A DNA stretch of 64,000 nucleotides from Microcoleus sp. FACHB-831 (GTDB taxonomy: Bacteria > Cyanobacteriota > Cyanobacteriia > Cyanobacteriales > FACHB-T130). The position numbers and the translations under genes were made by a program. Below the pieces are notes generated by a model that was not told the DNA's origin, ran no database searches, and worked only from the letters and a program-made list of their open reading frames with translations. Positions within the stretch are counted from its first letter, which is position 1; every line of letters begins with the position of its first letter. Location of the stretch: assembly GCF_014695585.1 (NCBI RefSeq), contig NZ_JACJON010000029.1, forward strand, positions 1 through 64,000. The letters run 5' to 3'. Positions 1-64,000 of this stretch are shown piece by piece.

Positions 1-177
1 CCCGATTTCTCACCAATTGAAAATTGTTGGTCGAAAGTCAAAAGTATACTACGTTCGCTCAGTCCCAGAAATTATCCAGATTTAGCCAAAGCAATTGAAG
101 AAGCTTTTAATAAAGTGTCTCTACAAGATATCCGTAACTGGTTTACTCACTCCTGTTACTGTACCTCACTAGAGTAG
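1..177 (+). CDS. IS630-type transposase, C-terminal fragment
   Basis: The open frame enters from the left edge and ends at 175-177. The peptide begins PDFSPIENCWSKVKS, the last conserved block of DDE transposases of the IS630/Tc1 type, in which the Glu of PIEN is the third catalytic acid. Only about 58 residues are visible, so whether the full element is intact cannot be judged. It marks the left side of the tRNA array as a site of mobile DNA. Confidence 0.8.
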   Translation, partial: PDFSPIENCWSKVKSILRSLSPRNYPDLAKAIEEAFNKVSLQDIRNWFTHSCYCTSLE

Positions 178-269
178 TAAACGCTATATTGGCATAGACG
201 CTGAGCAAAAGTAGATATTAGGTTTCCTGACGTCAACTAAATCTATGGTTATAGGCGATCGCACTTGAA

Positions 270-950
270 TTAGTTTTTCTGGCGTAGCCCTCTCTGAAAA
301 CGATCTGCTAAAATAACAGCCATGAGTGGTTGTGCGAATCCACCCAATAAGGGTATAGAACTTATAAGAGCTAGCGATATGAGCGTCGGGTCAATCTTTT
401 GGTTGAGGACTCCCAAAATAGCATTCTCTGCTGCTCTGCGCGTGTATAAGCGGCAAGTGACATTCGCATTCTTCATATACACATCGATCATATCTGACGC
501 ATTGTTGACAGAGATAAGCTCAATATAGACACGATCTCCTGGATTCAAAAGCTCAATATTTAAATCAAGAACACTATTTTCGCGTTTGGCCTCAATAATT
601 TCTCCAAAGCCAACCTCTGGTTGAGTCTTTAGAGTGTAACCGACTATTTTCGCGCCTTTGTCAAGGCGTATCCGTACTGGTTGGTTTCCGATAGCTTGAG
701 TACCGGAATTAAAGACTTCAAGGTTAAACAAGAATACCGAGTTTGCTCGTTCACCTGCATATGTGACCTCAAGATCGTTACGGATGGTGTCTGCAAATGA
801 AAGTAACGAAGATGCATCATTGACAATGCAATCCACACGCCTGATCTTGTTCGTCTTCTGCCAGATGAATACGGATACACTTGCCGTGACTATTGATCCA
901 GCAAGCGCACCAAGGATAGCAGCAACCGTAGGATTATCATACCAAGCCAT
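270..950 (-). CDS. hypothetical membrane-anchored protein
   Basis: I do not recognise this 226-residue protein. Residues 8-30 form a hydrophobic helix (AAILGALAGSIVTASVSVFIW), followed by a beta-rich soluble region that looks like an Ig-like or C2-like sandwich (LFNLEVFNSGTQAIGNQPV, LLNPGDRVYIELISV). A second hydrophobic stretch lies near residues 190-215. The layout fits a single-pass protein with a soluble sensor or adaptor domain. It lies between a transposase remnant and the end of the tRNA array, so it is probably accessory. No catalytic motif is evident. Confidence 0.5.
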   Translation of the reverse strand: MAWYDNPTVAAILGALAGSIVTASVSVFIWQKTNKIRRVDCIVNDASSLLSFADTIRNDLEVTYAGERANSVFLFNLEVFNSGTQAIGNQPVRIRLDKGAKIVGYTLKTQPEVGFGEIIEAKRENSVLDLNIELLNPGDRVYIELISVNNASDMIDVYMKNANVTCRLYTRRAAENAILGVLNQKIDPTLISLALISSIPLLGGFAQPLMAVILADRFQRGLRQKN

Positions 951-974
951 CCGCTCGTATCACTCCCTATTAAC

Positions 975-1193
975 TTAGCGGTCTAACTCTAGTTTAGACA
1001 CCTCATTCAACTTAGCCTCGGTCGCATCCAACCTAGCTTCAATAGCCGCTAGCCTATCTGATTCCCCTGTATCAGCTTAAATCCCTTGTGAAATGTACCT
1101 CAGCACCAGCCTATTGAGACTGGTGTTTTACTGTTTAGCTATCTCCTCCAGTTGCCTCTTTACTTCAGGGTCTAGCTTGATGCTGAGTGTCAT
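975..1193 (-). pseudogene. remnant of ribbon-helix-helix/coiled-coil gene
   Basis: A 21-codon frame from ATG 1193 to TAA 1128 reads MTLSIKLDPEVKRQLEEIAKQ less its last residues, the shape of a CopG-like ribbon-helix-helix start. After the stop, a second frame ending at 975 encodes the heptad-like piece DRLAAIEARLDATEAKL. The two pieces are out of phase. I read them as a decayed antitoxin-like or DNA-binding gene, but a genuine micro-ORF cannot be excluded. Confidence 0.35.
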
Positions 1194-1281
1194 CTTGGTT
1201 GCTATCTCAAAAGGAGACCCTTAGCGTAGCATCGCTTTCACTAATTTTGGTATTTTCAACAACCAAAATTTCATCAATCAG

Positions 1282-1353
1282 CCCACTGGGGAGGTACTGC
1301 CCCTCGTACAGCAATGTTGTAAGCATTGCACCTCGCTTTTCGGTCTCCAGTGG
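1282..1353 (-). tRNA. non-canonical tRNA-Val(TAC)-like gene
   Basis: It folds as a 72-nt cloverleaf. The acceptor CCACTGG/CCAGTGG is fully paired, the anticodon stem CAATG/CATTG is perfect, and the loop CTTACAA gives anticodon TAC. The T-loop is GGCAGTA instead of TTCRANN, and the D-loop GAAAAGCGA lacks the GG pair. The same two odd loops recur in the Ile(GAT)-like gene at 4710-4781. The T-stem has four pairs. It is the outermost member of the array. Confidence 0.55.
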
Positions 1354-1359
1354 AAATAA

Positions 1360-1430
1360 TGGGTGGTATAGGAGTTGAACCTATCTCTGCGGATTAAAAG
1401 CCCGCTGCACAGCCGATATGCCAACCACCC
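1360..1430 (-). tRNA. tRNA-Lys(TTT)
   Basis: This is a 71-nt cloverleaf with acceptor GGGTGGT/ACCACCC, discriminator A, a T-arm ATAGG-TTCAACT-CCTAT, and anticodon loop CTTTTAA giving TTT. The D-arm is GCAT/GTGC. CCA is not encoded. Confidence 0.85.
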
Positions 1431-1438
1431 TCAAATAA

Positions 1439-1513
1439 TCCGAGTGACAGGATTTGAACCTGCAACATAAAAGTCCCCAGACAGACGCGATCGCCAAACT
1501 GCGCCACACCCGG
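1439..1513 (-). tRNA. tRNA-Pro-like gene with a broken anticodon stem
   Basis: The acceptor CCGGGTG/CACTCGG, a Pro-type D-arm and the T-arm GCAGG-TTCAAAT-CCTGT are intact. The anticodon region reads TCTGT-CTGGGGA-CTTTT, so the 3' half of the anticodon stem no longer pairs with the 5' half. Anticodon GGG (Pro) is the best reading. It may be a pseudogene or rely on an unusual fold. Confidence 0.5.
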
Positions 1514-1599
1514 ATAAAAAGCTTGAGTTTGCAGGGACACGATATATCGTGCCCCTACGATGCAGTACTCCTGCTGCACCTAATTTGTGCAGAAAGAGT

Positions 1600-2805
1600 C
1601 TACTTCAGAATCTTGGAGACAACGCCAGCACCGATAGTGCGACTGCCTTCGCGAATGGCAAAGCGCATACCTTGCTCGATCGCGATCGCCTTGAATAACT
1701 CAACCGTCATCTTGACGCGATCGCCCGGTATCACCATGTCAGTTGCACTGCCATCTTCTGCCGTGAAAGATGCGATCGTACCCGAGATATCGCTTGTCCG
1801 CACGTAGAACTGAGGACGATAGCCTGGGAAAAATGAAGTTTTGCGACCTCCTTCTTTTTCCGTCAGGAAGTAAACCTCAGACTCAAACTGAGTGTGAGGT
1901 TTAATCGAACCGGGCGCAGCAATTACCATACCCCGCTCGACTTCATCTTTCTCGATACCCTGAAGCAACAAACCGGTAGTATTGTGAGAAATCCTGAGCG
2001 CGTCGATAACCGTTGTACTGCGAGTGTCTTTGAGTCCAACCAGTTCAAGCGTATCGCCAACCTTGACTCTACCGCCCTCGATCCTACCCGTCGCCATCGT
2101 ACCCCGACCTTTGATCCAGAAGACATCCTCCACTGCCATCAGGAAAGGCTTGTCCAGTTCCCGTTCTGGTGTGGGAATGTAGGAGTCTACAGCATCCATG
2201 AGTTCGTAGATGCGATCGACCCACTCATTCTGACCTCGCTGAGTCTTAGGTGCAGCCGTCATCTTCTCCAACGCTTGGAGTGCCGAACCTGCCACAATGG
2301 GAATCTCATCACCGGGGAAGTTGTAGGAACTCAGGAGATCGCGAATTTCCAGTTCCACTAACTCCACCAGTTCTTCATCGTCCACCATGTCTTTCTTATT
2401 TAAAAAGACAACGAGGTGAGGCACTCCAACCTGCCGTGCCAGCAGGATATGCTCCCGCGTCTGCGGCATTGGGCCATCAGCCGCCGACACCACCAAGATG
2501 GCACCATCCATTTGAGCAGCACCCGTAATCATATTTTTCACGTAATCAGCATGACCGGGGCAGTCTACGTGAGCATAGTGTCGAGCACTGGTTTCATACT
2601 CAACGTGAGCCGTATTAATCGTGATTCCCCATTGCCTTTCCTCTGGGGCTGCATCGATTTCATCGTACCCTTTAGCTGTTGCCTGACCCAGCGCTGCTAG
2701 AGTCATCGTAATTGCTGCCGTTAAAGTCGTTTTTCCGTGGTCAACGTGACCGATGGTGCCGATATTGACGTGGGGTTTAGTCCGCTCAAATATTGCGCGT
2801 GCCAT
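1600..2805 (-). CDS. tuf: divergent elongation factor Tu inside the tRNA array
   Basis: EF-Tu delivers aminoacyl-tRNA to the ribosome as a GTP complex. I start at ATG 2805 ([12 protein letters not shown]), giving 401 residues; the frame extends upstream over tRNA genes but lacks EF-Tu similarity there. GTPase motifs are intact: GHVDHGKTT (19-27), DCPGHADY (81-88, catalytic His85), NKKD (136-139), GSAL (173-176). Relative to normal cyanobacterial EF-Tu (about 409 residues) it lacks about 8 residues in domain II, just before GLLLQGI near residue 278. Sites that contact tRNA or the amino acid are altered: the switch-I Arg of EEKARGIT is Trp59, the residue after Phe229 is Trp230, the Arg of the IERG motif is Gly244, and the pocket Asn is Thr276. 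AGGAG lies about 17 nt upstream, which is far. It sits among tRNA genes on the same strand, so it is probably co-transcribed with them. It is likely an array-specific paralog; the housekeeping tuf is not in the window. Confidence 0.93.
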
Positions 2806-2850
2806 GCATTTGATACTTGATACTCCTTTTACTTTTACTTGGTGGAAACT

Positions 2851-2920
2851 TCCTCGACCTGAATTGGAACCAGGAACCCTGCGGTTAACAGGTGAGAAAT
2901 CTGGCGTTGAGCGATCGAGG
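2851..2920 (-). tRNA. degenerate tRNA-like sequence (Asn-derived?)
   Basis: The ends pair (CCTCGA with TCGAGG) and a T-arm CCTGG-TTCCAAT-TCAGG is visible. The centre reads CCTGTTAACCGCAGG, which could give an Asn GTT loop but with poor stem pairing, or a shifted 4-bp stem. The D-arm is not recognisable. It is probably a decayed tRNA lying 46 bases upstream of the EF-Tu start. Confidence 0.35.
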
Positions 2921-2925
2921 AATAA

Positions 2926-3018
2926 CCCCTTACCCAAGAGTCGTTCGCGAAGCGTTCTCCGAAGGAGTACTTGGTCGCCGTCCTTAGGAGGGACAGGTCT
3001 CCATCCCGCAGGTAAGGG
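2926..3018 (-). tRNA. tRNA-Arg(CCT) with a 24-nt insertion in the T-loop
   Basis: The acceptor CCCTTAC/GTAAGGG, D-arm CTGC...GGAG, anticodon arm TGTCC-CTCCTAA-GGACG (anticodon CCT) and T-stem CCAAG/CTTGG match the sister tRNA-Arg(CCG) at 3191-3259. The T-loop is 31 nt instead of 7. The extra 24 nt form two mini-hairpins (CTCC-TTC-GGAG and CGC-TTC-GCG) and resemble the small dispersed repeats of cyanobacteria. Without that insert it would be a normal-looking member of the array. Confidence 0.6.
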
Positions 3019-3026
3019 AAGGATTA

Positions 3027-3103
3027 ACCCGTGCAAGTTTGTAAAGCATTAGGTTTAGTCGGTTAACAGCCGAGTATGTATGCTTTACCTGTTAGGGCAC
3101 GGG
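3027..3103 (-). tRNA. tRNA-Asn(GTT)-like gene with a degenerate T-arm
   Basis: The acceptor CCCGTGC/GCACGGG is perfect and the anticodon arm TCGG-CTGTTAA-CCGA gives GTT. The segment where a T-arm should be has no GTTC motif and no clear stem. It is probably a pseudo-tRNA or an extreme variant. It lies 8 nt from the next tRNA-Asn. Confidence 0.4.
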
Positions 3104-3110
3104 TGAGAAT

Positions 3111-3186
3111 TGGCTCCGGGAGTAGGACTTGAACCTACAACGACGCGGTTAACAGCCGCGAACTCTGCCAATTGAGCTATCCCGGA
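3111..3186 (-). tRNA. tRNA-Asn(GTT)
   Basis: A canonical cloverleaf: acceptor TCCGGGA/TCCCGGA, D-arm GCTC...GAGT, anticodon arm CGCGG-CTGTTAA-CCGCG, and T-arm GTAGG-TTCAAGT-CCTAC. The discriminator is G and CCA is encoded at 3113-3111. It is the most canonical Asn tRNA of the array. Confidence 0.93.
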
Positions 3187-3190
3187 ATAA

Positions 3191-3259
3191 CCCCTCGCCC
3201 AAGAGTCGAACTTGGTCACCAGCCTTCGGAGGGCTAGGTCTGCATCCCGCAGGCAAGGG
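3191..3259 (-). tRNA. tRNA-Arg(CCG) with a mini D-loop
   Basis: A 69-nt gene with acceptor CCCTTGC/GCGAGGG, discriminator G, anticodon arm TAGCC-CTCCGAA-GGCTG (anticodon CCG) and T-arm CCAAG-TTCGACT-CTTGG. The D-arm is CTGC-GGGAT-GCAG, a four-pair stem with only a 5-nt loop. It is the parent type of the insertion-bearing tRNA-Arg(CCT). Confidence 0.75.
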
Positions 3260-3538
3260 AAAAAAGTAATTTCAAATTTCAGATTGAAGTTGCAGATTTA
3301 AAAATTGAAATTAATTGTAAAAACTGAATCAGTTCTAATTTGAGAGGTTTTATATTCATGGCTTCTACAAATCCCAGCTTTTTTCATTTTGTAAGGTACG
3401 CGATCGCATATTTGTTGCGCTAACGTTACCAATCAACCGCCGCTACTAACCTCAAATACCTAATAGATAACCTTTCGGTGCTCGGGTGCATTGGGGTTGT
3501 TATGCTGTTCGACCGGGTAGCATTTTTTTACTCATAAC
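3260..3538. other. intergenic spacer inside the array
   Basis: This 279-base AT-rich spacer separates tRNA-Arg(CCG) from the HEPN-like gene. I see no tRNA fold or clear ORF. A GC-rich bit near 3479-3510 may be a decayed tRNA end, but it does not fold. Confidence 0.4.
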
Positions 3539-4498
3539 TCACATCTTTCGTAGATTTAGAAACTTCCAAGTCGCTGTCTGACCAAGTTTGCTAACTTCTG
3601 ATCTGATCCTTGCCTGAACAATATCGCCTTCTTTGATGCCTTCCTTTTCTAAAAGTCGCTTATCTTCTTCTTCCAAATCCACATTGACTTGTAAGCTATT
3701 GCTTACATCTTCAAGCGTAATTTCTGGAGGCTCAATGTCCAAATCAACTTCCAACACTGTATAAAATCCTGAAAACACAACTATTTTCGTGTTTGGATGG
3801 AAAGCCGTAGGCATTCCAAGAAGAATTGAAGAAGCATTTCTAAGCTTCAAGTTCACATCTTCAGAGTTTTTAACGGACTCATAATTCTCCGACACAGACT
3901 GCTTTGTTGCTTCGTCTACGACTTTCAGAAAACGATCAAACGTCATCTCCGGTGTTGGTGGAAGTTCACCAATCAGATCGCTGACTATTTTCTTAAATTC
4001 ATTCAATACCTGTATTGCATCACTCTTTAACTCATTATTATCCTTTTGTTTGAAGTCTTGATTGTAATGTAGACAGTCATTTCTAATTTTTCGTATTACA
4101 TCAAGACTGCCGTGAATGGTTTCTGTAATAAGACCTTCATTTTTTAGGGTGTTGATTCTTCTATACTGACTTTCAGTAACTAGCTTTTCCCGCCCCAAAT
4201 TGGTAGCTAAAAACTTTGTGAAATCTTCAGCCGAGATTCCTGTGAGAGCAATACAGCCAGTGTAAAACCCAAATTCAAATAAATTTTCCGCCTCTTTCAA
4301 AAGTTTTATAAAATCGCTGACAGATGCTAAATATAAAATATCTTCAATTAACCATTTTCTTTCAATAATCTCATCAAGATTATTATCGAACCATTCTTTA
4401 ATAATATCTCTGTATGCTGCTTTATCTCTCTCGATATATACCTTTCTTTGGCTTCCATCTATTAAAGAATAATTATATTTATTAAAGTCAATATACAT
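3539..4498 (-). CDS. HEPN-motif (DUF4145-like) protein within the tRNA array
   Basis: A 319-residue soluble protein. An all-helical region at about 60-190 contains IRKIRNDCLHYNQDF, in which Arg139 and His144 form an Rx4H motif like that of HEPN/DUF4145 domains. HEPN domains are often RNases in defence, toxin-antitoxin and RNA-surveillance systems. The C-terminal part (about 220-319) is acidic and beta-rich, without a motif I know. Base composition is AT-rich compared with the flanking core genes, which suggests transfer. It lies on the tRNA strand between Arg(CCG) and Ile(GAT)-like, so it could be co-transcribed. The HEPN assignment rests on the motif and its helical setting only. Confidence 0.55.
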   Translation of the reverse strand: MYIDFNKYNYSLIDGSQRKVYIERDKAAYRDIIKEWFDNNLDEIIERKWLIEDILYLASVSDFIKLLKEAENLFEFGFYTGCIALTGISAEDFTKFLATNLGREKLVTESQYRRINTLKNEGLITETIHGSLDVIRKIRNDCLHYNQDFKQKDNNELKSDAIQVLNEFKKIVSDLIGELPPTPEMTFDRFLKVVDEATKQSVSENYESVKNSEDVNLKLRNASSILLGMPTAFHPNTKIVVFSGFYTVLEVDLDIEPPEITLEDVSNSLQVNVDLEEEDKRLLEKEGIKEGDIVQARIRSEVSKLGQTATWKFLNLRKM

Positions 4499-4709
4499 AA
4501 TTCTACAGATAGCTTTTCGGTAAATTGATTTCCCTATACTAGCAGATAGTCTCCAAGCAATGCCTTCACCAGCAACCTAGAGCAACAAAGCTATTAATTG
4601 TGTCGCAGTTGCGGTTGAACTCTCCTATTGGTAATATTATCCCGCACTGCCGGTCTAAGGCACTCAAGTCTAGAAATACTACCGCATAAAGCGGTCTGCT
4701 TATGAGCAA

Positions 4710-4781
4710 TCCACCGGGGAGGTACTGCCCCTCCTACCTCTGCGTTATCAGCACGGTGCCTCGCTTCTCGGCCTCCGGTGG
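4710..4781 (-). tRNA. non-canonical tRNA-Ile(GAT)-like gene
   Basis: A 72-nt cloverleaf with acceptor CCACCGG/CCGGTGG, D-arm GCC/GGC with loop GAGAAGCGA, and anticodon loop CTGATAA (anticodon GAT). The T-stem GGAGG/CCTCC carries the loop GGCAGTA, identical to the loop of the gene at 1282-1353. The anticodon stem has one C-A mismatch. It is the only Ile(GAT) candidate in the array. Discriminator A. Confidence 0.55.
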
Positions 4782-4785
4782 AAAA

Positions 4786-4871
4786 CCGAAGATGAAGGAA
4801 TCGAACCTTTACAGGTATTACCTGTACCCCAGCTTTCGAGACTGGTTGCCATCCATTTAGCAGCATCTTCC
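4786..4871 (-). tRNA. tRNA-Ser(CGA)
   Basis: A class II tRNA with a long variable arm (TACAGGTAATACCTGTA). Anticodon arm CCAGT-CTCGAAA-GCTGG gives CGA. T-arm AAGG-TTCGATT-CCTT. The exact acceptor register is uncertain by one base because GAAGATG/CATCTTC pairs better than the register starting one base earlier. Confidence 0.8.
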
Positions 4872-4914
4872 TTAAAGCACACCAAATAACTATTGCCGTC
4901 TAGGAGTGCAAGCT

Positions 4915-5003
4915 TGGAGGAAGGTGGAAGAATCGAACTCCTACGGTTATTAGCCGTACCACGGTGTTCAAGACCGCTTGCCGTCCACTCGGCGGCACCT
5001 TCC
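4915..5003 (-). tRNA. tRNA-Ser(TGA)
   Basis: Class II cloverleaf: acceptor GGAAGGT/ACCTTCC, long variable arm, anticodon arm GCGGT-CTTGAAC-ACCGT (TGA). CCA is encoded at 4917-4915. Discriminator T is unusual for Ser, which normally has G73. Confidence 0.87.
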
Positions 5004-5008
5004 TTGAG

Positions 5009-5083
5009 GGTGTCTGACGGGACTCAAACCCGTTACGGCTTGCCTCACAAGCAAGTGCCGCGATCGCTTTGGCTTCAGACACC
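5009..5083 (-). tRNA. tRNA-His(GTG)
   Basis: The acceptor GTGTCTG/CAGACAC carries the extra 5' G-1 opposite C73, the hallmark of tRNA-His. Anticodon arm CTTGC-TTGTGAG-GCAAG gives GTG. T-arm ACGGG-TTTGAGT-CCCGT. A HIP1 octamer falls in the D-loop. Confidence 0.9.
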
Positions 5084-5087
5084 ATAG

Positions 5088-5160
5088 TGGAGTCAAGGGG
5101 ACTCGAACCCCTCACATCCTGCGTGCAAAGCAGGCGCTCTACCAAATGAGCTATGACCCC
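5088..5160 (-). tRNA. tRNA-Ala(TGC), copy 1
   Basis: Canonical cloverleaf: acceptor GGGGTCA/TGACTCC with the G3-T70 wobble pair that identifies tRNA-Ala, discriminator A, anticodon arm CCTGC-TTTGCAC-GCAGG (TGC). Confidence 0.93.
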
Positions 5161-5167
5161 GTAAAGG

Positions 5168-5240
5168 TGGATCTGGTGGGGGTCGAACCCACAGCCTCTT
5201 CTTTGCAAGAGAAGCGTTCTCCCATTGGAACTACAGACCC
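5168..5240 (-). tRNA. tRNA-Ala(TGC), copy 2
   Basis: Acceptor GGGTCTG/CAGATCC keeps the G3-T70 Ala identity pair. Anticodon arm CTTCT-CTTGCAA-AGAAG gives TGC. Its sequence differs from copy 1 in nearly every stem, so it is not a recent duplicate. Confidence 0.92.
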
Positions 5241-5247
5241 ATTTAGG

Positions 5248-5321
5248 CAGGAGTGGTAGGACTTAAACCCACATCATCCGAGGTAGAAGCTCGGCGCTCT
5301 ATTCCCTTGAGCTACACTCCC
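5248..5321 (-). tRNA. tRNA-Arg(TCT)
   Basis: Acceptor GGGAGTG/CACTCCT, discriminator G, anticodon arm CCGAG-CTTCTAC-CTCGG (TCT), T-arm GTGGG-TTTAAGT-CCTAC. CCA is not encoded. Confidence 0.9.
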
Positions 5322-5326
5322 ATGAT

Positions 5327-5402
5327 TGGTAGTCCTGACAGGGCTTGAACCTGTGACATCCTCTTTGTAAGAGAGGCGCTCTCCCGACTGAGCTACAGAA
5401 CT
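5327..5402 (-). tRNA. tRNA-Val(TAC)
   Basis: Canonical cloverleaf with acceptor AGTTCTG/CAGGACT, anticodon arm CCTCT-CTTACAA-AGAGG (TAC), and T-arm ACAGG-TTCAAGC-CCTGT. CCA is encoded at 5329-5327. It decodes like the non-canonical Val gene at 1282-1353 but is unrelated in sequence. Confidence 0.92.
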
Positions 5403-5405
5403 AAA

Positions 5406-5477
5406 AGCGGATGATGGGACTCGAACCCATGCGCTAAGTATGGCGAACTCAGATGCTAGCCACTACATCACACCCGC
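5406..5477 (-). tRNA. tRNA-Gly(GCC) with C33
   Basis: Acceptor GCGGGTG/CATCCGC, discriminator T, T-arm ATGGG-TTCGAGT-CCCAT. The best anticodon arm is TGAGT-TCGCCAT-ACTTA, giving GCC with C instead of the near-universal T at position 33. Confidence 0.8.
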
Positions 5478-5488
5478 ATATCTGAAAG

Positions 5489-5560
5489 AGCGGATAACAG
5501 GACTCGAACCCGTATCATAAGCTTGGAAGGCTATTGTGCTAGCCATTGCACCATATCCGC
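5489..5560 (-). tRNA. tRNA-Gly(TCC)
   Basis: Acceptor GCGGATA/TATCCGC, discriminator T, loop CTTCCAA giving TCC. The anticodon stem has only three good pairs (AGC/GCT), so it is weaker than usual. Confidence 0.87.
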
Positions 5561-5565
5561 TTGAG

Positions 5566-5636
5566 AGCAGGTGGCGAGATTTGCACTCGCAAGAAGGCTT
5601 TACAAGAGCCTCATGTTGCTGTTACATCACACCTGC
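5566..5636 (-). tRNA. tRNA-Thr(TGT)
   Basis: Acceptor GCAGGTG/CACCTGC, anticodon arm AGGCT-CTTGTAA-AGCCT (TGT). The T-loop is TGCAAAT, so the pseudouridine-55 position is G instead of T. Confidence 0.88.
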
Positions 5637-5647
5637 ATTATTCAAAG

Positions 5648-5719
5648 AGCAGACGGCGGGGGTTGAACCCACATCAAGGACTTACCATGCCCTTATGTTT
5701 CCGGTTACACCACATCTGC
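5648..5719 (-). tRNA. tRNA-Thr(GGT)
   Basis: Acceptor GCAGATG/CGTCTGC, anticodon arm AGGGC-ATGGTAA-GTCCT (GGT), T-arm GTGGG-TTCAACC-CCCGC with a weak pair, discriminator T. Confidence 0.87.
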
Positions 5720-5723
5720 TTGA

Positions 5724-5795
5724 AGCAGGCGGCGAGAGTCGAACTCGCATCAGAAGATTACGAAACTCCTATGCTTGCCATTGCACCACGCCTGC
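5724..5795 (-). tRNA. tRNA-Thr(CGT)
   Basis: Acceptor GCAGGCG/CGCCTGC, anticodon arm GGAGT-TTCGTAA-TCTTC (CGT, with a T-T at the base of the loop), T-arm GCGAG-TTCGACT-CTCGC. With its neighbours it gives a full Thr set. Confidence 0.87.
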
Positions 5796-5799
5796 AATT

Positions 5800-5877
5800 T
5801 GGTGGCGGGGGCAGGAGTCGAACCTGCTGATAAGAGGCTTATGAGACCTCCAAGCCTACCCTGGCTACTTCACCCGC
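5800..5877 (-). tRNA. tRNA-Met(CAT), copy 1
   Basis: Anticodon arm GAGGT-CTCATAA-GCCTC gives CAT and T-arm GCAGG-TTCGACT-CCTGC is perfect. CCA is encoded at 5802-5800. The acceptor needs a one-base bulge (GCGGG with CCCGC, one extra C on the 3' side). The initiator hallmark of three G-C pairs in the anticodon stem is missing, so it is an elongator or a CAT-Ile precursor. Confidence 0.82.
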
Positions 5878-5954
5878 ATCGCACCAATACCCTTAACTGG
5901 ACTGGAAAATCAAAAATTATGACTATAATCTTTTTATCGCAATACCTCACAGTT

Positions 5955-6593
5955 ATGGCTCAGAAAGCAGAAGTTGAGTGCGATTACTGCCATAAGCGAT
6001 TTACTCGCTCCATTAGTAAGTACAACCAGGATCTAAAAAAAGGTTGGAGGCAGTTCTGCTCTCAAGAATGTCAATGGTTAGCTCGGAACAAGAGAAAACA
6101 GGTGATTTGTGCCTGCTGTGGTACTACATTTATCAAAGAAGAAGCCCAAATTAGACAAACCAAGAATAATTTTTGTTCTCAATCTTGCTCGGCCAGTTAT
6201 TCTAATCGACATAAAACCAAAGGAAACCGAAGGTCAAAACTTGAAGGTTGGATAGAATCTCAACTATCCCTGCTCTATCCAGCGTTAGAAATACATTACA
6301 ACCGTAAGGATGCTATTAACGCCGAGTTAGACATCTATATTCCATCTCTCAGCCTAGCCATAGAGCTAAATGGAATTTTCCATTATGAGCCGATATATGG
6401 AGAGGATAAGCTGTTAAAAATCCAAAACAATGATGAAAGGAAATTTCAAGCTTGTCTAGAAAAAGGTATAGAGCTATGTTTGATTGATACTTCAAACTTC
6501 ACTTACTTTAAAATAGACAAAGCTCAGAAGTACCTACAAATAGTTACTCAGATCATCGATAAGAAGTTGGCTCATCTTGAAATCTCAAGGTAG
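5955..6593 (+). CDS. Zn-finger PD-(D/E)XK (Vsr-like) endonuclease, homing type
   Basis: This 212-residue protein lies on the strand opposite the tRNAs, filling the only large gap inside the dense part of the array. Two zinc-binding units come first (CDYCHKRF with CSQEC, then CACCGTTF with CSQSC). They are followed by a nuclease fold: Glu of RSKLEGW, Asp of AELDIYIP, Glu of AIELNG, and a later FQACLEKGIELCLID stretch. This resembles the Vsr-like/PD-(D/E)XK homing enzymes known from phages and cyanobacterial tRNA introns. An upstream in-frame ATG at 5919 would add 12 residues (MTIIFLSQYLTV); I prefer 5955 because the Zn unit starts soon after. It is probably a selfish endonuclease that uses tRNA genes as a home. 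Confidence 0.72.
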   Translation: MAQKAEVECDYCHKRFTRSISKYNQDLKKGWRQFCSQECQWLARNKRKQVICACCGTTFIKEEAQIRQTKNNFCSQSCSASYSNRHKTKGNRRSKLEGWIESQLSLLYPALEIHYNRKDAINAELDIYIPSLSLAIELNGIFHYEPIYGEDKLLKIQNNDERKFQACLEKGIELCLIDTSNFTYFKIDKAQKYLQIVTQIIDKKLAHLEISR

Positions 6594-6628
6594 TTGACTT
6601 ATTACCATGCGAAGCTACACCCTACTAA

Positions 6629-6707
6629 TGCTCTTGGTGGGAGTCGAACCCACATATATAGAAATCGGGTCTAAGCCGATCGCGTCTTCCAATTCCGCCA
6701 CAAGAGC
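6629..6707 (-). tRNA. tRNA-Leu(TAG)
   Basis: Acceptor GCTCTTG/CAAGAGC, discriminator A, anticodon arm ATCGG-CTTAGAC-CCGAT (TAG), variable region of about 10 nt, T-arm GTGGG-TTCGACT-CCCAC. It is a minimal class II tRNA. Its 3' end lies next to the endonuclease gene. Confidence 0.9.
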
Positions 6708-6718
6708 AAGAAATTGAA

Positions 6719-6793
6719 TACTCCTGGTGAGATTTGAACTCACATCCTACCGTCCCTGAAACGGTCGCCTCTTTCCAGTTGGGCTACAGGAGC
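6719..6793 (-). tRNA. tRNA-Leu(CAG)-like, class I shape
   Basis: Acceptor GCTCCTG/CAGGAGT, discriminator A, anticodon arm ACCGT-TTCAGGG-ACGGT (CAG). The variable region is only about 5 nt, so it lacks the long arm expected of a Leu tRNA. D-arm sequence matches the Leu(CAA) gene at 7109-7189. Confidence 0.8.
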
Positions 6794-6864
6794 AAACATA
6801 AACGATTTGGGTGATTCGAGTAGTGCGATCGCTGCGCTTCACACATTTAGGATTTAACACCCAA

Positions 6865-6938
6865 TACCCCTGACTGGGATCGAACCAGCATCAACTTTGT
6901 ACTCAACAAAGTATGTCTACCTGTTGCATCACAGGGGC
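6865..6938 (-). tRNA. tRNA-Leu(GAG)-like, class I shape
   Basis: Acceptor GCCCCTG/CAGGGGT, discriminator A, anticodon arm CTTTG-TTGAGTA-CAAAG (GAG), T-arm CTGG-TTCGATC-CCAG. The variable region is about 6 nt, again too short for a class II Leu tRNA. Confidence 0.8.
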
Positions 6939-6941
6939 GTA

Positions 6942-7015
6942 TCGGGATGACAGGATTTGAACCTGCGACCATCAGCTCCCAAAGCTGCTGCGCTACCAAG
7001 CTGCGCCACATCCCG
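6942..7015 (-). tRNA. tRNA-Pro(TGG)
   Basis: Acceptor CGGGATG/CATCCCG, discriminator A, Pro-type D-arm, anticodon arm CAGC-TTTGGGA-GCTG (TGG), T-arm GCAGG-TTCAAAT-CCTGT. It looks functional, unlike the Pro-like gene at 1439-1513. Confidence 0.92.
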
Positions 7016-7019
7016 TTGA

Positions 7020-7099
7020 TACTCCTGGTGGGGATCGAACCCACAAAAATAAAGCACAGATTTTAAGTCTGCCGCGTCTTCCAATTCCGCCACAGGAGT
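7020..7099 (-). tRNA. tRNA-Leu(TAA), intronless
   Basis: Acceptor ACTCCTG/CAGGAGT, discriminator A, anticodon arm GCAGA-CTTAAAA-TCTGT (TAA), about 10-nt variable region. The gene is 80 nt and uninterrupted. Chromosomal trnL-UAA of many cyanobacteria carries a group I intron in the anticodon loop, so this is unlikely to be the housekeeping copy. Confidence 0.9.
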
Positions 7100-7108
7100 G
7101 AGTTTTGA

Positions 7109-7189
7109 TGCTCCTAGTGGGAGTCGAACCCACACATAAATAACAACTACTTTTGAGGTAGCGGCCTCTTCGAGTTGGGCTACAGGAGC
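7109..7189 (-). tRNA. tRNA-Leu(CAA)
   Basis: Acceptor GCTCCTG/TAGGAGC, discriminator A, anticodon arm GCTAC-CTCAAAA-GTAGT (CAA), variable region about 11 nt, T-arm GTGGG-TTCGACT-CCCAC. It shares its D-arm with the Leu(CAG)-like gene. Confidence 0.9.
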
Positions 7190-7195
7190 GTGATT

Positions 7196-7271
7196 TGGCT
7201 GCCCTGCCTGGGTTTGAACCAGGACTCTTCCCGTTCAAAGCGGGAGATGTTGCCAGTTACACCACAGGGCA
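7196..7271 (-). tRNA. tRNA-Gln(TTG)
   Basis: Acceptor TGCCCTG/CAGGGCA, discriminator G, CCA encoded at 7198-7196. Anticodon arm TCCCG-CTTTGAA-CGGGA (TTG), T-arm CCTGG-TTCAAAC-CCAGG. Confidence 0.93.
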
Positions 7272-7276
7272 ATGAG

Positions 7277-7351
7277 TGGATGCCGGGACAGGGCTTGAAC
7301 CTATATCTCAGATTTCAGAGAACTGCGACTTGCCTATTCGTCCACCCGGCA
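7277..7351 (-). tRNA. tRNA-Gln(CTG)
   Basis: Acceptor TGCCGGG/CCCGGCA, discriminator T, CCA encoded at 7279-7277. Loop CTCTGAA gives CTG; the stem CAGTT/ATCTG has one T-T mismatch. T-arm ATAGG-TTCAAGC-CCTGT. Confidence 0.85.
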
Positions 7352-7361
7352 ATGAAATAAA

Positions 7362-7436
7362 TGGCTGCCCTGGTAGGGATTGAACCTACGACCGTTCGCT
7401 TAACAGGCGATCGCTCTTCCACTGAGCTACAGGGCA
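7362..7436 (-). tRNA. tRNA-Asn(GTT), second canonical-type copy
   Basis: Acceptor TGCCCTG/CAGGGCA, discriminator G, CCA encoded at 7364-7362. Anticodon stem TCGC/GCGA with loop CTGTTAA (GTT). T-arm GTAGG-TTCAATC-CCTAC. Confidence 0.9.
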
Positions 7437-7443
7437 ACGACAG

Positions 7444-7517
7444 CCCCCCAGGTCGGAACCGAACCGACGACCTCCTGTGCTTCAAACAGGCGCTACTACC
7501 AACTGAGCTACCGGGGG
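7444..7517 (-). tRNA. tRNA-Phe(GAA)-like
   Basis: Acceptor CCCCCGG/CTGGGGG, discriminator G, anticodon arm CCTGT-TTGAAGC-ACAGG giving GAA, T-arm GTCGG-TTCGGTT-CCGAC. Position 37 is G, whereas Phe tRNAs normally have A37, and A73 is replaced by G. Identity by anticodon only. Confidence 0.78.
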
Positions 7518-7526
7518 AAGTTTCAA

Positions 7527-7612
7527 CGGAGAGGGAGGGATTTGAACCCTCGTCAAGTTACACTCGATCAATCTTTCCAGGATTGCGCCTTAAGCCACTC
7601 GGCCACCTCTCC
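7527..7612 (-). tRNA. tRNA-Ser(GGA)
   Basis: Class II: acceptor GGAGAGG/CCTCTCC, discriminator G, anticodon arm CAATC-CTGGAAA-GATTG (GGA), long variable arm, T-arm GAGGG-TTCAAAT-CCCTC. It looks fully canonical. Confidence 0.94.
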
Positions 7613-7619
7613 ATTTGAA

Positions 7620-7694
7620 CGAGAGCGGAGGGACTCGAACCCCCACGTCTTCGGTTTCGTAGACCGAGATTTTATCCATTTAAACTACGCTCTC
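7620..7694 (-). tRNA. tRNA-Arg(ACG)
   Basis: Acceptor GAGAGCG/CGCTCTC, discriminator G, anticodon arm TCGGT-CTACGAA-ACCGA (ACG, expected to be edited to ICG by TadA). The D-arm is AT-rich. Confidence 0.92.
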
Positions 7695-7727
7695 ATTTGT
7701 TGTAAGGAAAACAGTCAATTGACTGCA

Positions 7728-7799
7728 CTGCCCTGGCAGGAATCGAACCCGCGATCGCCGAGTTAACAGCTCGCTGCTTTACCACTCAGCTACAGGGCA
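7728..7799 (-). tRNA. tRNA-Asn(GTT), third copy
   Basis: Acceptor TGCCCTG/CAGGGCA identical to the copy at 7362-7436, discriminator G, anticodon stem CGAG/CTCG with loop CTGTTAA. CCA is not encoded here. The 14-bp palindrome at 7712-7725 follows its 3' end. Confidence 0.9.
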
Positions 7800-7803
7800 T
7801 TAG

Positions 7804-7878
7804 TAGTGCTGACGGGACTTGAACCCGCAAATCACTTGATTGAAAGCCAAGCGGCTTAAACCATTTGCCTACAGCACT
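7804..7878 (-). tRNA. tRNA-Glu(TTC)
   Basis: Acceptor AGTGCTG/CAGCACT, discriminator A, anticodon arm CTTGG-CTTTCAA-TCAAG (TTC), T-arm GCGGG-TTCAAGT-CCCGT. It is unlike the typical cyanobacterial Glu sequence that also serves tetrapyrrole synthesis. Confidence 0.87.
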
Positions 7879-7886
7879 ATGAAAGG

Positions 7887-7957
7887 CGAGGGGACTGAGA
7901 TTTGAACTCAGATCATCGGTTTTGGAGACCGAGATGTTGCCGTTACACCATCCCCAC
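7887..7957 (-). tRNA. tRNA-Trp(CCA)
   Basis: Anticodon arm TCGGT-CTCCAAA-ACCGA gives CCA, discriminator G as in Trp, T-arm CTGAG-TTCAAAT-CTCAG. The acceptor GTGGGGA/TCCCCTC has one T-T mismatch. Confidence 0.87.
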
Positions 7958-7994
7958 ATAGATTTGAACTTTGAATCTAAAATCCAAAATTCAA

Positions 7995-8077
7995 TGGGTC
8001 GTGCAGGAGTCGAACCTGCGATGCATGAAAGCCACCGTTTTACAGACGGTTGCCTACACCAGTAGGCGACACAACCC
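7995..8077 (-). tRNA. tRNA-Tyr(GTA)
   Basis: Class II: acceptor GGGTTGT/ACGACCC, discriminator A, anticodon arm ACCGT-CTGTAAA-ACGGT (GTA), bacterial-type variable arm, T-arm GCAGG-TTCGACT-CCTGC. Confidence 0.93.
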
Positions 8078-8082
8078 AGAAA

Positions 8083-8166
8083 CGGAGAGGACAGGACTCG
8101 AACCTGCAATGGGATTTCCCAAACTTGTTTAGCAAACAAGCGCCTTAACCATTCGACCACCTCTCC
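8083..8166 (-). tRNA. tRNA-Ser(GCT)
   Basis: Class II: acceptor GGAGAGG/CCTCTCC, discriminator G, anticodon arm CTTGT-TTGCTAA-ACAAG (GCT), variable arm TTTGGGAAATCCCA, T-arm GCAGG-TTCGAGT-CCTGT. Confidence 0.93.
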
Positions 8167-8169
8167 AAA

Positions 8170-8243
8170 TAGCCCCAGGGAGATTTGAACTCCTCGTTTC
8201 CGCCTTGAGGGGGCAGCGTCCTAAACCGCTAGACGATGAGGCT
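8170..8243 (-). tRNA. tRNA-Glu(CTC) with C33
   Basis: Acceptor AGCCTCA/TGGGGCT, discriminator A, Glu-type D-arm (TCGTCTAG). Anticodon arm CTGCC-CCCTCAA-GGCGG gives CTC with C at position 33 where T is almost invariant. Confidence 0.8.
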
Positions 8244-8254
8244 TTGTGTATCAG

Positions 8255-8328
8255 TAGGAGTAGCAGGACTTGAACCTGCGACCTGTCATCTTATGAGGAT
8301 GCCGCTCTACCAACTGAGCTATACTCCC
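8255..8328 (-). tRNA. tRNA-Met(CAT), copy 2
   Basis: Acceptor GGGAGTA/TACTCCT, discriminator A, anticodon stem CATC/GATG with loop CTCATAA (CAT), T-arm GCAGG-TTCAAGT-CCTGC. It could be elongator Met or Ile2 after lysidine modification. It is very similar in stems to the Lys(CTT) gene at 8389-8461. Confidence 0.88.
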
Positions 8329-8375
8329 ATCTCCGCCTTGCCAGAGCGGCGTCCTAACCACTAGACGAGCGAACC
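8329..8375 (-). tRNA. 5' half-tRNA (Glu-type D-arm, anticodon GGC)
   Basis: Reading from 8375: a 5' acceptor strand GGTTCGC, a Glu-type D-arm (TCGTCTAGTGGTTAGGAC), and a paired anticodon arm CCGCT-CTGGCAA-GGCGG with anticodon GGC (Ala). There is no T-arm or 3' acceptor strand; the sequence runs straight into the 5' end of the Met gene at 8328. It is a truncated tRNA or a natural half-tRNA. Confidence 0.55.
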
Positions 8376-8388
8376 TTGCGAACTGAAG

Positions 8389-8461
8389 TGGGAGTAGCAG
8401 GACTCGAACCTGCGACCATACGGTTAAGAGCCGTCTGCTCTGCCAACTAAGCTATACTCCC
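8389..8461 (-). tRNA. tRNA-Lys(CTT)
   Basis: Acceptor GGGAGTA/TACTCCC, discriminator A, anticodon stem ACGG/CCGT with loop CTCTTAA (CTT), T-arm GCAGG-TTCGAGT-CCTGC. Confidence 0.93.
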
Positions 8462-8483
8462 TTAAAACAATTGCAAGGTTGAG

Positions 8484-8557
8484 AGGTCGAGGAGGGATTT
8501 GAACCCACGAATTTCTCTTTTGCAGAGAGACGCCTTCAACCACTTGGCTACTCGACC
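8484..8557 (-). tRNA. tRNA-Cys(GCA)
   Basis: Acceptor GGTCGAG/CTCGACC, discriminator T as required for Cys, anticodon arm TCTCT-CTGCAAA-AGAGA (GCA). The T-stem has one T-T mismatch. Confidence 0.92.
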
Positions 8558-8568
8558 TCGATTATTCA

Positions 8569-8610
8569 GGCAATTTGTTCTCTGCAAGGAGATGCAGATA
8601 CTAAATTGCC
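8569..8610 (-). repeat. two-tier hairpin between tRNA genes
   Basis: The outer arms GGCAATTT (8569-8576) and AAATTGCC (8603-8610) pair over 8 bp. Inside, TCTGCA (8581-8586) and TGCAGA (8593-8598) pair over 6 bp. It lies between the Cys gene and the 9-nt-loop Glu gene. It may be a processing signal or a small element; it does not fold as a tRNA. Confidence 0.5.
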
Positions 8611-8613
8611 CGA

Positions 8614-8686
8614 TAGCCCCAACGGGATTTGAACCCGTGTCTTCCGATCGAAATTCAGAAATCCTTGGCCTCTAGACGATGGGGCC
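8614..8686 (-). tRNA. tRNA-Glu-like with a 9-nt anticodon loop
   Basis: Acceptor GGCCCCA/TGGGGCT, discriminator A, Glu-type D-arm TCGTCTAGAGG, T-arm ACGGG-TTCAAAT-CCCGT. The anticodon stem TTCTG/CGGAA closes a 9-nt loop, AATTTCGAT, with TTC at its centre. Normal loops have 7 nt. Confidence 0.6.
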
Positions 8687-8731
8687 ATGTGATGAGAGCA
8701 ACCAGGTTTAACTGTCTGAATTGCTGCTGAA

Positions 8732-8805
8732 CGAGGCTGACGGGACTTGAACCCGCGACATCTTGTTCGACAGACAAGCACTCTACGCAACTGAGTTACA
8801 GCCTC
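8732..8805 (-). tRNA. tRNA-Asp(GTC), first gene of the array
   Basis: Acceptor GAGGCTG/CAGCCTC, discriminator G, anticodon arm CTTGT-CTGTCGA-ACAAG (GTC), T-arm GCGGG-TTCAAGT-CCCGT. It is the gene nearest the promoter at 9277-9306. Confidence 0.93.
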
Positions 8806-8851
8806 ATAATTTCAGCAGAAGTTCAGCAAATGCTCTCACTACAATCGTGTT

Positions 8852-8935
8852 ACATCTCAGGTTTGTGGGGTGATGAGCCTTTAGGAAATGCGCGATCGCG
8901 TTTACCTTTTCAGCTACATTCCCCACTTGAGATGT
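8852..8935 (-). promoter_or_regulatory. long leader hairpin upstream of the tRNA array
   Basis: ACATCTCA plus GTGGGG (8852-8870) are complementary to CCCCAC plus TGAGATGT (8921-8935), giving an 8 + 6 bp interrupted stem with a loop of about 50 nt. It lies in the predicted 5' leader of the array. A second hairpin abuts it (8936-8959, CTGTGC/GCACAG with a 12-nt loop). Together they could be a cis-regulatory or processing element. No known riboswitch class is recognised. Confidence 0.5.
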
Positions 8936-9023
8936 CTGTGCCTAACATAATCAGCACAGATTAACTATCAAATAGGTGATTTATTATTTAGTTTTCAAGG
9001 TTCAGTAAAAAGCCTGTGAATAT

Positions 9024-9224
9024 TTACAAAAACAACCTGCGCTCTAGGTAATAAACCTCTTGTATATTACGAATAGCTCTGGCGTTTTTGGCTTGTCTGA
9101 AGTTTGTATTATCCGCTTGTTTCGTATCTACTTCAGGTTTTTGGGAAGTAGATTCAGGCGGCACTTCAGGCGATTCTGGCTGATGCCAGAGTTTATTAAT
9201 TAGTCGGATGTAGATTAACACCAT
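9024..9224 (-). CDS. possible small hydrophilic protein in the array leader
   Basis: A 66-codon frame rich in Gln, Glu, Lys and Asn, ending in YYLERRLFL. It lies just downstream of the predicted promoter at 9277-9306 and upstream of the first tRNA, so it would be on the same transcript. There is no good ribosome-binding site before the ATG and no recognisable family. It may be only a chance ORF in an untranslated leader. Confidence 0.25.
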   Translation of the reverse strand: MVLIYIRLINKLWHQPESPEVPPESTSQKPEVDTKQADNTNFRQAKNARAIRNIQEVYYLERRLFL

Positions 9225-9276
9225 GACTCTTTTAGGGGTTAGAGGTTGTTGTCTCTTTCCCTCTCTCCATACATTT

Positions 9277-9306
9277 ATACTACATAAATGCTACAAGTGA
9301 TGTCAA
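9277..9306 (-). promoter_or_regulatory. consensus promoter reading into the tRNA array
   Basis: On the minus strand TTGACA (9306-9301) is followed after 18 nt by TAGTAT (9282-9277). This is a perfect -35 and a near-consensus -10 box. It points to the tRNA genes, with the first (Asp) about 470 nt downstream. A second weaker pair (TTGAAA near 8999) may also exist. Confidence 0.55.
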
Positions 9307-9537
9307 GGGGTTTGGAAAAATTTTTTTTGAGGGTGTAAGTGCATGGTTTAGCAGCGCTTCTAGTTGGTTGCGGTAGATAGTAGATGGGTATATCCAGATG
9401 TAGCGATCGCCCTTCCGCTTTGCACAGTCGCAAGTCGCTTGAAGCAGAGGCGATCGCATACTTTGCAACAAGCTAGGAGTTGTTCAACACAAAACAGATG
9501 TTGCACAAAGCGATCGCCCCCCGTTCCCAATAAAAAA
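9307..9537. other. non-coding spacer with HIP1 sites
   Basis: Upstream of the array promoter. It contains several GCGATCGC sites and no credible gene on either strand. Confidence 0.4.
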
Positions 9538-9649
9538 GGCGGGCAAGATGCCCGCCCTACAAAGTGTTTTGAATTGTATTACCTCAAAGAAGAGGTACAA
9601 ACTTGAGAATCCTGCCAAAGCTTGAAGAGGAAGAATTCAGTGCGATCGC
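9538..9649. repeat. 112-bp direct repeat, distal copy
   Basis: It is identical at all but one base to 10603-10714. It contains a copy of the last 23 codons and stop of the conserved gene at 10644-11030 plus 41 bp beyond it, but not the rest of that gene. With the other copy it brackets the two genes at 9692-10520. The GGCGGGCAAGATGCCCGCC start is itself a hairpin. Confidence 0.88.
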
Positions 9650-9691
9650 CTTCGCCTTCGCGCGACTTTCGCCTTCGGGCAAATGCGAAGG

Positions 9692-10144
9692 CTACTTGCT
9701 TTTCTTATCTAAATACCCTTTAAGACCAAAACCGCTCCCTAAACCACCTGCAAATGCAACGGTCAACTTCAGTAGCTCTCTATAAACTTCTACATCTTTA
9801 TTGACTAAGAAAACCGTTAACAATCCAAAAAATATTAAAATTATAACCGTATTAATCAAAGTGTACTTTCTAGCTGCTTGAGCATCAGCAAACGTCCTTT
9901 CATCATCTTTTTCTACAATATCAAGTATTTTGGAAATATGCCCTTCATTAATTTTGTCTTGAAGCGGCGAGCCAAAAGGTGTAGAAATACGTTGCATTGA
10001 GAGGGTTGCTTGCATAACTCTCTTTACTTCTGGAGGAAGGTTTTCTAGTTCAGCAGTAATTTTGTCTAAATCTCCCCCTTCATCATCTTGTTCATCTCTT
10101 TTTTTATCGGGGGTTTCATCGGATGCAGGTTCTCGCTCTGACAT
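9692..10144 (-). CDS. DUF2335-like membrane protein
   Basis: A 150-residue protein with an acidic, charged N-terminus, then LPPEVKRVMQATLSM and a GSPLQDKINEGHISKILDIVEKD block. Two membrane helices at the C-terminus follow (TLINTVIILIFFGLLTVFLV and the GGLGSGFGLKGYL region). The order, polar LPPEV block, His/Glu helix and terminal two-helix membrane unit, resembles DUF2335 proteins, often found near phage and defence genes. It starts one base after the stop of the gene at 10146-10520, so the two are co-translated. Both lie in the repeat-bounded island. Confidence 0.55.
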   Translation of the reverse strand: MSEREPASDETPDKKRDEQDDEGGDLDKITAELENLPPEVKRVMQATLSMQRISTPFGSPLQDKINEGHISKILDIVEKDDERTFADAQAARKYTLINTVIILIFFGLLTVFLVNKDVEVYRELLKLTVAFAGGLGSGFGLKGYLDKKSK

Positions 10145-10145
10145 A

Positions 10146-10520
10146 CTATCTGCTCCTCAAAATACGAGAAAAATCTGCTTTATAAACAGATGCTTCCATC
10201 TCAGAAATATCTGATTCTAGTAAAATACATAATTTTGAACGCCAGAACTGCATAAGCTTACGTTCCAGAGCGTCTTGAACCCTTTCTTCTACTTCATTCT
10301 CGATAAATATTGAACAGGCGTACCTAACTAAATACTCAAATGTCTTATCGCTAATTTCTCCCTTTGCGTGCAAATAAGAAAAGTAAGACAAAGAACCCTT
10401 AAGGCTTTCTACATTCAAGCCCGTAAAATTATCTCGGCTTAATACTAAGTCTTTGTTTGAAGCAGATTTAGCTATTCTCGCGTTTCGTTTGTCTTGTACA
10501 AGCACAGGGATATTCCTCAA
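10146..10520 (-). CDS. hypothetical protein of the repeat-bounded island
   Basis: I do not recognise this 124-residue protein. It is predicted soluble and mostly helical, with a basic N-terminus (VLVQDKRNARIAKSASNKD) and a helix rich in Glu and Arg at the C-terminus (EVEERVQDALERKLMQFW). It is the first gene of a tight two-gene unit with the DUF2335-like membrane protein. The pair could be a small toxin-antitoxin or membrane effector unit, but nothing in the sequence proves it. Confidence 0.5.
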   Translation of the reverse strand: MRNIPVLVQDKRNARIAKSASNKDLVLSRDNFTGLNVESLKGSLSYFSYLHAKGEISDKTFEYLVRYACSIFIENEVEERVQDALERKLMQFWRSKLCILLESDISEMEASVYKADFSRILRSR

Positions 10521-10602
10521 CTCGTAAAAAAATTGTGGTAAATTACCCTACCTAAACTATTGTACTTTTAGATGGGCTAGGGGAATTAGTCTAGAAGAAA
10601 AG

Positions 10603-10714
10603 GGCGGGCAAGATGCCCGCCCTACAAAGTGTTTTGAAGTGTATTACCTCAAAGAAGAGGTACAAACTTGAGAATCCTGCCAAAGCTTGAAGAGGAAGAA
10701 TTCAGTGCGATCGC
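10603..10714. repeat. 112-bp direct repeat, gene-proximal copy
   Basis: This is the original-looking copy: it holds the native 3' end of the gene at 10644-11030 (stop at 10644-10646) plus 41 bp downstream. It matches 9538-9649 with one mismatch. The arrangement is what an element leaves when it uses a gene's 3' end as its attachment site. Confidence 0.88.
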
Positions 10715-11030
10715 TCATCGCCGTCACAAACACACCCTCTCCACACCCGGAACCTGCCGATAACCAAGTTCCATACAGACAGACTTCGACATACTCAGCA
10801 TCGCAGACAGACATCTGAATAATTTCCGATCCTTCTCGTCGCGCCTCAATCTGCAACTGAGCTAGTTCTGGCAGATCCGCAGGCAGCAAAAACGAAGCCG
10901 TACTGGGTTGCACGCAGACGCCGTTTCCGACTCGTAGCGCCAGCATCACTCGCGCACTCACCCAATCTTCTAGAGATTGAGCCAGATGCTCTAAGTGAAA
11001 TCCGGTTTCCATGTAAGTGAGTTTCAGCAT
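10644..11030 (-). CDS. conserved cyanobacterial hypothetical protein
   Basis: A 128-residue soluble protein of a type I recall from many cyanobacteria: ENGFHLEHL-like start (here TGFHLEHLAQSLEDW), TASFLLPADLP in the middle, and a closing EFFLFKLWQDSQV. Its function is unknown. It follows the HNH gene by 17 bp on the same strand, so they are probably one operon. Its last codons are duplicated at 9579-9649, and the reading frame itself is intact. Confidence 0.75.
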   Translation of the reverse strand: MLKLTYMETGFHLEHLAQSLEDWVSARVMLALRVGNGVCVQPSTASFLLPADLPELAQLQIEARREGSEIIQMSVCDAEYVEVCLYGTWLSAGSGCGEGVFVTAMSDRTEFFLFKLWQDSQVCTSSLR

Positions 11031-11047
11031 ATTCTGGTGTTTTCCCC

Positions 11048-11566
11048 CTATTCCAGGTGTTCTTGCTGCTCTTTCCAGAACTGTTCGGCAAACGCAACCG
11101 CTGGGTGCATTGGTGCTTTGGGCTGGCTAAGGAGTGGCATACCAGCTATAAGCGGCGTGCGATCGCCCTTTCGTTGGTTACACCTCTCGCAAGCTGTAAC
11201 TACGTTATCCCATTTGTGTTTTCCACCCTTTGACACGGGAATGACGTGATCGATCGTCAGCTGTTTCGTGCTGCCGCAGTATTGGCAGGTGTGATGATCT
11301 CGCTTGAGCAGTTCGCGCCTATTGACTGGCGGCACTTTCCACACCCGTTCAGCGCCAGCTATCGTCAAGCGGATATGTTCTGGCACTTGGTAAACTACAC
11401 TGGGCGATCGCACTGCTATCCCACTCCCACCCGCAAAATCAAGTGGTTCGGCTTTGCCAGTAACAATCAGAATAATTGCTCGTTTGATATTTACTCGACT
11501 GACTGGGAGGTAATTTCTAGAAAAAACCACCACCGATCGACCTAACACTTGAGTTGCGCTTGTCAC
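11048..11566 (-). CDS. HNH endonuclease
   Basis: A 172-residue protein. An N-terminal SRNYLPVSRVNIKRAIILI block precedes a zinc-bound HNH nuclease: CQYCG (Cys pair), LTIDHVIPVSKGGKHKWDN (His of DH and the Asn), and CERCNQRKGDRTP (second Cys pair). This architecture is common in cyanobacteria and may be a housekeeping nuclease of unknown target or a relic of a restriction or mobile system. It forms a two-gene operon with the 128-residue protein downstream. Confidence 0.88.
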   Translation of the reverse strand: MTSATQVLGRSVVVFSRNYLPVSRVNIKRAIILIVTGKAEPLDFAGGSGIAVRSPSVVYQVPEHIRLTIAGAERVWKVPPVNRRELLKRDHHTCQYCGSTKQLTIDHVIPVSKGGKHKWDNVVTACERCNQRKGDRTPLIAGMPLLSQPKAPMHPAVAFAEQFWKEQQEHLE

Positions 11567-11588
11567 GACTAGGCTCCTTATACAAGAA

Positions 11589-11617
11589 CCCCCGCTTCTA
11601 CTTAGTAGAAGCGGGGG
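11589..11617. terminator. 13-bp perfect hairpin
   Basis: CCCCCGCTTCTAC (11589-11601) and GTAGAAGCGGGGG (11605-11617) pair perfectly around a TTA loop; AAAAAC then TTTTTC follow. It is strong enough to act as a terminator but sits upstream of the HNH gene. It may instead be the end structure of a lost IS200/IS605-like element. Confidence 0.5.
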
Positions 11618-11971
11618 CTGGAAAAACTTTTTCAGTCTTCTCGTCCTATGTTTGTACAGCTACTATGCGCCTGTACTTCCCGCTTCGCTCGTCTATATGC
11701 GGATCTGCTGCTTGCAGATCCTTTCTACCGTCTAGATTATTGCCAATATTTTTAAATTCCTCTGGTAAGCCCTGCCCTCCTATAAATACATACTCCACGC
11801 CCATAGCCGCTGATTCCCAACTGCATGAGCGGCTGGCCAAATAATGACTGGGGTTGGAGTAGGTAGGTCGAAGGTTCACTGAAGGCTACTTTAAAAGATA
11901 AAGATCAAGGTGACTTTTTAAATACTACACTGATATTACAACCCTGTCCACTGTTTTAAGGAGAAAAGATC
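11618..11971. other. spacer with possible mobile-element debris
   Basis: A 77-codon minus-strand frame (11646-11879) overlaps this region but has no recognisable domain and no ribosome-binding site. With the hairpin at 11589-11617 it looks like debris of an insertion sequence. AAGGAG at 11959-11964 belongs to the next gene. Confidence 0.35.
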
Positions 11972-12310
11972 GTGCATACCCTTCCTCGGACTTCAACAAC
12001 TGAAATGGAAGTTACCAGCATTCGCCTCGAACGCGAACTTAAGGAAAGGCTCAAGGAACTTTCCGGCCATCAGGGATATCAAGCGCTCATCCGAGATATC
12101 CTCTGGAATTATGTGCAGCATAAATCCGATGACTATAAACCTTTGGTAACAAAAGCGGATATTCGAGCCAGCATTGAAGCGACTGCCCAGCAGGAGGAAC
12201 GTTGCGTACTTACAGGCAAGTTTATCCGACCAAATGAGCCGATGTTTCTAGGACTGACGACCAAGGGAGATATGGTGCCCTTGAGTATAGACAGTTTATC
12301 GTCGAGGTAG
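11972..12310 (+). CDS. ribbon-helix-helix DNA-binding protein
   Basis: A 112-residue protein started at GTG 11972, 7 nt after AAGGAG. Residues 12-50 (EVTSIRLERELKERLKELS, then ALIRDILWNYV) fit a ribbon-helix-helix fold as in CopG/Arc regulators. The C-terminal half holds CVLTGKFIRPNEPMFLG, a small beta unit seen in cyanobacterial homologs. It probably binds DNA as a dimer. No partner toxin is adjacent, so it is more likely a stand-alone regulator. Confidence 0.72.
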   Translation: MHTLPRTSTTEMEVTSIRLERELKERLKELSGHQGYQALIRDILWNYVQHKSDDYKPLVTKADIRASIEATAQQEERCVLTGKFIRPNEPMFLGLTTKGDMVPLSIDSLSSR

Positions 12311-12625
12311 AATTTTTCTTCGAGCAATCGGATAAACGAAAAAGGCGATCGCGAAGCTTATCCCCAAAGAGCAATTTGCATAAATTCCACCTGGAACACC
12401 TTCGGGGCGATCGCCGGGCAAATCTATTATCAAGAGACAGCAGATTTTGCTTGCGGCATATACCGCAAGCAAAAAGGCGATCGCTCTCAACTCCCTTCAA
12501 GGAGAAGAGGCGCGATCGCCCACAATATCATTTTGTATTTGGGGTTAGCGACTAAGGATTAAGAAATTCCGCGATCGCCACTCCTTGTAGAGACGCGATA
12601 AATCGGAGTCTCCCACTTCCCAGCA
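12311..12625. other. HIP1-rich intergenic region
   Basis: About 315 bases between convergent genes with several GCGATCGC sites and no credible gene. The pair TTGCTTGCGG/CCGCAAGCAA at about 12448-12472 can form a hairpin and may end one of the flanking transcripts. Confidence 0.4.
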
Positions 12626-13135
12626 TTAAACATCCTGTTCGCTTAAATCGCGAGTCATGTGGTCGAATGGCTTATCCACAAACGACGTATCAGCAACACC
12701 AGCTGCTACAACTTGTTCCTTAACAATATCCTTCATAATCTGGATACCGCGAACAGTAGGCCCAATAGGTACGCCTAACGAGTTGTAGGTTTCCCGCAGA
12801 CCTTGCAGCACGCGCTCGTCCAGCACATTCATATCACCTGCAACCAGTGCATAACTGGCATAGCGCAGGTAATAGTCCATATCCCGCAGACAAGCAGCAT
12901 AGCGTCTCGTCGTATACGCATTTCCGCCCGGTCTAATCAGTTCCGGCAATTCTTCAAACAGCCGCGAACCCGCCTGTTTGACAATAGCCGCAGCATTAGA
13001 ATTAATCACAGCCGCCGCCTGGACTCGTGCCGTGCCCGTCTCAAAGTAAGATTTAAGCGAATCAACGGCATTGCGATCTAGGTAACGCCCGGTAACATCG
13101 TAATTTTTAATCAGGTTTGTGACTGCGTCGCGCAT
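12626..13135 (-). CDS. apcF: allophycocyanin beta-18 subunit
   Basis: ApcF is a variant allophycocyanin beta chain in the phycobilisome core, near the energy exit to the photosystems. The protein has 169 residues, the family length. It shows the bilin-binding region RPGGNAYTTRRYAACLRDMDYYLRYA with the chromophore Cys, plus DERVLQGLRETYNSLGVPIG. The N-terminus MRDAVTNLIKNYD and the C-terminus DHMTRDLSEQD distinguish it from ApcB. It is transcribed alone, as is common for apcF. Confidence 0.95.
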   Translation of the reverse strand: MRDAVTNLIKNYDVTGRYLDRNAVDSLKSYFETGTARVQAAAVINSNAAAIVKQAGSRLFEELPELIRPGGNAYTTRRYAACLRDMDYYLRYASYALVAGDMNVLDERVLQGLRETYNSLGVPIGPTVRGIQIMKDIVKEQVVAAGVADTSFVDKPFDHMTRDLSEQDV

Positions 13136-13256
13136 GAAATAGCTCTCCCAACAACAGATCTTTATACGTTTACAGCAATCTGCTTATCCTATCCATTTAT
13201 AATCCCACAGCAACGGCTCGTGCAGGTTTAATTGACAACGTGACTTTACAAAGAAA

Positions 13257-13280
13257 CCCGGTTTCATTTGCGAAACCGGG
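13257..13280. terminator. hairpin terminator candidate
   Basis: CCCGGTTTC (13257-13265) pairs with GAAACCGGG (13272-13280) around a 6-nt loop. It lies downstream of the minus-strand gene at 13318 and upstream of apcF. The T-run is weak. Confidence 0.5.
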
Positions 13281-13317
13281 CTTCTGATATCTTGTTCATA
13301 GTTGCGTCCACTAAATT

Positions 13318-13626
13318 TCAGGCGCTAGTACGAAACGCTTCTACCTTCGCCCCGCCTGTAGACGACTTGCGTGCCCCAGCACCCACTTTCCCACGGCTAG
13401 CTCGCTTGAACCAATTTATCTCCAATACTGGCCGCGAAACCAATTCCAATTCTTCTGGATATCTGGGCTTTGGATCGTTGACCAACCATATTGGTGGCAC
13501 CATCATTGGGTCATATTCAGCAATTATATCTACAACACCAGGACGCTGCTTGAGCTGCACCCTAGCCCCAGCGCGGTACTGGAGTTCTTCTTGGTGGTCT
13601 AAATCAGCATTTAAATTAAACATCAA
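13318..13626 (-). CDS. conserved hypothetical protein, probably cyanobacterial
   Basis: A 102-residue soluble protein. A small beta-rich N-terminal part (YRAGARVQLKQRPGVVDIIAEYD, MMVPPIWLVND) is followed by a basic tail rich in Lys, Ser and Gly. The first part has the look of a KOW/SH3-like fold. Function unknown. It lies between apcF and glnA and is not obviously linked to either. Confidence 0.6.
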   Translation of the reverse strand: MMFNLNADLDHQEELQYRAGARVQLKQRPGVVDIIAEYDPMMVPPIWLVNDPKPRYPEELELVSRPVLEINWFKRASRGKVGAGARKSSTGGAKVEAFRTSA

Positions 13627-13757
13627 TCTTTTTTTGGCTAAACAGTATCTTTTGATACTATTTTACAAACTTATGAATGAGATTGGAAAGCCATATATAA
13701 GTTTTGCTACAAATTTTAATGTTTCTCGGTTCATCCCCAACTATGAGGGGATATTCT

Positions 13758-13799
13758 GTATCCCATAATACAAAACGTCATTTAGCCTATCTTTAGGAT
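13758..13799 (+). promoter_or_regulatory. NtcA-activated promoter of glnA
   Basis: GTA-TCCCATAA-TAC (13758-13771) is an exact GTAN8TAC NtcA site. After 22 bp comes TAGGAT (13794-13799), matching the TAN3T -10 box. This is the classic class II NtcA promoter layout known upstream of cyanobacterial glnA. Activation under nitrogen limitation is inferred. Confidence 0.85.
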
Positions 13800-13960
13800 G
13801 ATGCAGGTATAGCGAAGGCTTCTGTCCTAAAGATCGGTTGCCCTAATCGAGTCCTTTATCTCCCACCCCTTGACCTCGCCCTCCACTAGACCTGATGATT
13901 GGTTACGCTGTTTTCCCGCTTCCCTGGATTTGAGCCAGCTTAGAAATTAAGGAGTCATTC

Positions 13961-15382
13961 ATGTTCCAGACCCCGCAAGAGTTCCTGAATTACGTTAAAG
14001 AAAAGAACATTCAAATAATTGACCTAAAGTTCATCGATACGCCAGGTATCTGGCAGCACCTCTCGCTGTACCAAAACCAAATTGACGAGAGTTCCTTTAC
14101 AGAAGGCGTACCTTTCGACGGCTCAAGCATTCGGGGTTGGAAAGCCATCAACGAATCAGACATGATGATGGTACTAGATCCAACAACCGCCTGGATCGAC
14201 CCATTCATGGCAGAACCGACTTTAAGCGTCGTCTGTAGCATCACAGAACCTCGCACAGGTCAACCTTACAACCGCGACCCCCGCACCATTGCACAGAAGG
14301 CAGTAGACTACCTAATTTCCACTGGCATTGGCGATACCGTCTTCATTGGCCCAGAAGCTGAGTTCTTCATCTTTGATGATGTCCGCTTTGACCAAAACCA
14401 GCATGAAGGCTATTACCACGTAGATTCCATCGAGGGACGTTGGAATTCTGGTAGAAAAGAAGAGGGTGGCAACCTCGGTTATAAGCCCCGCTACAAAGAA
14501 GGTTACTTCCCAGTTGCGCCGACCGATACCTCCCAGGATATGCGGACGGAAATGCTGCTGACGATGGCGAAGTGTGGCGTGCCGATTGAAAAGCACCACC
14601 ATGAAGTCGCTTCGGGGGGTCAGTGCGAACTGGGTTTCCGCTTTGATACTTTGATCAAGGCTGCTGACTCGTTGATGACCTATAAGTATGTCATCAAGAA
14701 CGTTGCCAAGAAATATGGCAAAACCGTTACTTTCATGCCGAAGCCTGTATTTAACGACAACGGCTCTGGGATGCACACCCACCAGTCAATCTGGAAAGAT
14801 GGGCAACCGCTGTTTGCAGGCGATAAGTATGCTGGCTTGAGTCAAATGGCTTTGCATTACATCGGTGGTTTGCTCAAGCACGCTCCGGCGCTTTTGGCTT
14901 TAACTAACCCCACGACCAATTCTTACAAGCGTCTGGTTCCGGGCTTTGAAGCACCAGTGAACCTTGCCTACTCCCAAGGCAACCGTTCTGCTTCGATACG
15001 GATTCCCCTCTCTGGCAGCAATCCCAAGGCGAAGCGGTTAGAGTTCCGCTGCCCTGATGCTACCTCTAACCCATACCTTGCCTTTGCTGCGATGCTCTGT
15101 GCTGGGCTTGATGGCATCAAGAACCAGATTGACCCAGGCGAACCTTTGGATGTGGATATCTACGACCTCAGCCCAGAGGAGTTGAGCAAGATTCCTTCTA
15201 CTCCAGGTTCTTTGGATCTGGCACTCGAAGCGCTGGAGAAGGATCACGCTTTCTTGACCGAACCGGGCGTGTTTACGGAAGACTTTATCAATACGTGGAT
15301 TTCCTACAAGCTTGATAACGAAGTCAACCCAATGCGTCTGCGTCCTCACCCTTATGAGTTCGCTCTCTATTACGATTGCTAA
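13961..15382 (+). CDS. glnA: glutamine synthetase type I
   Basis: Joins ammonium and glutamate with ATP to make glutamine, the main route of nitrogen entry. 473 residues, the normal cyanobacterial length. Signature blocks are present: [19 protein letters not shown], the [18 protein letters not shown] metal/ATP region, and [26 protein letters not shown] lies at 13949-13954. It is the partner of the NtcA promoter upstream. In cyanobacteria the enzyme is inhibited by small IF proteins instead of adenylylation; no IF gene is in the window. Confidence 0.97.
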
Positions 15383-15447
15383 TTTTTGGGGTTTAGGTTA
15401 GGGAAGAATTTATTACATCTTGCTTCTTCCATCGCAACTTGCGATCG

Positions 15448-15477
15448 CCGCTACCATTCTCTGGTGGCGGTTTTTTT
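15448..15477 (+). terminator. glnA terminator
   Basis: CCGCTACC (15448-15455) pairs with GGTGGCGG (15463-15470), followed by seven T. A textbook intrinsic terminator 66 bp after the stop of glnA. Confidence 0.85.
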
Positions 15478-15669
15478 GCGTCTGGCTAAGGACAGAGGGC
15501 AATTATTAAAAGCTAATTACAATTAAAAATATGTTGTTACAAAACGACATAAAAATAATCGCCGTCATCTTGTTGCACGTATGCTTCGGCGAAGGCAGAG
15601 GCGAGGCTGGTCAAGAAAGCGCGATCGCGATCCCCTAATTCTCCGCTCACCCCATTTAAGATAATTCCC

Positions 15670-16791
15670 ATGTCTGACACTCTAACCAAGCTGACCTACC
15701 AAACTTTTCAGCAGGGCAAAAGTTACTTTGGTTTAGCTCACAAAATTATAAGTACGCGGTTGCTGAACCTAATTTCTCCTAACGATAAGCAGCTGACCAA
15801 ACCTCTGCCGCCAGAGCTTCTACTCAAAGCACAACAAAAGCTTGAGCAGATTATTGAAGCAGACTGGCAAGATGCCGAACGCGGTATATATCCCGAAAGT
15901 TTGCTCTTTGATAACCCTTGGGAAGATTTTTTCCGCTACTACCCCGTGCTTTGCCTAGATACTCTACAAATCTGGGAGCGAGCTAACCAAAAGCGATATC
16001 AAGAATTCTCTCCAGAGATTTCAACAGAAGGTTATCCCAGCTACTACCTGCAAAACTTCCATCACCAAACAGATGGCTACTTAAGCGATTTATCAGCAAA
16101 TCTCTATGATTTGCAGGTGGAAATCTTGTTTGGTGGTTCGGCTGATGCTATGCGGCGGCGAATTCTCGCTCCGTTGAAAAAAGGGCTGAAAGCTTTTGAT
16201 TCTATTTCACCAAAACAAATTCGCATTCTTGATGTAGCCTGTGGAACTGGTCGCACGCTTAAAGCAATCCGTGCTGCTTTACCTGGGGCATCTCTTTACG
16301 GTACGGATTTGTCACCTGCTTACTTGCGTAAGGCAAATCAGCTCTTGTCGGAAATTCCAGGAGAATTGCCGCAACTGCTACACGCTAATGCTGAGGAACT
16401 ACCTTACCTAGATAACTATTTCCATGCGACAACATGCGTTTTTCTATTCCACGAGTTACCTCCGGCAGTCCGCCAGCGCGTAATCGAGCAATGCTATAGG
16501 GTGACGCAACCTGGGGGAGTATTTGTTATCTGCGACTCTATTCAGGCAAGCGATGCTCCGGAACTGGTACCAATGATGGACAGCTTCCACGAAACATTTC
16601 ACGAGCCATATTACAAGCACTACATGACCGACAATCTCGTAGAACGTCTTGAGCAAGCAGGCTTCGAGGATATAAGAACGGAAGTTCACTTTATGAGCAA
16701 GTATTTGATTGCTCAAAAGCCTGTGGCTGTCACGACAACCCTGCATCAGGAGTTCTCAACACAACGAGAACTGTCTGCACAGAAGAATTAA
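15670..16791 (+). CDS. SAM-dependent class I methyltransferase
   Basis: A 373-residue protein. An N-terminal helical extension of about 180 residues is followed by a Rossmann methyltransferase: motif I ILDVACGTGRTLKAI near residue 190, GTDLSPAYLRKA for motif II, and NYFHATTCVFLFHELPP for motif IV. It is of the UbiE/COQ5-like type. The substrate is unknown. It lies 40 bp upstream of the ferritin-like gene on the same strand, so they could be co-transcribed. Confidence 0.82.
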   Translation: MSDTLTKLTYQTFQQGKSYFGLAHKIISTRLLNLISPNDKQLTKPLPPELLLKAQQKLEQIIEADWQDAERGIYPESLLFDNPWEDFFRYYPVLCLDTLQIWERANQKRYQEFSPEISTEGYPSYYLQNFHHQTDGYLSDLSANLYDLQVEILFGGSADAMRRRILAPLKKGLKAFDSISPKQIRILDVACGTGRTLKAIRAALPGASLYGTDLSPAYLRKANQLLSEIPGELPQLLHANAEELPYLDNYFHATTCVFLFHELPPAVRQRVIEQCYRVTQPGGVFVICDSIQASDAPELVPMMDSFHETFHEPYYKHYMTDNLVERLEQAGFEDIRTEVHFMSKYLIAQKPVAVTTTLHQEFSTQRELSAQKN

Positions 16792-16831
16792 GTTAATATT
16801 GCGAAAGGTAAGTTAATAAAGCGAAATAAAG

Positions 16832-17731
16832 ATGACAGTTGCATATCCCCGTAAATTCGGTAATGCGCTAGGCGGGCGCGACATATTAAAGCAAGTGGTG
16901 CGCGATCGCGAAATTCATCTACTTACACTCAATCGCTACCGTTTCAGCGAACAACGCAGCTGCAAAGACCTCACAGATGTGATCGAACAGCTCAACGGCA
17001 AGCCAGTTGAACTGGTGCGCGACTTGTCTCGTCACATTTCTGATGAGGCGCGTCATGCCATGTGGTTGACAGACTTGTTAGTAGATTTGGGAGCGGGCAT
17101 CGGTACGCCGCCTGGGGTATCATACATCGATGAATTTGAACGGTTGCTAGACAGCGACCAAAAAGACCCAGTTAAGGATCTCGAAGACTTTGTGATTTCG
17201 TCAATGGCAGCGATTAACGTTACCGAAAAGCGAGGTTGCGAGTATTTCTCCGCCCACATTTACGCCCTCAAAAACGCCCCCCAAACTGAAGAGAATATCA
17301 AAATCCGCGAAACTATTGAACGGATTCTGCCAGAAGAAGCAGGTCACGTTCGCTGGGGAACGCGCTGGCTGGCACAAATAGCCGATAAAAGTCCGGAACA
17401 TCGCCAGAAGGTGGAACAAGCCAAGCGCAAGTATGCGGCAATTGAACAAGCTGCCTTTGAATCCGGCATGGATATCATGCTGGGTGCAGAACTGCGCCGA
17501 GTCGGGAAGCTAGTGGATATTGCTAATACGATGCCTTTGTGGCAACGTCCCCAGTATTTGATGGAGCGTTTGCCGCAGACATTGCTAGCACCAGATTTGC
17601 AGATGACGCGCATTGAAATTGTGCAGCGAGTTATGCGTCGCAATCCACAGGATTTGATGGAAAAGTTTGTGCCGATGTTCTTGAACGGATTGAACGGCGT
17701 TCCGAAAAAGGAAAAGAAGGAAACTGTGTAG
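16832..17731 (+). CDS. ferritin-like domain protein
   Basis: A 299-residue helical protein. The carboxylate/His pairs expected of a di-iron four-helix bundle are visible: SRHISDEARHAMWL (DEARH near residue 70), EKRGCEYFSAHIY, and LPEEAGHVRWG (EEAGH near 168). It is related to rubrerythrin or ribonucleotide-reductase-like oxidases. It follows the methyltransferase, and the pairing suggests an oxidation/methylation step, possibly on a lipid or quinone. That is inference only. Confidence 0.78.
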   Translation: MTVAYPRKFGNALGGRDILKQVVRDREIHLLTLNRYRFSEQRSCKDLTDVIEQLNGKPVELVRDLSRHISDEARHAMWLTDLLVDLGAGIGTPPGVSYIDEFERLLDSDQKDPVKDLEDFVISSMAAINVTEKRGCEYFSAHIYALKNAPQTEENIKIRETIERILPEEAGHVRWGTRWLAQIADKSPEHRQKVEQAKRKYAAIEQAAFESGMDIMLGAELRRVGKLVDIANTMPLWQRPQYLMERLPQTLLAPDLQMTRIEIVQRVMRRNPQDLMEKFVPMFLNGLNGVPKKEKKETV

Positions 17732-17743
17732 ATTTGAGTTAGA

Positions 17744-17772
17744 GGCAAATCCCAAAGTTTTTGGGATTTGCC
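17744..17772. terminator. 13-bp hairpin between convergent genes
   Basis: GGCAAATCCCAAA and TTTGGGATTTGCC pair perfectly with a 3-nt loop. It lies between the ends of the ferritin-like gene and the minus-strand suffix protein and could serve both. Confidence 0.7.
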
Positions 17773-17785
17773 TGCTAAATTTCTG

Positions 17786-18046
17786 TTATAAATTGCGCCT
17801 TAACTTTCTTTTCATCCAGTTCCAAACTCGGCGAAAACTCAAGTAACGACGATATTTCTGAGCCGCTTCTTTACCTACTAGCAATAAACCAAGCCAAAAC
17901 ATCAGTTCCGCCATAACGCCAAGAAGCGGAATTAGTAGTGTTTTTTGGGCCAAGGAAAGTGGCAGCAATGGCACAACCGAGAATATTGCAATCGGGGGCA
18001 GAAAAGATACAACAATTAAAAACAAACCCAAATTCTGGGCTTTCAA
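17786..18046 (-). CDS. small membrane protein, transporter-suffix type
   Basis: An 86-residue protein with two hydrophobic helices (LFLIVVSFLPPIAIFSV and LIPLLGVMAELMFWLGLLLV) and a very basic C-terminus (GKEAAQKYRRY...RRVWNWMKRK). This resembles the transporter-suffix small membrane proteins of cyanobacteria. Its ATG overlaps the end of the ABC permease gene by 4 bp, so it is translationally coupled to it and probably acts with the transporter. Confidence 0.65.
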   Translation of the reverse strand: MKAQNLGLFLIVVSFLPPIAIFSVVPLLPLSLAQKTLLIPLLGVMAELMFWLGLLLVGKEAAQKYRRYLSFRRVWNWMKRKLRRNL

Positions 18047-18882
18047 CTTTTAACCCCAGTTGTAGCAATGCCTCGAATAAACTGGCGCTGACCGATGAGG
18101 AAAAGCAGCACTACTGGGACGGTGGCAATTACTACAGCGGCCATCATTAAAGGCCAGTTATTAGTGAATTGCTCTTGAAAGCTAGCTAATGCCAGTTGCA
18201 CTGTCTTAAGTTCAGGTCGAGTTGTAAAGACCAACGGTTTGAAGAGGTCGTTCCATTCACCAATAAAAGTGAAGAGAAACAGCGTTACTAAGGCTGGTCG
18301 AGCTAAGGGTAACATTACACGCCACAAAATCTGTAGGCGGTTTGCGCCATCCAGCGCCGCCGCTTCTTCTAGTTCGATGGGGATGGTTTGGAAGTATTGA
18401 CGCAGCAGAAAAATGCCAAAGCCGTTAGCTGCTGTGGGCAAAATCAGCGCTCCATAGGTATTGATTAAGTGGCCCCATTTTAGTACTAGAAAAATGGGGA
18501 TTACCAGCAGTTGGAAGGGAATAACGAGGGTTGCGAGGACAACTAGGAGGATGGCTTGCCGACCCTTGAATTTGAGTCTAGCTAGGGCATAACCTGCTAG
18601 GGCTGAGGTGATAATTTGAAAAGCGGTTACGGCGATCGCTACTAGAGTGGAATTGGCAAAGGCTAGGAGAAAGTCACCGCCTTTCCATGCCGCTTGGTAG
18701 TTAGCCAAAGTAGGGTTAGCGGGAAAAATCCCCCCTCCGGGATTTGCACCCGCGCTTTCAAAAGAGGTGAGGAACACAACGCCTAGTGGTAGCAGTACAA
18801 TTGCTGCACCCAGCAGTAGCAAAATTAGGCTCGCCTGCTCCCCCAATCGAGATGGTTTATTATTTGGAGGTCTTTTAGGCAT
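18043..18882 (-). CDS. carbohydrate ABC transporter permease (MalG type)
   Basis: A 279-residue inner-membrane protein with about six helices. The EAA loop ELEEAAALDGANRLQILWR near residue 170 is the docking site for the ATPase subunit and is typical of sugar permeases. No binding protein, second permease or ATPase is adjacent in the window, so the transporter is split in the genome. The substrate is unknown but is probably a sugar or glycerol-type compound. The small suffix protein follows in an overlapping frame. Confidence 0.9.
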   Translation of the reverse strand: MPKRPPNNKPSRLGEQASLILLLLGAAIVLLPLGVVFLTSFESAGANPGGGIFPANPTLANYQAAWKGGDFLLAFANSTLVAIAVTAFQIITSALAGYALARLKFKGRQAILLVVLATLVIPFQLLVIPIFLVLKWGHLINTYGALILPTAANGFGIFLLRQYFQTIPIELEEAAALDGANRLQILWRVMLPLARPALVTLFLFTFIGEWNDLFKPLVFTTRPELKTVQLALASFQEQFTNNWPLMMAAVVIATVPVVLLFLIGQRQFIRGIATTGVKS

Positions 18883-19079
18883 AAATACACATTTAACCCT
18901 ATGCTTTTACTATTAGATGGGATATTCTTCCTTTTGGGGAAACTTAATCAACACCGATTAGGTCTAACATACATAGACGTTTGTTAAATTAAATTTAACC
19001 GTTTTGCTCCTCACCCTCAAGCTAAAGCGTTGAGATATCTCATATAACCCTAGTTACGCAAACAGGAGAAAATCGACTT

Positions 19080-19775
19080 ATGCAGCAGATTGCAGCTAAT
19101 GACGCAATCGACTACCAGAGCGAAACATATAAAGACGCCTACAGTCGCATCAACGCGATTGTGATTGAAGGGGAACAGGAGGCCCACGAAAATTACATCA
19201 GTCTGGCCGAGATGCTGCCAGATGATAAGGATGAGTTGAGCCGCCTCTCTAAAATGGAGAGTCGTCACAAAAAAGGATTTGAAGCCTGCGGTCGGAATTT
19301 GAAGGTGACGCCAGATATGGAGTTTGCCCGTGAATTCTTTAGCAGCCTGCACGGGAATTTCCAGCAGGCAGCGGCTGAAGGCAAATTGGTAACTTGTCTG
19401 CTGATTCAATCGCTAATTATTGAATGCTTTGCGATCGCAGCCTACAACATCTACATTCCCTTTGCTGATGACTTCGCCCGTAAAATTACTGAAGGCGTTG
19501 TCAAAGAAGAATACAGCCACTTAAACTTTGGTGAAGCTTGGCTAAAAGCTCACTTTGAGGAAGCGAAAGCTGAACTCGAAGAAGCAAATCGCCAAAACCT
19601 TCCCCTAGTCTGGAAAATGCTGAATAAAGTCGAGGCTGATGCTCGCGTTCTCGGCATGGACAAAGATGCCCTAGTTGAGGACTTCATGATTCAGTACGGA
19701 GAAGCGTTGAGTAATATCGGTTTCAACAGTCGCGAACTCATGCGGATGTCAGCGCACGGGTTGGCATCTGTCTGA
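19080..19775 (+). CDS. ado: aldehyde-deformylating oxygenase
   Basis: Converts fatty aldehydes to alkanes or alkenes plus formate, the last step of cyanobacterial hydrocarbon synthesis. 231 residues, the family length. Di-iron ligands are in place: Glu32 ([10 protein letters not shown]), the ESRHKKG pair, [11 protein letters not shown], and [13 protein letters not shown]. It is followed by aar, which supplies the aldehyde. A short AGGAG lies before ATG 19080. Confidence 0.97.
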
Positions 19776-19924
19776 ATAAGAAGCATCTTAAATTAGCCAT
19801 TAGCCCCTCGCGGCTGACGGCTAATTATTGGCAGCTTTTTGTAATATTTTTAACAGCTTTTCCAGGTCGTTTCTACCATCAATACGGTTGCGGTTCGGAA
19901 GTTCAGGTCTAAATAGAGTAATTC

Positions 19925-20950
19925 ATGTTTGGTCTAATCGGTCACCTTACCAATTTGCAACACGCCCAGTCCGTCGCTAGAGAGCTAGGCTACCCAGAAT
20001 ACGCCGATCAAGGGCTGGATTTCTGGTGCAGTGCGCCACCGCAAATCGTCGATAACATAACAGTCACAAGCATTACAGGTCAAAAAATTCAAGGGCAATA
20101 TGTAGAATCCTGCTTTGTGCCAGAAATGCTGGCAATGGGCAGAGGTAAGGCGGCGGTGCGAAAAGTTCTCAACGCCATGGCTCATGCCCAAAAGAATGGA
20201 ATTAACATAAGCGCTCTGGGTGGCTTTTCCTCGATTATTTTTGAAGAATTTAACCTGCACGAGAGCAGGCAGGTTCGCAACATCCGCTTAGAGTTCGACC
20301 GATTTACAACAGGCAATACCCACACGGCTTATATTATCTGCCGTCAGGTGGAAGAAGCATCCAAGAAGCTGGGGATAGAACTATCCAAGGCGACAGTTGC
20401 TGTATGCGGTGCGACAGGAGATATTGGCAGTGCAGTCTGTCGGTGGTTGGACGCCCGTACTGATGTAGCCGAGTTACTATTGATTGCCCGCAAGCAGGAT
20501 CGATTGCAAGCTTTGCAGGCGGAACTCGGACGGGGCAAAATTATGGTACTAGAGGAGGCGCTGCCCCAGGCTGACATTATAGTTTGGGTGGCAAGTATGC
20601 CCAAGGGAGTTGAAATCGATCCAACCACATTAAAGCAACCTTGTTTGGTGATTGATGGGGGTTATCCCAAAAACATGGCCAATAATATTCAGCATCCTGG
20701 CGTGTATGTTGTTAACGGTGGCATTGTGGAGCATTCCCTGGATATTGACTGGCGAATTATGAAAATCGTCAACTTAATGGAAGCTCCGACACGACAGTTG
20801 TTTGCTTGTTTTGCTGAATCAATGCTCCTGGAATTTGAAAAGTGGCACACCAACTTTTCTTGGGGTCGCAATCAAATTACCGTCGCAAAAATGGAGCAAA
20901 TTGGTGAAGTTTCGGTGAAGCACGGATTCCGACCGCTATTGTCATTCTGA
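19925..20950 (+). CDS. aar: long-chain acyl-ACP reductase
   Basis: Reduces acyl-ACP to fatty aldehyde with NADPH, feeding Ado. 341 residues. It shows the NADPH-binding [13 protein letters not shown] near residue 160 and the catalytic-Cys segment [13 protein letters not shown] near 290. The order ado then aar, followed by accA, is the normal cyanobacterial arrangement. About 150 bp separate it from ado; a short inverted repeat (ATTAGCC/GGCTAAT) lies in the gap. Confidence 0.97.
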
Positions 20951-20992
20951 AGGTAAGACTTGTTATCCCTTGGAATGCAACACATCCCCCAA

Positions 20993-21011
20993 CCCCCCGC
21001 TCGTCGGGGGG
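20993..21011. repeat. G/C hairpin after aar
   Basis: CCCCCC (20993-20998) pairs with GGGGGG (21006-21011). It lacks a following T-run. It is probably one of the dispersed GC hairpins common in cyanobacteria and may still stop transcription. Confidence 0.45.
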
Positions 21012-21090
21012 CTAGGGTAAGTAATTCGCAAGCTAAATGTGCTAATTAATTTCAGGTTTTGCCTTCTTGTGACGGGCTAGTGGCAGGGCT

Positions 21091-21255
21091 GACTTTGATA
21101 AAACTGGTTTTATAGATAACAGGGGTAAACTGGCAATCGAGCCGCAGCTCTATGTAGTTTCTTGCTTTTCAGACGGGTTGACGCAAATCTACATGAATGG
21201 CAAGTATTGCTGCTTCGACAAAACTCAGAAGGTTGTAATTATCAGCCGAGTTTGA
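21091..21255 (+). pseudogene. WG-repeat protein fragment
   Basis: A 54-codon frame without a start reads DFDKTGFIDNRGKLAIEPQ, then SDGLTQIYMNGKY and a stop. This is the WG/KWG beta-propeller repeat motif. An in-frame stop lies just upstream at 21070-21072. It is the tail of a decayed gene in the 559-base gap between aar and accA. Confidence 0.6.
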
Positions 21256-21509
21256 TTGAGTTTAATAATTGTTGGTGAAAAAAGCTAGGGCAGGTGGCGG
21301 CTATGATTCCTGTGCTAACTAAGCGATTATCGCTGCAAGGCTTGAAAGTGGCAAGCGGGGGTACATTCGCTTGTAGGAGTAGGGGAGAGCGATCGCCCTA
21401 CTTAACCTGGAAGTGACGGATATAGGTTTATCCAGCCTTGGCTACGTTTCTTGCACTCACTACAGGTTAGGATCTATAAAGTTTCCTAAATGTTATCGAA
21501 ATTGTTAAC
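21256..21509. other. leader region of accA
   Basis: No gene is seen. It includes HIP1 sites and the sequence before the GTG start of accA. A weak TATAAA-like box lies at about 21474-21479. Confidence 0.35.
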
Positions 21510-22490
21510 GTGGCAAGTCCTGAGCGCAAGCCGTTACTGTTAGATTTTGAAAAGCCGCTCTCTGAGTTAGAGACGCGGATTGAGCAGATTCGCGAACTGG
21601 CTGAAGAAAATAACGTCGATGTCTCTGAACAAATTCGCCAACTGGAGGCGAGAGCAGTGCAACTTCGACAAGAAATTTTCAGCAGTTTATCACCAGTGCA
21701 GCGGCTACAGCTAGCTCGGCATCCCCGGCGTCCGAGTACGCTGGACTATATCCAAGCGATTAGCGATGAATGGATGGAAATGCATGGCGATCGCGGTGGT
21801 TATGACGATCCCGCTTTAGTTGGTGGCCTCGCCCGTTTAGCTGGTCGTCCCGTCGTGATGCTCGGACATCAAAAAGGCAGAGACACTAAAGATAATGTCG
21901 CCCGTAATTTTGGGATGGCGGCTCCTGGTGGCTACCGTAAAGCAATGCGGTTGATGGAACACGCCAATCGCTTTGGGATGCCAATCATAACTTTAATCGA
22001 CACCCCTGGCGCGTCACCAAAATTGGAGGCTGAACAACTAGGGCAAGGAGAAGCGATCGCCTTCAATCTCCGCGAAATGTTCCGGCTTGACGTACCCATT
22101 ATCAGCACCGTCATTGGCGAAGGCGGCTCGGGAGGAGCGCTTGGCATTGGCGTCGCCGACCGACTGTTGATGTTTGAACACTCAGTTTACACGGTTGCCA
22201 CCCCGGAAGCTTGTGCGGCAATCCTCTGGAAAGACGCAGCTAAATCTCCCCAAGCGGCAGAGGCGCTAAAAATTACCAGTACCGATTTGAAAAACCTGGG
22301 CATTCTCGACCAAGTGTTGCCAGAACCAGTTGGCGGGGCACACTCTAATCCCCTTAAGGCAGCAGAAATTCTTAAATCCGCGCTGTTGCAGAACCTAACG
22401 GAACTTAGTCAACTTACTGGCCACGAGCGTCGAACTCTACGTTATCAAAAGTTTCGTAGCATTGGTGTTTTTACGGAAATGTCTGCCTGA
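21510..22490 (+). CDS. accA: acetyl-CoA carboxylase carboxyltransferase alpha subunit
   Basis: Forms, with AccD, the carboxyltransferase that makes malonyl-CoA for fatty acids. 326 residues from GTG 21510. Conserved blocks include [45 protein letters not shown] and [15 protein letters not shown]. Its place after the alkane genes fits the usual cyanobacterial order and links it to acyl-ACP supply. Confidence 0.97.
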
Positions 22491-22600
22491 GAAGACTTGG
22501 CTTAGCCTATTTCTCGATTAGCAGTGGTATAGTTAGCAAAGTAATAAACTTTTACAATTTTCTCATCTCAGGCAACTCACAATTTTGTCCAGGGAATTGG

Positions 22601-23332
22601 ATGACCCCTATTTCTTCAACAGAACGACGTGCCCTAATTACTGGGGCGAGTAGTGGAATTGGCAAGGAAACAGCTTTGGCATTTGCTAAAGCTGGAATTG
22701 ATGTGGCGCTAGTAAGCCGCTCTGAGGATAAGTTAGAGGCGGTTGCTGGTGTTGCAAGGGAGGCTGGGGTGAAAGCTAAGGCTTATCGCTTGGATCTGGC
22801 AAAAGTTGAGGATGTTCGAGAAAAGATAGGAGCGATCGCGGCTGATTTTGGCCCAATTGATATTCTGGTAAACAATGCAGGGATGGGATATACGGGCAGC
22901 TTGATAGAAACACCACTATCTGACTGGCAATCCGTAATTAACTTAAATCTCACCAGCGTGTTTCAGTGCATACAAGGGATTTTACCGATGATGCGCGATC
23001 GCAAAAAAGGTCTAATTATCAACGTTGCTTCGATTGCAGGGAGCCAAGCTTTTCCCGGTTGGGGAGCCTACTGCGTCAGCAAAGCTGGTCTGATTACCCT
23101 TTCTAAAGTAACCGCGCTAGAGGAACGCACCCACGGAATTCGTGTTGCTACCATCAGCCCTGGTTCTGTCAATACCCCCATCTGGGATACAGAAACAGTT
23201 GGGGCTAACTTTGACCGCAATTCCATGCTGAGTGCAGAAACTGTCGCGCAGTCAATTCTGCATATTGCTCTCGCGCCAGAACAAGCCGTAGTTGAGGAAT
23301 TAACTTTAATGGCTAGCGCTGGGACATTATGA
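22601..23332 (+). CDS. short-chain dehydrogenase/reductase
   Basis: A 243-residue classical SDR. The cofactor motif TGASSGIGKE is at about residues 14-24, NNAGMGYTG is near 90, and the active site combines a Ser of VASIAGSQAF with YCVSKAG (YxxxK) near 153. The N-terminal motif with two Arg suggests NADP preference. It sits between accA and folE as in many cyanobacteria. The substrate is unknown; a 3-oxoacyl reduction is possible. Confidence 0.9.
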   Translation: MTPISSTERRALITGASSGIGKETALAFAKAGIDVALVSRSEDKLEAVAGVAREAGVKAKAYRLDLAKVEDVREKIGAIAADFGPIDILVNNAGMGYTGSLIETPLSDWQSVINLNLTSVFQCIQGILPMMRDRKKGLIINVASIAGSQAFPGWGAYCVSKAGLITLSKVTALEERTHGIRVATISPGSVNTPIWDTETVGANFDRNSMLSAETVAQSILHIALAPEQAVVEELTLMASAGTL

Positions 23333-23472
23333 GTGTTGAGTGTTGAGTTGCAATACTGAGTTTTTAGCTTTGAATTAAAACCTAAAATCCTAACTAACAC
23401 ATTCAAAGAATTCCTAACTAACTCAAAACTCATAACTCTCCAAAACACTCAAAACACTAACGTAAACTTAGC

Positions 23473-24219
23473 ATGAGTATTGCTTTTCCCAATGGGTCTA
23501 ATGGCTCTCAATCACCAGTAGATAAAAGCTGCCAAAACGCTGACAGTACAAACATGAGCAATCGAGACACAGTCAACCAAATCTCTACAAGACCCGACCG
23601 CAATACACTTAATGGTCGCGAACCCAACCTGCATCCACCCTCGGAAGAAAGCAACCAAGAGATGATCGATGCAGTGCGAACCATGTTAGTGGGAGTAGGC
23701 GAAGACCCAGAACGTGAGGGGCTGCTGAAGACACCCAAGCGTGTAGCTGACGCTATGAGGTTTCTCACGAGTGGCTACAACCAGTCCCTCGAACAGCTTG
23801 TCAACGATGCTATTTTTGATGAAGGCCACAACGAGATGGTTCTCGTGAGGGATATAACTTTCTTCAGCCTCTGCGAACACCATATGCTGCCGTTTATGGG
23901 TAGAGCGCACGTCGCCTATGTTCCCAATCAAAAAGTAGTGGGACTTAGCAAGCTAGCACGGATTGTGGAAATGTATGCCCGCCGCTTGCAGGTTCAAGAA
24001 AGGCTGACACGCCAAATTGCTGAAGCGATTCAAACAATTTTGGAGCCGCAGGGAGTAGCTGTTGTTATGGAAGCTACCCATATGTGCATGGTGATGCGGG
24101 GCGTACAAAAGCCCGGTTCTTGGACTGTCACCAGTGCGATGGTGGGCGTGTTTCAGGATGAGCAAAAAACCCGCGAGGAGTTTCTTAACTTAATTCGTCA
24201 CCAACCCGCTTTCTTTTAA
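23473..24219 (+). CDS. folE: GTP cyclohydrolase I
   Basis: Converts GTP to dihydroneopterin triphosphate, the first step of folate and pterin synthesis. 248 residues, with a variable polar N-terminus of about 60. Zinc and catalytic elements are present: [41 protein letters not shown] and [14 protein letters not shown]. Several in-frame Met codons near the start leave the exact N-terminus open; I keep ATG 23473. Confidence 0.96.
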
Positions 24220-24242
24220 TTAGCTCTAATTTTGAAGAATGC

Positions 24243-24276
24243 TGAAATTGGCATCCTCACGTGAGGATGTCAATTT
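24243..24276. terminator. palindromic terminator between folE and trpF
   Basis: CATCCTCACGTGAGGATG (24252-24269) is an 18-bp perfect palindrome with flanking AAATTG/CAATTT pairing. It lies between two convergent genes. Confidence 0.7.
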
Positions 24277-24351
24277 TGCGATCGCAACTTGTTACGGCAT
24301 TGTTCGCCCTGATTTATACTATCTTTTGCAGAAGTAAGTATTGCTAGCGAG

Positions 24352-25002
24352 CTAAAGATGTCCCAGCGAAAACTGGGTACTACGCAGGTTCTCAAATAGC
24401 TGCGCTACTTTGTCTAAATCTTTATCCCCAGGCGATCGCTCCACGCCACTGGACAAATCAATTCCACTAGGAGACACTATCCTCAGCGCCTCTGGGATGT
24501 TTTCTGGCGTCAACCCACCCGCCAGGAACCAAGGACATCTAGGATTAAACTGTTGCAGAGTTGTCCAGTCGAGGGTTTTGCCCGTCCCGCCTAACATTTG
24601 GGGATGGTAGGCGTCAAGTAACAGAGTATCAACACAGGTTGTATAAACATCTGCTAGAGCTAAATCTTCAGGCGTCTTTACTCGCAACGCTTTAATAATT
24701 TCCACACCTAGCACAGACTGGCGCAACTGCTGGCAAAAATGTAGCGATTCTAGCCCATGTAATTGCACGCCTGTCAACCCCGCGATCGCTACTGTTTGAG
24801 AAATTTCCTCTTCAGTTGTGTTAGCAAATACGCCAATTTTGTCAACAGTAGCGGGCAGTTGTTCTACAATTGCGCGGATTTGTGATGGAGTCACGTAACG
24901 AGGGCTTTGGGGGACGCAGATAAATCCCAGTGCGGTTGCGCCTGATGTAGCGATCGCTCTTCCCTGCGCCGCTTTCGTAATCCCACAAATTTTGATCCGC
25001 AT
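24352..25002 (-). CDS. trpF: phosphoribosylanthranilate isomerase
   Basis: Third step of tryptophan synthesis (PRA to CdRP). 216 residues of TIM-barrel fold starting [13 protein letters not shown], with the catalytic Cys in [42 protein letters not shown] and [11 protein letters not shown]. The final part [20 protein letters not shown] is the phosphate-binding end. It is a single gene convergent with folE. Confidence 0.97.
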
Positions 25003-25131
25003 TCAAATTTCCTAAATTTGTATCAAAAATTTATATAACTGTTAACTCTTAAAACAAATTCTGGCTCTTTGCTAAGAGATTTATATAATCTTTCTTGATT
25101 CTAGATGTCTATAAAAGCAGGAGACCGCAAC

Positions 25132-25410
25132 TTGATTAACTTAACCTTACTTGCCGCCGTACAGTCTACGGTTCCCCCTACACCAGGTTGGACTCCTACT
25201 ATAGGGCTGATAATGATTCTTTGCAACCTGCTTGCCATTGCCATCGGTCGCTTTGCCATTCAGCAGCCTGGGGTTGGCCCAGATCTTCCCGCTGACAAGC
25301 CAGCACTGTTCCGCAAGTTTGGCATCCCCGAATTGCTGGCAACAATGAGCTTTGGTCATATCATTGGAACTGGCGTTATCTTGGGGCTAACCAACGCGGG
25401 TGTTATTTAG
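25132..25410 (+). CDS. psaK: photosystem I subunit PsaK, copy 1
   Basis: PsaK is a small two-helix membrane subunit at the edge of photosystem I that helps dock antenna. I prefer the TTG at 25132 (LINLTLLAAVQST), because AGGAG at 25119-25123 lies 8 nt before it; an upstream ATG at 25105 would place that site inside the gene. The product is 92 residues: WTPTIGLIMILCNLLAIAIG (helix 1), VGPDLP loop, and ATMSFGHIIGTGVILGLTNAG (helix 2). A second psaK follows 122 bp downstream. Confidence 0.92.
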   Translation: MINLTLLAAVQSTVPPTPGWTPTIGLIMILCNLLAIAIGRFAIQQPGVGPDLPADKPALFRKFGIPELLATMSFGHIIGTGVILGLTNAGVI

Positions 25411-25532
25411 AAAATTCCCCCCTTGTTTGGCTGAAAAACACGCCCACCTCATCCACAAGGAAGAATAAGAGTTTGTTGGTTGGGTCTTATAATCCCTACC
25501 ATACTAATTTTATCGATGCAGGAGAAAAGAAG

Positions 25533-25814
25533 TTGATTGACTTAAGTTTACTTGTGGCAGCACTGCCGAGTACTCCCCAACTACCCGAGTGGAGTCCAGG
25601 TGTAGGGATAATCATGACTGTTTTCAACATTATTGGCTTGATCGTCGCCCGTTATGCTGTCCAAAAGCCAGGAGTTGGCCCCAAAATGCCTTTTCCCATA
25701 CCTGGTCTGTCGGGGAAAAACTTTAGCTTGTCTCAATTTTTAGCGGGTCTGAGTTTTGGGCACATACTAGGAGTCGGGACTGTCTTGGGGCTGACCAATA
25801 CTGGCCTCCTTTAG
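25533..25814 (+). CDS. psaK: photosystem I subunit PsaK, copy 2
   Basis: Same family as copy 1: WSPGVGIIMTVFNIIGLIVARYA (helix 1), VGPKMPFPIPG loop, and GLSFGHILGVGTVLGLTNTG (helix 2). As with copy 1, AGGAG (25520-25524) stands 8 nt before a TTG (LIDLSLLVAALPS), so 93 residues are likely. The longer frame from 25473 adds a non-PsaK leader. Cyanobacteria often have a constitutive and a high-light psaK; which is which cannot be told here. Confidence 0.92.
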   Translation: MIDLSLLVAALPSTPQLPEWSPGVGIIMTVFNIIGLIVARYAVQKPGVGPKMPFPIPGLSGKNFSLSQFLAGLSFGHILGVGTVLGLTNTGLL

Positions 25815-25926
25815 TCGATTTTGAATTTTGCTTTAATCGGGCTTTAGACTTTAGACTTTAGACAGGTCTAGAGTCTAGAGTCCATCGTTTAAGGTGGTAA
25901 GTGGAGGTTGTTTTTAGGGAAATTGG

Positions 25927-27129
25927 ATGCAGGCAGGTTGGCGAATTGGATCTTTATTTGGAATTCCGCTGTTTATAAATCCTTCGTGGTTTTTTATATT
26001 AACTTTTGTAACGCTTGCAAATGCTTGGGATTTTTATCCAGACTGGGGGTTGATTGCGGCTGGAAGTGCGGGGCTGGCGATCGCATTATTGATGTTTGGC
26101 TCGCTATTGCTGCACGAATTGGGTCACAGTTTAGCAGCGCGATCGCAGGGAATCGGGGTTAACTCGATTACTCTATTTCTGTTTGGTGGAATTGCATCTA
26201 TAGAACAAGAATCAAAAACCCCAGGCGAAGCTTTTAAAGTTGCCGTTGCTGGGCCTGCCGTAAGCATAGCGCTGTGGTCTTTATTTTATCTGCTGGCGAC
26301 TGTAATACCAGCATCAACGCCAGCACGAGCCATAGTTTTACAGTTGGGCACGATCAACTTAGTCGTAGCCTTATTTAACTTAATTCCCGGACTGCCCCTA
26401 GATGGGGGACAAATTTTGAAAGCAGCGGTGTGGAAGCTGACTGGAAACCGCTATGACGGCGTGCGGTGGGCAGCAAAAACCGGACAAATTTTGGGCGGAG
26501 GAGCGATCGCGCTGGGTTTGGCAGTTGCTTGGCTACAGGATCAGTGGTTTAGTGGCTTGTGGATTGGCGCCCTCGGCTGGTTTGCTTTCCGCAACGCCAG
26601 TACCTACAACCGCATAACTAATCTCCAAGAAGCACTGTTGCAACTGGCGGCGTCAGATGCAATGACAAGGGAATTTAGAGTTGTGGATGCAAACCAAACA
26701 CTGCGCCAGTTTGCCGACGAGTATATTTTGGCAAGTACGGGGGCGGACTGCCCCTACTATGCAGCATCTGACGGACGTTATCGGGGACAGGTGTTTGTCG
26801 AAGATTTACAGGTTGTAGAGCGCAGCCAGTGGGACATCCAAACCGTTGAAAGTATAGCGCGATCGCTCAATGACATTCTCAGCGTGCAAGAGAAGACGCC
26901 TCTAGTTGAAGTAATTAATTACCTAGAAACACAACAATTACAGCGCGTCACCGTGCTATCACCAGCGGGGACGGTGGCGGGTGTAATCGACCGGGGGGAC
27001 GTTGTACGTGCTTTGGCGTCCAAAATTAATTTAAATATTGCTGATACGGAAATTAAGCGGATTAAAGCTGAGGGGACTTATCCACCTTCTTTGCAACTAG
27101 ACGCGATCGCTAAAGCAACAACTGTGTAG
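25927..27129 (+). CDS. site-2 protease-like M50 metalloprotease with CBS pair
   Basis: A 400-residue membrane zinc protease. HELGH at residues 63-67 is the zinc site, and NLIPGLPLDGGQ near 157 supplies the third ligand. About six membrane helices come first. The C-terminal third (about 245-380) holds two CBS domains, which sense adenyl nucleotides. Such proteins cut membrane-bound anti-sigma factors or pro-proteins. No such partner gene is adjacent. Confidence 0.9.
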   Translation: MQAGWRIGSLFGIPLFINPSWFFILTFVTLANAWDFYPDWGLIAAGSAGLAIALLMFGSLLLHELGHSLAARSQGIGVNSITLFLFGGIASIEQESKTPGEAFKVAVAGPAVSIALWSLFYLLATVIPASTPARAIVLQLGTINLVVALFNLIPGLPLDGGQILKAAVWKLTGNRYDGVRWAAKTGQILGGGAIALGLAVAWLQDQWFSGLWIGALGWFAFRNASTYNRITNLQEALLQLAASDAMTREFRVVDANQTLRQFADEYILASTGADCPYYAASDGRYRGQVFVEDLQVVERSQWDIQTVESIARSLNDILSVQEKTPLVEVINYLETQQLQRVTVLSPAGTVAGVIDRGDVVRALASKINLNIADTEIKRIKAEGTYPPSLQLDAIAKATTV

Positions 27130-27176
27130 GAAGGAAAAAGCAAGAAGTTTTCTTAATTACTCTTTCTTTTGCCTTT

Positions 27177-27920
27177 TTACTTTTTACTTTTTACTGTGAT
27201 AGCTTGCCACTCGTCTTCAGATAAAGGTTGCATTACCAACTCGACGCCAAAACAATTAGCCGCAGCGGAAGTCAAAGCGTCTACAACAGTATGAATTAAC
27301 GCATCTCCACGTTGGGATATGGGTAACTTTACTGGTAACAGTTCTTCACCAAATACCTGAGTAAATAGCTGGGTATCTGGTTGCAAACGCATCGAGCCAT
27401 GCTGCAAAATAGCGTTACCTCGTCGCAGTTGGGCGCTACCAATAAACTTGCGACCATCAGATGAGACTAAATCTGCACCAGTAGCAGTACCAAAACAACT
27501 GGGGTTGTGGATGTAATTGCGCCCGGAGTCGCCGTAGTGTAATTCTAAGCCGAGCGATCGCCACCCTTGAATTAAAAACTCGCAAATATCCTGATAAGCC
27601 TGAATGCGACTTCCCTTCAACCCAGACATTACCACCGCGTAAGTAAGATCTCCCTGGTGTAAAACCGCACGTCCACCAGTCGGACGCCGTACCAAATCCA
27701 AAGGCAAAATTTGCCAAAATTCCGGCGATCGCTGTTGATGATAACCCAGCGATATCGCCGCCGGACGCCAAGTATAAAACCGCAAAGCTGGCGGATGCAA
27801 ACCCTGGCGGTGCTGTTCTAGCAACCACTCATCGATAGCCATCTGCACCCTTCCCGAAGCTTGAACTAGGGGAATCAAACGCCAAATAGATGCATGCATT
27901 AAGAGATGGTAACAACGCAC
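27177..27920 (-). CDS. lipoate-protein ligase family protein
   Basis: A 247-residue member of the biotin/lipoate ligase family (LplA/LipB-like). It shows RRPTGGRAVLHQGDLTYAVV (lipoyl-AMP loop) near residue 85, KFIGSAQLRRGNAILQHGS near 160. It probably attaches lipoate or octanoate to the E2 or H proteins. The likely start is the internal ATG at 27899 (MHASIWRLIPL), because family proteins begin there. Divergent gene neighbours give no operon. Confidence 0.88.
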   Translation of the reverse strand: MRCYHLLMHASIWRLIPLVQASGRVQMAIDEWLLEQHRQGLHPPALRFYTWRPAAISLGYHQQRSPEFWQILPLDLVRRPTGGRAVLHQGDLTYAVVMSGLKGSRIQAYQDICEFLIQGWRSLGLELHYGDSGRNYIHNPSCFGTATGADLVSSDGRKFIGSAQLRRGNAILQHGSMRLQPDTQLFTQVFGEELLPVKLPISQRGDALIHTVVDALTSAAANCFGVELVMQPLSEDEWQAITVKSKK

Positions 27921-28025
27921 CAGGTAGCGGGGGGAATCGCACAGGTAGCAGAGTCAAAACCTACACTCTGCGTACCTTTGCCTTTAAAAAACTAAAGTAG
28001 AGGGGGAAGAGTAGCGAGCGATCGC

Positions 28026-28514
28026 CTATTGTCCAAATTCAGCTTGTAGAGTTTCATCGTTATTATCAGCAATAGTCGCCACAATAGTCATGATGCGGGA
28101 AATTTCGCCAGCAGAAAGTTCTGCTAAGGTGCGAGTAGATAGCACCATTACCTGGTTGTTGATGATGCAGAAACGAGATTCTAGAGTTTGAGTACCGTTC
28201 ATTTCTAGAAGCTTCCGCATTAATTGCGGCTCATTCTTTGCAGGTAGTTGCAGAACAAACGACCAAACAGTTAGGGTGTCGTCATCGGTCAAACCAGTGA
28301 GTTGTACAAAAACCTCTACACTACCGTATTTAAACTTCCACAGATGACCGCTATCGGTTTGACTAACCATCGCGCTATCATCCTTATCCATACCAGCGAT
28401 GACAGTTTGAATTACATCTATGTAGTTCCTGCTGGTTGCTTCTTCGATAAGGTCGTTGACTTGTTCTTCGCTTAAGGTGGAAGTAGTTTCTGAATATTCC
28501 TGTTGTGTTGTCAT
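28026..28514 (-). CDS. YbjN-domain protein
   Basis: A 162-residue acidic protein from ATG 28514 (MTTQQEYSE). A longer frame would overlap the upstream gene. The fold is the type III chaperone-like YbjN domain: YVEVFVQLTGL-like and VWSFVLQLPAKNEPQLMRKLLEMNG. It is widespread in cyanobacteria, with no firm function. It lies 38 bp after the gene at 28552 and is likely co-transcribed with it. Confidence 0.8.
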   Translation of the reverse strand: MTTQQEYSETTSTLSEEQVNDLIEEATSRNYIDVIQTVIAGMDKDDSAMVSQTDSGHLWKFKYGSVEVFVQLTGLTDDDTLTVWSFVLQLPAKNEPQLMRKLLEMNGTQTLESRFCIINNQVMVLSTRTLAELSAGEISRIMTIVATIADNNDETLQAEFGQ

Positions 28515-28551
28515 AAAATCCTCTATTTTGGGGAACGCAACCGAAACGATC

Positions 28552-29637
28552 TTACTCTGAGAGGACTCGGAGGCGAACTGTGCGTTCGCCTTCTTCATCG
28601 AGTTGCAGTTCGATGACTTCGCCGGAGATACGTTCTAGGGCGGTAAGCAGCGATCGCAGGTTGGGCGTACTTGCGCCAGTGTCCACATACAGTCTATCTG
28701 CCAGACTGCCCACTCGCTTCCAAGTGGTGTAGAGTTTGGCGATAGTCTGTTCTAGTTGAGAGGCTTGGCGTACTAAGTCGGCGGTGGTGTTGAGACAGCC
28801 AACTCGCAGCGCTTCCTCTAGCGCCATTTCTACATCTAGGGAAGTTTGATTGATGGCTTGCACTTGCGCGGCGGCGTCGAGATACTTAGATAAGCTGCGG
28901 GCGTTTGAGGTAAGTTGTTTGACAGTATCTACGTCTGGGCTTCCGGCGATTTCTTCTTGTAATGCAGTTTGATGGGATTCTGGTAATTTTTCCATCTCGC
29001 GCACTAGGGGAGCAAGATAACGGGTGGGTACTGACCCGTTAGCTGCTTTTTCCTTAACTTCTTCTGGTAGTAAGTCGGAACTCATCGCCATCCACTCGTC
29101 GGCGAGTTGGCGGACTTCGCGCCTGGTGATGCGATCGCCTTTGTTAGCTGCGTCTGTTACTAGCTGTTGTATTTCTGGGGATGATTTGGATGTTTCGATG
29201 AAGGCGCGTTTGCTAAAGCTGCGAATAGCGCTGGGTTCAAGCTGTCCGTCTTCTAAGAGAGTATCGGCGCTATTGGCTAGCTGGATTAGGGAATAAGCCT
29301 GACTTTTGGTAATTTCGCGTTCTTTTAGCCAGTTGAGAAAGCCAGTACCGCGACCTTCGCCGCCTTTTTTCTCTCTGTCGCGGACAACGCGAAGAATGCG
29401 ACCCCGCCAGATTTCCGTTTGCAAGTCGAAGCGATCGCATACCAGCCAAGCGTTATCTAGCTGCTGCTGAAATTCTAGCTCTGGAATCTCTTCATCTTCG
29501 GGGTCGGGGAGTTGGAAATCTAGATCGGCTGGTTCAGATAAAGCAGCGGCGAGATCTTCGGGAGTTTCGGGGACTGGAGGCATTGGGAGCGATCGCGCTA
29601 AGACAGACTGATTATTATCGCACGATCCGGATGTCAT
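28552..29637 (-). CDS. conserved cyanobacterial protein, possible DNA-binding
   Basis: A 361-residue soluble, mostly helical protein. A Pro/Glu-rich N-terminus is followed by a block that resembles a ParB-like helix-turn-helix (EREITKSQAYSLIQLANSA, SFSKRAFIETSKS, ITRREVRQLADEW). The C-terminus has a coiled-coil-like stretch (ADLVRQASQLEQTIAKLYT). I recall the family from cyanobacteria without a known role. Initiation could be at a later Met (MPPVPETPEDL). Confidence 0.6.
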   Translation of the reverse strand: MTSGSCDNNQSVLARSLPMPPVPETPEDLAAALSEPADLDFQLPDPEDEEIPELEFQQQLDNAWLVCDRFDLQTEIWRGRILRVVRDREKKGGEGRGTGFLNWLKEREITKSQAYSLIQLANSADTLLEDGQLEPSAIRSFSKRAFIETSKSSPEIQQLVTDAANKGDRITRREVRQLADEWMAMSSDLLPEEVKEKAANGSVPTRYLAPLVREMEKLPESHQTALQEEIAGSPDVDTVKQLTSNARSLSKYLDAAAQVQAINQTSLDVEMALEEALRVGCLNTTADLVRQASQLEQTIAKLYTTWKRVGSLADRLYVDTGASTPNLRSLLTALERISGEVIELQLDEEGERTVRLRVLSE

Positions 29638-30077
29638 AAAGGAGCCGCTTCTGGGGAGGCGATCGCTGCAAGGTTAGAATATGAGCCAAATCAATAGAGG
29701 TAAATATGTCAATTATTACTAAACCAAGAGGCCAATTATCTATATTTTGTTTAATGGTAACTTGGACAGCCTAGAAATAACGGTATCTTACCCATCCGCA
29801 GGTCTGATTAAACTTGGAAAGGTTCTTGTAAGCATCAGTGAAGATTTAATTTCTATGTGTAGCAATAAAATTGAGAATTTTATCCAGATAATTCAATCTG
29901 TTTAATAACTTTATCTCAAGTTTGTTTCTAAAAGATATTTCGTATTTACAATCTATCTTAGATAAAAACGCCGCGATGCTGCTATCGCAACCGCTGCTTT
30001 AATTATTTTAGAAATTGAATTAGTGGATGCGATCGCTATTTTCCAGCGTGGAAAGTGCGATCGCTTCATGGCTAGGT
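29638..30077. other. intergenic region, AT-rich
   Basis: About 440 bases with no credible gene. Short frames such as that starting at 29706 (MSIITKPRGQ) break after about 22 codons and may be gene debris. Confidence 0.4.
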
Positions 30078-31025
30078 TTAGCCTAACTTGGCTTTATCTG
30101 TATCGTCCAAAAACTCAATTATTGCTGCATTAACTGCATCTGGACTATTCGCCGCCGCATCGTGTCCGCAATTTGGAATAACCTTTAACTTAGAATTGGG
30201 TAAGCGTGTCTGTAGTTTCTCGCCATCGCTGACAGGAAACCATTTATCTTGGTCGCCCCATAAAATTAAAGTAGGACAAGCGATCGCGCTTAAATTATCT
30301 TGCACCTTGCGAATAAGATTCGGTTCATTATCTACCAAACGCTTAATTTCACGCGCCGCGTGTTGAAAATTTTCGCTAGTTTTCGTTAAAGTATTTTGCA
30401 TTTCAATGTATGGATAAGTAATCCAATACACGTCTTCTGCTGTTATCTGTGTCGGATCTACAACAATCTCACCACGCCCTAACGCCACAACTTCCCTAAC
30501 CAATGGTGCAAATAATTGTGCCAGCCGCAAATTATCCACAATCCGAATCAGATCGAGGGGCACATCTGCCAACAATTGCATACCCCAAAATGGCAGTTTT
30601 TGTGGAAAAATCGGTACGTTGATCAATACTAATCTGGCGAATAATTCTGGATATTCCTCAGCCGCAGCCATCGCCACCAGCGCCCCTAGTGATTCTGCCA
30701 CCACAATAGCAGGTTCATCGCACAATGCCTGGATTATCCGCGCCAACTCAACAACTTGATGACCTGGTTTTTCTTCATAGCTAGGCTTTTCGGAAAAACC
30801 GCCTCCCTTTGCATCAAAACAAATTACTCGAAACTGTTGGGATAACGCATTAATAGAGTGACGCCACCGGTAACTCCAACTCGCTACTCCATGCACCAAA
30901 AATAACGGTTTACCCGTACCTTTTTCGCCGTAAGCAATTCTTGCGGGGTATCCCCAGGCGTCGGTAATTGTAATTGTTTGACGCCCTTTGGGAAATGTCT
31001 CTTGCCACCAATCAGATCTAAACAT
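30078..31025 (-). CDS. alpha/beta hydrolase
   Basis: A 315-residue hydrolase from ATG 31025, which overlaps the stop of the DUF4112 gene as TGATG. The nucleophile elbow AESLGALVAM (Ser near 110), ILWGDQDKWF (acid) and NCGHDAAAN (His near 290) complete the triad. GEKGTGKPLFLVHGVASWSY is the oxyanion region. The substrate is unknown; similar proteins in cyanobacteria are related to haloalkane dehalogenase or pheophytinase types. Confidence 0.9.
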   Translation of the reverse strand: MFRSDWWQETFPKGRQTITITDAWGYPARIAYGEKGTGKPLFLVHGVASWSYRWRHSINALSQQFRVICFDAKGGGFSEKPSYEEKPGHQVVELARIIQALCDEPAIVVAESLGALVAMAAAEEYPELFARLVLINVPIFPQKLPFWGMQLLADVPLDLIRIVDNLRLAQLFAPLVREVVALGRGEIVVDPTQITAEDVYWITYPYIEMQNTLTKTSENFQHAAREIKRLVDNEPNLIRKVQDNLSAIACPTLILWGDQDKWFPVSDGEKLQTRLPNSKLKVIPNCGHDAAANSPDAVNAAIIEFLDDTDKAKLG

Positions 31026-31564
31026 CAGCCGCCGCTTATGAGTCGCCAAAGCAAAGTAAGAATAATCACGCCGATGGCTGTCATTAAAGTCACCACCAGC
31101 ATCAACCCACCGAACAGCATGGCGAGGAACCACCAATCTGCCTTTTCACTCGCTTGAGGAGAAGCCATGTGAGTTTCCAGCATAGCCATATTTCTGGCAT
31201 TGGCTTTCCAAGTCACGTCAAAAATATCTCCCACGATGGGTACGGCGCCTGCTATGGTCTCGAAGATGATATTCAACACCATTCTGAGCAAGCTTTGTCG
31301 AGGTAAGCCCATCAACGCCGCTTCGAGGACAATATATGCTGAAAACGCACTTCCCAGGTAATCGCCAGCAATGGGCAGCATTCCCAACAGGGGGTCAAGT
31401 CCAACCCGATAGTTAGTACCGGGAATGGCGATCGCGTTATCCAACAAATGACTAAGCTTGCGGAGGCGATCCAGCCTAGCTGCCTTGGCTTCTGCTGGTT
31501 GGGGAGATGGCTGGGGACTAGACTGGGACATTGCAACCAAGTAGGTATTAGTTTTTATGGGCAA
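31025..31564 (-). CDS. DUF4112 membrane protein
   Basis: A 179-residue protein. LSHLLDNAIAIPGTNYRVG, then LDPLLGMLPIAGDYLGSAFSAYIV and IAGAVPIVGDIFDVTWKAN are the DUF4112 signature. Two or three membrane helices follow (AMLFGGLMLVVTLMTAIGVIILTLLW). The function is unknown. Its stop codon overlaps the start of the hydrolase gene, so translation is coupled. Start 31564 fits; an internal Met at 31528 is possible. Confidence 0.85.
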   Translation of the reverse strand: MPIKTNTYLVAMSQSSPQPSPQPAEAKAARLDRLRKLSHLLDNAIAIPGTNYRVGLDPLLGMLPIAGDYLGSAFSAYIVLEAALMGLPRQSLLRMVLNIIFETIAGAVPIVGDIFDVTWKANARNMAMLETHMASPQASEKADWWFLAMLFGGLMLVVTLMTAIGVIILTLLWRLISGG

Positions 31565-31708
31565 TTTGCACTAAAAAGCAGGATTCGGCCAAGTGCCCGG
31601 TAGCTTGTTCAAACCCCGCAGCAGTTGTTAAACATAGACTAGCGATTTTAAAGCCGCTTCTTATCTCTACTATTACAGATTCTCAGAAAACAGGTACCTT
31701 ATGTATTT

Positions 31709-32626
31709 TTAGTCTGTTGATTTTGTTATCTCTATGGGTTTAGAAGCTTCTTTTTTACCCTTAGTTTTGTGTCGCATTGTATCTCCCACCGTAACATTTA
31801 ATTGGTCGCCAATCAGAAGTACCAAAGAAGTAACGTACAACCACAACATTAAAACGATTACAGCACCCACAGCGCCATAAGCTCTGTTGTAATTGCCGAA
31901 GTTGGCAACATAAAGCCTAAAGCCAGCTGATACTATCGCCCACAACACCGCCGCCAAAATTGCTCCTGGCATAATTGGCGTACCAGGAACCCAACGACTT
32001 GGCCCGTAGCGATAGACAAAGCCACTGGCGATTGAAACAATTCCCAAAGCTAGGGGCCAGCTTAAAAGACGCCAAAAGCTCAATACTTCCCAAAACCCAC
32101 TTTCGCGAACCAGGAGTTGCACGATCAGGTCGCTGATAAATACCACAAATGAAGCTGTAATCAGTAAGACAATCGTGCCAATCGTTAGGGCGAGAGAGAC
32201 TAACTTAGCTTTCCAAAACGGTCGCACCTGTGATTGGGGAATTTCATGGATTTGGTCGAGAGCAGTCATCGCCGCACTCAGCGCCCCAGAGGATGCCCAG
32301 ATAGCGGCAATAAAGCTGATGGAGAACAGCCCTTGATTGTGCGATAGGCTGATTTCTTGGACAAAACCTTCAATTAAAAACAGCACTTCTTGGGGTGCAA
32401 CCTCGCTCAGTTTAGCGGCGATTCCTTCAAAGGCCGATTTTGGAGACTGAAATAAACCGATGGCAGTAAGAACCGCTAAAATCGCTGGAAACAACGCTAA
32501 CATGGCGTTGTAGGCCATTTCAGCAGATAAGCCCATTAACCGCCGTTGGCCAGCCTGCTGGAAAATTGTCTTTAGGGTTGCCCAGTTGAGGTGTTGAAAA
32601 AAACGGACAAAGCGGGGCGATCGCAT
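31709..32626 (-). CDS. YihY/BrkB-family membrane protein
   Basis: A 305-residue protein with six predicted membrane helices. RLMGLSAEMAYNAMLALFPAILAVL and ASSGALSAAMTALDQI are typical of this family, which is linked to export or membrane integrity and was once called ribonuclease BN. The C-terminus is polar and basic. No operon partner is evident; the next gene is divergent. Confidence 0.9.
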   Translation of the reverse strand: MRSPRFVRFFQHLNWATLKTIFQQAGQRRLMGLSAEMAYNAMLALFPAILAVLTAIGLFQSPKSAFEGIAAKLSEVAPQEVLFLIEGFVQEISLSHNQGLFSISFIAAIWASSGALSAAMTALDQIHEIPQSQVRPFWKAKLVSLALTIGTIVLLITASFVVFISDLIVQLLVRESGFWEVLSFWRLLSWPLALGIVSIASGFVYRYGPSRWVPGTPIMPGAILAAVLWAIVSAGFRLYVANFGNYNRAYGAVGAVIVLMLWLYVTSLVLLIGDQLNVTVGDTMRHKTKGKKEASKPIEITKSTD

Positions 32627-32730
32627 CAGGTAAAGTAAGTCGGTCAGGTTTGCTCTAGTATAGCGATCGCGCCGCTACTAGCTCACTTTTGATCGCTGCT
32701 ATCGACTAACTACTCAAAAATAATAACTAT

Positions 32731-33174
32731 ATGAGCAACGAACTAACGCAGTGGTTGGCGGAAATCCGGGCGCTTAAGCAGCAGATGACAGAATTAGAGC
32801 GCGATCGCGCTGCGGCTCTTGCTGCTGAGGCTAACTGGCGTCAGCTTTACACTACTGAAGCACAGCAACGCCGCACTGAAGCCAAGCTTGCCCAGCAACA
32901 AATTCAAACGCTTAAAGCGCAAATTAGGCAGCTCCAGGATTCGCCGCACGCTTCACCGGACGATCCTACGGCTGTGCAAGCGATTCAGCAAGAAATTGGA
33001 CAGCTACAAAACATCGAGCAATTAAAAGCAAAATTAACTTCTGTAATGTTTGAGCGCGATCGCTTGCTCGATGCCTTAAAAGCCGAACAAGCTAGCCACG
33101 CTCAAACTCGCAAAAGTTTAACTACCGTAATCGGCGATACTATCGATAAGCTTGCCAGAGATAAGCAAAAGTAA
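32731..33174 (+). CDS. coiled-coil hypothetical protein
   Basis: A 147-residue, almost wholly helical protein rich in Gln, Ala, Glu and Arg. Heptads run through ELERDRAAALAAEANWR, AKLAQQQIQTLKAQIRQLQ and VMFERDRLLDALKAEQA. Similar short coiled coils occur throughout cyanobacteria, without a known role. It could be a structural adaptor. The HIP1 site GCGATCGC is inside the gene. Confidence 0.65.
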   Translation: MSNELTQWLAEIRALKQQMTELERDRAAALAAEANWRQLYTTEAQQRRTEAKLAQQQIQTLKAQIRQLQDSPHASPDDPTAVQAIQQEIGQLQNIEQLKAKLTSVMFERDRLLDALKAEQASHAQTRKSLTTVIGDTIDKLARDKQK

Positions 33175-33228
33175 GTAATGGGGACTAGGGAAGGTTTTTC
33201 CCATCACTAATTACCCATTACCCATTAC

Positions 33229-34338
33229 CTAAAATCCCATCGCGCTAGCCACTGCTTCAAGCGTTGGCTCAACGCCCTGCTTAAATGTATTTTGGCTATG
33301 TTTAATTGCGGTATCTGGGTCTTTCAAACCATTCCCAGTAAGGACGCAAACGACAGTAGCACCTGTAGGAACTTGGTCTTTTACCTTCAGCAAACCCGCG
33401 ACAGAAGCCGCACTAGCAGGTTCGCAGAAAACACCTTCTTGAGATGCTAACAGTCTATAAGCTTCTAAAATTTCTTCATCGGTGACTGGTGCGAACTGTC
33501 CCTGACTTGCGTGTTGAGTAGCGATCGCTTTCTCCCAATTCGCCGGATTTCCAATCCGAATCGCTGTCGCCAATGTCTCTGGATGCGGTACTGCAATCCC
33601 GCTAACTAACGGCGCTGCACCCGCCGCTTGAAATCCCATCATCCGGGGCAAGCGATCGCATTTCCCTTCTTGATGGTATTGACAAAATCCCATCCAGTAT
33701 GCTGTTATATTTCCGGCATTACCCACAGGTATGCACAGCCAATCGGGAGCGTTCCCCATTGCGTCCACAATTTCAAACGCAGCCGTCTTTTGTCCCTCCA
33801 ACCGATAGGGATTTACAGAGTTAACCAGCGTCACCGGATAACTTTCCGCCATTTCCCGCACGATTTCTAGCGCTTGGTCAAAATTACCCCTAATAGCTAG
33901 AACTTCTGCTCCGTAAAGCAACGCTTGCGCCAACTTACCCAGCGCCACATATCCATCGGGAATGAGGACAAACGCTCGCATTCCGCCGCGTCTGGCGTAA
34001 GCTGCTGCTGCTGCTGAAGTATTGCCCGTACTGGCACAGATGACTGCTTTTGCTCCAGCTTCCTTAGCTTTGGAAATCGCCATAGTCATCCCCCGATCTT
34101 TAAAGCTACCAGTCGGGTTGAGGCCATCGTATTTTACAAACACGCGCACCCCTTTACCAATTATTTGCGCGATCGCCGGAACTGGTATCAGGGGGGTGTT
34201 ACCTTCGAGCAACGTTACAACTGGTGTTGTTTCCGTCACTGGTAGATAGCTACGGTATGCTTCGATTAAACCGGGCCAAGACTGAGAGCGAGAGGGAGCC
34301 AGAGGAATAGAGGGCGCAGAAGGCATAAGGACAAGCAA
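33229..34338 (-). CDS. thrC: threonine synthase
   Basis: Converts O-phosphohomoserine to threonine with PLP. 369 residues, with [11 protein letters not shown] (PLP Lys) near residue 85, [16 protein letters not shown] (phosphate loop), [13 protein letters not shown], and [14 protein letters not shown] second Met at 34326 ([11 protein letters not shown]) may be the real start. Two long palindromes at 34449-34534 lie upstream in the 260-base gap to the helicase gene. Confidence 0.96.
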
Positions 34339-34448
34339 ATTATGAATTATAGATTATGAAGTATAAACATTGTTTTTAAACTTTAGACTTCATACTTCAT
34401 ACTTTGTGAGGCACGGAGCAAGAGAAAGAAACTAACCCAGGCGGGAGA

Positions 34449-34491
34449 GGCAACCTTGAAATCAGAGAATTTCTCTAATTTCAAGGTTGCC
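34449..34491. repeat. 43-bp near-perfect palindrome
   Basis: GGCAACCTTGAAAT pairs with ATTTCAAGGTTGCC and the middle AGAGAA/TTCTCT also pairs. It lies upstream of thrC and downstream of the helicase gene. It may be a dispersed palindromic element or a terminator/leader. A second hairpin follows within 10 bp. Confidence 0.6.
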
Positions 34492-34499
34492 ACATAAAG

Positions 34500-34534
34500 A
34501 AATTCAAATCTGCGAATTTCACAGATTTGAATTT
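34500..34534. repeat. 13-bp-stem hairpin
   Basis: AAATTCAAATCTG (34500-34512) pairs with CAGATTTGAATTT (34522-34534) around a 9-nt loop. Adjacent to the 43-bp palindrome. Confidence 0.6.
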
Positions 34535-34563
34535 AGCCAAATTAGTGGAGTGACAAATTTGCC

Positions 34564-34592
34564 TTTAGGGGCAGGGTAAACTAGCCCCTAAA
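34564..34592 (-). terminator. hairpin after the DEAD-box gene
   Basis: TTTAGGGGC (34564-34572) pairs with GCCCCTAAA (34584-34592), beginning 7 bp past the stop of the helicase gene. No strong T-run follows on the minus strand, so termination efficiency is uncertain. Confidence 0.45.
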
Positions 34593-34598
34593 TAACCA

Positions 34599-36038
34599 CT
34601 AATTTCTGGCTTCTATCTTTTTGATTCCCCGATCTTCGTTGGTGTCCTGAAAAGTCGGCTTGGTGGTAATGACTCGCTTGATCGGCTTCGGCTTGTTGCC
34701 GCCCGCCGTTTCTTCGGCTGTGGGTTCCCAGTCGGTTTGCATCCAGGCTGGGCGAGTTTGGTCATACACCATTTGTAAAGCTGCCGCGGCGATCGCGTGA
34801 GGATCGTATTCCTCGCTCAACTCGCGCACGATCGGCAAGAATGATGCCATACGCTCGCCAGTTAAAGCTTCGCGCACTTCCGCTTCTAGTTTCTCCAACC
34901 ACCGCGCTTCAATTTGGGCGCGGGTTGGGATTGTACGCACTTTCAGCATTTGGCGAACTCGGCGCTCAATCATCTGCAACTTGCGCCGATCCATTGGTTG
35001 AATCAGGGAAATTGCTGTTCCTGTCTTTCCAGCGCGACCCGTGCGGCCAATCCGGTGGATGTAGCTTTCCACGCTATCGGGCAAGTCGTAGTTGATTACG
35101 TGGGTTAGGTGGTCAACATCCAAACCCCGTGCTGCAATATCGGTAGCGACAACCCAGCGTACTTGGTGTTGGCGGAAGCGCATCAACAGCCGTTCCCGTG
35201 CTTGTTGATTGAGATCGCCGTGATACTCGTCTACGCTGTGGCCTGATGCTTGCAGTTGGTTGGTCAGTTCCGCAGCAGTGCGTCGCGTCCGCACGAATAT
35301 CAGGGCTGATTCGGGGTCTTCCAGTTCCAGGATGGGTTGCAAGGCTCGTGATTTTGTCCAACCGCGAGGCACTTGGTAGATGACCTGGTTAATCTGAGAT
35401 GGAGCCGCTTTGGGTTGTTCGACTGTAACTGTGACGGGCGATCGCAGGAACTTGGCGATCAACTCCTGAATCGAGCGCGGCATGGTTGCCGAGAAAAAAG
35501 CCGTTTGCCGCTCTGGTGGCACTTGGCTGAGGATTTTCTCTACATCATCGATAAAGCCCATGCTCAACATTTCATCGGCTTCATCCAGTACCAGCCAGTT
35601 TACTTGATCGAGATTGAGACTCTTGCGATCGAGCAAATCTATCACTCGTCCGGGCGTTCCCACTACAATCTGAACGCCCTGTCTCAGGCGCTGCATTTGC
35701 CGCTCGATAGATTGACCGCCATATATAGTCAATATTCCCAATCGGCGATCGTCGCTGAAGCTACGGATAGCTTCGTTTACTTGTTGGGCTAGTTCCCGCG
35801 TGGGCGTCAGAATTAGGGCTTGAACAGCAGGCTTTTTAACATCTATCTGCTCCAAAATTGGCAGGGAGAAAGCGGCTGTTTTGCCTGTTCCTGTTTGTGA
35901 TTTCCCCACTACATCGCGTCCAGCCAGCAGATGTGGAATCGCTTGGGCTTGAATTTGAGTAGGGATTGTGAGACCTAACTTTTCTAGCTGGCTAACGCGA
36001 GCTTCAGAAAGGCCCAGGCTATTGAACGAAAGGGTCAT
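34599..36038 (-). CDS. DEAD-box RNA helicase
   Basis: A 479-residue ATP-dependent RNA helicase. All core motifs are present: GKSQTGTGKTAAF (I), PTRELAQQ (Ia), VGTPGRVIDLLDR, DEADEM (II), SATMP (III), RGLDVDHLTHVINYDLP (V) and YIHRIGRTGRAGKTG (VI). A C-terminal extension of about 100 residues is partly acidic and basic. It resembles the cyanobacterial cold and redox-responsive helicases such as CrhR, but that identity is not proven here. Confidence 0.93.
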   Translation of the reverse strand: MTLSFNSLGLSEARVSQLEKLGLTIPTQIQAQAIPHLLAGRDVVGKSQTGTGKTAAFSLPILEQIDVKKPAVQALILTPTRELAQQVNEAIRSFSDDRRLGILTIYGGQSIERQMQRLRQGVQIVVGTPGRVIDLLDRKSLNLDQVNWLVLDEADEMLSMGFIDDVEKILSQVPPERQTAFFSATMPRSIQELIAKFLRSPVTVTVEQPKAAPSQINQVIYQVPRGWTKSRALQPILELEDPESALIFVRTRRTAAELTNQLQASGHSVDEYHGDLNQQARERLLMRFRQHQVRWVVATDIAARGLDVDHLTHVINYDLPDSVESYIHRIGRTGRAGKTGTAISLIQPMDRRKLQMIERRVRQMLKVRTIPTRAQIEARWLEKLEAEVREALTGERMASFLPIVRELSEEYDPHAIAAAALQMVYDQTRPAWMQTDWEPTAEETAGGNKPKPIKRVITTKPTFQDTNEDRGIKKIEARN

Positions 36039-36150
36039 AAGTATTTGTTCGTTGTTTATGGTCAGTGGTCAAAAAATTTGTTTGTCATCAGTCATTGCTC
36101 TTTGGCTTGGAAAATATGACTGCTGACGTGGGGGCATATCGAAGCGATAT

Positions 36151-37470
36151 CTAATTCGCCGCTACATGACCGTAGAGGTCGTAAATGTCTGCCCTAGTAA
36201 TCTCTACCGGGACTATCGACCCCAGAGTGGCTTGTCCTTGCACGTAAACCCAGCCATCCACCTCTGGGGCAAACCGCGCTGAGCGTCCCAGCAATTCTCC
36301 TGTCTCCGGATGTTCTTGCTCGATCAACACTTCCGTGACTTTACCTACCTCGGCTTGATTTTTCTTCAGCGAGATTGGTTGTTGGACTTGCATCAGGGCG
36401 TCCCGGCGCCAGTCCATGACTTCTTGGGGTAGCTGATTAGGCAATTTGTACGAAGGGGTTTCTTCTTCTGGAGAGAAGGTGAATACTCCTACATGGTCGA
36501 ACTCGTGGCGCTGAACGAATTGCAGCAGGTGTTCAAAATGTTCATCTGTTTCCCCTGGGAATCCCACAATAAAGGTGGTTCGCAGGATCGCATCGGGCAG
36601 CGCTGTCTTTATCCTGTAAATAATCTCGTCGTTTACCTGCCCCTGCCAGGGCCGATTCATAGCGCGGAGAATTTCTGGATGAGAGTGTTGTAGGGGTAAG
36701 TCTAGATATGGTAATACATTTTGCGTCTCCTGCATTGCTTCGATGACTCTGGGAGTAAGGCCGGTGGGATATGCGTAGTGCATCCGAATCCAAGGGATAT
36801 CTACTTTTCCCAGCGCCTTTAGTAGTTCTGCCAGTTTTGGTTCACCGTACAGGTCGAGGCCGTAGTTTGTTGTTATCTGGGAGATTAATATTAGCTCTTG
36901 GACGCCTTCATCTGCCAGATGCTGGGCTTCTGTCACTATGGATTCTATGGAGCGGGAGCGCTGTTTGCCTCTTAGCATTGGGATGATACAGAAGGCACAT
37001 TTGTAATCACATCCCTCTGCCACCCGCAGGTAAGCTACCGCCTCTGAAGTTGTTCGGTATCGCGGCGTCGTTTCATCGGCAATGTAGGTCGGTTCAGCTG
37101 AAACTTGCTTTACCCGCTCTCCGGCTTCTACCCGTTGAATCACATCGACGATTTTATTATAGTCGCCTGTTCCTACCAAAGCTACTGCTTCTGGTATTTC
37201 TTCTAGCAGCTGATCCTGGAAGTGCTGCGCCATACACCCGGTAATGACTATTTTTTTATCTGCTTCCGCCAGTTCTACCAGGGTACGGACGGACTCTGCC
37301 CTTGCGGCCTCAATAAAACTACACGTATTAACTATAACATAATCTGCCAATTCTTCATCAGAATCGACCTGGTAGCCTGCTTCTACCAGCAGACCTAGCA
37401 TATGTTCGGTGTCAATACGGTTTTTCTCGCATCCCAAGTGGGAAATCGCAACGGTTGGCTTTGTGCCCAT
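36151..37470 (-). CDS. rimO: ribosomal protein S12 methylthiotransferase RimO
   Basis: A radical-SAM enzyme that adds a methylthio group to Asp89 of ribosomal protein S12. 439 residues. Order: MTTase domain with [25 protein letters not shown] and ITGCMAQH (three Cys for an Fe-S cluster), then the radical-SAM [11 protein letters not shown], then a C-terminal TRAM domain with [16 protein letters not shown] 37470 fits the family start. Confidence 0.95.
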
Positions 37471-37845
37471 GCAATAGTATATAAAGTGATTTGCTCAAAT
37501 TAAGTGACCTCAGCTGGTGAAACGGTGTTAATGGCCTAAGTCGCAGGCTAATATTTATGACCCGCGCTCGTAGCGGGGGACTGTCAATCGCCCCTCACGC
37601 AGTTGAGATGCAAGGATCATAGTAGCGCAAAATTAACCATCTCAACAAAACTTTATTTTTTAGGCCGAAGTTATCCTACCTTGGGATAGATCCTCTTAAG
37701 ATGAGTCAAGGATAAAGAATTCAGGCCAAGTACGACCCAAGACAGTTGCAGTGGAGGGGATTACTGGTAGAGTGAGAAATTGGACTAAAAGCGCGATCGC
37801 TCTATTTTTAGGATATGCTCGGCGCAAAAACTGGGTTAATCGACT
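37471..37845. other. divergent intergenic region
   Basis: About 375 bases between rimO (minus) and btpA (plus). It presumably holds both promoters. I see no gene; a G/C-rich inverted segment lies near 37561-37580. Confidence 0.4.
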
Positions 37846-38742
37846 TTGCTGCTGAGTCCGACGGGGACAGACGTGGACTTAAATAAAATCTTCAACACAA
37901 AAAATCCCATCATTGGTGTAGTTCATTTACTACCGCTGCCAACTTCCCCCCGTTGGGGAGGTAGCCTGAAAGCAGTAATCGACAGAGCTGAACAGGAGGC
38001 GGCGGCGCTGGCGGCGGGTGGCGTAGATGGAATGATTATTGAAAATTTCTTCGATGCGCCGTTTAGTAAGGATCGAGTAGATCCCGCTGTAGTAAGTGCC
38101 ATGACGCTGGTTGTACAGCGGCTGATGAATCTGGTGACGCTGCCAGTGGGGATAAATGTATTGCGAAATGATGCCCAAAGCGCTCTAGCGATCGCCACCT
38201 GCGTCAGAGCTTCCTTTATCCGCGTCAACGTCCTCACGGGGATTATGGCAACAGATCAAGGACTGATTGAGGGACAAGCTCATCAACTCCTACGCTACCG
38301 CCGGGAACTGGGCAGCGATGTCAAAATTTTGGCAGATGTCTTGGTAAAACACGCCAGACCTCTGGGTTCCCCCAACCTGACCACAGCCGTGCAAGAGACA
38401 ATAGAGCGGGGCTTGGCAGATGGAGTAATTCTATCGGGCTGGGCAACGGGTAGCCCCCCAACGTTGGAAGACTTGGAGCTAGCCACTGCTGCTGCTAGAG
38501 GCACGCCTGTTTTTATCGGCAGCGGTGCCAGCTGGGAAAATATTTCTACCCTCATGCAGGCGGCAGACGGAGTAATTGTTTCTAGTTCTCTCAAGCGACA
38601 CGGGCGAATTGAGCAACCAATCGATCCAATTCGCGTACATACATTTGTGGAAGCCACGCGACGTTCTCTAGAAGCGTTGGCAAACCCTCAACCTGTGTCC
38701 GAACAAGCACTTAGGAGTCAGGAGTCAGGAGTTAGGAATTAG
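37846..38742 (+). CDS. btpA: BtpA-family photosystem I biogenesis protein
   Basis: BtpA is a thylakoid-associated protein that stabilises photosystem I in cyanobacteria. The 298-residue protein carries PIIGVVHLLPLPTSPRWGG, GVDGMIIENFFDAPFSKD and VGINVLRND, all family signatures. The GTG at 37873 (VDLNKIFNT) may be the real start, since homologs begin MDL there; the longer frame starts at TTG 37846. The barrel-like sequence also suggests a nucleotide-type TIM barrel. Confidence 0.9.
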   Translation: MLLSPTGTDVDLNKIFNTKNPIIGVVHLLPLPTSPRWGGSLKAVIDRAEQEAAALAAGGVDGMIIENFFDAPFSKDRVDPAVVSAMTLVVQRLMNLVTLPVGINVLRNDAQSALAIATCVRASFIRVNVLTGIMATDQGLIEGQAHQLLRYRRELGSDVKILADVLVKHARPLGSPNLTTAVQETIERGLADGVILSGWATGSPPTLEDLELATAAARGTPVFIGSGASWENISTLMQAADGVIVSSSLKRHGRIEQPIDPIRVHTFVEATRRSLEALANPQPVSEQALRSQESGVRN

Positions 38743-38997
38743 CGCCAAGGAAGTGAATGTTGAATTTTGAATAAAGAAGTTTCAGCTCAATCTTGAACTC
38801 CAAACTCAAAAGCGTGCAGATGAGTTGAGTAAAAATGTAGTAGGGATAATTGTAGGGCTGGCTTCTAGCATCCTGCTACTGTGGTAGCGAGACAAGCATT
38901 TAAATCATTGCACTGCAAAAGCCCGTACACAATGGAAGATATCTAGCTAAATCCGCACCTACAACTCAAAATTCAAAATTTAACACTCAAAACGATT

Positions 38998-39972
38998 ATG
39001 AGCCGCCGACGTTCTACTCCCTGGATTCAACGCTGGTCTCGACAGATAATAGGCGCGATCGCGATCGCAGGTGCCTTGTTAACAGCTTATCTAACCATTG
39101 TTAAGCTAACCGGAGGCACAGCTGCCTGCCTAGCCAGTGCTGCATCATCGGGAGGTTCCAGTTGCAATGATGTCCTTTCGAGCAAATACGCCACCGTTTT
39201 TGGTTTGCCTCTATCCTTATTTGGGCTTCTGGCCTATATAAGCATGGCAGCTTTCGCCTTAGCTCCTTTGGTTATCAAGTCAGAAAACAACAAACAACTG
39301 CGTGCCAATTTAGAAAACTGGACATGGCTGCTGCTGTTTGCTGGTGCTACATCAATGACCATCTTCAGCGGCTACTTGATGTATCTGCTGGCGTTTCAAA
39401 TCAAATCTTTCTGTCTCTATTGCTTCGCCTCTGCTTTCTTCTCTTTGAGCCTGCTTGTACTAACACTAATAGGCCGTGCTTGGGAAGATTTAGGGCAATT
39501 ATTATTCACTGGGATTGTTGTCGGAATGGTAGCGCTTATTGCCACTCTGGGCATTTATGCCAGCGCTAATGCACCCGTCGGCAAGAGCCAGATACCGCCT
39601 ATATCGGGCGATCCCACACCTGGAGTAGGCTGGCCAATTACCACCACATCTGGAGAGTCAGAAATAGCTCTGGCCGCTCATTTAAAACAGACTGGAGCCA
39701 AGATGTACGGTGCTTACTGGTGCCCTCACTGCCACGAGCAAAAGGAGCTTTTTGGTAAAGATGCCTTTAAGCAGATCGTTTACATAGAGTGTGCTGACGC
39801 CAAAATTCCGCAGAAGCAGTCAGACGCCTGTCGTCAGGCTGGCGTTCAAAGCTATCCTACTTGGGAAATCAACGGTAAATTAGATCCTGGTGTCGAAGCT
39901 CCGGAGACACTGGCTGAATTATCCGGTTACCAAGGCTCGCGCAACTTCCAGTATTCACTTTCTAATCGTTAA
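38998..39972 (+). CDS. VKOR-thioredoxin fusion (disulfide-forming)
   Basis: A 324-residue protein with a vitamin K epoxide reductase membrane domain fused to a thioredoxin-like domain, which oxidises cysteines in the lumen/periplasm. The VKOR part has the loop Cys pair (ACLASA...SSCNDV) and the CLYC active site. The thioredoxin part has AYWCPHCHEQKELF. In cyanobacteria this enzyme helps assemble photosystem proteins. It is preceded by a 255-base gap and followed by a separate gene. Confidence 0.95.
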   Translation: MSRRRSTPWIQRWSRQIIGAIAIAGALLTAYLTIVKLTGGTAACLASAASSGGSSCNDVLSSKYATVFGLPLSLFGLLAYISMAAFALAPLVIKSENNKQLRANLENWTWLLLFAGATSMTIFSGYLMYLLAFQIKSFCLYCFASAFFSLSLLVLTLIGRAWEDLGQLLFTGIVVGMVALIATLGIYASANAPVGKSQIPPISGDPTPGVGWPITTTSGESEIALAAHLKQTGAKMYGAYWCPHCHEQKELFGKDAFKQIVYIECADAKIPQKQSDACRQAGVQSYPTWEINGKLDPGVEAPETLAELSGYQGSRNFQYSLSNR

Positions 39973-40297
39973 CTTTGACATAGGGGTAGAGAATAGGGTT
40001 AGGAGTTATGATGAGTAAAAATTTTGTGACTCCTAACTCTTTCTTGCGTAGCGAAGCGAACGAGCCTGCGAGTATCGCCTGTTGTTTTACAGATAACTTC
40101 TGTTGTTTAGAAGCCAGCCTAAACTTGTAACATAAAATTCTAAACAATGTATCGCACTCAGGGCTGAGCTGAGAGCAAGTAGCAATTTGTATGATGAAGT
40201 CTGTTAGTAAACAAAATGGCTGATTGGAGCGGACAATTTAGACACATTAAAGAGAGCTAAATCACGCTCATTTATAAAATCTAAGGTTAACATAAGC
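39973..40297. other. intergenic region before the diguanylate cyclase
   Basis: About 325 bases without a credible gene. A small dispersed repeat-like sequence (GCGTAGCGAAGCGAACGAG) lies at about 40046-40066. Confidence 0.4.
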
Positions 40298-42475
40298 GTG
40301 CAGCCTGGGCAAATGCCAAAAGAAAATTTATGGGCAAGATTGAAGCAATGGGTGCAGCAAGAGCGCAGAGTGCTAATTACTGCTTCAGGCGTTGCAGGCT
40401 GCGTAATTATACTGCGAATGGCTGGGCTGTTGCAGTTAGCAGAGTGGGCAGCGGTTGACCAGGTTTTTCGTCTGCGTCCCCTAGAAAAAATTGATGAGCG
40501 GATAGTTATTGTCGAGATTAATGAAACCGATCTAAAGAAGATAAAAAAATGGCCGATTCCCGATGGAGTCATGGCTGAACTGCTGAATAAATTAGATACT
40601 TTCAAGCCTAGAGCCATCGGGTTAGACATTTATCGCGATCTGCCAGTTCAACCTGGTCATGATGAATTCGTTAAGGCTTCTAAATCCATCCCTAATGTAG
40701 TTGGAATTGAGCTAATTAAGAATACAGAAAGCATAGATGTTCCACCACCGCCTGTATTGAACGAGCTGAAACAGATCGGGTTTAATAATGTGGTGATCGA
40801 TGCCGATAACAAGGTGCGCCGCAGTTTGCTGTATTGGCACGTAAATGGCAAAACGCATACAAGTTTGGCACTCAAGCTGGCTTCGATTTATCTAAAAGCA
40901 GAAGGAATTACTCCCAAAGCGGCGCGGGTTAATCCGAAGTATTTGCAGTTGGGTAAAGCCGTTTTTAGAGCCTTTAAACCAAATGACGGCGCTTATGTGC
41001 GTGCTGATAGCAGCGGCTACCAGGTTTTGGCAAACTTTCGCCGAAATGGTGGTTTTCGTACAGTGTCGTTGACAGATGTTTTGGCAGGGAATGTGGACGC
41101 AAATTTGATACGCGATCGCATTGTTCTGATTGGTTCAACTGCACCCAGCCTCAAGGATTTTTTCTACACTCCTAGTACTAGCAACCTCATCCAAGTCGTC
41201 CAGCCTATGTCTGGCGTTGAATTGCATGCTCATTTTGTCTCTCAAATCTTGAGCGCAGCACTTGACGGACGACCCTTAATTAATATTTGGCCTGAACTAA
41301 CAGAAGCATTGTGGATTTGGGCTTGGTCGTGGCTTGGTGCTAGCCTCAGTTGGCGTTGTCGTTTCCCTAGAAAGTCGGCTTTTAGTATCCTTTTGGTCGG
41401 TACTGTGCTGGTTATCGGTTCTTACGCCGCGTTCATTTTTGGTTGGTGGATACCCCTCGTCCCTCCCACTATTGCTCTAGCTGGTTCGGGTATTGCAATT
41501 ATGGGTTATCTAGCTCATTTGGAGGAGGAGGGGAAACGCTCTAAAGAGTTTTTGCAAAAAGTTATTAATACTATAGCCGATCCAATTTTTGTTAAAGACA
41601 GAGAACATCACTGGATTATCTTGAACAGAGCTTATTGTAAATTTATCGGCTATGCTTATGCAGAGTTAATTGATAAGTCAGATTATGATGTTTTTCCTAA
41701 ACACGAAGCTGATGTTTTTAGACAGCAAAATGAGCTAGTTTTTAGAAGTGGTGAAGAACAGGAAAACGAGGAAGAATTTACAGATGCGTGGGGAAATACT
41801 CATGTAATAGCTACTAAGCGATCGCTCCATAAAGACTCTGCTGGTAATCTCTTCCTTGTCGGCGTTATCCGCGACATGACAGAACGCAAGCGGATGGAAG
41901 AAGATCTGAAGAGAACAGCAGAAGAGTTAATCCGTTCTAACACAGAATTAAAAATTTCAGAAGATCGGTTGCGTTATCTCGCTTACCACGATCAGCTCAC
42001 AGGTCTACCCAATCGCAAACACTTCCACGAAAGCATTATTCAGTCTATCGAATGGGCTGCTAGCAATAAACAACTGGTGGCGTTGCTGTTTCTCGATCTA
42101 GATGGTTTTAAAGATGTTAATGACACTCGTGGTCATGATATGGGCGACCTTTTGCTTAAAGTAGTTGCCAAGAGGCTAACTGGTTGCTTGCGCGGTAGCG
42201 ATACAGTTTCGCGGTTAGGCGGCGATGAGTTTACCGTGATTCTTCCAGGAATTCCAAAACCGGAAGATGCCGCAATAGTTGCAGAAAAAATTGTCAGGAC
42301 GCTGGCTAAGGTTTTTATCCTAGAAGGACATAGTATTTATATCAGTGTAAGTATTGGTATTAGCATCTATCCTCTCGATGGCGAGAATATGGATACTTTA
42401 ATGAAGAATGCGGACTCGGCCATGTATCGTGCGAAGCAATTAGGCCGCAATCAATTTTACCATCTTCATAGTTAA
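40298..42475 (+). CDS. CHASE2-PAS-GGDEF diguanylate cyclase
   Basis: A 725-residue sensory protein. After an N-terminal helix comes an extracytoplasmic CHASE2 domain (about 45-330), then three membrane helices (about 335-405). A PAS domain follows (about 420-540, DREHHWIILNRAYCKFIGY), and a GGDEF domain ends it (RLGGDEFTVIL). The RGSD five residues before GGDEF is the inhibitory RxxD site, so product feedback is likely. The ORF start is GTG 40298; ATG 40313 is also possible. No EAL domain is present. Confidence 0.93.
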   Translation: MQPGQMPKENLWARLKQWVQQERRVLITASGVAGCVIILRMAGLLQLAEWAAVDQVFRLRPLEKIDERIVIVEINETDLKKIKKWPIPDGVMAELLNKLDTFKPRAIGLDIYRDLPVQPGHDEFVKASKSIPNVVGIELIKNTESIDVPPPPVLNELKQIGFNNVVIDADNKVRRSLLYWHVNGKTHTSLALKLASIYLKAEGITPKAARVNPKYLQLGKAVFRAFKPNDGAYVRADSSGYQVLANFRRNGGFRTVSLTDVLAGNVDANLIRDRIVLIGSTAPSLKDFFYTPSTSNLIQVVQPMSGVELHAHFVSQILSAALDGRPLINIWPELTEALWIWAWSWLGASLSWRCRFPRKSAFSILLVGTVLVIGSYAAFIFGWWIPLVPPTIALAGSGIAIMGYLAHLEEEGKRSKEFLQKVINTIADPIFVKDREHHWIILNRAYCKFIGYAYAELIDKSDYDVFPKHEADVFRQQNELVFRSGEEQENEEEFTDAWGNTHVIATKRSLHKDSAGNLFLVGVIRDMTERKRMEEDLKRTAEELIRSNTELKISEDRLRYLAYHDQLTGLPNRKHFHESIIQSIEWAASNKQLVALLFLDLDGFKDVNDTRGHDMGDLLLKVVAKRLTGCLRGSDTVSRLGGDEFTVILPGIPKPEDAAIVAEKIVRTLAKVFILEGHSIYISVSIGISIYPLDGENMDTLMKNADSAMYRAKQLGRNQFYHLHS

Positions 42476-42654
42476 AATTATTGCATTGTTATGTTTAACG
42501 CTTAAATAAAATCGGGATTAGGCTTGTAAATTTATTTATTTAATACGAAATCTATCAAATTTATACTTCAATTCGGGTAGAAATACAAAATGGTATAACC
42601 TGGTTATAGCTTTGTTAAATAAATTGTAAAGATAATTTCCAAAGGTTTCATATC

Positions 42655-43764
42655 ATGGTTTTCATGCCCTTCAATTTCCTGTTTGTATGGTTGGTTGGAC
42701 TGCTGTCCAGCGGCATACTCGGCGGGGGTATTTATATCCTTTATGAGTGGTACACAGGCGAACTGGCGGAAACGTCCTATTTGGTAGGCGGAGTGGCGAT
42801 GGTTTTGTGGTCTTTGGGCGGTCGTTTTATCAGTTTGCCCCTTTTTCGTCGCGGGGGTACTGACGAACCTAAGCTAATGCGTAGCAAGACTGTAAAGCGG
42901 GTAGAAAGACCTGATGGTAGCGTCATTCAGGTGGAGTTTTATGGCCCCGAAGATGGACAACCGATTATTTTGTCGCACGGTTGGGGGCCTAACAGTACAG
43001 TATGGTATTACGCCAAGCGACAGTTGAGCGATCGCTTCCGAATTATTGTTTGGGATATGCCGGGATTGGGAAAATCCACTAGGCCGAAAAACAAAGACTA
43101 CTCCCTAGAAAAATATGCTAGAGATCTTGAAGCCGTTGTTGCGATCGCAGGCGATAAACCTGTTGTTTTACTCGGTCATAGTATGGGCGGCATGATCGGG
43201 CTAACATTTTGTCGCTTGTTCCCAGAACATTTAGGTCGGAAAGTAGCTGGTTTAATCCTTGTAGATACCACTTACACCAATCCGGTAAAAACTTGTATTG
43301 GCAGCAATATATTACGCAAGTTGCAAAAACCCCTCCTTGAACCTTTGCTGTACTTAGCTATTGTGCTGTCACCTTTCTTGTGGTTGATGACTTGGTTGAG
43401 TTACTTAAATGGTTTGCTGCACGTTAACGTAGAATTATCTGGGTTTACTGGTAAGGAAACACGCGGTCAATTAGAATTTTCGTCTTTATTATCAGCTTTG
43501 GGTTCGCCTGGTGTTCTCGCTAGGGGCACGTTGGGTATGTTCAAATTAGAAGAAACTGACACTTTGAGAACGATTAATATTCCCTGTCTGGTCGTCACGG
43601 GGGCTTCAGATATAGCGGTTCTGCCTCCGACGGGGGTTCGCATGAAAGCGGAATTGCCTAATGCCGAACTCATAACCTTACAGCCTGCTGGACACATGAG
43701 TTTGATGGAGAGAAACCAGCAGTTTTCTGAAGCTGTGAGCGCTTTTTGTACTGAAATATTGTAA
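42655..43764 (+). CDS. membrane-anchored alpha/beta hydrolase
   Basis: A 369-residue hydrolase with two N-terminal membrane helices (FLFVWLVGLLSSGILGGGI and YLVGGVAMVLWSLGG). The catalytic domain has LGHSMGGMIGL (Ser nucleophile), TGASDIAVLP (acid) and PAGHMSLMER (His). Its substrate is unknown. It may act on membrane lipids or on small esters. It has its own promoter region in the AT-rich gap upstream. Confidence 0.88.
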   Translation: MVFMPFNFLFVWLVGLLSSGILGGGIYILYEWYTGELAETSYLVGGVAMVLWSLGGRFISLPLFRRGGTDEPKLMRSKTVKRVERPDGSVIQVEFYGPEDGQPIILSHGWGPNSTVWYYAKRQLSDRFRIIVWDMPGLGKSTRPKNKDYSLEKYARDLEAVVAIAGDKPVVLLGHSMGGMIGLTFCRLFPEHLGRKVAGLILVDTTYTNPVKTCIGSNILRKLQKPLLEPLLYLAIVLSPFLWLMTWLSYLNGLLHVNVELSGFTGKETRGQLEFSSLLSALGSPGVLARGTLGMFKLEETDTLRTINIPCLVVTGASDIAVLPPTGVRMKAELPNAELITLQPAGHMSLMERNQQFSEAVSAFCTEIL

Positions 43765-43892
43765 TTCAGCAAAGGTGTTATAAATTTAGCCCAAGGCGAG
43801 GTTGGTGCTAAATCCGACTAAATATAGCGCTGAGTGAAACTGCGGAAAATGGCAAAGAGGAATATCTAGCTTTAATTAAGCTAGCAATACTA

Positions 43893-45098
43893 CTAAAACA
43901 GTTGAGTGGTAGAAGTCTCTTTGTCTGTGTTTTCTTGAGGTAAATCTTTGACTGAGATGACCGACTCTGTTGTTAGATGAGGGTCTTTTTGTGTAGTATC
44001 CCCGGCTGCTCTAGCCTCGCGCACTACTTCCAAGGCTTCTTTGATCACAACGGCGGTTGGCACTGCCACAACTACCCCCAACAATCCCCCTACCCGTGCG
44101 CCAGTCAGGAGGGAAATAAACACCCAGAAGGGATTTAATCCCGTGACGCTGCCCAAGACTCTGGGGGCGATCAAATTCTCGACAATTTGCTGCACGACCA
44201 ATGCCACAGCTAGCACTTGCAATGCCGAGCCAATGTCTCGCAGTGCCACCAGTAGGGTGACGAGGGCAATCCCAACAGTACCGCCGAAGGGTATTAGTGC
44301 CATTGCTCCAATGGTTAAGCCAAACAGCAGACCGAAGGGCACTTTCAGCAGCACAAACAGGGAAATTAACCCGACGCCCATACAGATAGCTATAATGAGC
44401 TGCCCAATAAAGTAGTTTTGGAAGCTCAACCGCAGAGTATTAGAGAAGGGCTGCTGAATTTTAGCAGGGAGCCACTCAATTAAGCTGCTCCACACGTCAC
44501 GACCGTGCTGGATCAAATAAAACGTAGAAATTACGGTTAACAGCACGTCCACTAACTTGGCAACGGTAAACACTGCCAGATTCACGGTTAGATTTAGGGC
44601 TTGCGAGGCAATGGTTTGCAGTTGCCCTTTGAGTCGGTCATTAATTTGGGCTATGAAGGCATCGAGGCTAATGGGCCAACCCATAGTATCGATGCGTTCA
44701 TCGAGCATTACTAACTGACGTTGCCCGGAGTCTAACCATTCGGGCAAACGAGAATATAGCTGTTGTGCTTGAGTCAGAGCCAGTGGCAGTAACGTCACCC
44801 CTAGCCCCACTAAGAGCAAGAGGGCTACCAAAAAAACCAGGATCGCCGCTGGCTCGCGTTGGGTTCCCCTTGCCTCTAACCAGCTGACGGGATAGTTCAG
44901 CAGAAAAGCTAGCAGGGATGCTACCAAGACGGTGGCGGACAGCGATTCAAAATAACCGAAAATTTCAGAGAAAGCCCAAGCATTCAACACTGTCAGCGGT
45001 GCTGCCAGGGCGATCGCCAGCAAACGCGATAGTGGAGTTAGGGATTCCCACCAGCTCAGGAGGCGATTTTTGGGTGTTTTTGGCCCAGAACTAAGCAT
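43893..45098 (-). CDS. AI-2E family transporter
   Basis: A 401-residue multi-pass membrane protein of the AI-2E/PerM family: LNYPVSWLEARG, an amphipathic LEYLAEQL-like soluble stretch (EWLDSGQRQLVMLDERI), and the conserved VQQIVENLIAPRVLGSVTGLNPFWVFISLLTGARVGG less its ends. About eight helices. Substrate unknown; the family name does not prove autoinducer transport. C-terminus is polar and acidic. Confidence 0.9.
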   Translation of the reverse strand: MLSSGPKTPKNRLLSWWESLTPLSRLLAIALAAPLTVLNAWAFSEIFGYFESLSATVLVASLLAFLLNYPVSWLEARGTQREPAAILVFLVALLLLVGLGVTLLPLALTQAQQLYSRLPEWLDSGQRQLVMLDERIDTMGWPISLDAFIAQINDRLKGQLQTIASQALNLTVNLAVFTVAKLVDVLLTVISTFYLIQHGRDVWSSLIEWLPAKIQQPFSNTLRLSFQNYFIGQLIIAICMGVGLISLFVLLKVPFGLLFGLTIGAMALIPFGGTVGIALVTLLVALRDIGSALQVLAVALVVQQIVENLIAPRVLGSVTGLNPFWVFISLLTGARVGGLLGVVVAVPTAVVIKEALEVVREARAAGDTTQKDPHLTTESVISVKDLPQENTDKETSTTQLF

Positions 45099-45429
45099 GA
45101 AACCATCTCAATGAAAGAAGCAGTCATAGTAGCTATTATCCCGAACTCTAGAGCTGTAGAGCTATTGTCTAGATTTACTCAGTTTTCTTCTATCCAAAGA
45201 GATATCCTTTCGATTTCTGGGGACGGCGATCGCTTTTATGTCTGAGAATTGAAAGCATAAGAGCAATCGGCAGACACAGTATTTATACGTAAAGCTGCCT
45301 GCTGACAAGAGCTTTACTATGACATATGAATAAAAATTAAGCAGGCTGGGAGAGAGGTTATGGTAAACAAAAAGAGGAGTAGTAGGATTAATGGGCAAGT
45401 GATTCCACATTTTTTTCTTCAGGATCATT
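45099..45429. other. divergent promoter region before tcmP
   Basis: About 330 AT-rich bases. No gene is supported; a long minus-strand frame here overlaps the tcmP start and lacks a ribosome-binding site. Confidence 0.4.
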
Positions 45430-46548
45430 ATGACTGGCAGTTCTTTCTTCGATGAATCCAGAGAACAATCCTTAGTCAAAGCTGAAATAGTTGCTAAATA
45501 CTTTTGGGCCTGGGCAAAAGTCATTATTCCGCAGGCAAAGAAAAAGAGTCAAAAAAATATTGCCTATATTGATTTATTTTCTGGCCCAGGTCGTTACAAA
45601 GATGGATCTAAGTCTACACCTTTACTTATCTTGGAGCGTGCGATTCGCGATGCAGATATGCGAGAAATGTTACTAACCCTCTTTAACGATGTAGACTCAA
45701 ACAACACTCAGTCGCTTCAACAGGCAATAGACTCCCTCCCCAATATCGGCAGCTTGAGGAACAGACCAGTAGTTGAAAACAAAGCGGTTGGAGAAGAACT
45801 TGTCGAGGAATTTGAAAAAATTAGGCTTGTTCCTACACTCTTTTTTATAGATCCTTGGGGTTACAAAGGGTTGTCGCTCAGGCTCATCGGCTCATTAATA
45901 ATGAGCTGGGGATGTGATTGCATATTTTTCTTTAACTACAACCGGATCAATATGGGATTGCATAACACAGCTGTGGAAGAACACATGAACTCTCTCTTCG
46001 GCAAAGAACGTGCTGATACTCTTCGAGAACAACTCCAACCAATGCAGCCTTATGAGCGTGAGTTAACTATTGTAGAGTCTATTTGCCAAGCTCTCAAAGA
46101 AATAGGCGGCACTTATCCTTTACCATTTCGCTTTAAAAATGCTGACGGCAACCGTACTAGCCATCACCTAATTTTCGTTTCTAAGAATGTGCTTGGTTAT
46201 TCAATTATGAAAGATATTATGGCAAAAGAAAGCTCTATTACAGAACAAAATGTGCCATCTTTTGAGTACAACCCGGCTACTATATATCAACCATTACTTT
46301 TCGAGCTTTCACGACCACTGGACGCTCTTGCAGATATGTTACTTGATGAATATGCAGGGCAGACAATGGCTAGGGTAGAGGTCTACAATCGACACCACGT
46401 TGGAAAGCGCTATATCGAGAAAAATTACAGGGAAGTTCTGCTAAAACTAGAGTCTCAGGGAAAAATTATGGCAGATCCACCTGCTAATCAGCGAAGGAAG
46501 AATACACTTGCCAAAACAGTAAAAATCACCTTCCCACTGAAGCAGTAA
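45430..46548 (+). CDS. tcmP: three-Cys-motif partner protein TcmP
   Basis: A 372-residue protein with the TcmP hallmark start SFFDESREQSLVKAEIVAKYFWAW and AYIDLFSGPGRYKDGS, a methyltransferase-like glycine motif. The FFIDPWGYKGLSLRL and DCIFFFNYNRINMGLHN blocks also belong to the family. TcmP is defined by pairing with a radical-SAM protein bearing the three-Cys motif, and that protein is encoded convergently next door with a 23-bp overlap at the 3' ends. The joint function is unknown and has been suspected to be accessory or defence-like. Confidence 0.88.
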   Translation: MTGSSFFDESREQSLVKAEIVAKYFWAWAKVIIPQAKKKSQKNIAYIDLFSGPGRYKDGSKSTPLLILERAIRDADMREMLLTLFNDVDSNNTQSLQQAIDSLPNIGSLRNRPVVENKAVGEELVEEFEKIRLVPTLFFIDPWGYKGLSLRLIGSLIMSWGCDCIFFFNYNRINMGLHNTAVEEHMNSLFGKERADTLREQLQPMQPYERELTIVESICQALKEIGGTYPLPFRFKNADGNRTSHHLIFVSKNVLGYSIMKDIMAKESSITEQNVPSFEYNPATIYQPLLFELSRPLDALADMLLDEYAGQTMARVEVYNRHHVGKRYIEKNYREVLLKLESQGKIMADPPANQRRKNTLAKTVKITFPLKQ

Positions 46549-47314
46549 GACTGGATTTACCCAGTTGGCGCGGAGATTTCACAGCGACGTTCCCCCACTG
46601 CTGAAAGTGTTGCTCCCAGGCTTTTGGCATCTCATCCCAGATTTGCCCATCCAAAAGCCGCCCTCCAGCTTTGGGTGTTCTACCGCCAACCTGCTTGAAG
46701 AAAAATGCAACTCCCTCCGCCTGACACTGGTTATGGATGTTCTGCACCCACTCTAGTTGCATAGGACGGTGTTTTTGTCCAGACTCCCCCCCAACAATTA
46801 CCCAATGAATGTCTGTTAGATCAAGTTGCAAAGAACCTAAAAGCGGTTCGCATGATAGAAATCTTACAGTTGCAGGTACTTGTCGCAAGTAATCAACGCG
46901 GTGAACATATTGCTGATTCTCAACAGACACACCCATCCAAACATTTTCAGGCCAGTCCAGTTGAGGAGTTAGTTCAAGTAGACGCTCATGCCGTTTGGTC
47001 AAGATTTGATACACATGCCTTGGGGTTTGACGCATCACCTCAAAGACTTCCTTGAGGAATGAAATAGGCACGTTTTCGTGGAAGAGGTCGCTCATTGAGT
47101 TGACGAAGATGCGACTTGGAGTACGCCAACGCTTGGGATCTTCTAATCGTTCTGGGTGCAACGTCAAGTCAAATCCCTGGGGAAAATTTTTTCTGAAACG
47201 CTTCGTGAGTGCTTCAGCATAGCAGTGTGTGCAACCTGGACTAACTTTGTTGCAGCCCGTTGTGGGGTTCCAGGTTCTGTCAGTCCATTCTATACCAGTC
47301 TTAGTGCTAGCCAT
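46526..47314 (-). CDS. Gp37/Gp68-type three-Cys radical-SAM protein
   Basis: A 262-residue protein with TGIEWTDRTWNPTTGCNKVSPGCTHCYAE less its ends. The Cys spacing C-x6-C-x2-C is the three-Cys motif of phage Gp37/Gp68-like (DUF5131) proteins. Further blocks are IFVNSMSDLFHE, LTKRHERL, RFLSCEPLLG, WVIVGGESG and FFFKQVGG. It is probably a radical-SAM or metal enzyme of unknown substrate. It overlaps tcmP tail to tail. A 34-bp palindrome at 47363-47396 lies 49 bp upstream of its start. Confidence 0.9.
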   Translation of the reverse strand: MASTKTGIEWTDRTWNPTTGCNKVSPGCTHCYAEALTKRFRKNFPQGFDLTLHPERLEDPKRWRTPSRIFVNSMSDLFHENVPISFLKEVFEVMRQTPRHVYQILTKRHERLLELTPQLDWPENVWMGVSVENQQYVHRVDYLRQVPATVRFLSCEPLLGSLQLDLTDIHWVIVGGESGQKHRPMQLEWVQNIHNQCQAEGVAFFFKQVGGRTPKAGGRLLDGQIWDEMPKAWEQHFQQWGNVAVKSPRQLGKSSLTASVGR

Positions 47315-47362
47315 ACCTTGACTCTACCACTCGGTGTGATTGGTTTTACGTTTAGTGTTACT

Positions 47363-47396
47363 AACATTATATAGTACAATTGTACTATATAATGTT
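47363..47396. promoter_or_regulatory. 34-bp perfect palindrome
   Basis: The sequence runs AACATTATATAGTACAA then its exact reverse complement. It lies in the gap between the divergent radical-SAM gene (47314) and ABC gene (47521), with TATA-rich arms that could also hold -10 boxes in both directions. It may be an operator for either gene, or a terminator-like element. Confidence 0.6.
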
Positions 47397-47520
47397 TCCA
47401 GGTTCCTCCATAACCGGAAACAACATTGACAAGGAGGAGATCGCCACACACAGTCTTGTCCCAGCGACACCAATCTGTGGAGCTTTACACTAATTAATAG
47501 TCCTTGGTAATAAAGCTGGC

Positions 47521-48444
47521 ATGAAAGCACTAGAGGTTGATAACCTCAGAAAAACTTATCGCTACGGTGGAAAGCTTGTTGAAGCCGTGCGTTCCGTCTC
47601 CCTAACCCTAGCAACGGGTGAAGTGCTGGCTTTTCTTGGCCCTAACGGTGCAGGCAAGACCACTACTATTAAAACGATCGCGGGTCTAATTAGACCGGAT
47701 GCTGGTAGGGTTCGCATTGCAGGACTAGACCCCCACCGCAACCCACAAGCTTTGCAATTGCTGGGTGCGGTATTGGAAGGCAATCGCAACCTCTACTGGC
47801 GGCTGACTCCAGAAGAGAATCTGGAATATTTTGGAGTTTTGAAGGGCTTAACTGGTCGAGAAGCGCGACGGCGCGGTAAGGTGCTTTTAGAGCGATTTGA
47901 CCTTGTATCGAAACGTCGCACACCAGTTCAGACGCTATCGCGGGGGATGCAGCAAAAGCTAGCGATCGCTGTTGCTTTAATTCACGAACCCAAGTTGTTA
48001 CTCTTAGATGAGCCAACTTTGGGTCTGGATGTAGAAGCGACTCAGCACGTCAAAGCTTTGGTACGCGCGATCGCTGCTGAAGGTTGCGCCATCCTCCTGA
48101 CTACACACCAATTGGACATCGCCGAGGAACTCTCAGATCGAGTGGCGATTATCCAAAAAGGCGAAATTATTGCCTCTTCATCGACTCGCGATTTGATCCG
48201 CCAGTTTTCCGGCACTGCGTACACCATTGATGTAGAAGGCGAACTCGACCAAGTACGGGTTAAGGCGCTGCACGCCATTGGTGCAGAAATTCAGGCTGAT
48301 AAAGTTGTTTATATGGGTAGTTCGGAAGGGTTATATCAAGTGTTTGAGGTACTCAAACCTTTACCTTTAATACAGGTTAAAAAAGACTCTGCTGACCTAA
48401 CAGAAATATTCTTGAAATTAGTGCGAGAAGGAAGTAATGTTTGA
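47521..48444 (+). CDS. ABC-2 transporter ATP-binding protein
   Basis: A 307-residue ATPase: Walker A GPNGAGKTT, Q-loop region, signature LSRGMQQK, Walker B LLLLDEPTLGLD and the H-loop of LLTTHQ. A C-terminal ~80-residue tail is typical of DrrA/ABC-2 exporters. It overlaps the permease gene by 8 bp, and the two form one exporter. The cargo is unknown. Confidence 0.93.
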   Translation: MKALEVDNLRKTYRYGGKLVEAVRSVSLTLATGEVLAFLGPNGAGKTTTIKTIAGLIRPDAGRVRIAGLDPHRNPQALQLLGAVLEGNRNLYWRLTPEENLEYFGVLKGLTGREARRRGKVLLERFDLVSKRRTPVQTLSRGMQQKLAIAVALIHEPKLLLLDEPTLGLDVEATQHVKALVRAIAAEGCAILLTTHQLDIAEELSDRVAIIQKGEIIASSSTRDLIRQFSGTAYTIDVEGELDQVRVKALHAIGAEIQADKVVYMGSSEGLYQVFEVLKPLPLIQVKKDSADLTEIFLKLVREGSNV

Positions 48445-49210
48445 GTTGTTTCTCGCTGAATTTCGGCGTGGGTGGATTCAGTTTATTCGCTACCCGATTG
48501 AGGCGATCGCGGGAGTCATAATTACCACTTCTTTCTTTTACGGGCTGTTTCTTAGCGTCCGTTACATTGCTGGCCCATCGTTGCAGCTTGGCGACCGACT
48601 CGATGCGATTGTCATCGGCTATGTGCTTTGGAGTTTGGTGACTTTCATTCTGTTGGATATTGCTGGCGGATTGCAAAGCGAGGCTCAGACTGGCACTCTA
48701 GAACAACTATTTCTCTCGCCTTTTGGTGCGCCGCTAGTGTTTATTATGCGGACTTTAGCCAGTCTGGTGCGGCAATTGATTCTCATCCTGGCTATTCTGC
48801 TAATTATTATGGGTCTGACTGGCAGCCGCTTGCAATTTCCCCCGTCGCTATTTCTTCCCCTGCTGACTATATTGCTGGGGGCTTACGGTCTATCATTTAT
48901 CATGGGTTCTTTGGCGCTGTTGTTCAAGCGAGTCCAGCAGTTGTTGGGAATATTTCAGTTTGCTTTGTTGTTTTTGATGGCAACTCCTACTGAAACTTGG
49001 ACTGGTTCGCTACAAATAATAAGATGGCTGCTGCCAATGACTGGGGGTGCGGGATTGCTGCGCGATTTAATGGCGCGAGGGGAAGGTTTGGACTTTGTTG
49101 ATTTTAGTTTTGCTTTGCTGAATGGAGTTGGATATTTTGGACTGGGGTTATTTATTTTCTGTTTTGCGGAACGCGAGGCAAAACGGCGAGGAATGCTGGG
49201 TGGATATTAA
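48437..49210 (+). CDS. ABC-2 type permease
   Basis: A 257-residue integral membrane protein with about six helices (GVIITTSFFYGLFLSV, LVTFILLDIAGGL, ILILAILLIIMGLTG, ILLGAYGLSFIMGSLALLF). It belongs to the ABC-2 permease family and overlaps the ATPase gene. The motif FFYGLFLSVRYIAG and the cytosolic loop IEYELFLAEFRRGW-like start are typical of small exporters. Confidence 0.88.
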   Translation: MFELFLAEFRRGWIQFIRYPIEAIAGVIITTSFFYGLFLSVRYIAGPSLQLGDRLDAIVIGYVLWSLVTFILLDIAGGLQSEAQTGTLEQLFLSPFGAPLVFIMRTLASLVRQLILILAILLIIMGLTGSRLQFPPSLFLPLLTILLGAYGLSFIMGSLALLFKRVQQLLGIFQFALLFLMATPTETWTGSLQIIRWLLPMTGGAGLLRDLMARGEGLDFVDFSFALLNGVGYFGLGLFIFCFAEREAKRRGMLGGY

Positions 49211-49241
49211 TTGAATAAGAGCGATCGCGTGAATTTAATAG

Positions 49242-49330
49242 CGGCAATTTTAATTGCGCGATCGCATCGCTATATTAAGAGGTTTTAGTAATTAGCTAAA
49301 AAGTGCGGTAAGGGAAGTCCTGGCGATCGC
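49242..49330. repeat. relic of a Uma2 gene end (imperfect repeat of 49883-49972)
   Basis: This segment matches the 3' end of the Uma2 gene and its downstream flank (ATCGCTATAT-AAG-CGTTTTAG-AATTAGCTAAAAAG...) with several mismatches. It appears to be what is left of a tandem second copy upstream of the intact gene. Confidence 0.65.
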
Positions 49331-49364
49331 CTAAACTAGAAGTATTACTAAGGAGCGATCGCCC

Positions 49365-49940
49365 ATGACTGTTAGCAAAAGCTATACTTACGTCTCCCCA
49401 GAAGACTATTTAGAAGGTGAGACAATAAGCCCAATCAAGCACGAATATATTCGAGGGGAAATCTATGGCATGGCTGGGACAAGCAAAGCCCATGACATCA
49501 TTTCCCTGAATGTGTTAACGCTGTTGAGAAACCATGTTCGGGGTAGTGGATGCCGTGCCTATACGGGAAACGTGAAAGTTCATATCGAGCAAGTCAATAC
49601 CTTTTATTATCCCGATGCAATGGTGAGTTGTGATGAACGGGATAATAGCACTCTTGAAGACTACTTTATTCGCTACCCGCGCTTAATCGTTGAAGTTTTG
49701 TCTCCCTCGACGGCAGCTTTCGATAGAGGTGAGAAATTTGCTGACTACCGAACGTTAGAGACTTTGCGAGAATATGTGCTAATCAGTCAAGACCGGATAA
49801 GAGTAGACTGTTTCCGTCGCAATTCTGAGGGGCTTTGGGTTTTGTATCCCTACGCGGAAGGGGAAGAAGTTCGCTTGGATAGCATTGATTTTAATTGTGC
49901 GATCGCATCGCTATATGAAGACGTTTTAGGAATTAGCTAA
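49365..49940 (+). CDS. Uma2-family endonuclease-like protein
   Basis: A 191-residue protein of the Uma2 (DUF820) family, a PD-(D/E)XK nuclease fold very expanded in cyanobacteria. KHEYIRGEIYGMAGTSKAHD, YYPDAMVSCDERD (Asp), RLIVEVLSPSTAAFDRGEK (Glu) are the catalytic-site blocks. AGGAG lies before ATG 49365. A relic copy lies upstream. The function is unproven; many are linked to transposition or defence. Confidence 0.9.
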   Translation: MTVSKSYTYVSPEDYLEGETISPIKHEYIRGEIYGMAGTSKAHDIISLNVLTLLRNHVRGSGCRAYTGNVKVHIEQVNTFYYPDAMVSCDERDNSTLEDYFIRYPRLIVEVLSPSTAAFDRGEKFADYRTLETLREYVLISQDRIRVDCFRRNSEGLWVLYPYAEGEEVRLDSIDFNCAIASLYEDVLGIS

Positions 49941-50062
49941 AAAGCGCGGTAGGGAAACCCCCGCGATCGCCGGAGAAAAACCCAATAAAAGTTGTCGCTT
50001 GATTGAGGTTAGTCTAAAACGCGCAGCGCTATGATTGTTAAGCACTGTTCCGCTCTGCTTCC

Positions 50063-53056
50063 ATGTCTCAACCAGCCGACCTTTCAGACTCTCTGCCAGT
50101 TGCATCTCAAAACGGTCATCACCCTAAAGGCGTAAAAGATAACAGCGATAACACGATTCGCATTCGTGGCGCTAGGCAGCATAACCTGAAAAATCTCGAT
50201 TTGGAACTGCCGCGCGATCGCTTAATCGTCTTCACTGGTGTCTCTGGTTCTGGCAAATCTTCCCTCGCCTTCGATACCATCTTTGCAGAAGGGCAACGCC
50301 GCTACGTTGAATCTCTCAGCGCCTATGCTAGACAATTCCTGGGACAGCTAGATAAACCTGATGTAGACGCCATCGAGGGACTTAGCCCAGCTATCTCGAT
50401 TGACCAAAAATCAACATCCCACAACCCGCGCTCTACAGTCGGGACGGTGACAGAGATTTACGATTATCTGCGTCTGTTGTTCGGACGCGCTGGCGAACCT
50501 CACTGTCCGATATGCGATCGCTCTATTGCGCCTCAAACTGTCGATGAGATGTGCGATCGCATCATGGAACTCCCCGACGGCACGCGCTTCCAAATCCTCG
50601 CACCCGTCGTGCGCGGTAAAAAGGGGACTCACCAAAAACTCTTATCCAGTCTCGCTTCTGAAGGGTTTGTCCGCATCCGCATTAACGGCGAGGTGCGCGA
50701 ACTTAGCGATTCCATCGACTTAGATAAAAATTATACACACACTATAGAAATTGTCGTTGACAGGCTTATCAAGAAACTCGGTATTCAGGAGCGTCTGACC
50801 GATTCTCTCACCACCTGCTTGCGTCATGCCAGTGGAATTGCGGTCATTGACATATTAAATGATACATCGGCTAGACATAGTTCTGCCTTGCATAAAGGTA
50901 ATTCTAGCCCAGACAGTACAAAAATGTCAAAAAATTCAGAGGAAACCTCTACAGATGGGGAAGATTCCCATCAGCAAAAGCCTCACGAATTAGTCTTTTC
51001 AGAAAACTTTGCGTGTCCCGAACATGGGGCGGTGATGGAAGAACTTTCGCCGCGATTGTTTTCCTTTAACTCGCCTTATGGTGCGTGTCCCGAATGTCAC
51101 GGGTTGGGCAATTTGCGGAAGTTTTCGCCATATTTAATAGTACCAGATCCCAGCAAGCCATTAAAAGAAGCGATCGCGCCTTGGGCAGAAAAAGAAAGCG
51201 GTTTGTCCCAGCTGTCTGCGATGGGTAAAGCATACGGTATCAATCTCCAAACCCCTTGGAACCACTTATCGCCCGAACATCAACATAATATTTTATATGG
51301 TGGTAGCGACAACGGTGGACATCGAAGATTTTCAGGAGTTATTCCACTTTTACAGCGCCACTATGACGAAACTAGCTCAGAACAGTATAAGCAGAAATTA
51401 GAACAATATCTTGTAGACGAGCAATGCGAAGTTTGTAAGGGGAAGAGACTCAAACCGGAAGCCCTAGCGGTGCAGTTGGGGAATTGTCGGATTGCAGAAT
51501 TAACCGCTGTTTCAATTCGGGATTGTCGGGAGAGAATTGATAATTTGAAGTTGAGCGATCGCCAATCGCAAATTGGCCATCTTGTCCTTAAAGAAATCTG
51601 CTCTAGACTGCAATTTCTCTTGGATGTCGGCTTAGATTACCTAACTTTAGACCGTCCAGCAATGACACTTTCTGGCGGAGAAGCGCAGCGAATTCGCCTC
51701 GCCACTCAGATTGGTTCTGGACTTACGGGCGTACTCTACGTTTTAGACGAACCTAGTATCGGATTGCACCAAAGAGATAACGGACGATTGTTGCAAACTC
51801 TGGTAAAATTGCGCGACTTGGGTAATACATTAATTGTCGTGGAACACGATGAAGAAACCATTCGCGCTGCCGATCATATTATAGATATTGGCCCTGGTGC
51901 GGGAACTTGGGGCGGGCACATTGTCGCGCAAGGTAATTTTGAGACATTGCTAGCAGCAGACGATTCTCGCACGGGTGCTTATCTTTCCGGGCGACAAGTT
52001 ATCGAAACGCCAGCGCAGCGACGGGATGGAAATGGGAAATTTCTCGCCCTCAAAAATGCCCATCGCAACAACCTAAGAAATATAGATGTAGAAATTCCAC
52101 TGGGAAAACTTGTCTGCATTACTGGCGTGTCTGGTTCTGGCAAATCGACGCTAGTTAATGAGTTACTTTACCCAGCTTTGCAACACCATCTCACTCGGAA
52201 AATACCGTTTCCAAAAAATGTGGATGCTGTTGAGGGATTGGATTGTATTGATAAAGCAATTGTAATCGACCAATCTCCAATTGGTAGGACTCCGCGTTCT
52301 AATCCGGCTACCTATACTGGTGTGTTTGATGCGATTCGGGATATTTTTTCTGCAACTATCGAGGCTAAGGCTAGGGGATACAAGCCAGGGCAGTTTTCTT
52401 TCAATGTTAAAGGCGGAAGATGCGAAGCTTGTGGCGGGCAGGGAGTGAATGTAATTGAGATGAATTTCCTGCCAGATGTGTACGTGCAGTGCGAAGTTTG
52501 TAAGGGCGATCGCTACAATAGAGAAACTCTGCAAGTAAAGTACAAAGGGCATTCTATTGCTGATGTTCTCAACATGACAATCGAAGAAGCTGCGGAGGTT
52601 TTCAAGAATATTCCCAAAGCTGCGCCTCGGTTGAAAACTTTAATAGATGTAGGTTTGGGTTATGTTCATTTAGGACAAACAGCGCCTACGCTTTCTGGTG
52701 GTGAAGCACAGCGAGTGAAGCTGGCGTCGGAACTATCTCGCCGCGCTACGGGTAAGACTCTTTATTTAATAGATGAACCGACGACGGGTTTATCTTTTTA
52801 CGATGTCCATAAGTTGCTGGATGTGTTGCAGCGATTGGTGGATAAGGGTAATTCAATTTTGGTGATCGAACACAATTTAGATGTGATTCGTTGTGCGGAT
52901 TGGGTGATAGATTTGGGGCCAGAAGGTGGCGACAAGGGAGGAGAATTAATTGCCATTGGAACGCCAGAAGAAGTGGCGAAAAATTCGAGGTCTTACACGG
53001 GGCAATATTTGCAGCAGGTTTTGCAGCAACATCCTGCGAAGGTGAAAAGTGAATAA
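50063..53056 (+). CDS. uvrA: excinuclease ABC subunit A
   Basis: UvrA recognises bulky DNA lesions in nucleotide excision repair. 997 residues, slightly longer than the usual ~950. Two ATPase halves: GVSGSGKSS (first Walker A, near residue 70) and GVSGSGKST (second, near 690); two LSGGEAQR signatures; zinc sites [27 protein letters not shown] and CEVCKGDR. A polar insertion of about 45 residues near 270-315 (Ser/Lys/Asp-rich) is absent from short homologs and accounts for the extra length. Confidence 0.97.
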
Positions 53057-53368
53057 AAAGGAGATGGCGATCGGCGATCGCCATCTGACTCAGCCAACAC
53101 CAAGCACGCGATCGCTACAAGTGTGTAGCTGCAAACCCGAATCCAGAGACGATTCCACTAGAACTCGCACTGCATAAATAATTCCCCAGAACGTTCGGTG
53201 CAGAGGCTTTGCGCTATCAACGCCATTGCCTGAGTGACTGGCGTCACAATTATTAAATACTTGCCTCACAGCTTCGTGCGGCGACTGTCATAAACTATCA
53301 AGACCTTCAATCACCCAGTATAGGAGGAAAAACAATTACATTTAAAATTAAGAATTCTTTATAACACC
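53057..53368. other. uvrA downstream region
   Basis: About 310 bases with HIP1-like palindromes (GCGATCGGCGATCGC). No gene is supported. Confidence 0.4.
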
Positions 53369-54751
53369 ATGTCAGCTCAGAGCTTATTACCTGAAGTTAC
53401 AACTAAGCAAGCAAGGGTTCTGAGGACTCCTATACTCGACTATGCCTTGCCAAACGATCATCCGACTGAGCTACTGCTTAAGTCATACACTTCAATGCAG
53501 CATCTTTCCACGCCGCAGGAAACAATTTGCCAGTTTTTTCTGGACATTGTTAAGCAATGGTCTCCAGAGCTAGTTTTATATGAGTTCAACAACTTATTTA
53601 TTAATGCTGCTAAAACTGGTTCCTCAAATCCCCATCAAGCTATACACCAGCTAATTTCATCTGCCAATGAACAAGATTTTATTAATACTTTAAAGCGCTG
53701 CTGTTATATTTTACTGAATAACTGGGTCGCTACTAGACAATATAAATATACTCAAGATTTAGTCAAAATTTTTTCTAATTCAGCTGCTAATGCACGTACA
53801 TCTTCGGGAAATTTAAAAACTCTCAATGTTTGGATTCATAATTTTGTTAACAGCCAGAACTATCAAGACCTTAAGTTATTTGTAGCTAAATACGCTGATT
53901 GGGATAAAGGTCACTGGAAGTCTCGTTATACTTCTTATTTGCTAGCTCCTCAATATATTGATTCTAACAACTCAATAGAACAACGCCAAGCTGCTAAAGG
54001 ATTAGCAAAGCAGTTAAAAGATCAGTTCAAGTTCGATCTGGCGATGTACACAGCTCGGTCTGAATCTGCTGCATCAAGGCATAGGAAACCTGAAAACCCT
54101 ACAGCTCTAGGTGATGAAGCACTGCGGTTAATCAAGAAAGTAGTCGCAAAACGCGGTAATTTCAGCTACGCAAATATAGCTAATATTTTTTTAAAACAAA
54201 CTGAAGGTATTAAGTACAATTATTTTAAACAGAGCTTAGTTAAATATTTATTTTATTCTTCAGAAAATTATGAGTTTGTAGAATCTATAAAAAAACAAAT
54301 AGGAGAAAAGCTAGAGGTTGCTTATGAAGATTATAGTGACTATACTGTAAATAAATCGCTTATTCTCAAAACTTGCAATCGCCTTATTGACTATTTAATT
54401 ACTGAGAAAAATGGCGAACCTTCTCCGCTGTTTATGGCATTAGCTTCTCAAGGTAATGCCCTAACTTTAGTAATGCTTTTGCTCAAAATCATTCTTATTT
54501 CACCCCCTACTCGTACTCATTTAGAAGTTTGTATTGCCAAAGTAATTGAATACTATGAATGTTACGATCAAGAAGAATGTCAGTGGGTGATTAATTTCTT
54601 AGAAATATTAAAAATTACAATTACAATTTATACTGAAAATGTTCAATACAACTTGGTTAACATGAAAAAAGCTAATATAGCTGAGAATTCTAATGTTGAT
54701 GAGAATGGATATAGAATTTTTTCTCAGACTAAACTTAAACGCCCGCAGTAA
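53369..54751 (+). CDS. conserved hypothetical helical protein
   Basis: I do not recognise this 460-residue protein. It is soluble and almost all helical, with Leu/Ile heptads (ETICQFFLDIVKQWSPELV, NFLEILKITITIYTENV). It carries no catalytic motif or membrane segment. The N-terminus has a short Ala/Ser/Gln run. Its AT-rich codon use differs from uvrA, which hints at acquisition. Large helical proteins of this kind occur in cyanobacterial genomes without a known role. Confidence 0.5.
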   Translation: MSAQSLLPEVTTKQARVLRTPILDYALPNDHPTELLLKSYTSMQHLSTPQETICQFFLDIVKQWSPELVLYEFNNLFINAAKTGSSNPHQAIHQLISSANEQDFINTLKRCCYILLNNWVATRQYKYTQDLVKIFSNSAANARTSSGNLKTLNVWIHNFVNSQNYQDLKLFVAKYADWDKGHWKSRYTSYLLAPQYIDSNNSIEQRQAAKGLAKQLKDQFKFDLAMYTARSESAASRHRKPENPTALGDEALRLIKKVVAKRGNFSYANIANIFLKQTEGIKYNYFKQSLVKYLFYSSENYEFVESIKKQIGEKLEVAYEDYSDYTVNKSLILKTCNRLIDYLITEKNGEPSPLFMALASQGNALTLVMLLLKIILISPPTRTHLEVCIAKVIEYYECYDQEECQWVINFLEILKITITIYTENVQYNLVNMKKANIAENSNVDENGYRIFSQTKLKRPQ

Positions 54752-54955
54752 TATTTCCAATTACTCCAGGGTGAGTCGGGGCGAAGCGGAATTTTATTAA
54801 CTTTAACAGGCGATCGCGTTAAGCTGGACAGCCATGCTACTCGACTGGTCGCTGATTGGATACTGGCGTTTTTCTACACTTTGCATAGTTAAATGCTTTC
54901 AACTGGAGGAATGATTCTGGTGATTATTCATCTAGGAGGGCTGTTGCACTTTTAT

Positions 54956-55384
54956 TCAGCTTTGCTCTCCTTTACGGATAAACTGCTGCAAAATCTCGCT
55001 GGGTTTTCTATCCCACGTATCGATGTGTTCGTATATCAAACCATTTTTTGTCAGTTTGTATGTAGAATAGCCATTGAAAAATACCTTAGCTTTCCAAGGG
55101 ACGCGCAAAATTCCCCTTACCGTCCAATTCGCTAAAATGGTGTCCTCGGCTATCTGATTTATGTCATGCAGATCGAAATTAATTTCTGTAAAAAATAGCT
55201 GACCGTGAAATCGCAGCGTCCAAAAAATAATCCGATAATTAAACTTCCATTTGAATTTATTTACCGGATCTTGAAAGTAGATATCATTGGTATAAATGTC
55301 GTAGGAGATATCTTGCTCAAAAAGCGTCGGCAGATCTTTTTTAAGCGTCTCCAACACTTGTTTCACTTGCAATTCATATTCCAT
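54956..55384 (-). CDS. DUF2358 protein (SnoaL-like fold)
   Basis: A 142-residue protein: LFEQDISYDIYTNDIYFQDPVN, then FFTEINFDLHDINQIAEDT and WTVRGILRVPWKAKVFFNG. This is the DUF2358 family of cyanobacteria and plants, related to NTF2/SnoaL-type alpha+beta barrels. Plant homologs are plastid-located. Function unknown. It stands alone on the minus strand. Confidence 0.85.
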   Translation of the reverse strand: MEYELQVKQVLETLKKDLPTLFEQDISYDIYTNDIYFQDPVNKFKWKFNYRIIFWTLRFHGQLFFTEINFDLHDINQIAEDTILANWTVRGILRVPWKAKVFFNGYSTYKLTKNGLIYEHIDTWDRKPSEILQQFIRKGEQS

Positions 55385-55610
55385 TCACTAATACCACCAC
55401 ATTCACGCTTTCTGGATTTATACTTTATCAATATTTGCCCCTTATTTAATGTTGCCACTATTTATAATAATTTAGCGGCAGCAAGATCTAGGAGAAATTT
55501 TAACTATATTCAGTTTAAGCAATTACCCGGCAATTTAAAATCCTCCTAACAGACGGTGACGCAGTATTTTCCAAGCTGATAGAATCGCCGCAAAAGCAGA
55601 GGAAATATCA

Positions 55611-56483
55611 ATGTCCGTCTTAGAAGGTTCTTGGAAACACGAGTACATTATCAGCAACGGCATCAGACTGCACTATGTTACGCAAGGGGAAGGCCCTTTG
55701 ATGCTAATGCTACATGGATTTCCTGAGTTTTGGTACTCGTGGCGGCATCAAATACCAGAATTTGCCAAAAATTTTAAAGTTGTAGCTCTTGACTTGCGCG
55801 GCTACAACGAAAGCGAAAAGCCGCCACAACAATCGGCTTACGTGATGTCTGAGTTTATTAAAGATATTGAGGGAGTAATTAAGGGATTAGGGTACGAAAG
55901 TTGCGTGCTTGCTGCTCATGATTGGGGAGGCGCGATCGCTTGGTGTTTTGCTTACGATCGCCCTTCTATGGTAGAAAAGTTAATCGTATTGAATATCCCT
56001 CACCCTGCTAGATTCATTGAAGGTTTGCGTACTCCTCCACAACTTTTACGCAGTTCGTATATATTCTTTTTTCAGCTACCCGGACTACCAGAATGGGGGC
56101 TGCAAGTTAACGATTACGCAGCAATTGAAACGGCTTTTCTGGGTATGGCTGTTGACAAAAGTGCTTTCAGCAAGGCAGATATTAATGCCTACAAAGATGC
56201 TGCTGCTAAACGCGGTGCATTGACGGCGATGCTTAACTATTACCGCAACGCATCCCAGAGTTTAGCTAGACCGCAGTGGGGTATTTTAGAGACACCGACA
56301 CTGATGATATGGGGTGAGAACGACACAGCACTTGGTAAAGAATTATCTTACGGAACAGAAGCTTATGTCAGAGACTTTAGTATCAAGTACATCCCCAATT
56401 GTAGCCACTGGGTTCAGCAAGAGCAGCCCGTGCTTGTGAATCAGTATATGCGAGAGTGGCTCGCGGATTATTCTGTTTCGTGA
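55611..56483 (+). CDS. alpha/beta hydrolase, epoxide hydrolase type
   Basis: A 290-residue soluble hydrolase. MLHGFPEFWYSWRHQIPEF and DLRGYNESEKP open the fold; LAAHDWGGAIAW carries the Asp nucleophile typical of epoxide hydrolases and dehalogenases; LMIWGENDTAL holds the acid and PNCSHWVQQEQP the His. It probably opens epoxides or acts on haloalkanes. Natural substrate unknown. GGAAATATCA precedes the ATG. Confidence 0.9.
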   Translation: MSVLEGSWKHEYIISNGIRLHYVTQGEGPLMLMLHGFPEFWYSWRHQIPEFAKNFKVVALDLRGYNESEKPPQQSAYVMSEFIKDIEGVIKGLGYESCVLAAHDWGGAIAWCFAYDRPSMVEKLIVLNIPHPARFIEGLRTPPQLLRSSYIFFFQLPGLPEWGLQVNDYAAIETAFLGMAVDKSAFSKADINAYKDAAAKRGALTAMLNYYRNASQSLARPQWGILETPTLMIWGENDTALGKELSYGTEAYVRDFSIKYIPNCSHWVQQEQPVLVNQYMREWLADYSVS

Positions 56484-56853
56484 CAAAAGTTTTGTGATTT
56501 GCCGGGGAATGGGGGTTAGCCATTTAGCACCAAATTGTTAGCTTATTGCAGCCCCGGTTAAGGCGCAGAGTTTGGTATTAGATTTTTATCCGTAAACCCG
56601 CCTGTAGGATGAGCAAGGCGGTATAAATCCCTATTAGGGCTTGAAATTATATGTACCAAGGGCGCAAGGTATGCGCCCTTGCTGCTTTGTAGCTTGCTTG
56701 AGTCCCTGGGAGAGGATGCGTAGCGCAGCGAGTATCGCGATCGCCCAAAGACGCTGCTTAGCTCTTTCCGGAAAAAGAAATATCTGCCCGAAAACATAGA
56801 TCTATACGAGGTAAGAACAGATTTACTGGACAACTAGCGCCACGATCCACCCA

Positions 56854-58623
56854 ATGTTACTAAAAGAGCGTTACCAAATTGTCTCAGTCCTCAGTGCAGG
56901 TGCATTCGGACAGACATACATTGCCCTTGATACTCACCGTGCGGACAACCCCAAGTGTGTCGTCAAACACATCAAGCCCGCAGGTGAAGACCGTAGATAT
57001 TTCACATCTCTCAGCCACCGAGTACGCGCTGAAACAGAAACGCTTAAAAAACTCGGACATCACGAACAGATTCCCACCCTGTTAGATTGTTTTGACTACG
57101 CACAACAGTTCTACCTAGTACTGGAGTTGATTGAAGGACATCCGCTTAGTGAGGAAATGCCTCTGAGCCAACGCTGCAACAAACGCTGGAGTGAAGAGCG
57201 GGTTGTCGGACTGCTCAGAGAAGTCTTGACCATCCTGGAATTTGTTCACGGCGAGGGGATTATGCATTCCGATCTCAAGCCGGACAACTTGATCAGACGC
57301 GCCGGGGATAACAAGTTATGTTTAATTGATTTTGGTGCAGCGCAGCAAATAGATAAAGATTTTGAATTAGCATTATCTGGCTGTTATGAAAGACCGTTAG
57401 ATGCAACTAAAAATAATCTCGAAAATTTACCGTTAGGTTATATTCCCGCCGAGCAACTTACAAGTAATGCTAAACCGAGCAGCGATATTTATGCGCTTGG
57501 CTTGATTGCCATTCTAGCGCTTACTGGCCTGGAACCAACGCAACTCAATTTAGATCTTGATACTCGCGAGGTGATTTGGAAAGACCTCGTGCCAGTCAGC
57601 GACAAGCTTGTTTCTATCATTAACAAGATGGTGCGCTACGACTTCCAAGACCGCTACCAATCCGCATCTGATGTGTTGCGATCGCTATCAAATATGCCTG
57701 TAATAAATCAACAACCAGAAAAGAAAAGCCTCACCTTTAAAGTTCCCAATTTTAAGCTCAAAATTCCTAAGTCTTTTTTTGTTAGAGGCATGGGATTGGG
57801 TATTGCCGCTAATAGTATCGTTGTCGCTGGCGGGATGTATACTCTTTCCCAAGTTTCTACATCGGAAGGGGGGACAGATGTTTTATACAAGGCAACGGAA
57901 GAATACCAGACGGGGGATTTAAAGCAAGCGATCGCTTTAGCTCAATCTATTCCCTCCACCAGTCCTGCCTATCCTGAAGCACAGGTTGCATTGCGCGAGT
58001 GGCGCCACAACTGGAATATTGCCGCCGCTGAATTCATGGCAGCTGAAAAGGCATTTAATGAAGGTCGTTGGTTAGATGTGCTTCAGGAGGCTCGTCAGAT
58101 TCCAGATATTTACTTTTGGAATCAAAAAGTAGAAGTCCTTGTCGAGCAAGCGAAACCCAACCTTGAAGCGGAAGCTCAAGAGCTTTTACAAAAAGCCTAC
58201 TCTCGCGCTTCGCTGAAAGATTTTAGTGGCGCTCTCCAATATCTTAAACAAATTCCCAACGATACTCCCAGTGGAGTTTTAGTTGAACAAAAGCTGTCTG
58301 AGTACACGGAAAAGCAACGCATCAAAGCAGATTACTTATTACAGCAAGCTTACAATCGTGCGGAACTAAAAGACTTTACTGGCGCTATACGCTTCATTAA
58401 ACAGATTCCTGAAGGAACGACTGCCTATGCTAAAGTGAAACCCAAGATTGCTGAGTACAGCGAACAGCAACTTCTGCAAGCTAAATCCGAAAAGGATACA
58501 ATGTCAAACGCTACATATCGGTCAGGTATCCAACAACAATCGCGGCGTCGCGAGGTTAGAACAATCCGCGATATTAACCCTGGTACCCGCCTTCAAGAAA
58601 TTAACGCTAAATCCCATATGTAG
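56854..58623 (+). CDS. serine/threonine protein kinase with membrane anchor
   Basis: A 589-residue Hanks-type kinase. Gly loop LSAGAFGQTYIA, Lys of KCVVKHI, catalytic loop MHSDLKPDNLI with Ser where Arg of HRD is usual, and IDFGAAQ for DFG. The HRD-to-HSD change is frequent in cyanobacterial kinases that do not use activation-loop switching. A single membrane helix (ANSIVVAGGMYTL) lies near residue 320, then a helical repeat region (LQKAYSRASLKDFSGALQYL, repeated as LLQQAYNRAELKDFTGAIRFI) like TPR. The target is unknown. Confidence 0.92.
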   Translation: MLLKERYQIVSVLSAGAFGQTYIALDTHRADNPKCVVKHIKPAGEDRRYFTSLSHRVRAETETLKKLGHHEQIPTLLDCFDYAQQFYLVLELIEGHPLSEEMPLSQRCNKRWSEERVVGLLREVLTILEFVHGEGIMHSDLKPDNLIRRAGDNKLCLIDFGAAQQIDKDFELALSGCYERPLDATKNNLENLPLGYIPAEQLTSNAKPSSDIYALGLIAILALTGLEPTQLNLDLDTREVIWKDLVPVSDKLVSIINKMVRYDFQDRYQSASDVLRSLSNMPVINQQPEKKSLTFKVPNFKLKIPKSFFVRGMGLGIAANSIVVAGGMYTLSQVSTSEGGTDVLYKATEEYQTGDLKQAIALAQSIPSTSPAYPEAQVALREWRHNWNIAAAEFMAAEKAFNEGRWLDVLQEARQIPDIYFWNQKVEVLVEQAKPNLEAEAQELLQKAYSRASLKDFSGALQYLKQIPNDTPSGVLVEQKLSEYTEKQRIKADYLLQQAYNRAELKDFTGAIRFIKQIPEGTTAYAKVKPKIAEYSEQQLLQAKSEKDTMSNATYRSGIQQQSRRREVRTIRDINPGTRLQEINAKSHM

Positions 58624-58677
58624 AATTGAGGAGTGTTATTCTTCACAAAAAATTCTCGATTTACCAGGACGCGATCG

Positions 58678-60681
58678 CTATTCCTCAATCCCGTCTTCCG
58701 CATCTTCTGTAGTATGGTCATTTAATGGAATAATCTGCCGCAGTATGTTGCCATCTATCTCACTTAAACGGTTTTTCAGCTTGCTTTCTATACCTTCTCT
58801 TAAAGCCTCCAATAATGATTCTACAGATTGACACTTTTGCTTTAATATCAAAGTTTGCACGGCTAACGGTACTCCATCAGGTTCTCTAGTAAAACATCCA
58901 GCTGATAAAAACGCTAAAAGAGAGTTTTTTATTGATTGTTGGTTTACTTGTTTCCCCAGAATATTTACTAACTTTTCTATTTTTTCTCCCAGGGTCTCGC
59001 TTTGAAAAGGATTTTTGGCGAGGTAGCGAGCTACTTGTCTTAAATCTTCTGGCGAAGGCGGTTTAAATATGGGATGTCCGGTAGAAAGAATAGCTAGGTA
59101 TGTTTCAACAGAATGAACCTCCTCGATATCTGAACTAATGTATGCTAAAGATGCATTGGAGTCTGTTGGCGTAATGCCTCTAATTAATAATTTGCTGGGT
59201 TCATTTTGGGCAAGGTAAAATTTGGTTCCCTCACAAACAGCAGTTAAAAATGGTTTCAATGTTAAAAAGCCTGCTTGTCTATATTTTTCATCAAAGTCTG
59301 GTATTTTAGTTTTGAGGATTTGATGCACCCTGGGCATAAGTATGCCCTCTTGTATAAGGCGCGTGTTATATTCTGTATCTGCCTCAATTGAGTGCAAAAC
59401 TTCTTTAGTCTGAGTAATGATTTCTTCTGAACGGCGATCGCGTACCTTGGGTGGAGTACTGCTATTATCTTCTCGCTCCTCTAAACTATTTATTGATGCT
59501 TCTTCTTGCTCTCTTTGTTTAGGATTTGGTATCAGTACAAAGGCATCACAAACAGCTTCTAATATAGGATTTATTGCTTCTCTATATGCACATCCAACTA
59601 CAGTTTTTCCATACTGGTGCAGTTTGTTGGCTAACGATGCAAAAGCCCCATCCCCCGATACTATGACAAAAACTTGGATAGATGATCGCAAATGGGCGCA
59701 TTCCATCGCATCTATAGTTAATTGAATATCGGCTGCATTTCTTTGGTGAAATATGCCAAATCCGAAGGTTTGTATCGGTTCAATACCTAAGTGTAAAATT
59801 TCCCGCCTCAGTTGGCCTAGTATAGGATGCCCCCAATTAGCATAAGCGCGTTGGCTGGCAATATGACCAATTTTATTTGTTTGTTTAATTAGTTGCAAAA
59901 TTCTATTAAGGGATAGGTCGGCAATTAAATCTTTGCTAAGTGCGTAGCCGTTGGTCAAGTTTTCTATATCGTAAAATATGGCTGTATTAAAATATTGACC
60001 TGGGGCTTGATTTGCGGCGGGTTTAGTAGACTCTTGCAAAGCATTTTGTTGTTGAAGTTCTTTAATGGCTGAAATTAAAGGTGTTAAATCCTGTTGCGGT
60101 ACGGGTGATACAGCTTGTTGATTAAGTTGCGCGATCGCTGTTTTTAATTGTTCAATTTGTTGTGTGGTTTGCAATAACTGTTGGAACTGTTCTGTAAGGG
60201 TCTTGAGGTTATTTTGGGTTGCTGCTATCTGCTGCTTGAGTTGGGCAATGTCGCTATCCGTTGAAGTTTCTGTTGCGGCACTTTCTATAAGTTGTTGGCG
60301 TTGTTTGTAAGCCAGATCTAGGGCTTCTTGGGTACTAGCCCAATCTTGTGGGAAGGCATCGCGGGTTAAAGTCTGTAAGCAGGCTTCGTAACCAGCGATC
60401 GCGATCGCCAGGTTAGCAGTCTGATTTCCTTGAGGAAACTGCTGCACGAGATAACATAATTTGACGATTCTTTGTGCCATACCTCTTGCTTGGGCTGGTT
60501 CTGCTGCACGCAAGTTAGCAGATACCCATTTACCAAACAGTTGTGCAAAGCTGCCATCAAGCTTATCTATGTTGGCTTGCAAAAGTGGGTATACTTCTTC
60601 CTGGTTGCCTTTACTCCGGAAGGTTGTCTGTAATACCTCACGCAAGAAAATCCGCTCCTCTTGGGGGTTTCTGGTTGTCAT
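58678..60681 (-). CDS. NYN-LOTUS RNase-like protein with coiled coil
   Basis: A 667-residue multidomain protein. Residues 1-120 (YPLLQANIDKLDGSFAQLF, GYEACLQTLTRDAFPQDWA) resemble the N-terminal module seen in cyanobacterial CHAT/TPR conflict-system proteins. A Gln-rich coiled coil follows (about 130-220). The NYN (PIN-like) nuclease domain is at about 235-380: FYDIENLT, ADIQLTIDAMECAH and VIVSGDGAFASLANKLHQYG supply the acidic residues. A LOTUS/OST-HTH-like domain lies near 420-500, and a helical end completes it. It is probably an RNase used in stress or anti-phage response. Confidence 0.78.
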   Translation of the reverse strand: MTTRNPQEERIFLREVLQTTFRSKGNQEEVYPLLQANIDKLDGSFAQLFGKWVSANLRAAEPAQARGMAQRIVKLCYLVQQFPQGNQTANLAIAIAGYEACLQTLTRDAFPQDWASTQEALDLAYKQRQQLIESAATETSTDSDIAQLKQQIAATQNNLKTLTEQFQQLLQTTQQIEQLKTAIAQLNQQAVSPVPQQDLTPLISAIKELQQQNALQESTKPAANQAPGQYFNTAIFYDIENLTNGYALSKDLIADLSLNRILQLIKQTNKIGHIASQRAYANWGHPILGQLRREILHLGIEPIQTFGFGIFHQRNAADIQLTIDAMECAHLRSSIQVFVIVSGDGAFASLANKLHQYGKTVVGCAYREAINPILEAVCDAFVLIPNPKQREQEEASINSLEEREDNSSTPPKVRDRRSEEIITQTKEVLHSIEADTEYNTRLIQEGILMPRVHQILKTKIPDFDEKYRQAGFLTLKPFLTAVCEGTKFYLAQNEPSKLLIRGITPTDSNASLAYISSDIEEVHSVETYLAILSTGHPIFKPPSPEDLRQVARYLAKNPFQSETLGEKIEKLVNILGKQVNQQSIKNSLLAFLSAGCFTREPDGVPLAVQTLILKQKCQSVESLLEALREGIESKLKNRLSEIDGNILRQIIPLNDHTTEDAEDGIEE

Positions 60682-60912
60682 TGTTAGCTGTTTACAACCT
60701 AGTCGAGTAGATTGTCCTCAAGGCGGGCATTTTATCTGGCTGTTGCCAAACAGTTATACCCACTCTGCCCCGGTTGTTGTGGGGAGGATTATTCTAGTAT
60801 TGCAAACAAGATTAAAAGGCAGCGTTGCGATCGCTGTCTACCACCATTGCTGATTTTAGCTTGGCTTCTTCTGCTAGCTTCTTTTATTACGCAAGAAGGG
60901 CGATCGCGATCT

Positions 60913-61395
60913 TCAAAAATGCTGCCAAGCGTATTTTTCCCGCTTATAGACTTCTCGGAGTCTTTGTAGTGCTTCAGAGGACATAACTTGTTTCACCAAA
61001 GCAACCAATTTTCCCCAACATAGCAAGTTACCAGGCGATTCAGCCTTCTGGAACTGCTGTTTATAGAAGTTTGTCCAAAATTCTGGTGCTTGCTTGCTTT
61101 TAGACTTGGTTCTCCACCGCTTGCGCCATAGCGCGAAGTCTTCAGGCGTTGGCGGATTAAGTGCCAAAATTGCTGGAAAATCGGCGTAGCTGACAAAACG
61201 GCTTACACCTTTGCCATGTACGTGGACAACGTAGCGCCAACAGCTAATTTTATATATCTCTTCTTCATCAATCTTGCATAGCATCGCAGCCGTCTCTTCT
61301 GTTACAAATCGTGCCAGCGGATGCACTATCCACGATTTGTGTACAATTTTTGATTCTTTGATGACGAGCGATTTCGGCTGTTGTGTTGATAACAT
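60913..61395 (-). CDS. hypothetical protein divergent from the XRE regulator
   Basis: I do not recognise this 160-residue protein. It begins MLSTQQPKSLVIKESKIVH and has a Cys/Trp-rich middle (DEEEIYKISCWRYVVHVHG) and a basic helical C-terminus (KRWRTKSKSKQAPEFW). It has no evident motif. It is divergent from the small XRE gene, with about 105 bp between them, so it could be a target of that regulator. Confidence 0.5.
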   Translation of the reverse strand: MLSTQQPKSLVIKESKIVHKSWIVHPLARFVTEETAAMLCKIDEEEIYKISCWRYVVHVHGKGVSRFVSYADFPAILALNPPTPEDFALWRKRWRTKSKSKQAPEFWTNFYKQQFQKAESPGNLLCWGKLVALVKQVMSSEALQRLREVYKREKYAWQHF

Positions 61396-61473
61396 AGAAG
61401 TTGCCTCCCTAATTTTGGGGCATTGTGGCGATCGCCTTTGGTTTGCGAGACTTGGGGGCGATCGCTTTTAAAC

Positions 61474-61502
61474 TATAATCATAAGGTGGTATCTCACCTT
61501 AT
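61474..61502 (+). promoter_or_regulatory. promoter with operator-like inverted repeat over the start codon
   Basis: TATAAT (61474-61479) is a perfect -10 box. Directly downstream, ATAAGGTG (61481-61488) and CACCTTAT (61495-61502) form an 8-bp inverted repeat with a 6-bp spacer that covers the predicted transcription start and the A and T of the ATG at 61501. This is the expected geometry for autorepression. Confidence 0.6.
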
Positions 61503-61722
61503 GTCAAGTATGGGATTAGTTAGATTAAAAGTTAGAGAACTAGCTGCTGAGAAGGGCTGGACATTCAAGGAAGTTGCGGAACGTTCCGGCGTGATTTACA
61601 ACACCGTCAAACATTATGCCCGTTGTCCGGGGATGTCAACTGTTGACTTTATTTCTCTGCAAAAGTTGGCTAGGACGTTTGATGTGATGATTGAAGATTT
61701 GGTAGAGATTGTAGAGGAGTAA
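61501..61722 (+). CDS. small XRE/Cro-type transcriptional regulator
   Basis: A 73-residue helix-turn-helix protein from ATG 61501. A longer frame starts at 61423, but it would put the promoter inside the gene. The HTH is LRELAAEKGWTFKEVAERSGV with NTVKHYARCPGMSTVDF as the recognition part, then LQKLARTFDVMIEDLVE. Such short repressors act alone or as antitoxins. The inverted repeat on its start suggests autoregulation. Confidence 0.8.
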   Translation: MSSMGLVRLKVRELAAEKGWTFKEVAERSGVIYNTVKHYARCPGMSTVDFISLQKLARTFDVMIEDLVEIVEE

Positions 61723-61737
61723 GCGATCGCTTACTCC
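61716..61737. terminator. 22-bp palindrome after the regulator
   Basis: GGAGTAAGCGATCGCTTACTCC is a perfect palindrome built on a HIP1 site, overlapping the stop of the regulator gene and followed by TTT. It can act as a bidirectional terminator. Confidence 0.6.
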
Positions 61738-61859
61738 TTTAATATATGACTTTCGCTTAAGTGCGTTGATAAGTATTTAAGCAAATATCTACGAACAGAA
61801 GAACAATGCCAATTTGATTGCGATCGCCGCTTTAAATTCACCAATCCCACAACTACTAC

Positions 61860-61894
61860 AAAAAAATCCCCCACCCGAAGGTGAGGGATTTTTT
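61860..61894 (-). terminator. psaB terminator
   Basis: On the minus strand AAAAAATCCCTCACC, a TTCG tetraloop and GGTGGGGGATTTTTT form a strong stem followed by T. It lies 30 bp past the stop of psaB. The A/T arms make it work in both directions. Confidence 0.85.
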
Positions 61895-61923
61895 ATTAAT
61901 TATCTACCAGACTAGAAGCCGGA

Positions 61924-64000
61924 TTAACCGAACTTGCCAGCCGTTGAGGCAATCAAGAAGGCGGCGTAGGTGAGGATGTAGCCAACCGTGAAGTGAGCTA
62001 GACCAACCAACCAACCTTGAACGATGGACAGAGCAACTGGCTTGTCCTTCCAGCGAACCAGGTTCGCCAGAGGAGTGCGTTCGTGTGCCCAAACCAAAGT
62101 CTCGATCAACTCTTGCCAGTAACCGCGCCAAGAGATCAGGAACATGAAGCCAGTAGCCCAAACTAGGTGTCCGAAGAGGAACATCCAGTTCCAGACCGCC
62201 AGGTTATTCATACCGTAGGGGTTGTACCCGTTGATCAGCTGAGCAGAGTACAGCCAGAGGTAATCGCGCAGCCAGCCCATGAGGTAAGTAGAGGACTCAT
62301 TGAACTGAGCTACGTTGCCTTGCCATATACCCAAATGCTTCCAGTGCCAGTAGAAGGTTACCCAACCCAGAAGGTTAAGCATCCAGAACATAGCTAAGTA
62401 GAAGGACTGTTCCCAAGCCGAAGTTTGGCAGGTACCGCCACGGCCAGGACCGTCGCAGGGGAAGGTGAAGCCGAAGTCCTTTTTATCGGGCATCAGCTTA
62501 GAACCGCGAGCATCCAACGCACCTTTGACGCAAATCAGGGTGGTGGTGTGGAGACCTAGTGCGATCGCGTGGTGAACCAGGAAATCGCCAGGGCCAATTG
62601 TCAAGAACAGAGAGTTAGTCCCGCTGTTGATAGCATCAAGCCAACCGGGAAGCCAAGCCGCACCAGCCGTCGAGGCAACGCTATCAGCATTAGACAACAG
62701 AGTGTCAAAGCCGTACAGCACTTTACCGTGAGAAGCTTGAATGAACTGGGCAAACACCGGTTCGATCAGTATTTGCTTTTCAGGAGTTCCGAAAGCAACC
62801 ACTACATCGTTGTGGACGTACAAGCCCAAGGTGTGGAAACCCAGGAACAATGACACCCAGCTGAGGTGAGAGATGATCGCTTCTTTATGCTGCAACACGC
62901 GATCTAACACGTTGCCTTTGTTTTGATCGGGATCGTAGTCGCGCACCCAGAAGATGGCTGCGTGAGCAAAAGCACCGATCATCAGGAAGCCAGCAATGTA
63001 TTGGTGGTGGGTGTACAGCGCTGCCTGAGTTGTGAAGTCCTTAGCCATAAAGGCATAGGGAGGCAGAGAGTACATATGCTGCGCCACCAGAGAGGTAACA
63101 ACTCCTAGTGCTGCCAGGTGTATGGACAACTGGAAGTGCAGCGAGTTGTTATAGGTGTCGTACAAGCCTTGGTGAGGCAAGTTGAACTGGCCTTCAGTCT
63201 TGGTGCCAAAGAATTCTTTGGCGTTGAGCATTTCTTTGATGCTGTGACCAATTCCGAAGTTAGTACGGTACATGTGGCCGGCGATGATGAAGATGACCGC
63301 GATCGCCAAGTGGTGATGCGCGATATCCGTCAGCCACAGCGACTGCGTTTGAGGATGAAAGCCACCCAAGAACGTCAGAATCGCAGTACCAGAACCTTGA
63401 GAAGTGGCGAATATATGACCTGCGGTATCAGGGTTTTCCGCGTACACTCCCCAGTTACCCGTGAAGAACGGCTGCAAACCAGCTGGGTGAGGCAGCGTAG
63501 TCAGGAAGTTATCCCAACCTACATGCTGACCGCGAGATTCTGGGATAGCAACGTGAATCAGGTGTCCTGCCCAAGCCAAAGAACTGACGCCGAACAGACC
63601 AGCTAAGTGGTGGTTCAAACGGGGTTCAGCGCTCTTGAACCAGGAAAGACTGGGGCGGAATTTGGGCTGTAAGTGCAACCAACCTGCGAACAAGAAGATT
63701 GCAGACAGCACGAGCAGGAACACTGCACCTTGGTACAGGTCATTGTTCGTCCGCATCCCTTGGGTGAACCACATGTGGTACACGCCAGAGTAAGCAATAT
63801 TGACCGGGTTAGTAGCACCAGCTTGGGTAAAAGCCTCGACTGCCGGTTGACCGAAGTGAGGGTCCCAAATCGCGTGAGCGATGGGACGGACATTTAAAGG
63901 ATCTTTAATCCACTGCTCGAAGTTACCTTGCCAAGCAACGTGGAACAGGAGGCTGGATGTCCATAAGAAGATGATTGCCAAGTGGCCAAAGTGGGAGGCG
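61924..64000 (-). CDS. psaB: photosystem I core protein PsaB, partial
   Basis: PsaB (P700 apoprotein A2) forms with PsaA the photosystem I reaction-centre heterodimer. The 692 codons visible end in the typical STAGKFG and run off the right edge; about 50 N-terminal residues are missing. The FX iron-sulfur site [19 protein letters not shown] is intact, as are the many His residues of the chlorophyll-binding helices ([23 protein letters not shown]). psaA is expected just beyond the edge. Strong codon bias and the terminator fit a highly expressed gene. Confidence 0.98.

Follow-up and report, generated by a model that had tools for sequence, protein, structure and literature searches.

The window (the whole 64,000-nt stretch that was analysed, a section of contig C29 in an assembly of 6.42 Mb) contains a tRNA array of 38 ARAGORN genes at 1360..8806, all of them on the minus strand. 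Within the array lies a tRNA-Arg(CCT) gene with an enlarged T-loop (3018-2926, minus strand; read from the sequence, discriminator at 2926). Its acceptor stem is formed by CCCTTAC (3018-3012) and GTAAGGG (2933-2927). The T-arm (2934..2974) keeps all five stem pairs, CCAAG (2974-2970) with CTTGG (2938-2934), around a 31-nt loop (2969-2939). An inserted element of 25 nt (2944..2968) replaces T55 between T54 (2969) and C56 (2943), and the loop reads T54, then ACTCCTTCGGAGAACGCTTCGCGAA, then C56 GACT. Since the 25 nt stand for T55, the net gain is 24 nt. The element can form two mini-hairpins, CTCC-TTC-GGAG (2957..2967) and CGC-TTC-GCG (2946..2954), which like all the parts of this gene are on the minus strand. 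The sister gene tRNA-Arg(CCG) (3191..3264, minus strand, ARAGORN) has the normal 7-nt T-loop TTCGACT. An enlargement of the T-loop from 7 to 31 nt by a segment with two mini-hairpins, with both T-stem strands paired, had been claimed in an earlier note on this DNA, and the sequence confirms it.

The filled gene gives no ARAGORN call and no match to the Rfam tRNA model (gathering score, E up to 10). When the loop was emptied in silico, ARAGORN called tRNA-Arg(CCT) with the anticodon CCT. With the insert in place, none of the 17 pairs of the acceptor, anticodon and T stems is mispaired and the anticodon is valid; by eye, a single mismatch is seen in the D-stem (TGC/GGA). The gene departs from the 7-nt TTCRA T-loop, as its loop is 31 nt long and T55 is absent.

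Other unusual genes were observed nearby. An uncalled tRNA-Asn-like RNA at 3026-3104 (minus strand) has an acceptor stem and a GTT anticodon arm, and a 9-bp helix replaces its D and T arms (fold z-score -4.8); it is conserved at 86-88% adjoining Arg(CCT) in the relatives G001, G003 and G005. Degenerate tRNA-like genes lie at 2849-2919 (minus strand, judged by eye) and at 1439-1513 (minus strand; Rfam tRNA match of 35 bits, no ARAGORN call). The array also encloses an intact EF-Tu gene of 401 aa (1603-2805, minus strand), which is 80% identical to the housekeeping EF-Tu of the same genome (G000:C61). This EF-Tu gene was not found again in any other stretch that was fetched. The contig also carries a glutamine-synthetase-like ORF, recognised by eye.

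The filled gene was considered as the sole Arg(CCT) gene of the genome. This was rejected, because the housekeeping Arg(CCT) was found as two halves around a group I intron of ~300 nt (C18:86982-87386, L139). The filled Arg(CCT) is therefore redundant. Both genes have extra sequence within a tRNA gene. The group I intron of the housekeeping gene is ~300 nt long and matches the group I model RF00028, whereas the insert is 25 nt long and lies in the T-loop, and the window locus gave no match to that model. In G002, G007 and G008, the BLAST halves of Arg(CCT) also lie apart; the intron test covered L139.

The earlier note had proposed a mobile repeat tolerated in a tRNA, to be checked by searching the genome for a second copy of the 24-mer and by comparing relatives for an empty site, and it had named the lack of a second copy as the refutation of its reading. 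No second copy of the 25-mer was found in the 6.42-Mb genome at up to 3 mismatches, and the 24-mer with up to 3 mismatches occurs once in the window (chance expectation 0.00). The 16-nt core has two further matches in the genome at 2 mismatches, the same number as the reversed-pattern control. Local transposition was rejected as the source of this copy, since the element is single-copy in the genome. No target-site duplication is visible. The comparison of relatives did reveal empty sites: G001, G003, G005 and G030 have Arg(CCT) orthologs with the anticodon CCT and the loop TTCGACT, and arrays of the same family carry the empty Arg(CCT) gene.

A filled Arg(CCT) gene was found in G224, a genome of another family, with 95% identity to the gene studied here over 100 nt including the insert. 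Along the array, the best-matching array of other genomes differs tRNA by tRNA (8 for G001, 8 for G004, 7 for G224 and others, of 39 queries, with some ties), so that single genes appear to be swapped between arrays. Given the lack of another copy in the genome, the 95% match to a filled gene in a distant array and the mosaic make-up of the present array, the insert probably came with the gene. An alternative is an old insertion which was lost in the relatives; filled orthologs common to several genera could reflect the great age of the inserts and not any recent movement. When the locus was compared with plasmids by BLAST, only the adjoining tRNA-Asn gave a match. A phage origin was unsupported, as one of two scans of viral collections returned one match with 1/5 T-stem pairs and the other returned none.

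In relatives, copies of the insert are also present outside tRNA genes (with a query that included the tRNA). One of them, L021 in G003, splits a HIP1 site as GCG|element|ATCGC. A looser element pattern matched 49 of 291 genomes of the order, and most of the copies that were read lie outside T-arms. Another loose pattern has tens of copies in some genomes, for example 47 matches in G067 versus 3 in the control. In G304, G313, G370 and G284 even this second loose pattern finds the T-loop copy only, so mobility inside those genomes is without support.

Because two of the copies in relatives also lay inside T-loops, the T-loop form itself was searched. The strict pattern demands G53, TA, the core of the element, C56 R57 A58 N Y and C61, and so predetermines one of the five T-stem pairs. 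It matched 33 places in 19 of the 388 genomes of the order, and the reversed control matched none. All but one of these places (32/33) are inside the T-loop slot, and the 33rd is in another RNA hairpin. The T-stem is complete (5/5) in 30 of the 32 distinct places and has 4/5 pairs in 2. When emptied, 27 of the 32 were called as tRNAs by ARAGORN, versus 0 of the 32 with the insert.

The same pattern was applied to the GTDB species collection, in which 40 places were cyanobacterial and 34 belonged to other phyla. The T-stem has 5/5 pairs in 37 and 4/5 in 3 of the cyanobacterial places, versus 5/5 in 1 of the 34 others. When emptied, 31/40 cyanobacterial places gave a tRNA but 0/34 of the others did, and the acceptor stem, for which no pre-filter was used, was complete (7/7) in 29/40 versus 1/34. 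The 34 non-cyanobacterial matches behave as chance. T-loop filling is real and, at the sensitivity of the strict-pattern search, limited to cyanobacteria. An assembly error or a chance resemblance would be in keeping with the lone copy in the genome, but G224 carries the same filled gene and the reversed and other-phyla controls are clean; the independent copies refute this explanation, which we consider extremely improbable.

The filled genes lie mostly among other tRNA genes. At least 4 ARAGORN tRNAs were present within the same locus (at most 8 kb) at 30 of the 40 cyanobacterial places. The other 10 comprise 4 non-tRNA hairpins, 2 edges of arrays known elsewhere and 4 sparse or cut-off stretches. 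No lone housekeeping tRNA with a strict-pattern insert was recognised among the 40. Places in a non-cloverleaf RNA hairpin instead of a tRNA number five in total, 1 of the 33 in the order genomes and 4 of the 40 in the GTDB set. At L212, L218, L263, L267 and L277, a non-cloverleaf RNA was observed whose (G/A)CAGG..CCTGT hairpin contains this element, and at L212, L218 and L277 a tRNA-like RNA starting GGGGCCGCGATTGG is filled as well.

When all forms including sister subtypes were collected, 70 distinct filled sequences with a full T-stem were obtained by a finder that required TA as the first letters, AC ahead of RAN and all T-stem pairs. A lax acceptor filter (at least 6/7) was used, and 62 of the 70 have 7/7. 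When emptied, 61 were called as tRNAs by ARAGORN with 17 amino-acid labels; with the inserts kept, there was 1 call. Among the 70, no fewer than 3 represent a tRNA-like RNA and not a tRNA. These results show that the T-loop slot was filled repeatedly across genera and tRNA species.

Several further RNAs were noted. L092 (G000:C67:330161-330293) is a tRNA-like RNA in which a TTCG-capped stem replaces the anticodon arm. A similar RNA, L290 in G239, has two Y-RNA-like matches around it (RF02553, under the gathering score), and in a tRNA-like RNA close by a type-B element fills the T-loop. At L097, L102, L104, L106, L206, L208, L209 and L212, there are tRNA calls with the stop anticodons CTA (labelled Pyl) and TTA, which are possible suppressor tRNAs.

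The variety of the inserts was examined by scanning 26 tRNA-holding stretches (549 tRNAs, including one rRNA-operon stretch, L212, and some sparse stretches) for enlarged T-loops with only T54 and the stem fixed, and by a narrower second scan. The base after T54 was free only in the first scan. Eight of its rows without the two-hairpin form were set aside together with some alternative lengths of one and the same place, as were the long-loop rows of the narrower scan that yielded no tRNA. Other two-hairpin inserts were found in the T-loop slot, with the endings GAAGCAAGCTAC, GAAGCCGC..GCGTCTAC, GATGCCTACGGCTAC and others, and, with those eight rows excluded, all the retained first-scan inserts start with TA. 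Of 291 genomes, 8 held matches to the type-B pattern, at 12 places in all, namely 7 non-T-arm repeats, 4 tRNA T-loops and 1 place in a tRNA-like RNA. These results show that different subtypes occupy the same T-loop slot.

Hairpin 1 is fully paired in 35 of the 39 type-A T-loops, as CCC..GGG, CTC..GAG or CTCC..GGAG, and one of its pairs is altered on both sides within the tRNA-His group. In hairpin 2, CGC and GCG are fixed by the pattern, and the free evidence is limited to CGCC..GGCG in 2/39. Nested elements were found in Thr(GGT) of both G001 and G003, at a second place in G001 and in a Tyr gene of G375, with loops of 55, 55, 55 and 48 nt. In each, the inner element lies in the hairpin-1 triloop of the outer one and reads T[..]C, which shows that nested copies obey the same T|C junction rule as the T-loop copies. 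The junction T[element]C is common to the T-loop, nested and HIP1 sites.

The SDR elements described by Elhai et al. in 2008 are reportedly 21-27 nt long, SDR5 is said to have a two-hairpin structure with compensatory changes, and nesting is reportedly found in the family for SDR1 and SDR4. The insert studied here resembles SDR5 in its length (25 nt, within 21-27 nt), its two mini-hairpins (hairpin 1 in three base-paired forms, hairpin 2 largely fixed by the pattern), its near-identical core and its nesting. According to PMC4390886, SDR5 is inserted between nt 3 and 4 of HIP1, and the T|C junction of L021 in the HIP1 site of G003 is the SDR5 junction given there. The copy in the window lies in a tRNA T-loop instead of a HIP1 site and is single in G000, unlike the many copies elsewhere, for example in G067. 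Compared with the HIP1 copy, it starts with TA and has one extra T after GCG. Because this copy departs from SDR5 in the HIP1 site and in dispersal, it is called SDR5-like and not SDR5. Of the mobile repeat proposed by the earlier note, the membership in a micro-repeat class holds, given homologous copies outside tRNAs, a split HIP1 site, empty sites and nesting; the dispersal in its own genome does not hold, as the copy is single, and arrival with the gene fits better. REP/TnpA-Y1 elements are likewise small hairpin repeats, and their spread is linked to single-strand DNA processing (PMC6006769). The element studied here might move by means of a single-strand HuH-type enzyme or through an RNA intermediate.

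The array itself resembles the trn operon of Anabaena PCC 7120 in that dozens of additional tRNA genes follow one another closely on a single strand. As described in PMC10272220, that operon is located on a megaplasmid, is normally silent, is induced by translation-targeting antibiotics and is repressed by TrcR, which also represses rtcB. The array studied here lies on the contig with the glutamine-synthetase-like ORF and, unlike the trn operon, contains an EF-Tu gene. In the text of PMC10272220 the words "T-loop" and "insertion" occur 0 times, and the sections consulted mention no T-loop insert. The excerpt of PMC5733544 describes conserved UUCxA T-loops in cyanobacterial tRNAs and likewise mentions no T-loop insert. 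Literature searches found no report of cyanobacterial tRNA T-loop inserts, and an earlier mention in the 2008 SDR work, in tRNA-operon work or in array surveys is possible.

The stems of the tRNA body were shown to usually stay paired around the insert. Emptied filled tRNAs have 21.0 pairs (n=39) versus 21.1 for the ARAGORN tRNAs of the same stretches (n=549) and 21.8 for the non-array tRNAs of the genome (n=42), all sets being pre-selected by ARAGORN. Among 35 filled sequences of 11 ortholog groups (two sequences without the expected anticodon left out), 21 have no mispair in 17 pairs, 31 have at most one, and 4 have 2-3. In the tRNA-His group (5 sequences), 95.7% of the cells pair and 5 pairs are altered on both sides, of which two belong to the T-stem. 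This number of both-sides pairs was matched by shuffles in 20/500 and the paired percentage in 0/500, slid structures reached at most 47.8% and 1 pair, and the number of pair types is not raised (362/500 shuffles). One member of this group has a broken anticodon stem.

That the insert killed a redundant tRNA gene, the remainder of which is now decaying, is a real possibility somewhat short of an even chance. Unconstrained folding yields a T-stem of 4 or more pairs in 20/70 filled sequences versus 49/70 emptied ones. The predicted unconstrained fold of the filled Arg(CCT) differs from the cloverleaf, which lies 12.5 kcal/mol above the predicted minimum-energy fold. The D-stem mismatch of this gene, the 2 mispairs of the filled Arg(CCT) in G224, the four sequences with 2-3 mispairs and the lack of a recognised strict-pattern insert in a lone housekeeping tRNA also agree with decay. 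Against decay, emptied filled tRNAs are paired as well as the called tRNAs of the same stretches, at most one mispair is found in 31/35, with none in 21/35, and the tRNA-His group has both-sides changes in 5 pairs. Such pair-preserving differences among filled orthologs would instead suit tRNAs that are expressed under translational stress and function with the T-loop protruding, so that processing enzymes, EF-Tu or tRNA-cleaving toxins might recognise them differently. The induction of the Anabaena trn operon by translation-targeting antibiotics, as given in PMC10272220, and the EF-Tu gene of the array, 80% identical to the housekeeping one, point in the same direction. We consider this reading rather unlikely. 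Independent insertion or gene conversion could mimic pair-preserving change, the slot of the Gly, Glu and Met groups is filled by different subtypes, predicted folding is disturbed, T55 is lost, the orthologs of the relatives are empty, and the EF-Tu gene did not turn up elsewhere among the fetched stretches.

It is very unlikely that the element is an intron which is cut from the precursor before the halves are joined, for example by RtcB. One exact slot, the two-hairpin shape and the kept stems would agree with excision, as would the repression of both rtcB and the trn operon by TrcR in Anabaena (PMC10272220). Homologous copies exist outside tRNA genes, a joined product would be without T55, which the element replaces, and no bulge-helix-bulge is evident by eye; all of these argue against excision. 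We know of no bacterial tRNA-splicing system of this excision type. A broader proposal is that stress-induced cyanobacterial arrays keep a standing stock of tRNAs, covering most amino-acid specificities, with a hairpin-pair T-loop module that derives from a mobile element, and that these filled tRNAs are expressed and retained by selection with a remodelled elbow or are repaired through excision and joining by RtcB; this appears rather doubtful.

We consider it probable that the insert is a mobile micro-repeat of SDR5-like type, joined at T|C, which came with the gene and is tolerated in redundant array tRNAs. This assessment covers the origin and the class of the insert, and the functional alternatives above are compatible with it. 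The element would belong to a class of cyanobacterial SDR5-like micro-repeats of ~21-33 nt with two mini-hairpins, whose junctions would read 5'-T[element]C-3' mostly within a hairpin loop. The TTC of a T-loop would suit such a junction, with T54 and C56 retained and T55 replaced. The present insert probably arrived with its tRNA gene through exchange between tRNA arrays. It may persist through the redundancy of array tRNAs, which was checked for this Arg(CCT), and also because the tRNA elbow carries it on its outer corner. Transcripts of the filled tRNA probably include the insert and would be less able to fold. Thus filled tRNAs are likely tolerated in spare genes.

Few parts of any RNA are as conserved as the T-loop. 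An insert that recurs there at one exact position, in dozens of genes of many specificities, provides a natural series for the tolerance of the tRNA elbow, and the micro-repeats gain a precise and testable junction rule, T|C and mostly within hairpin loops. Because a class of filled genes escapes the standard tRNA finders, array sizes based on their counts are underestimates. Should the filled tRNAs prove functional, the textbook requirement for T55 and a 7-nt T-loop would need revision.
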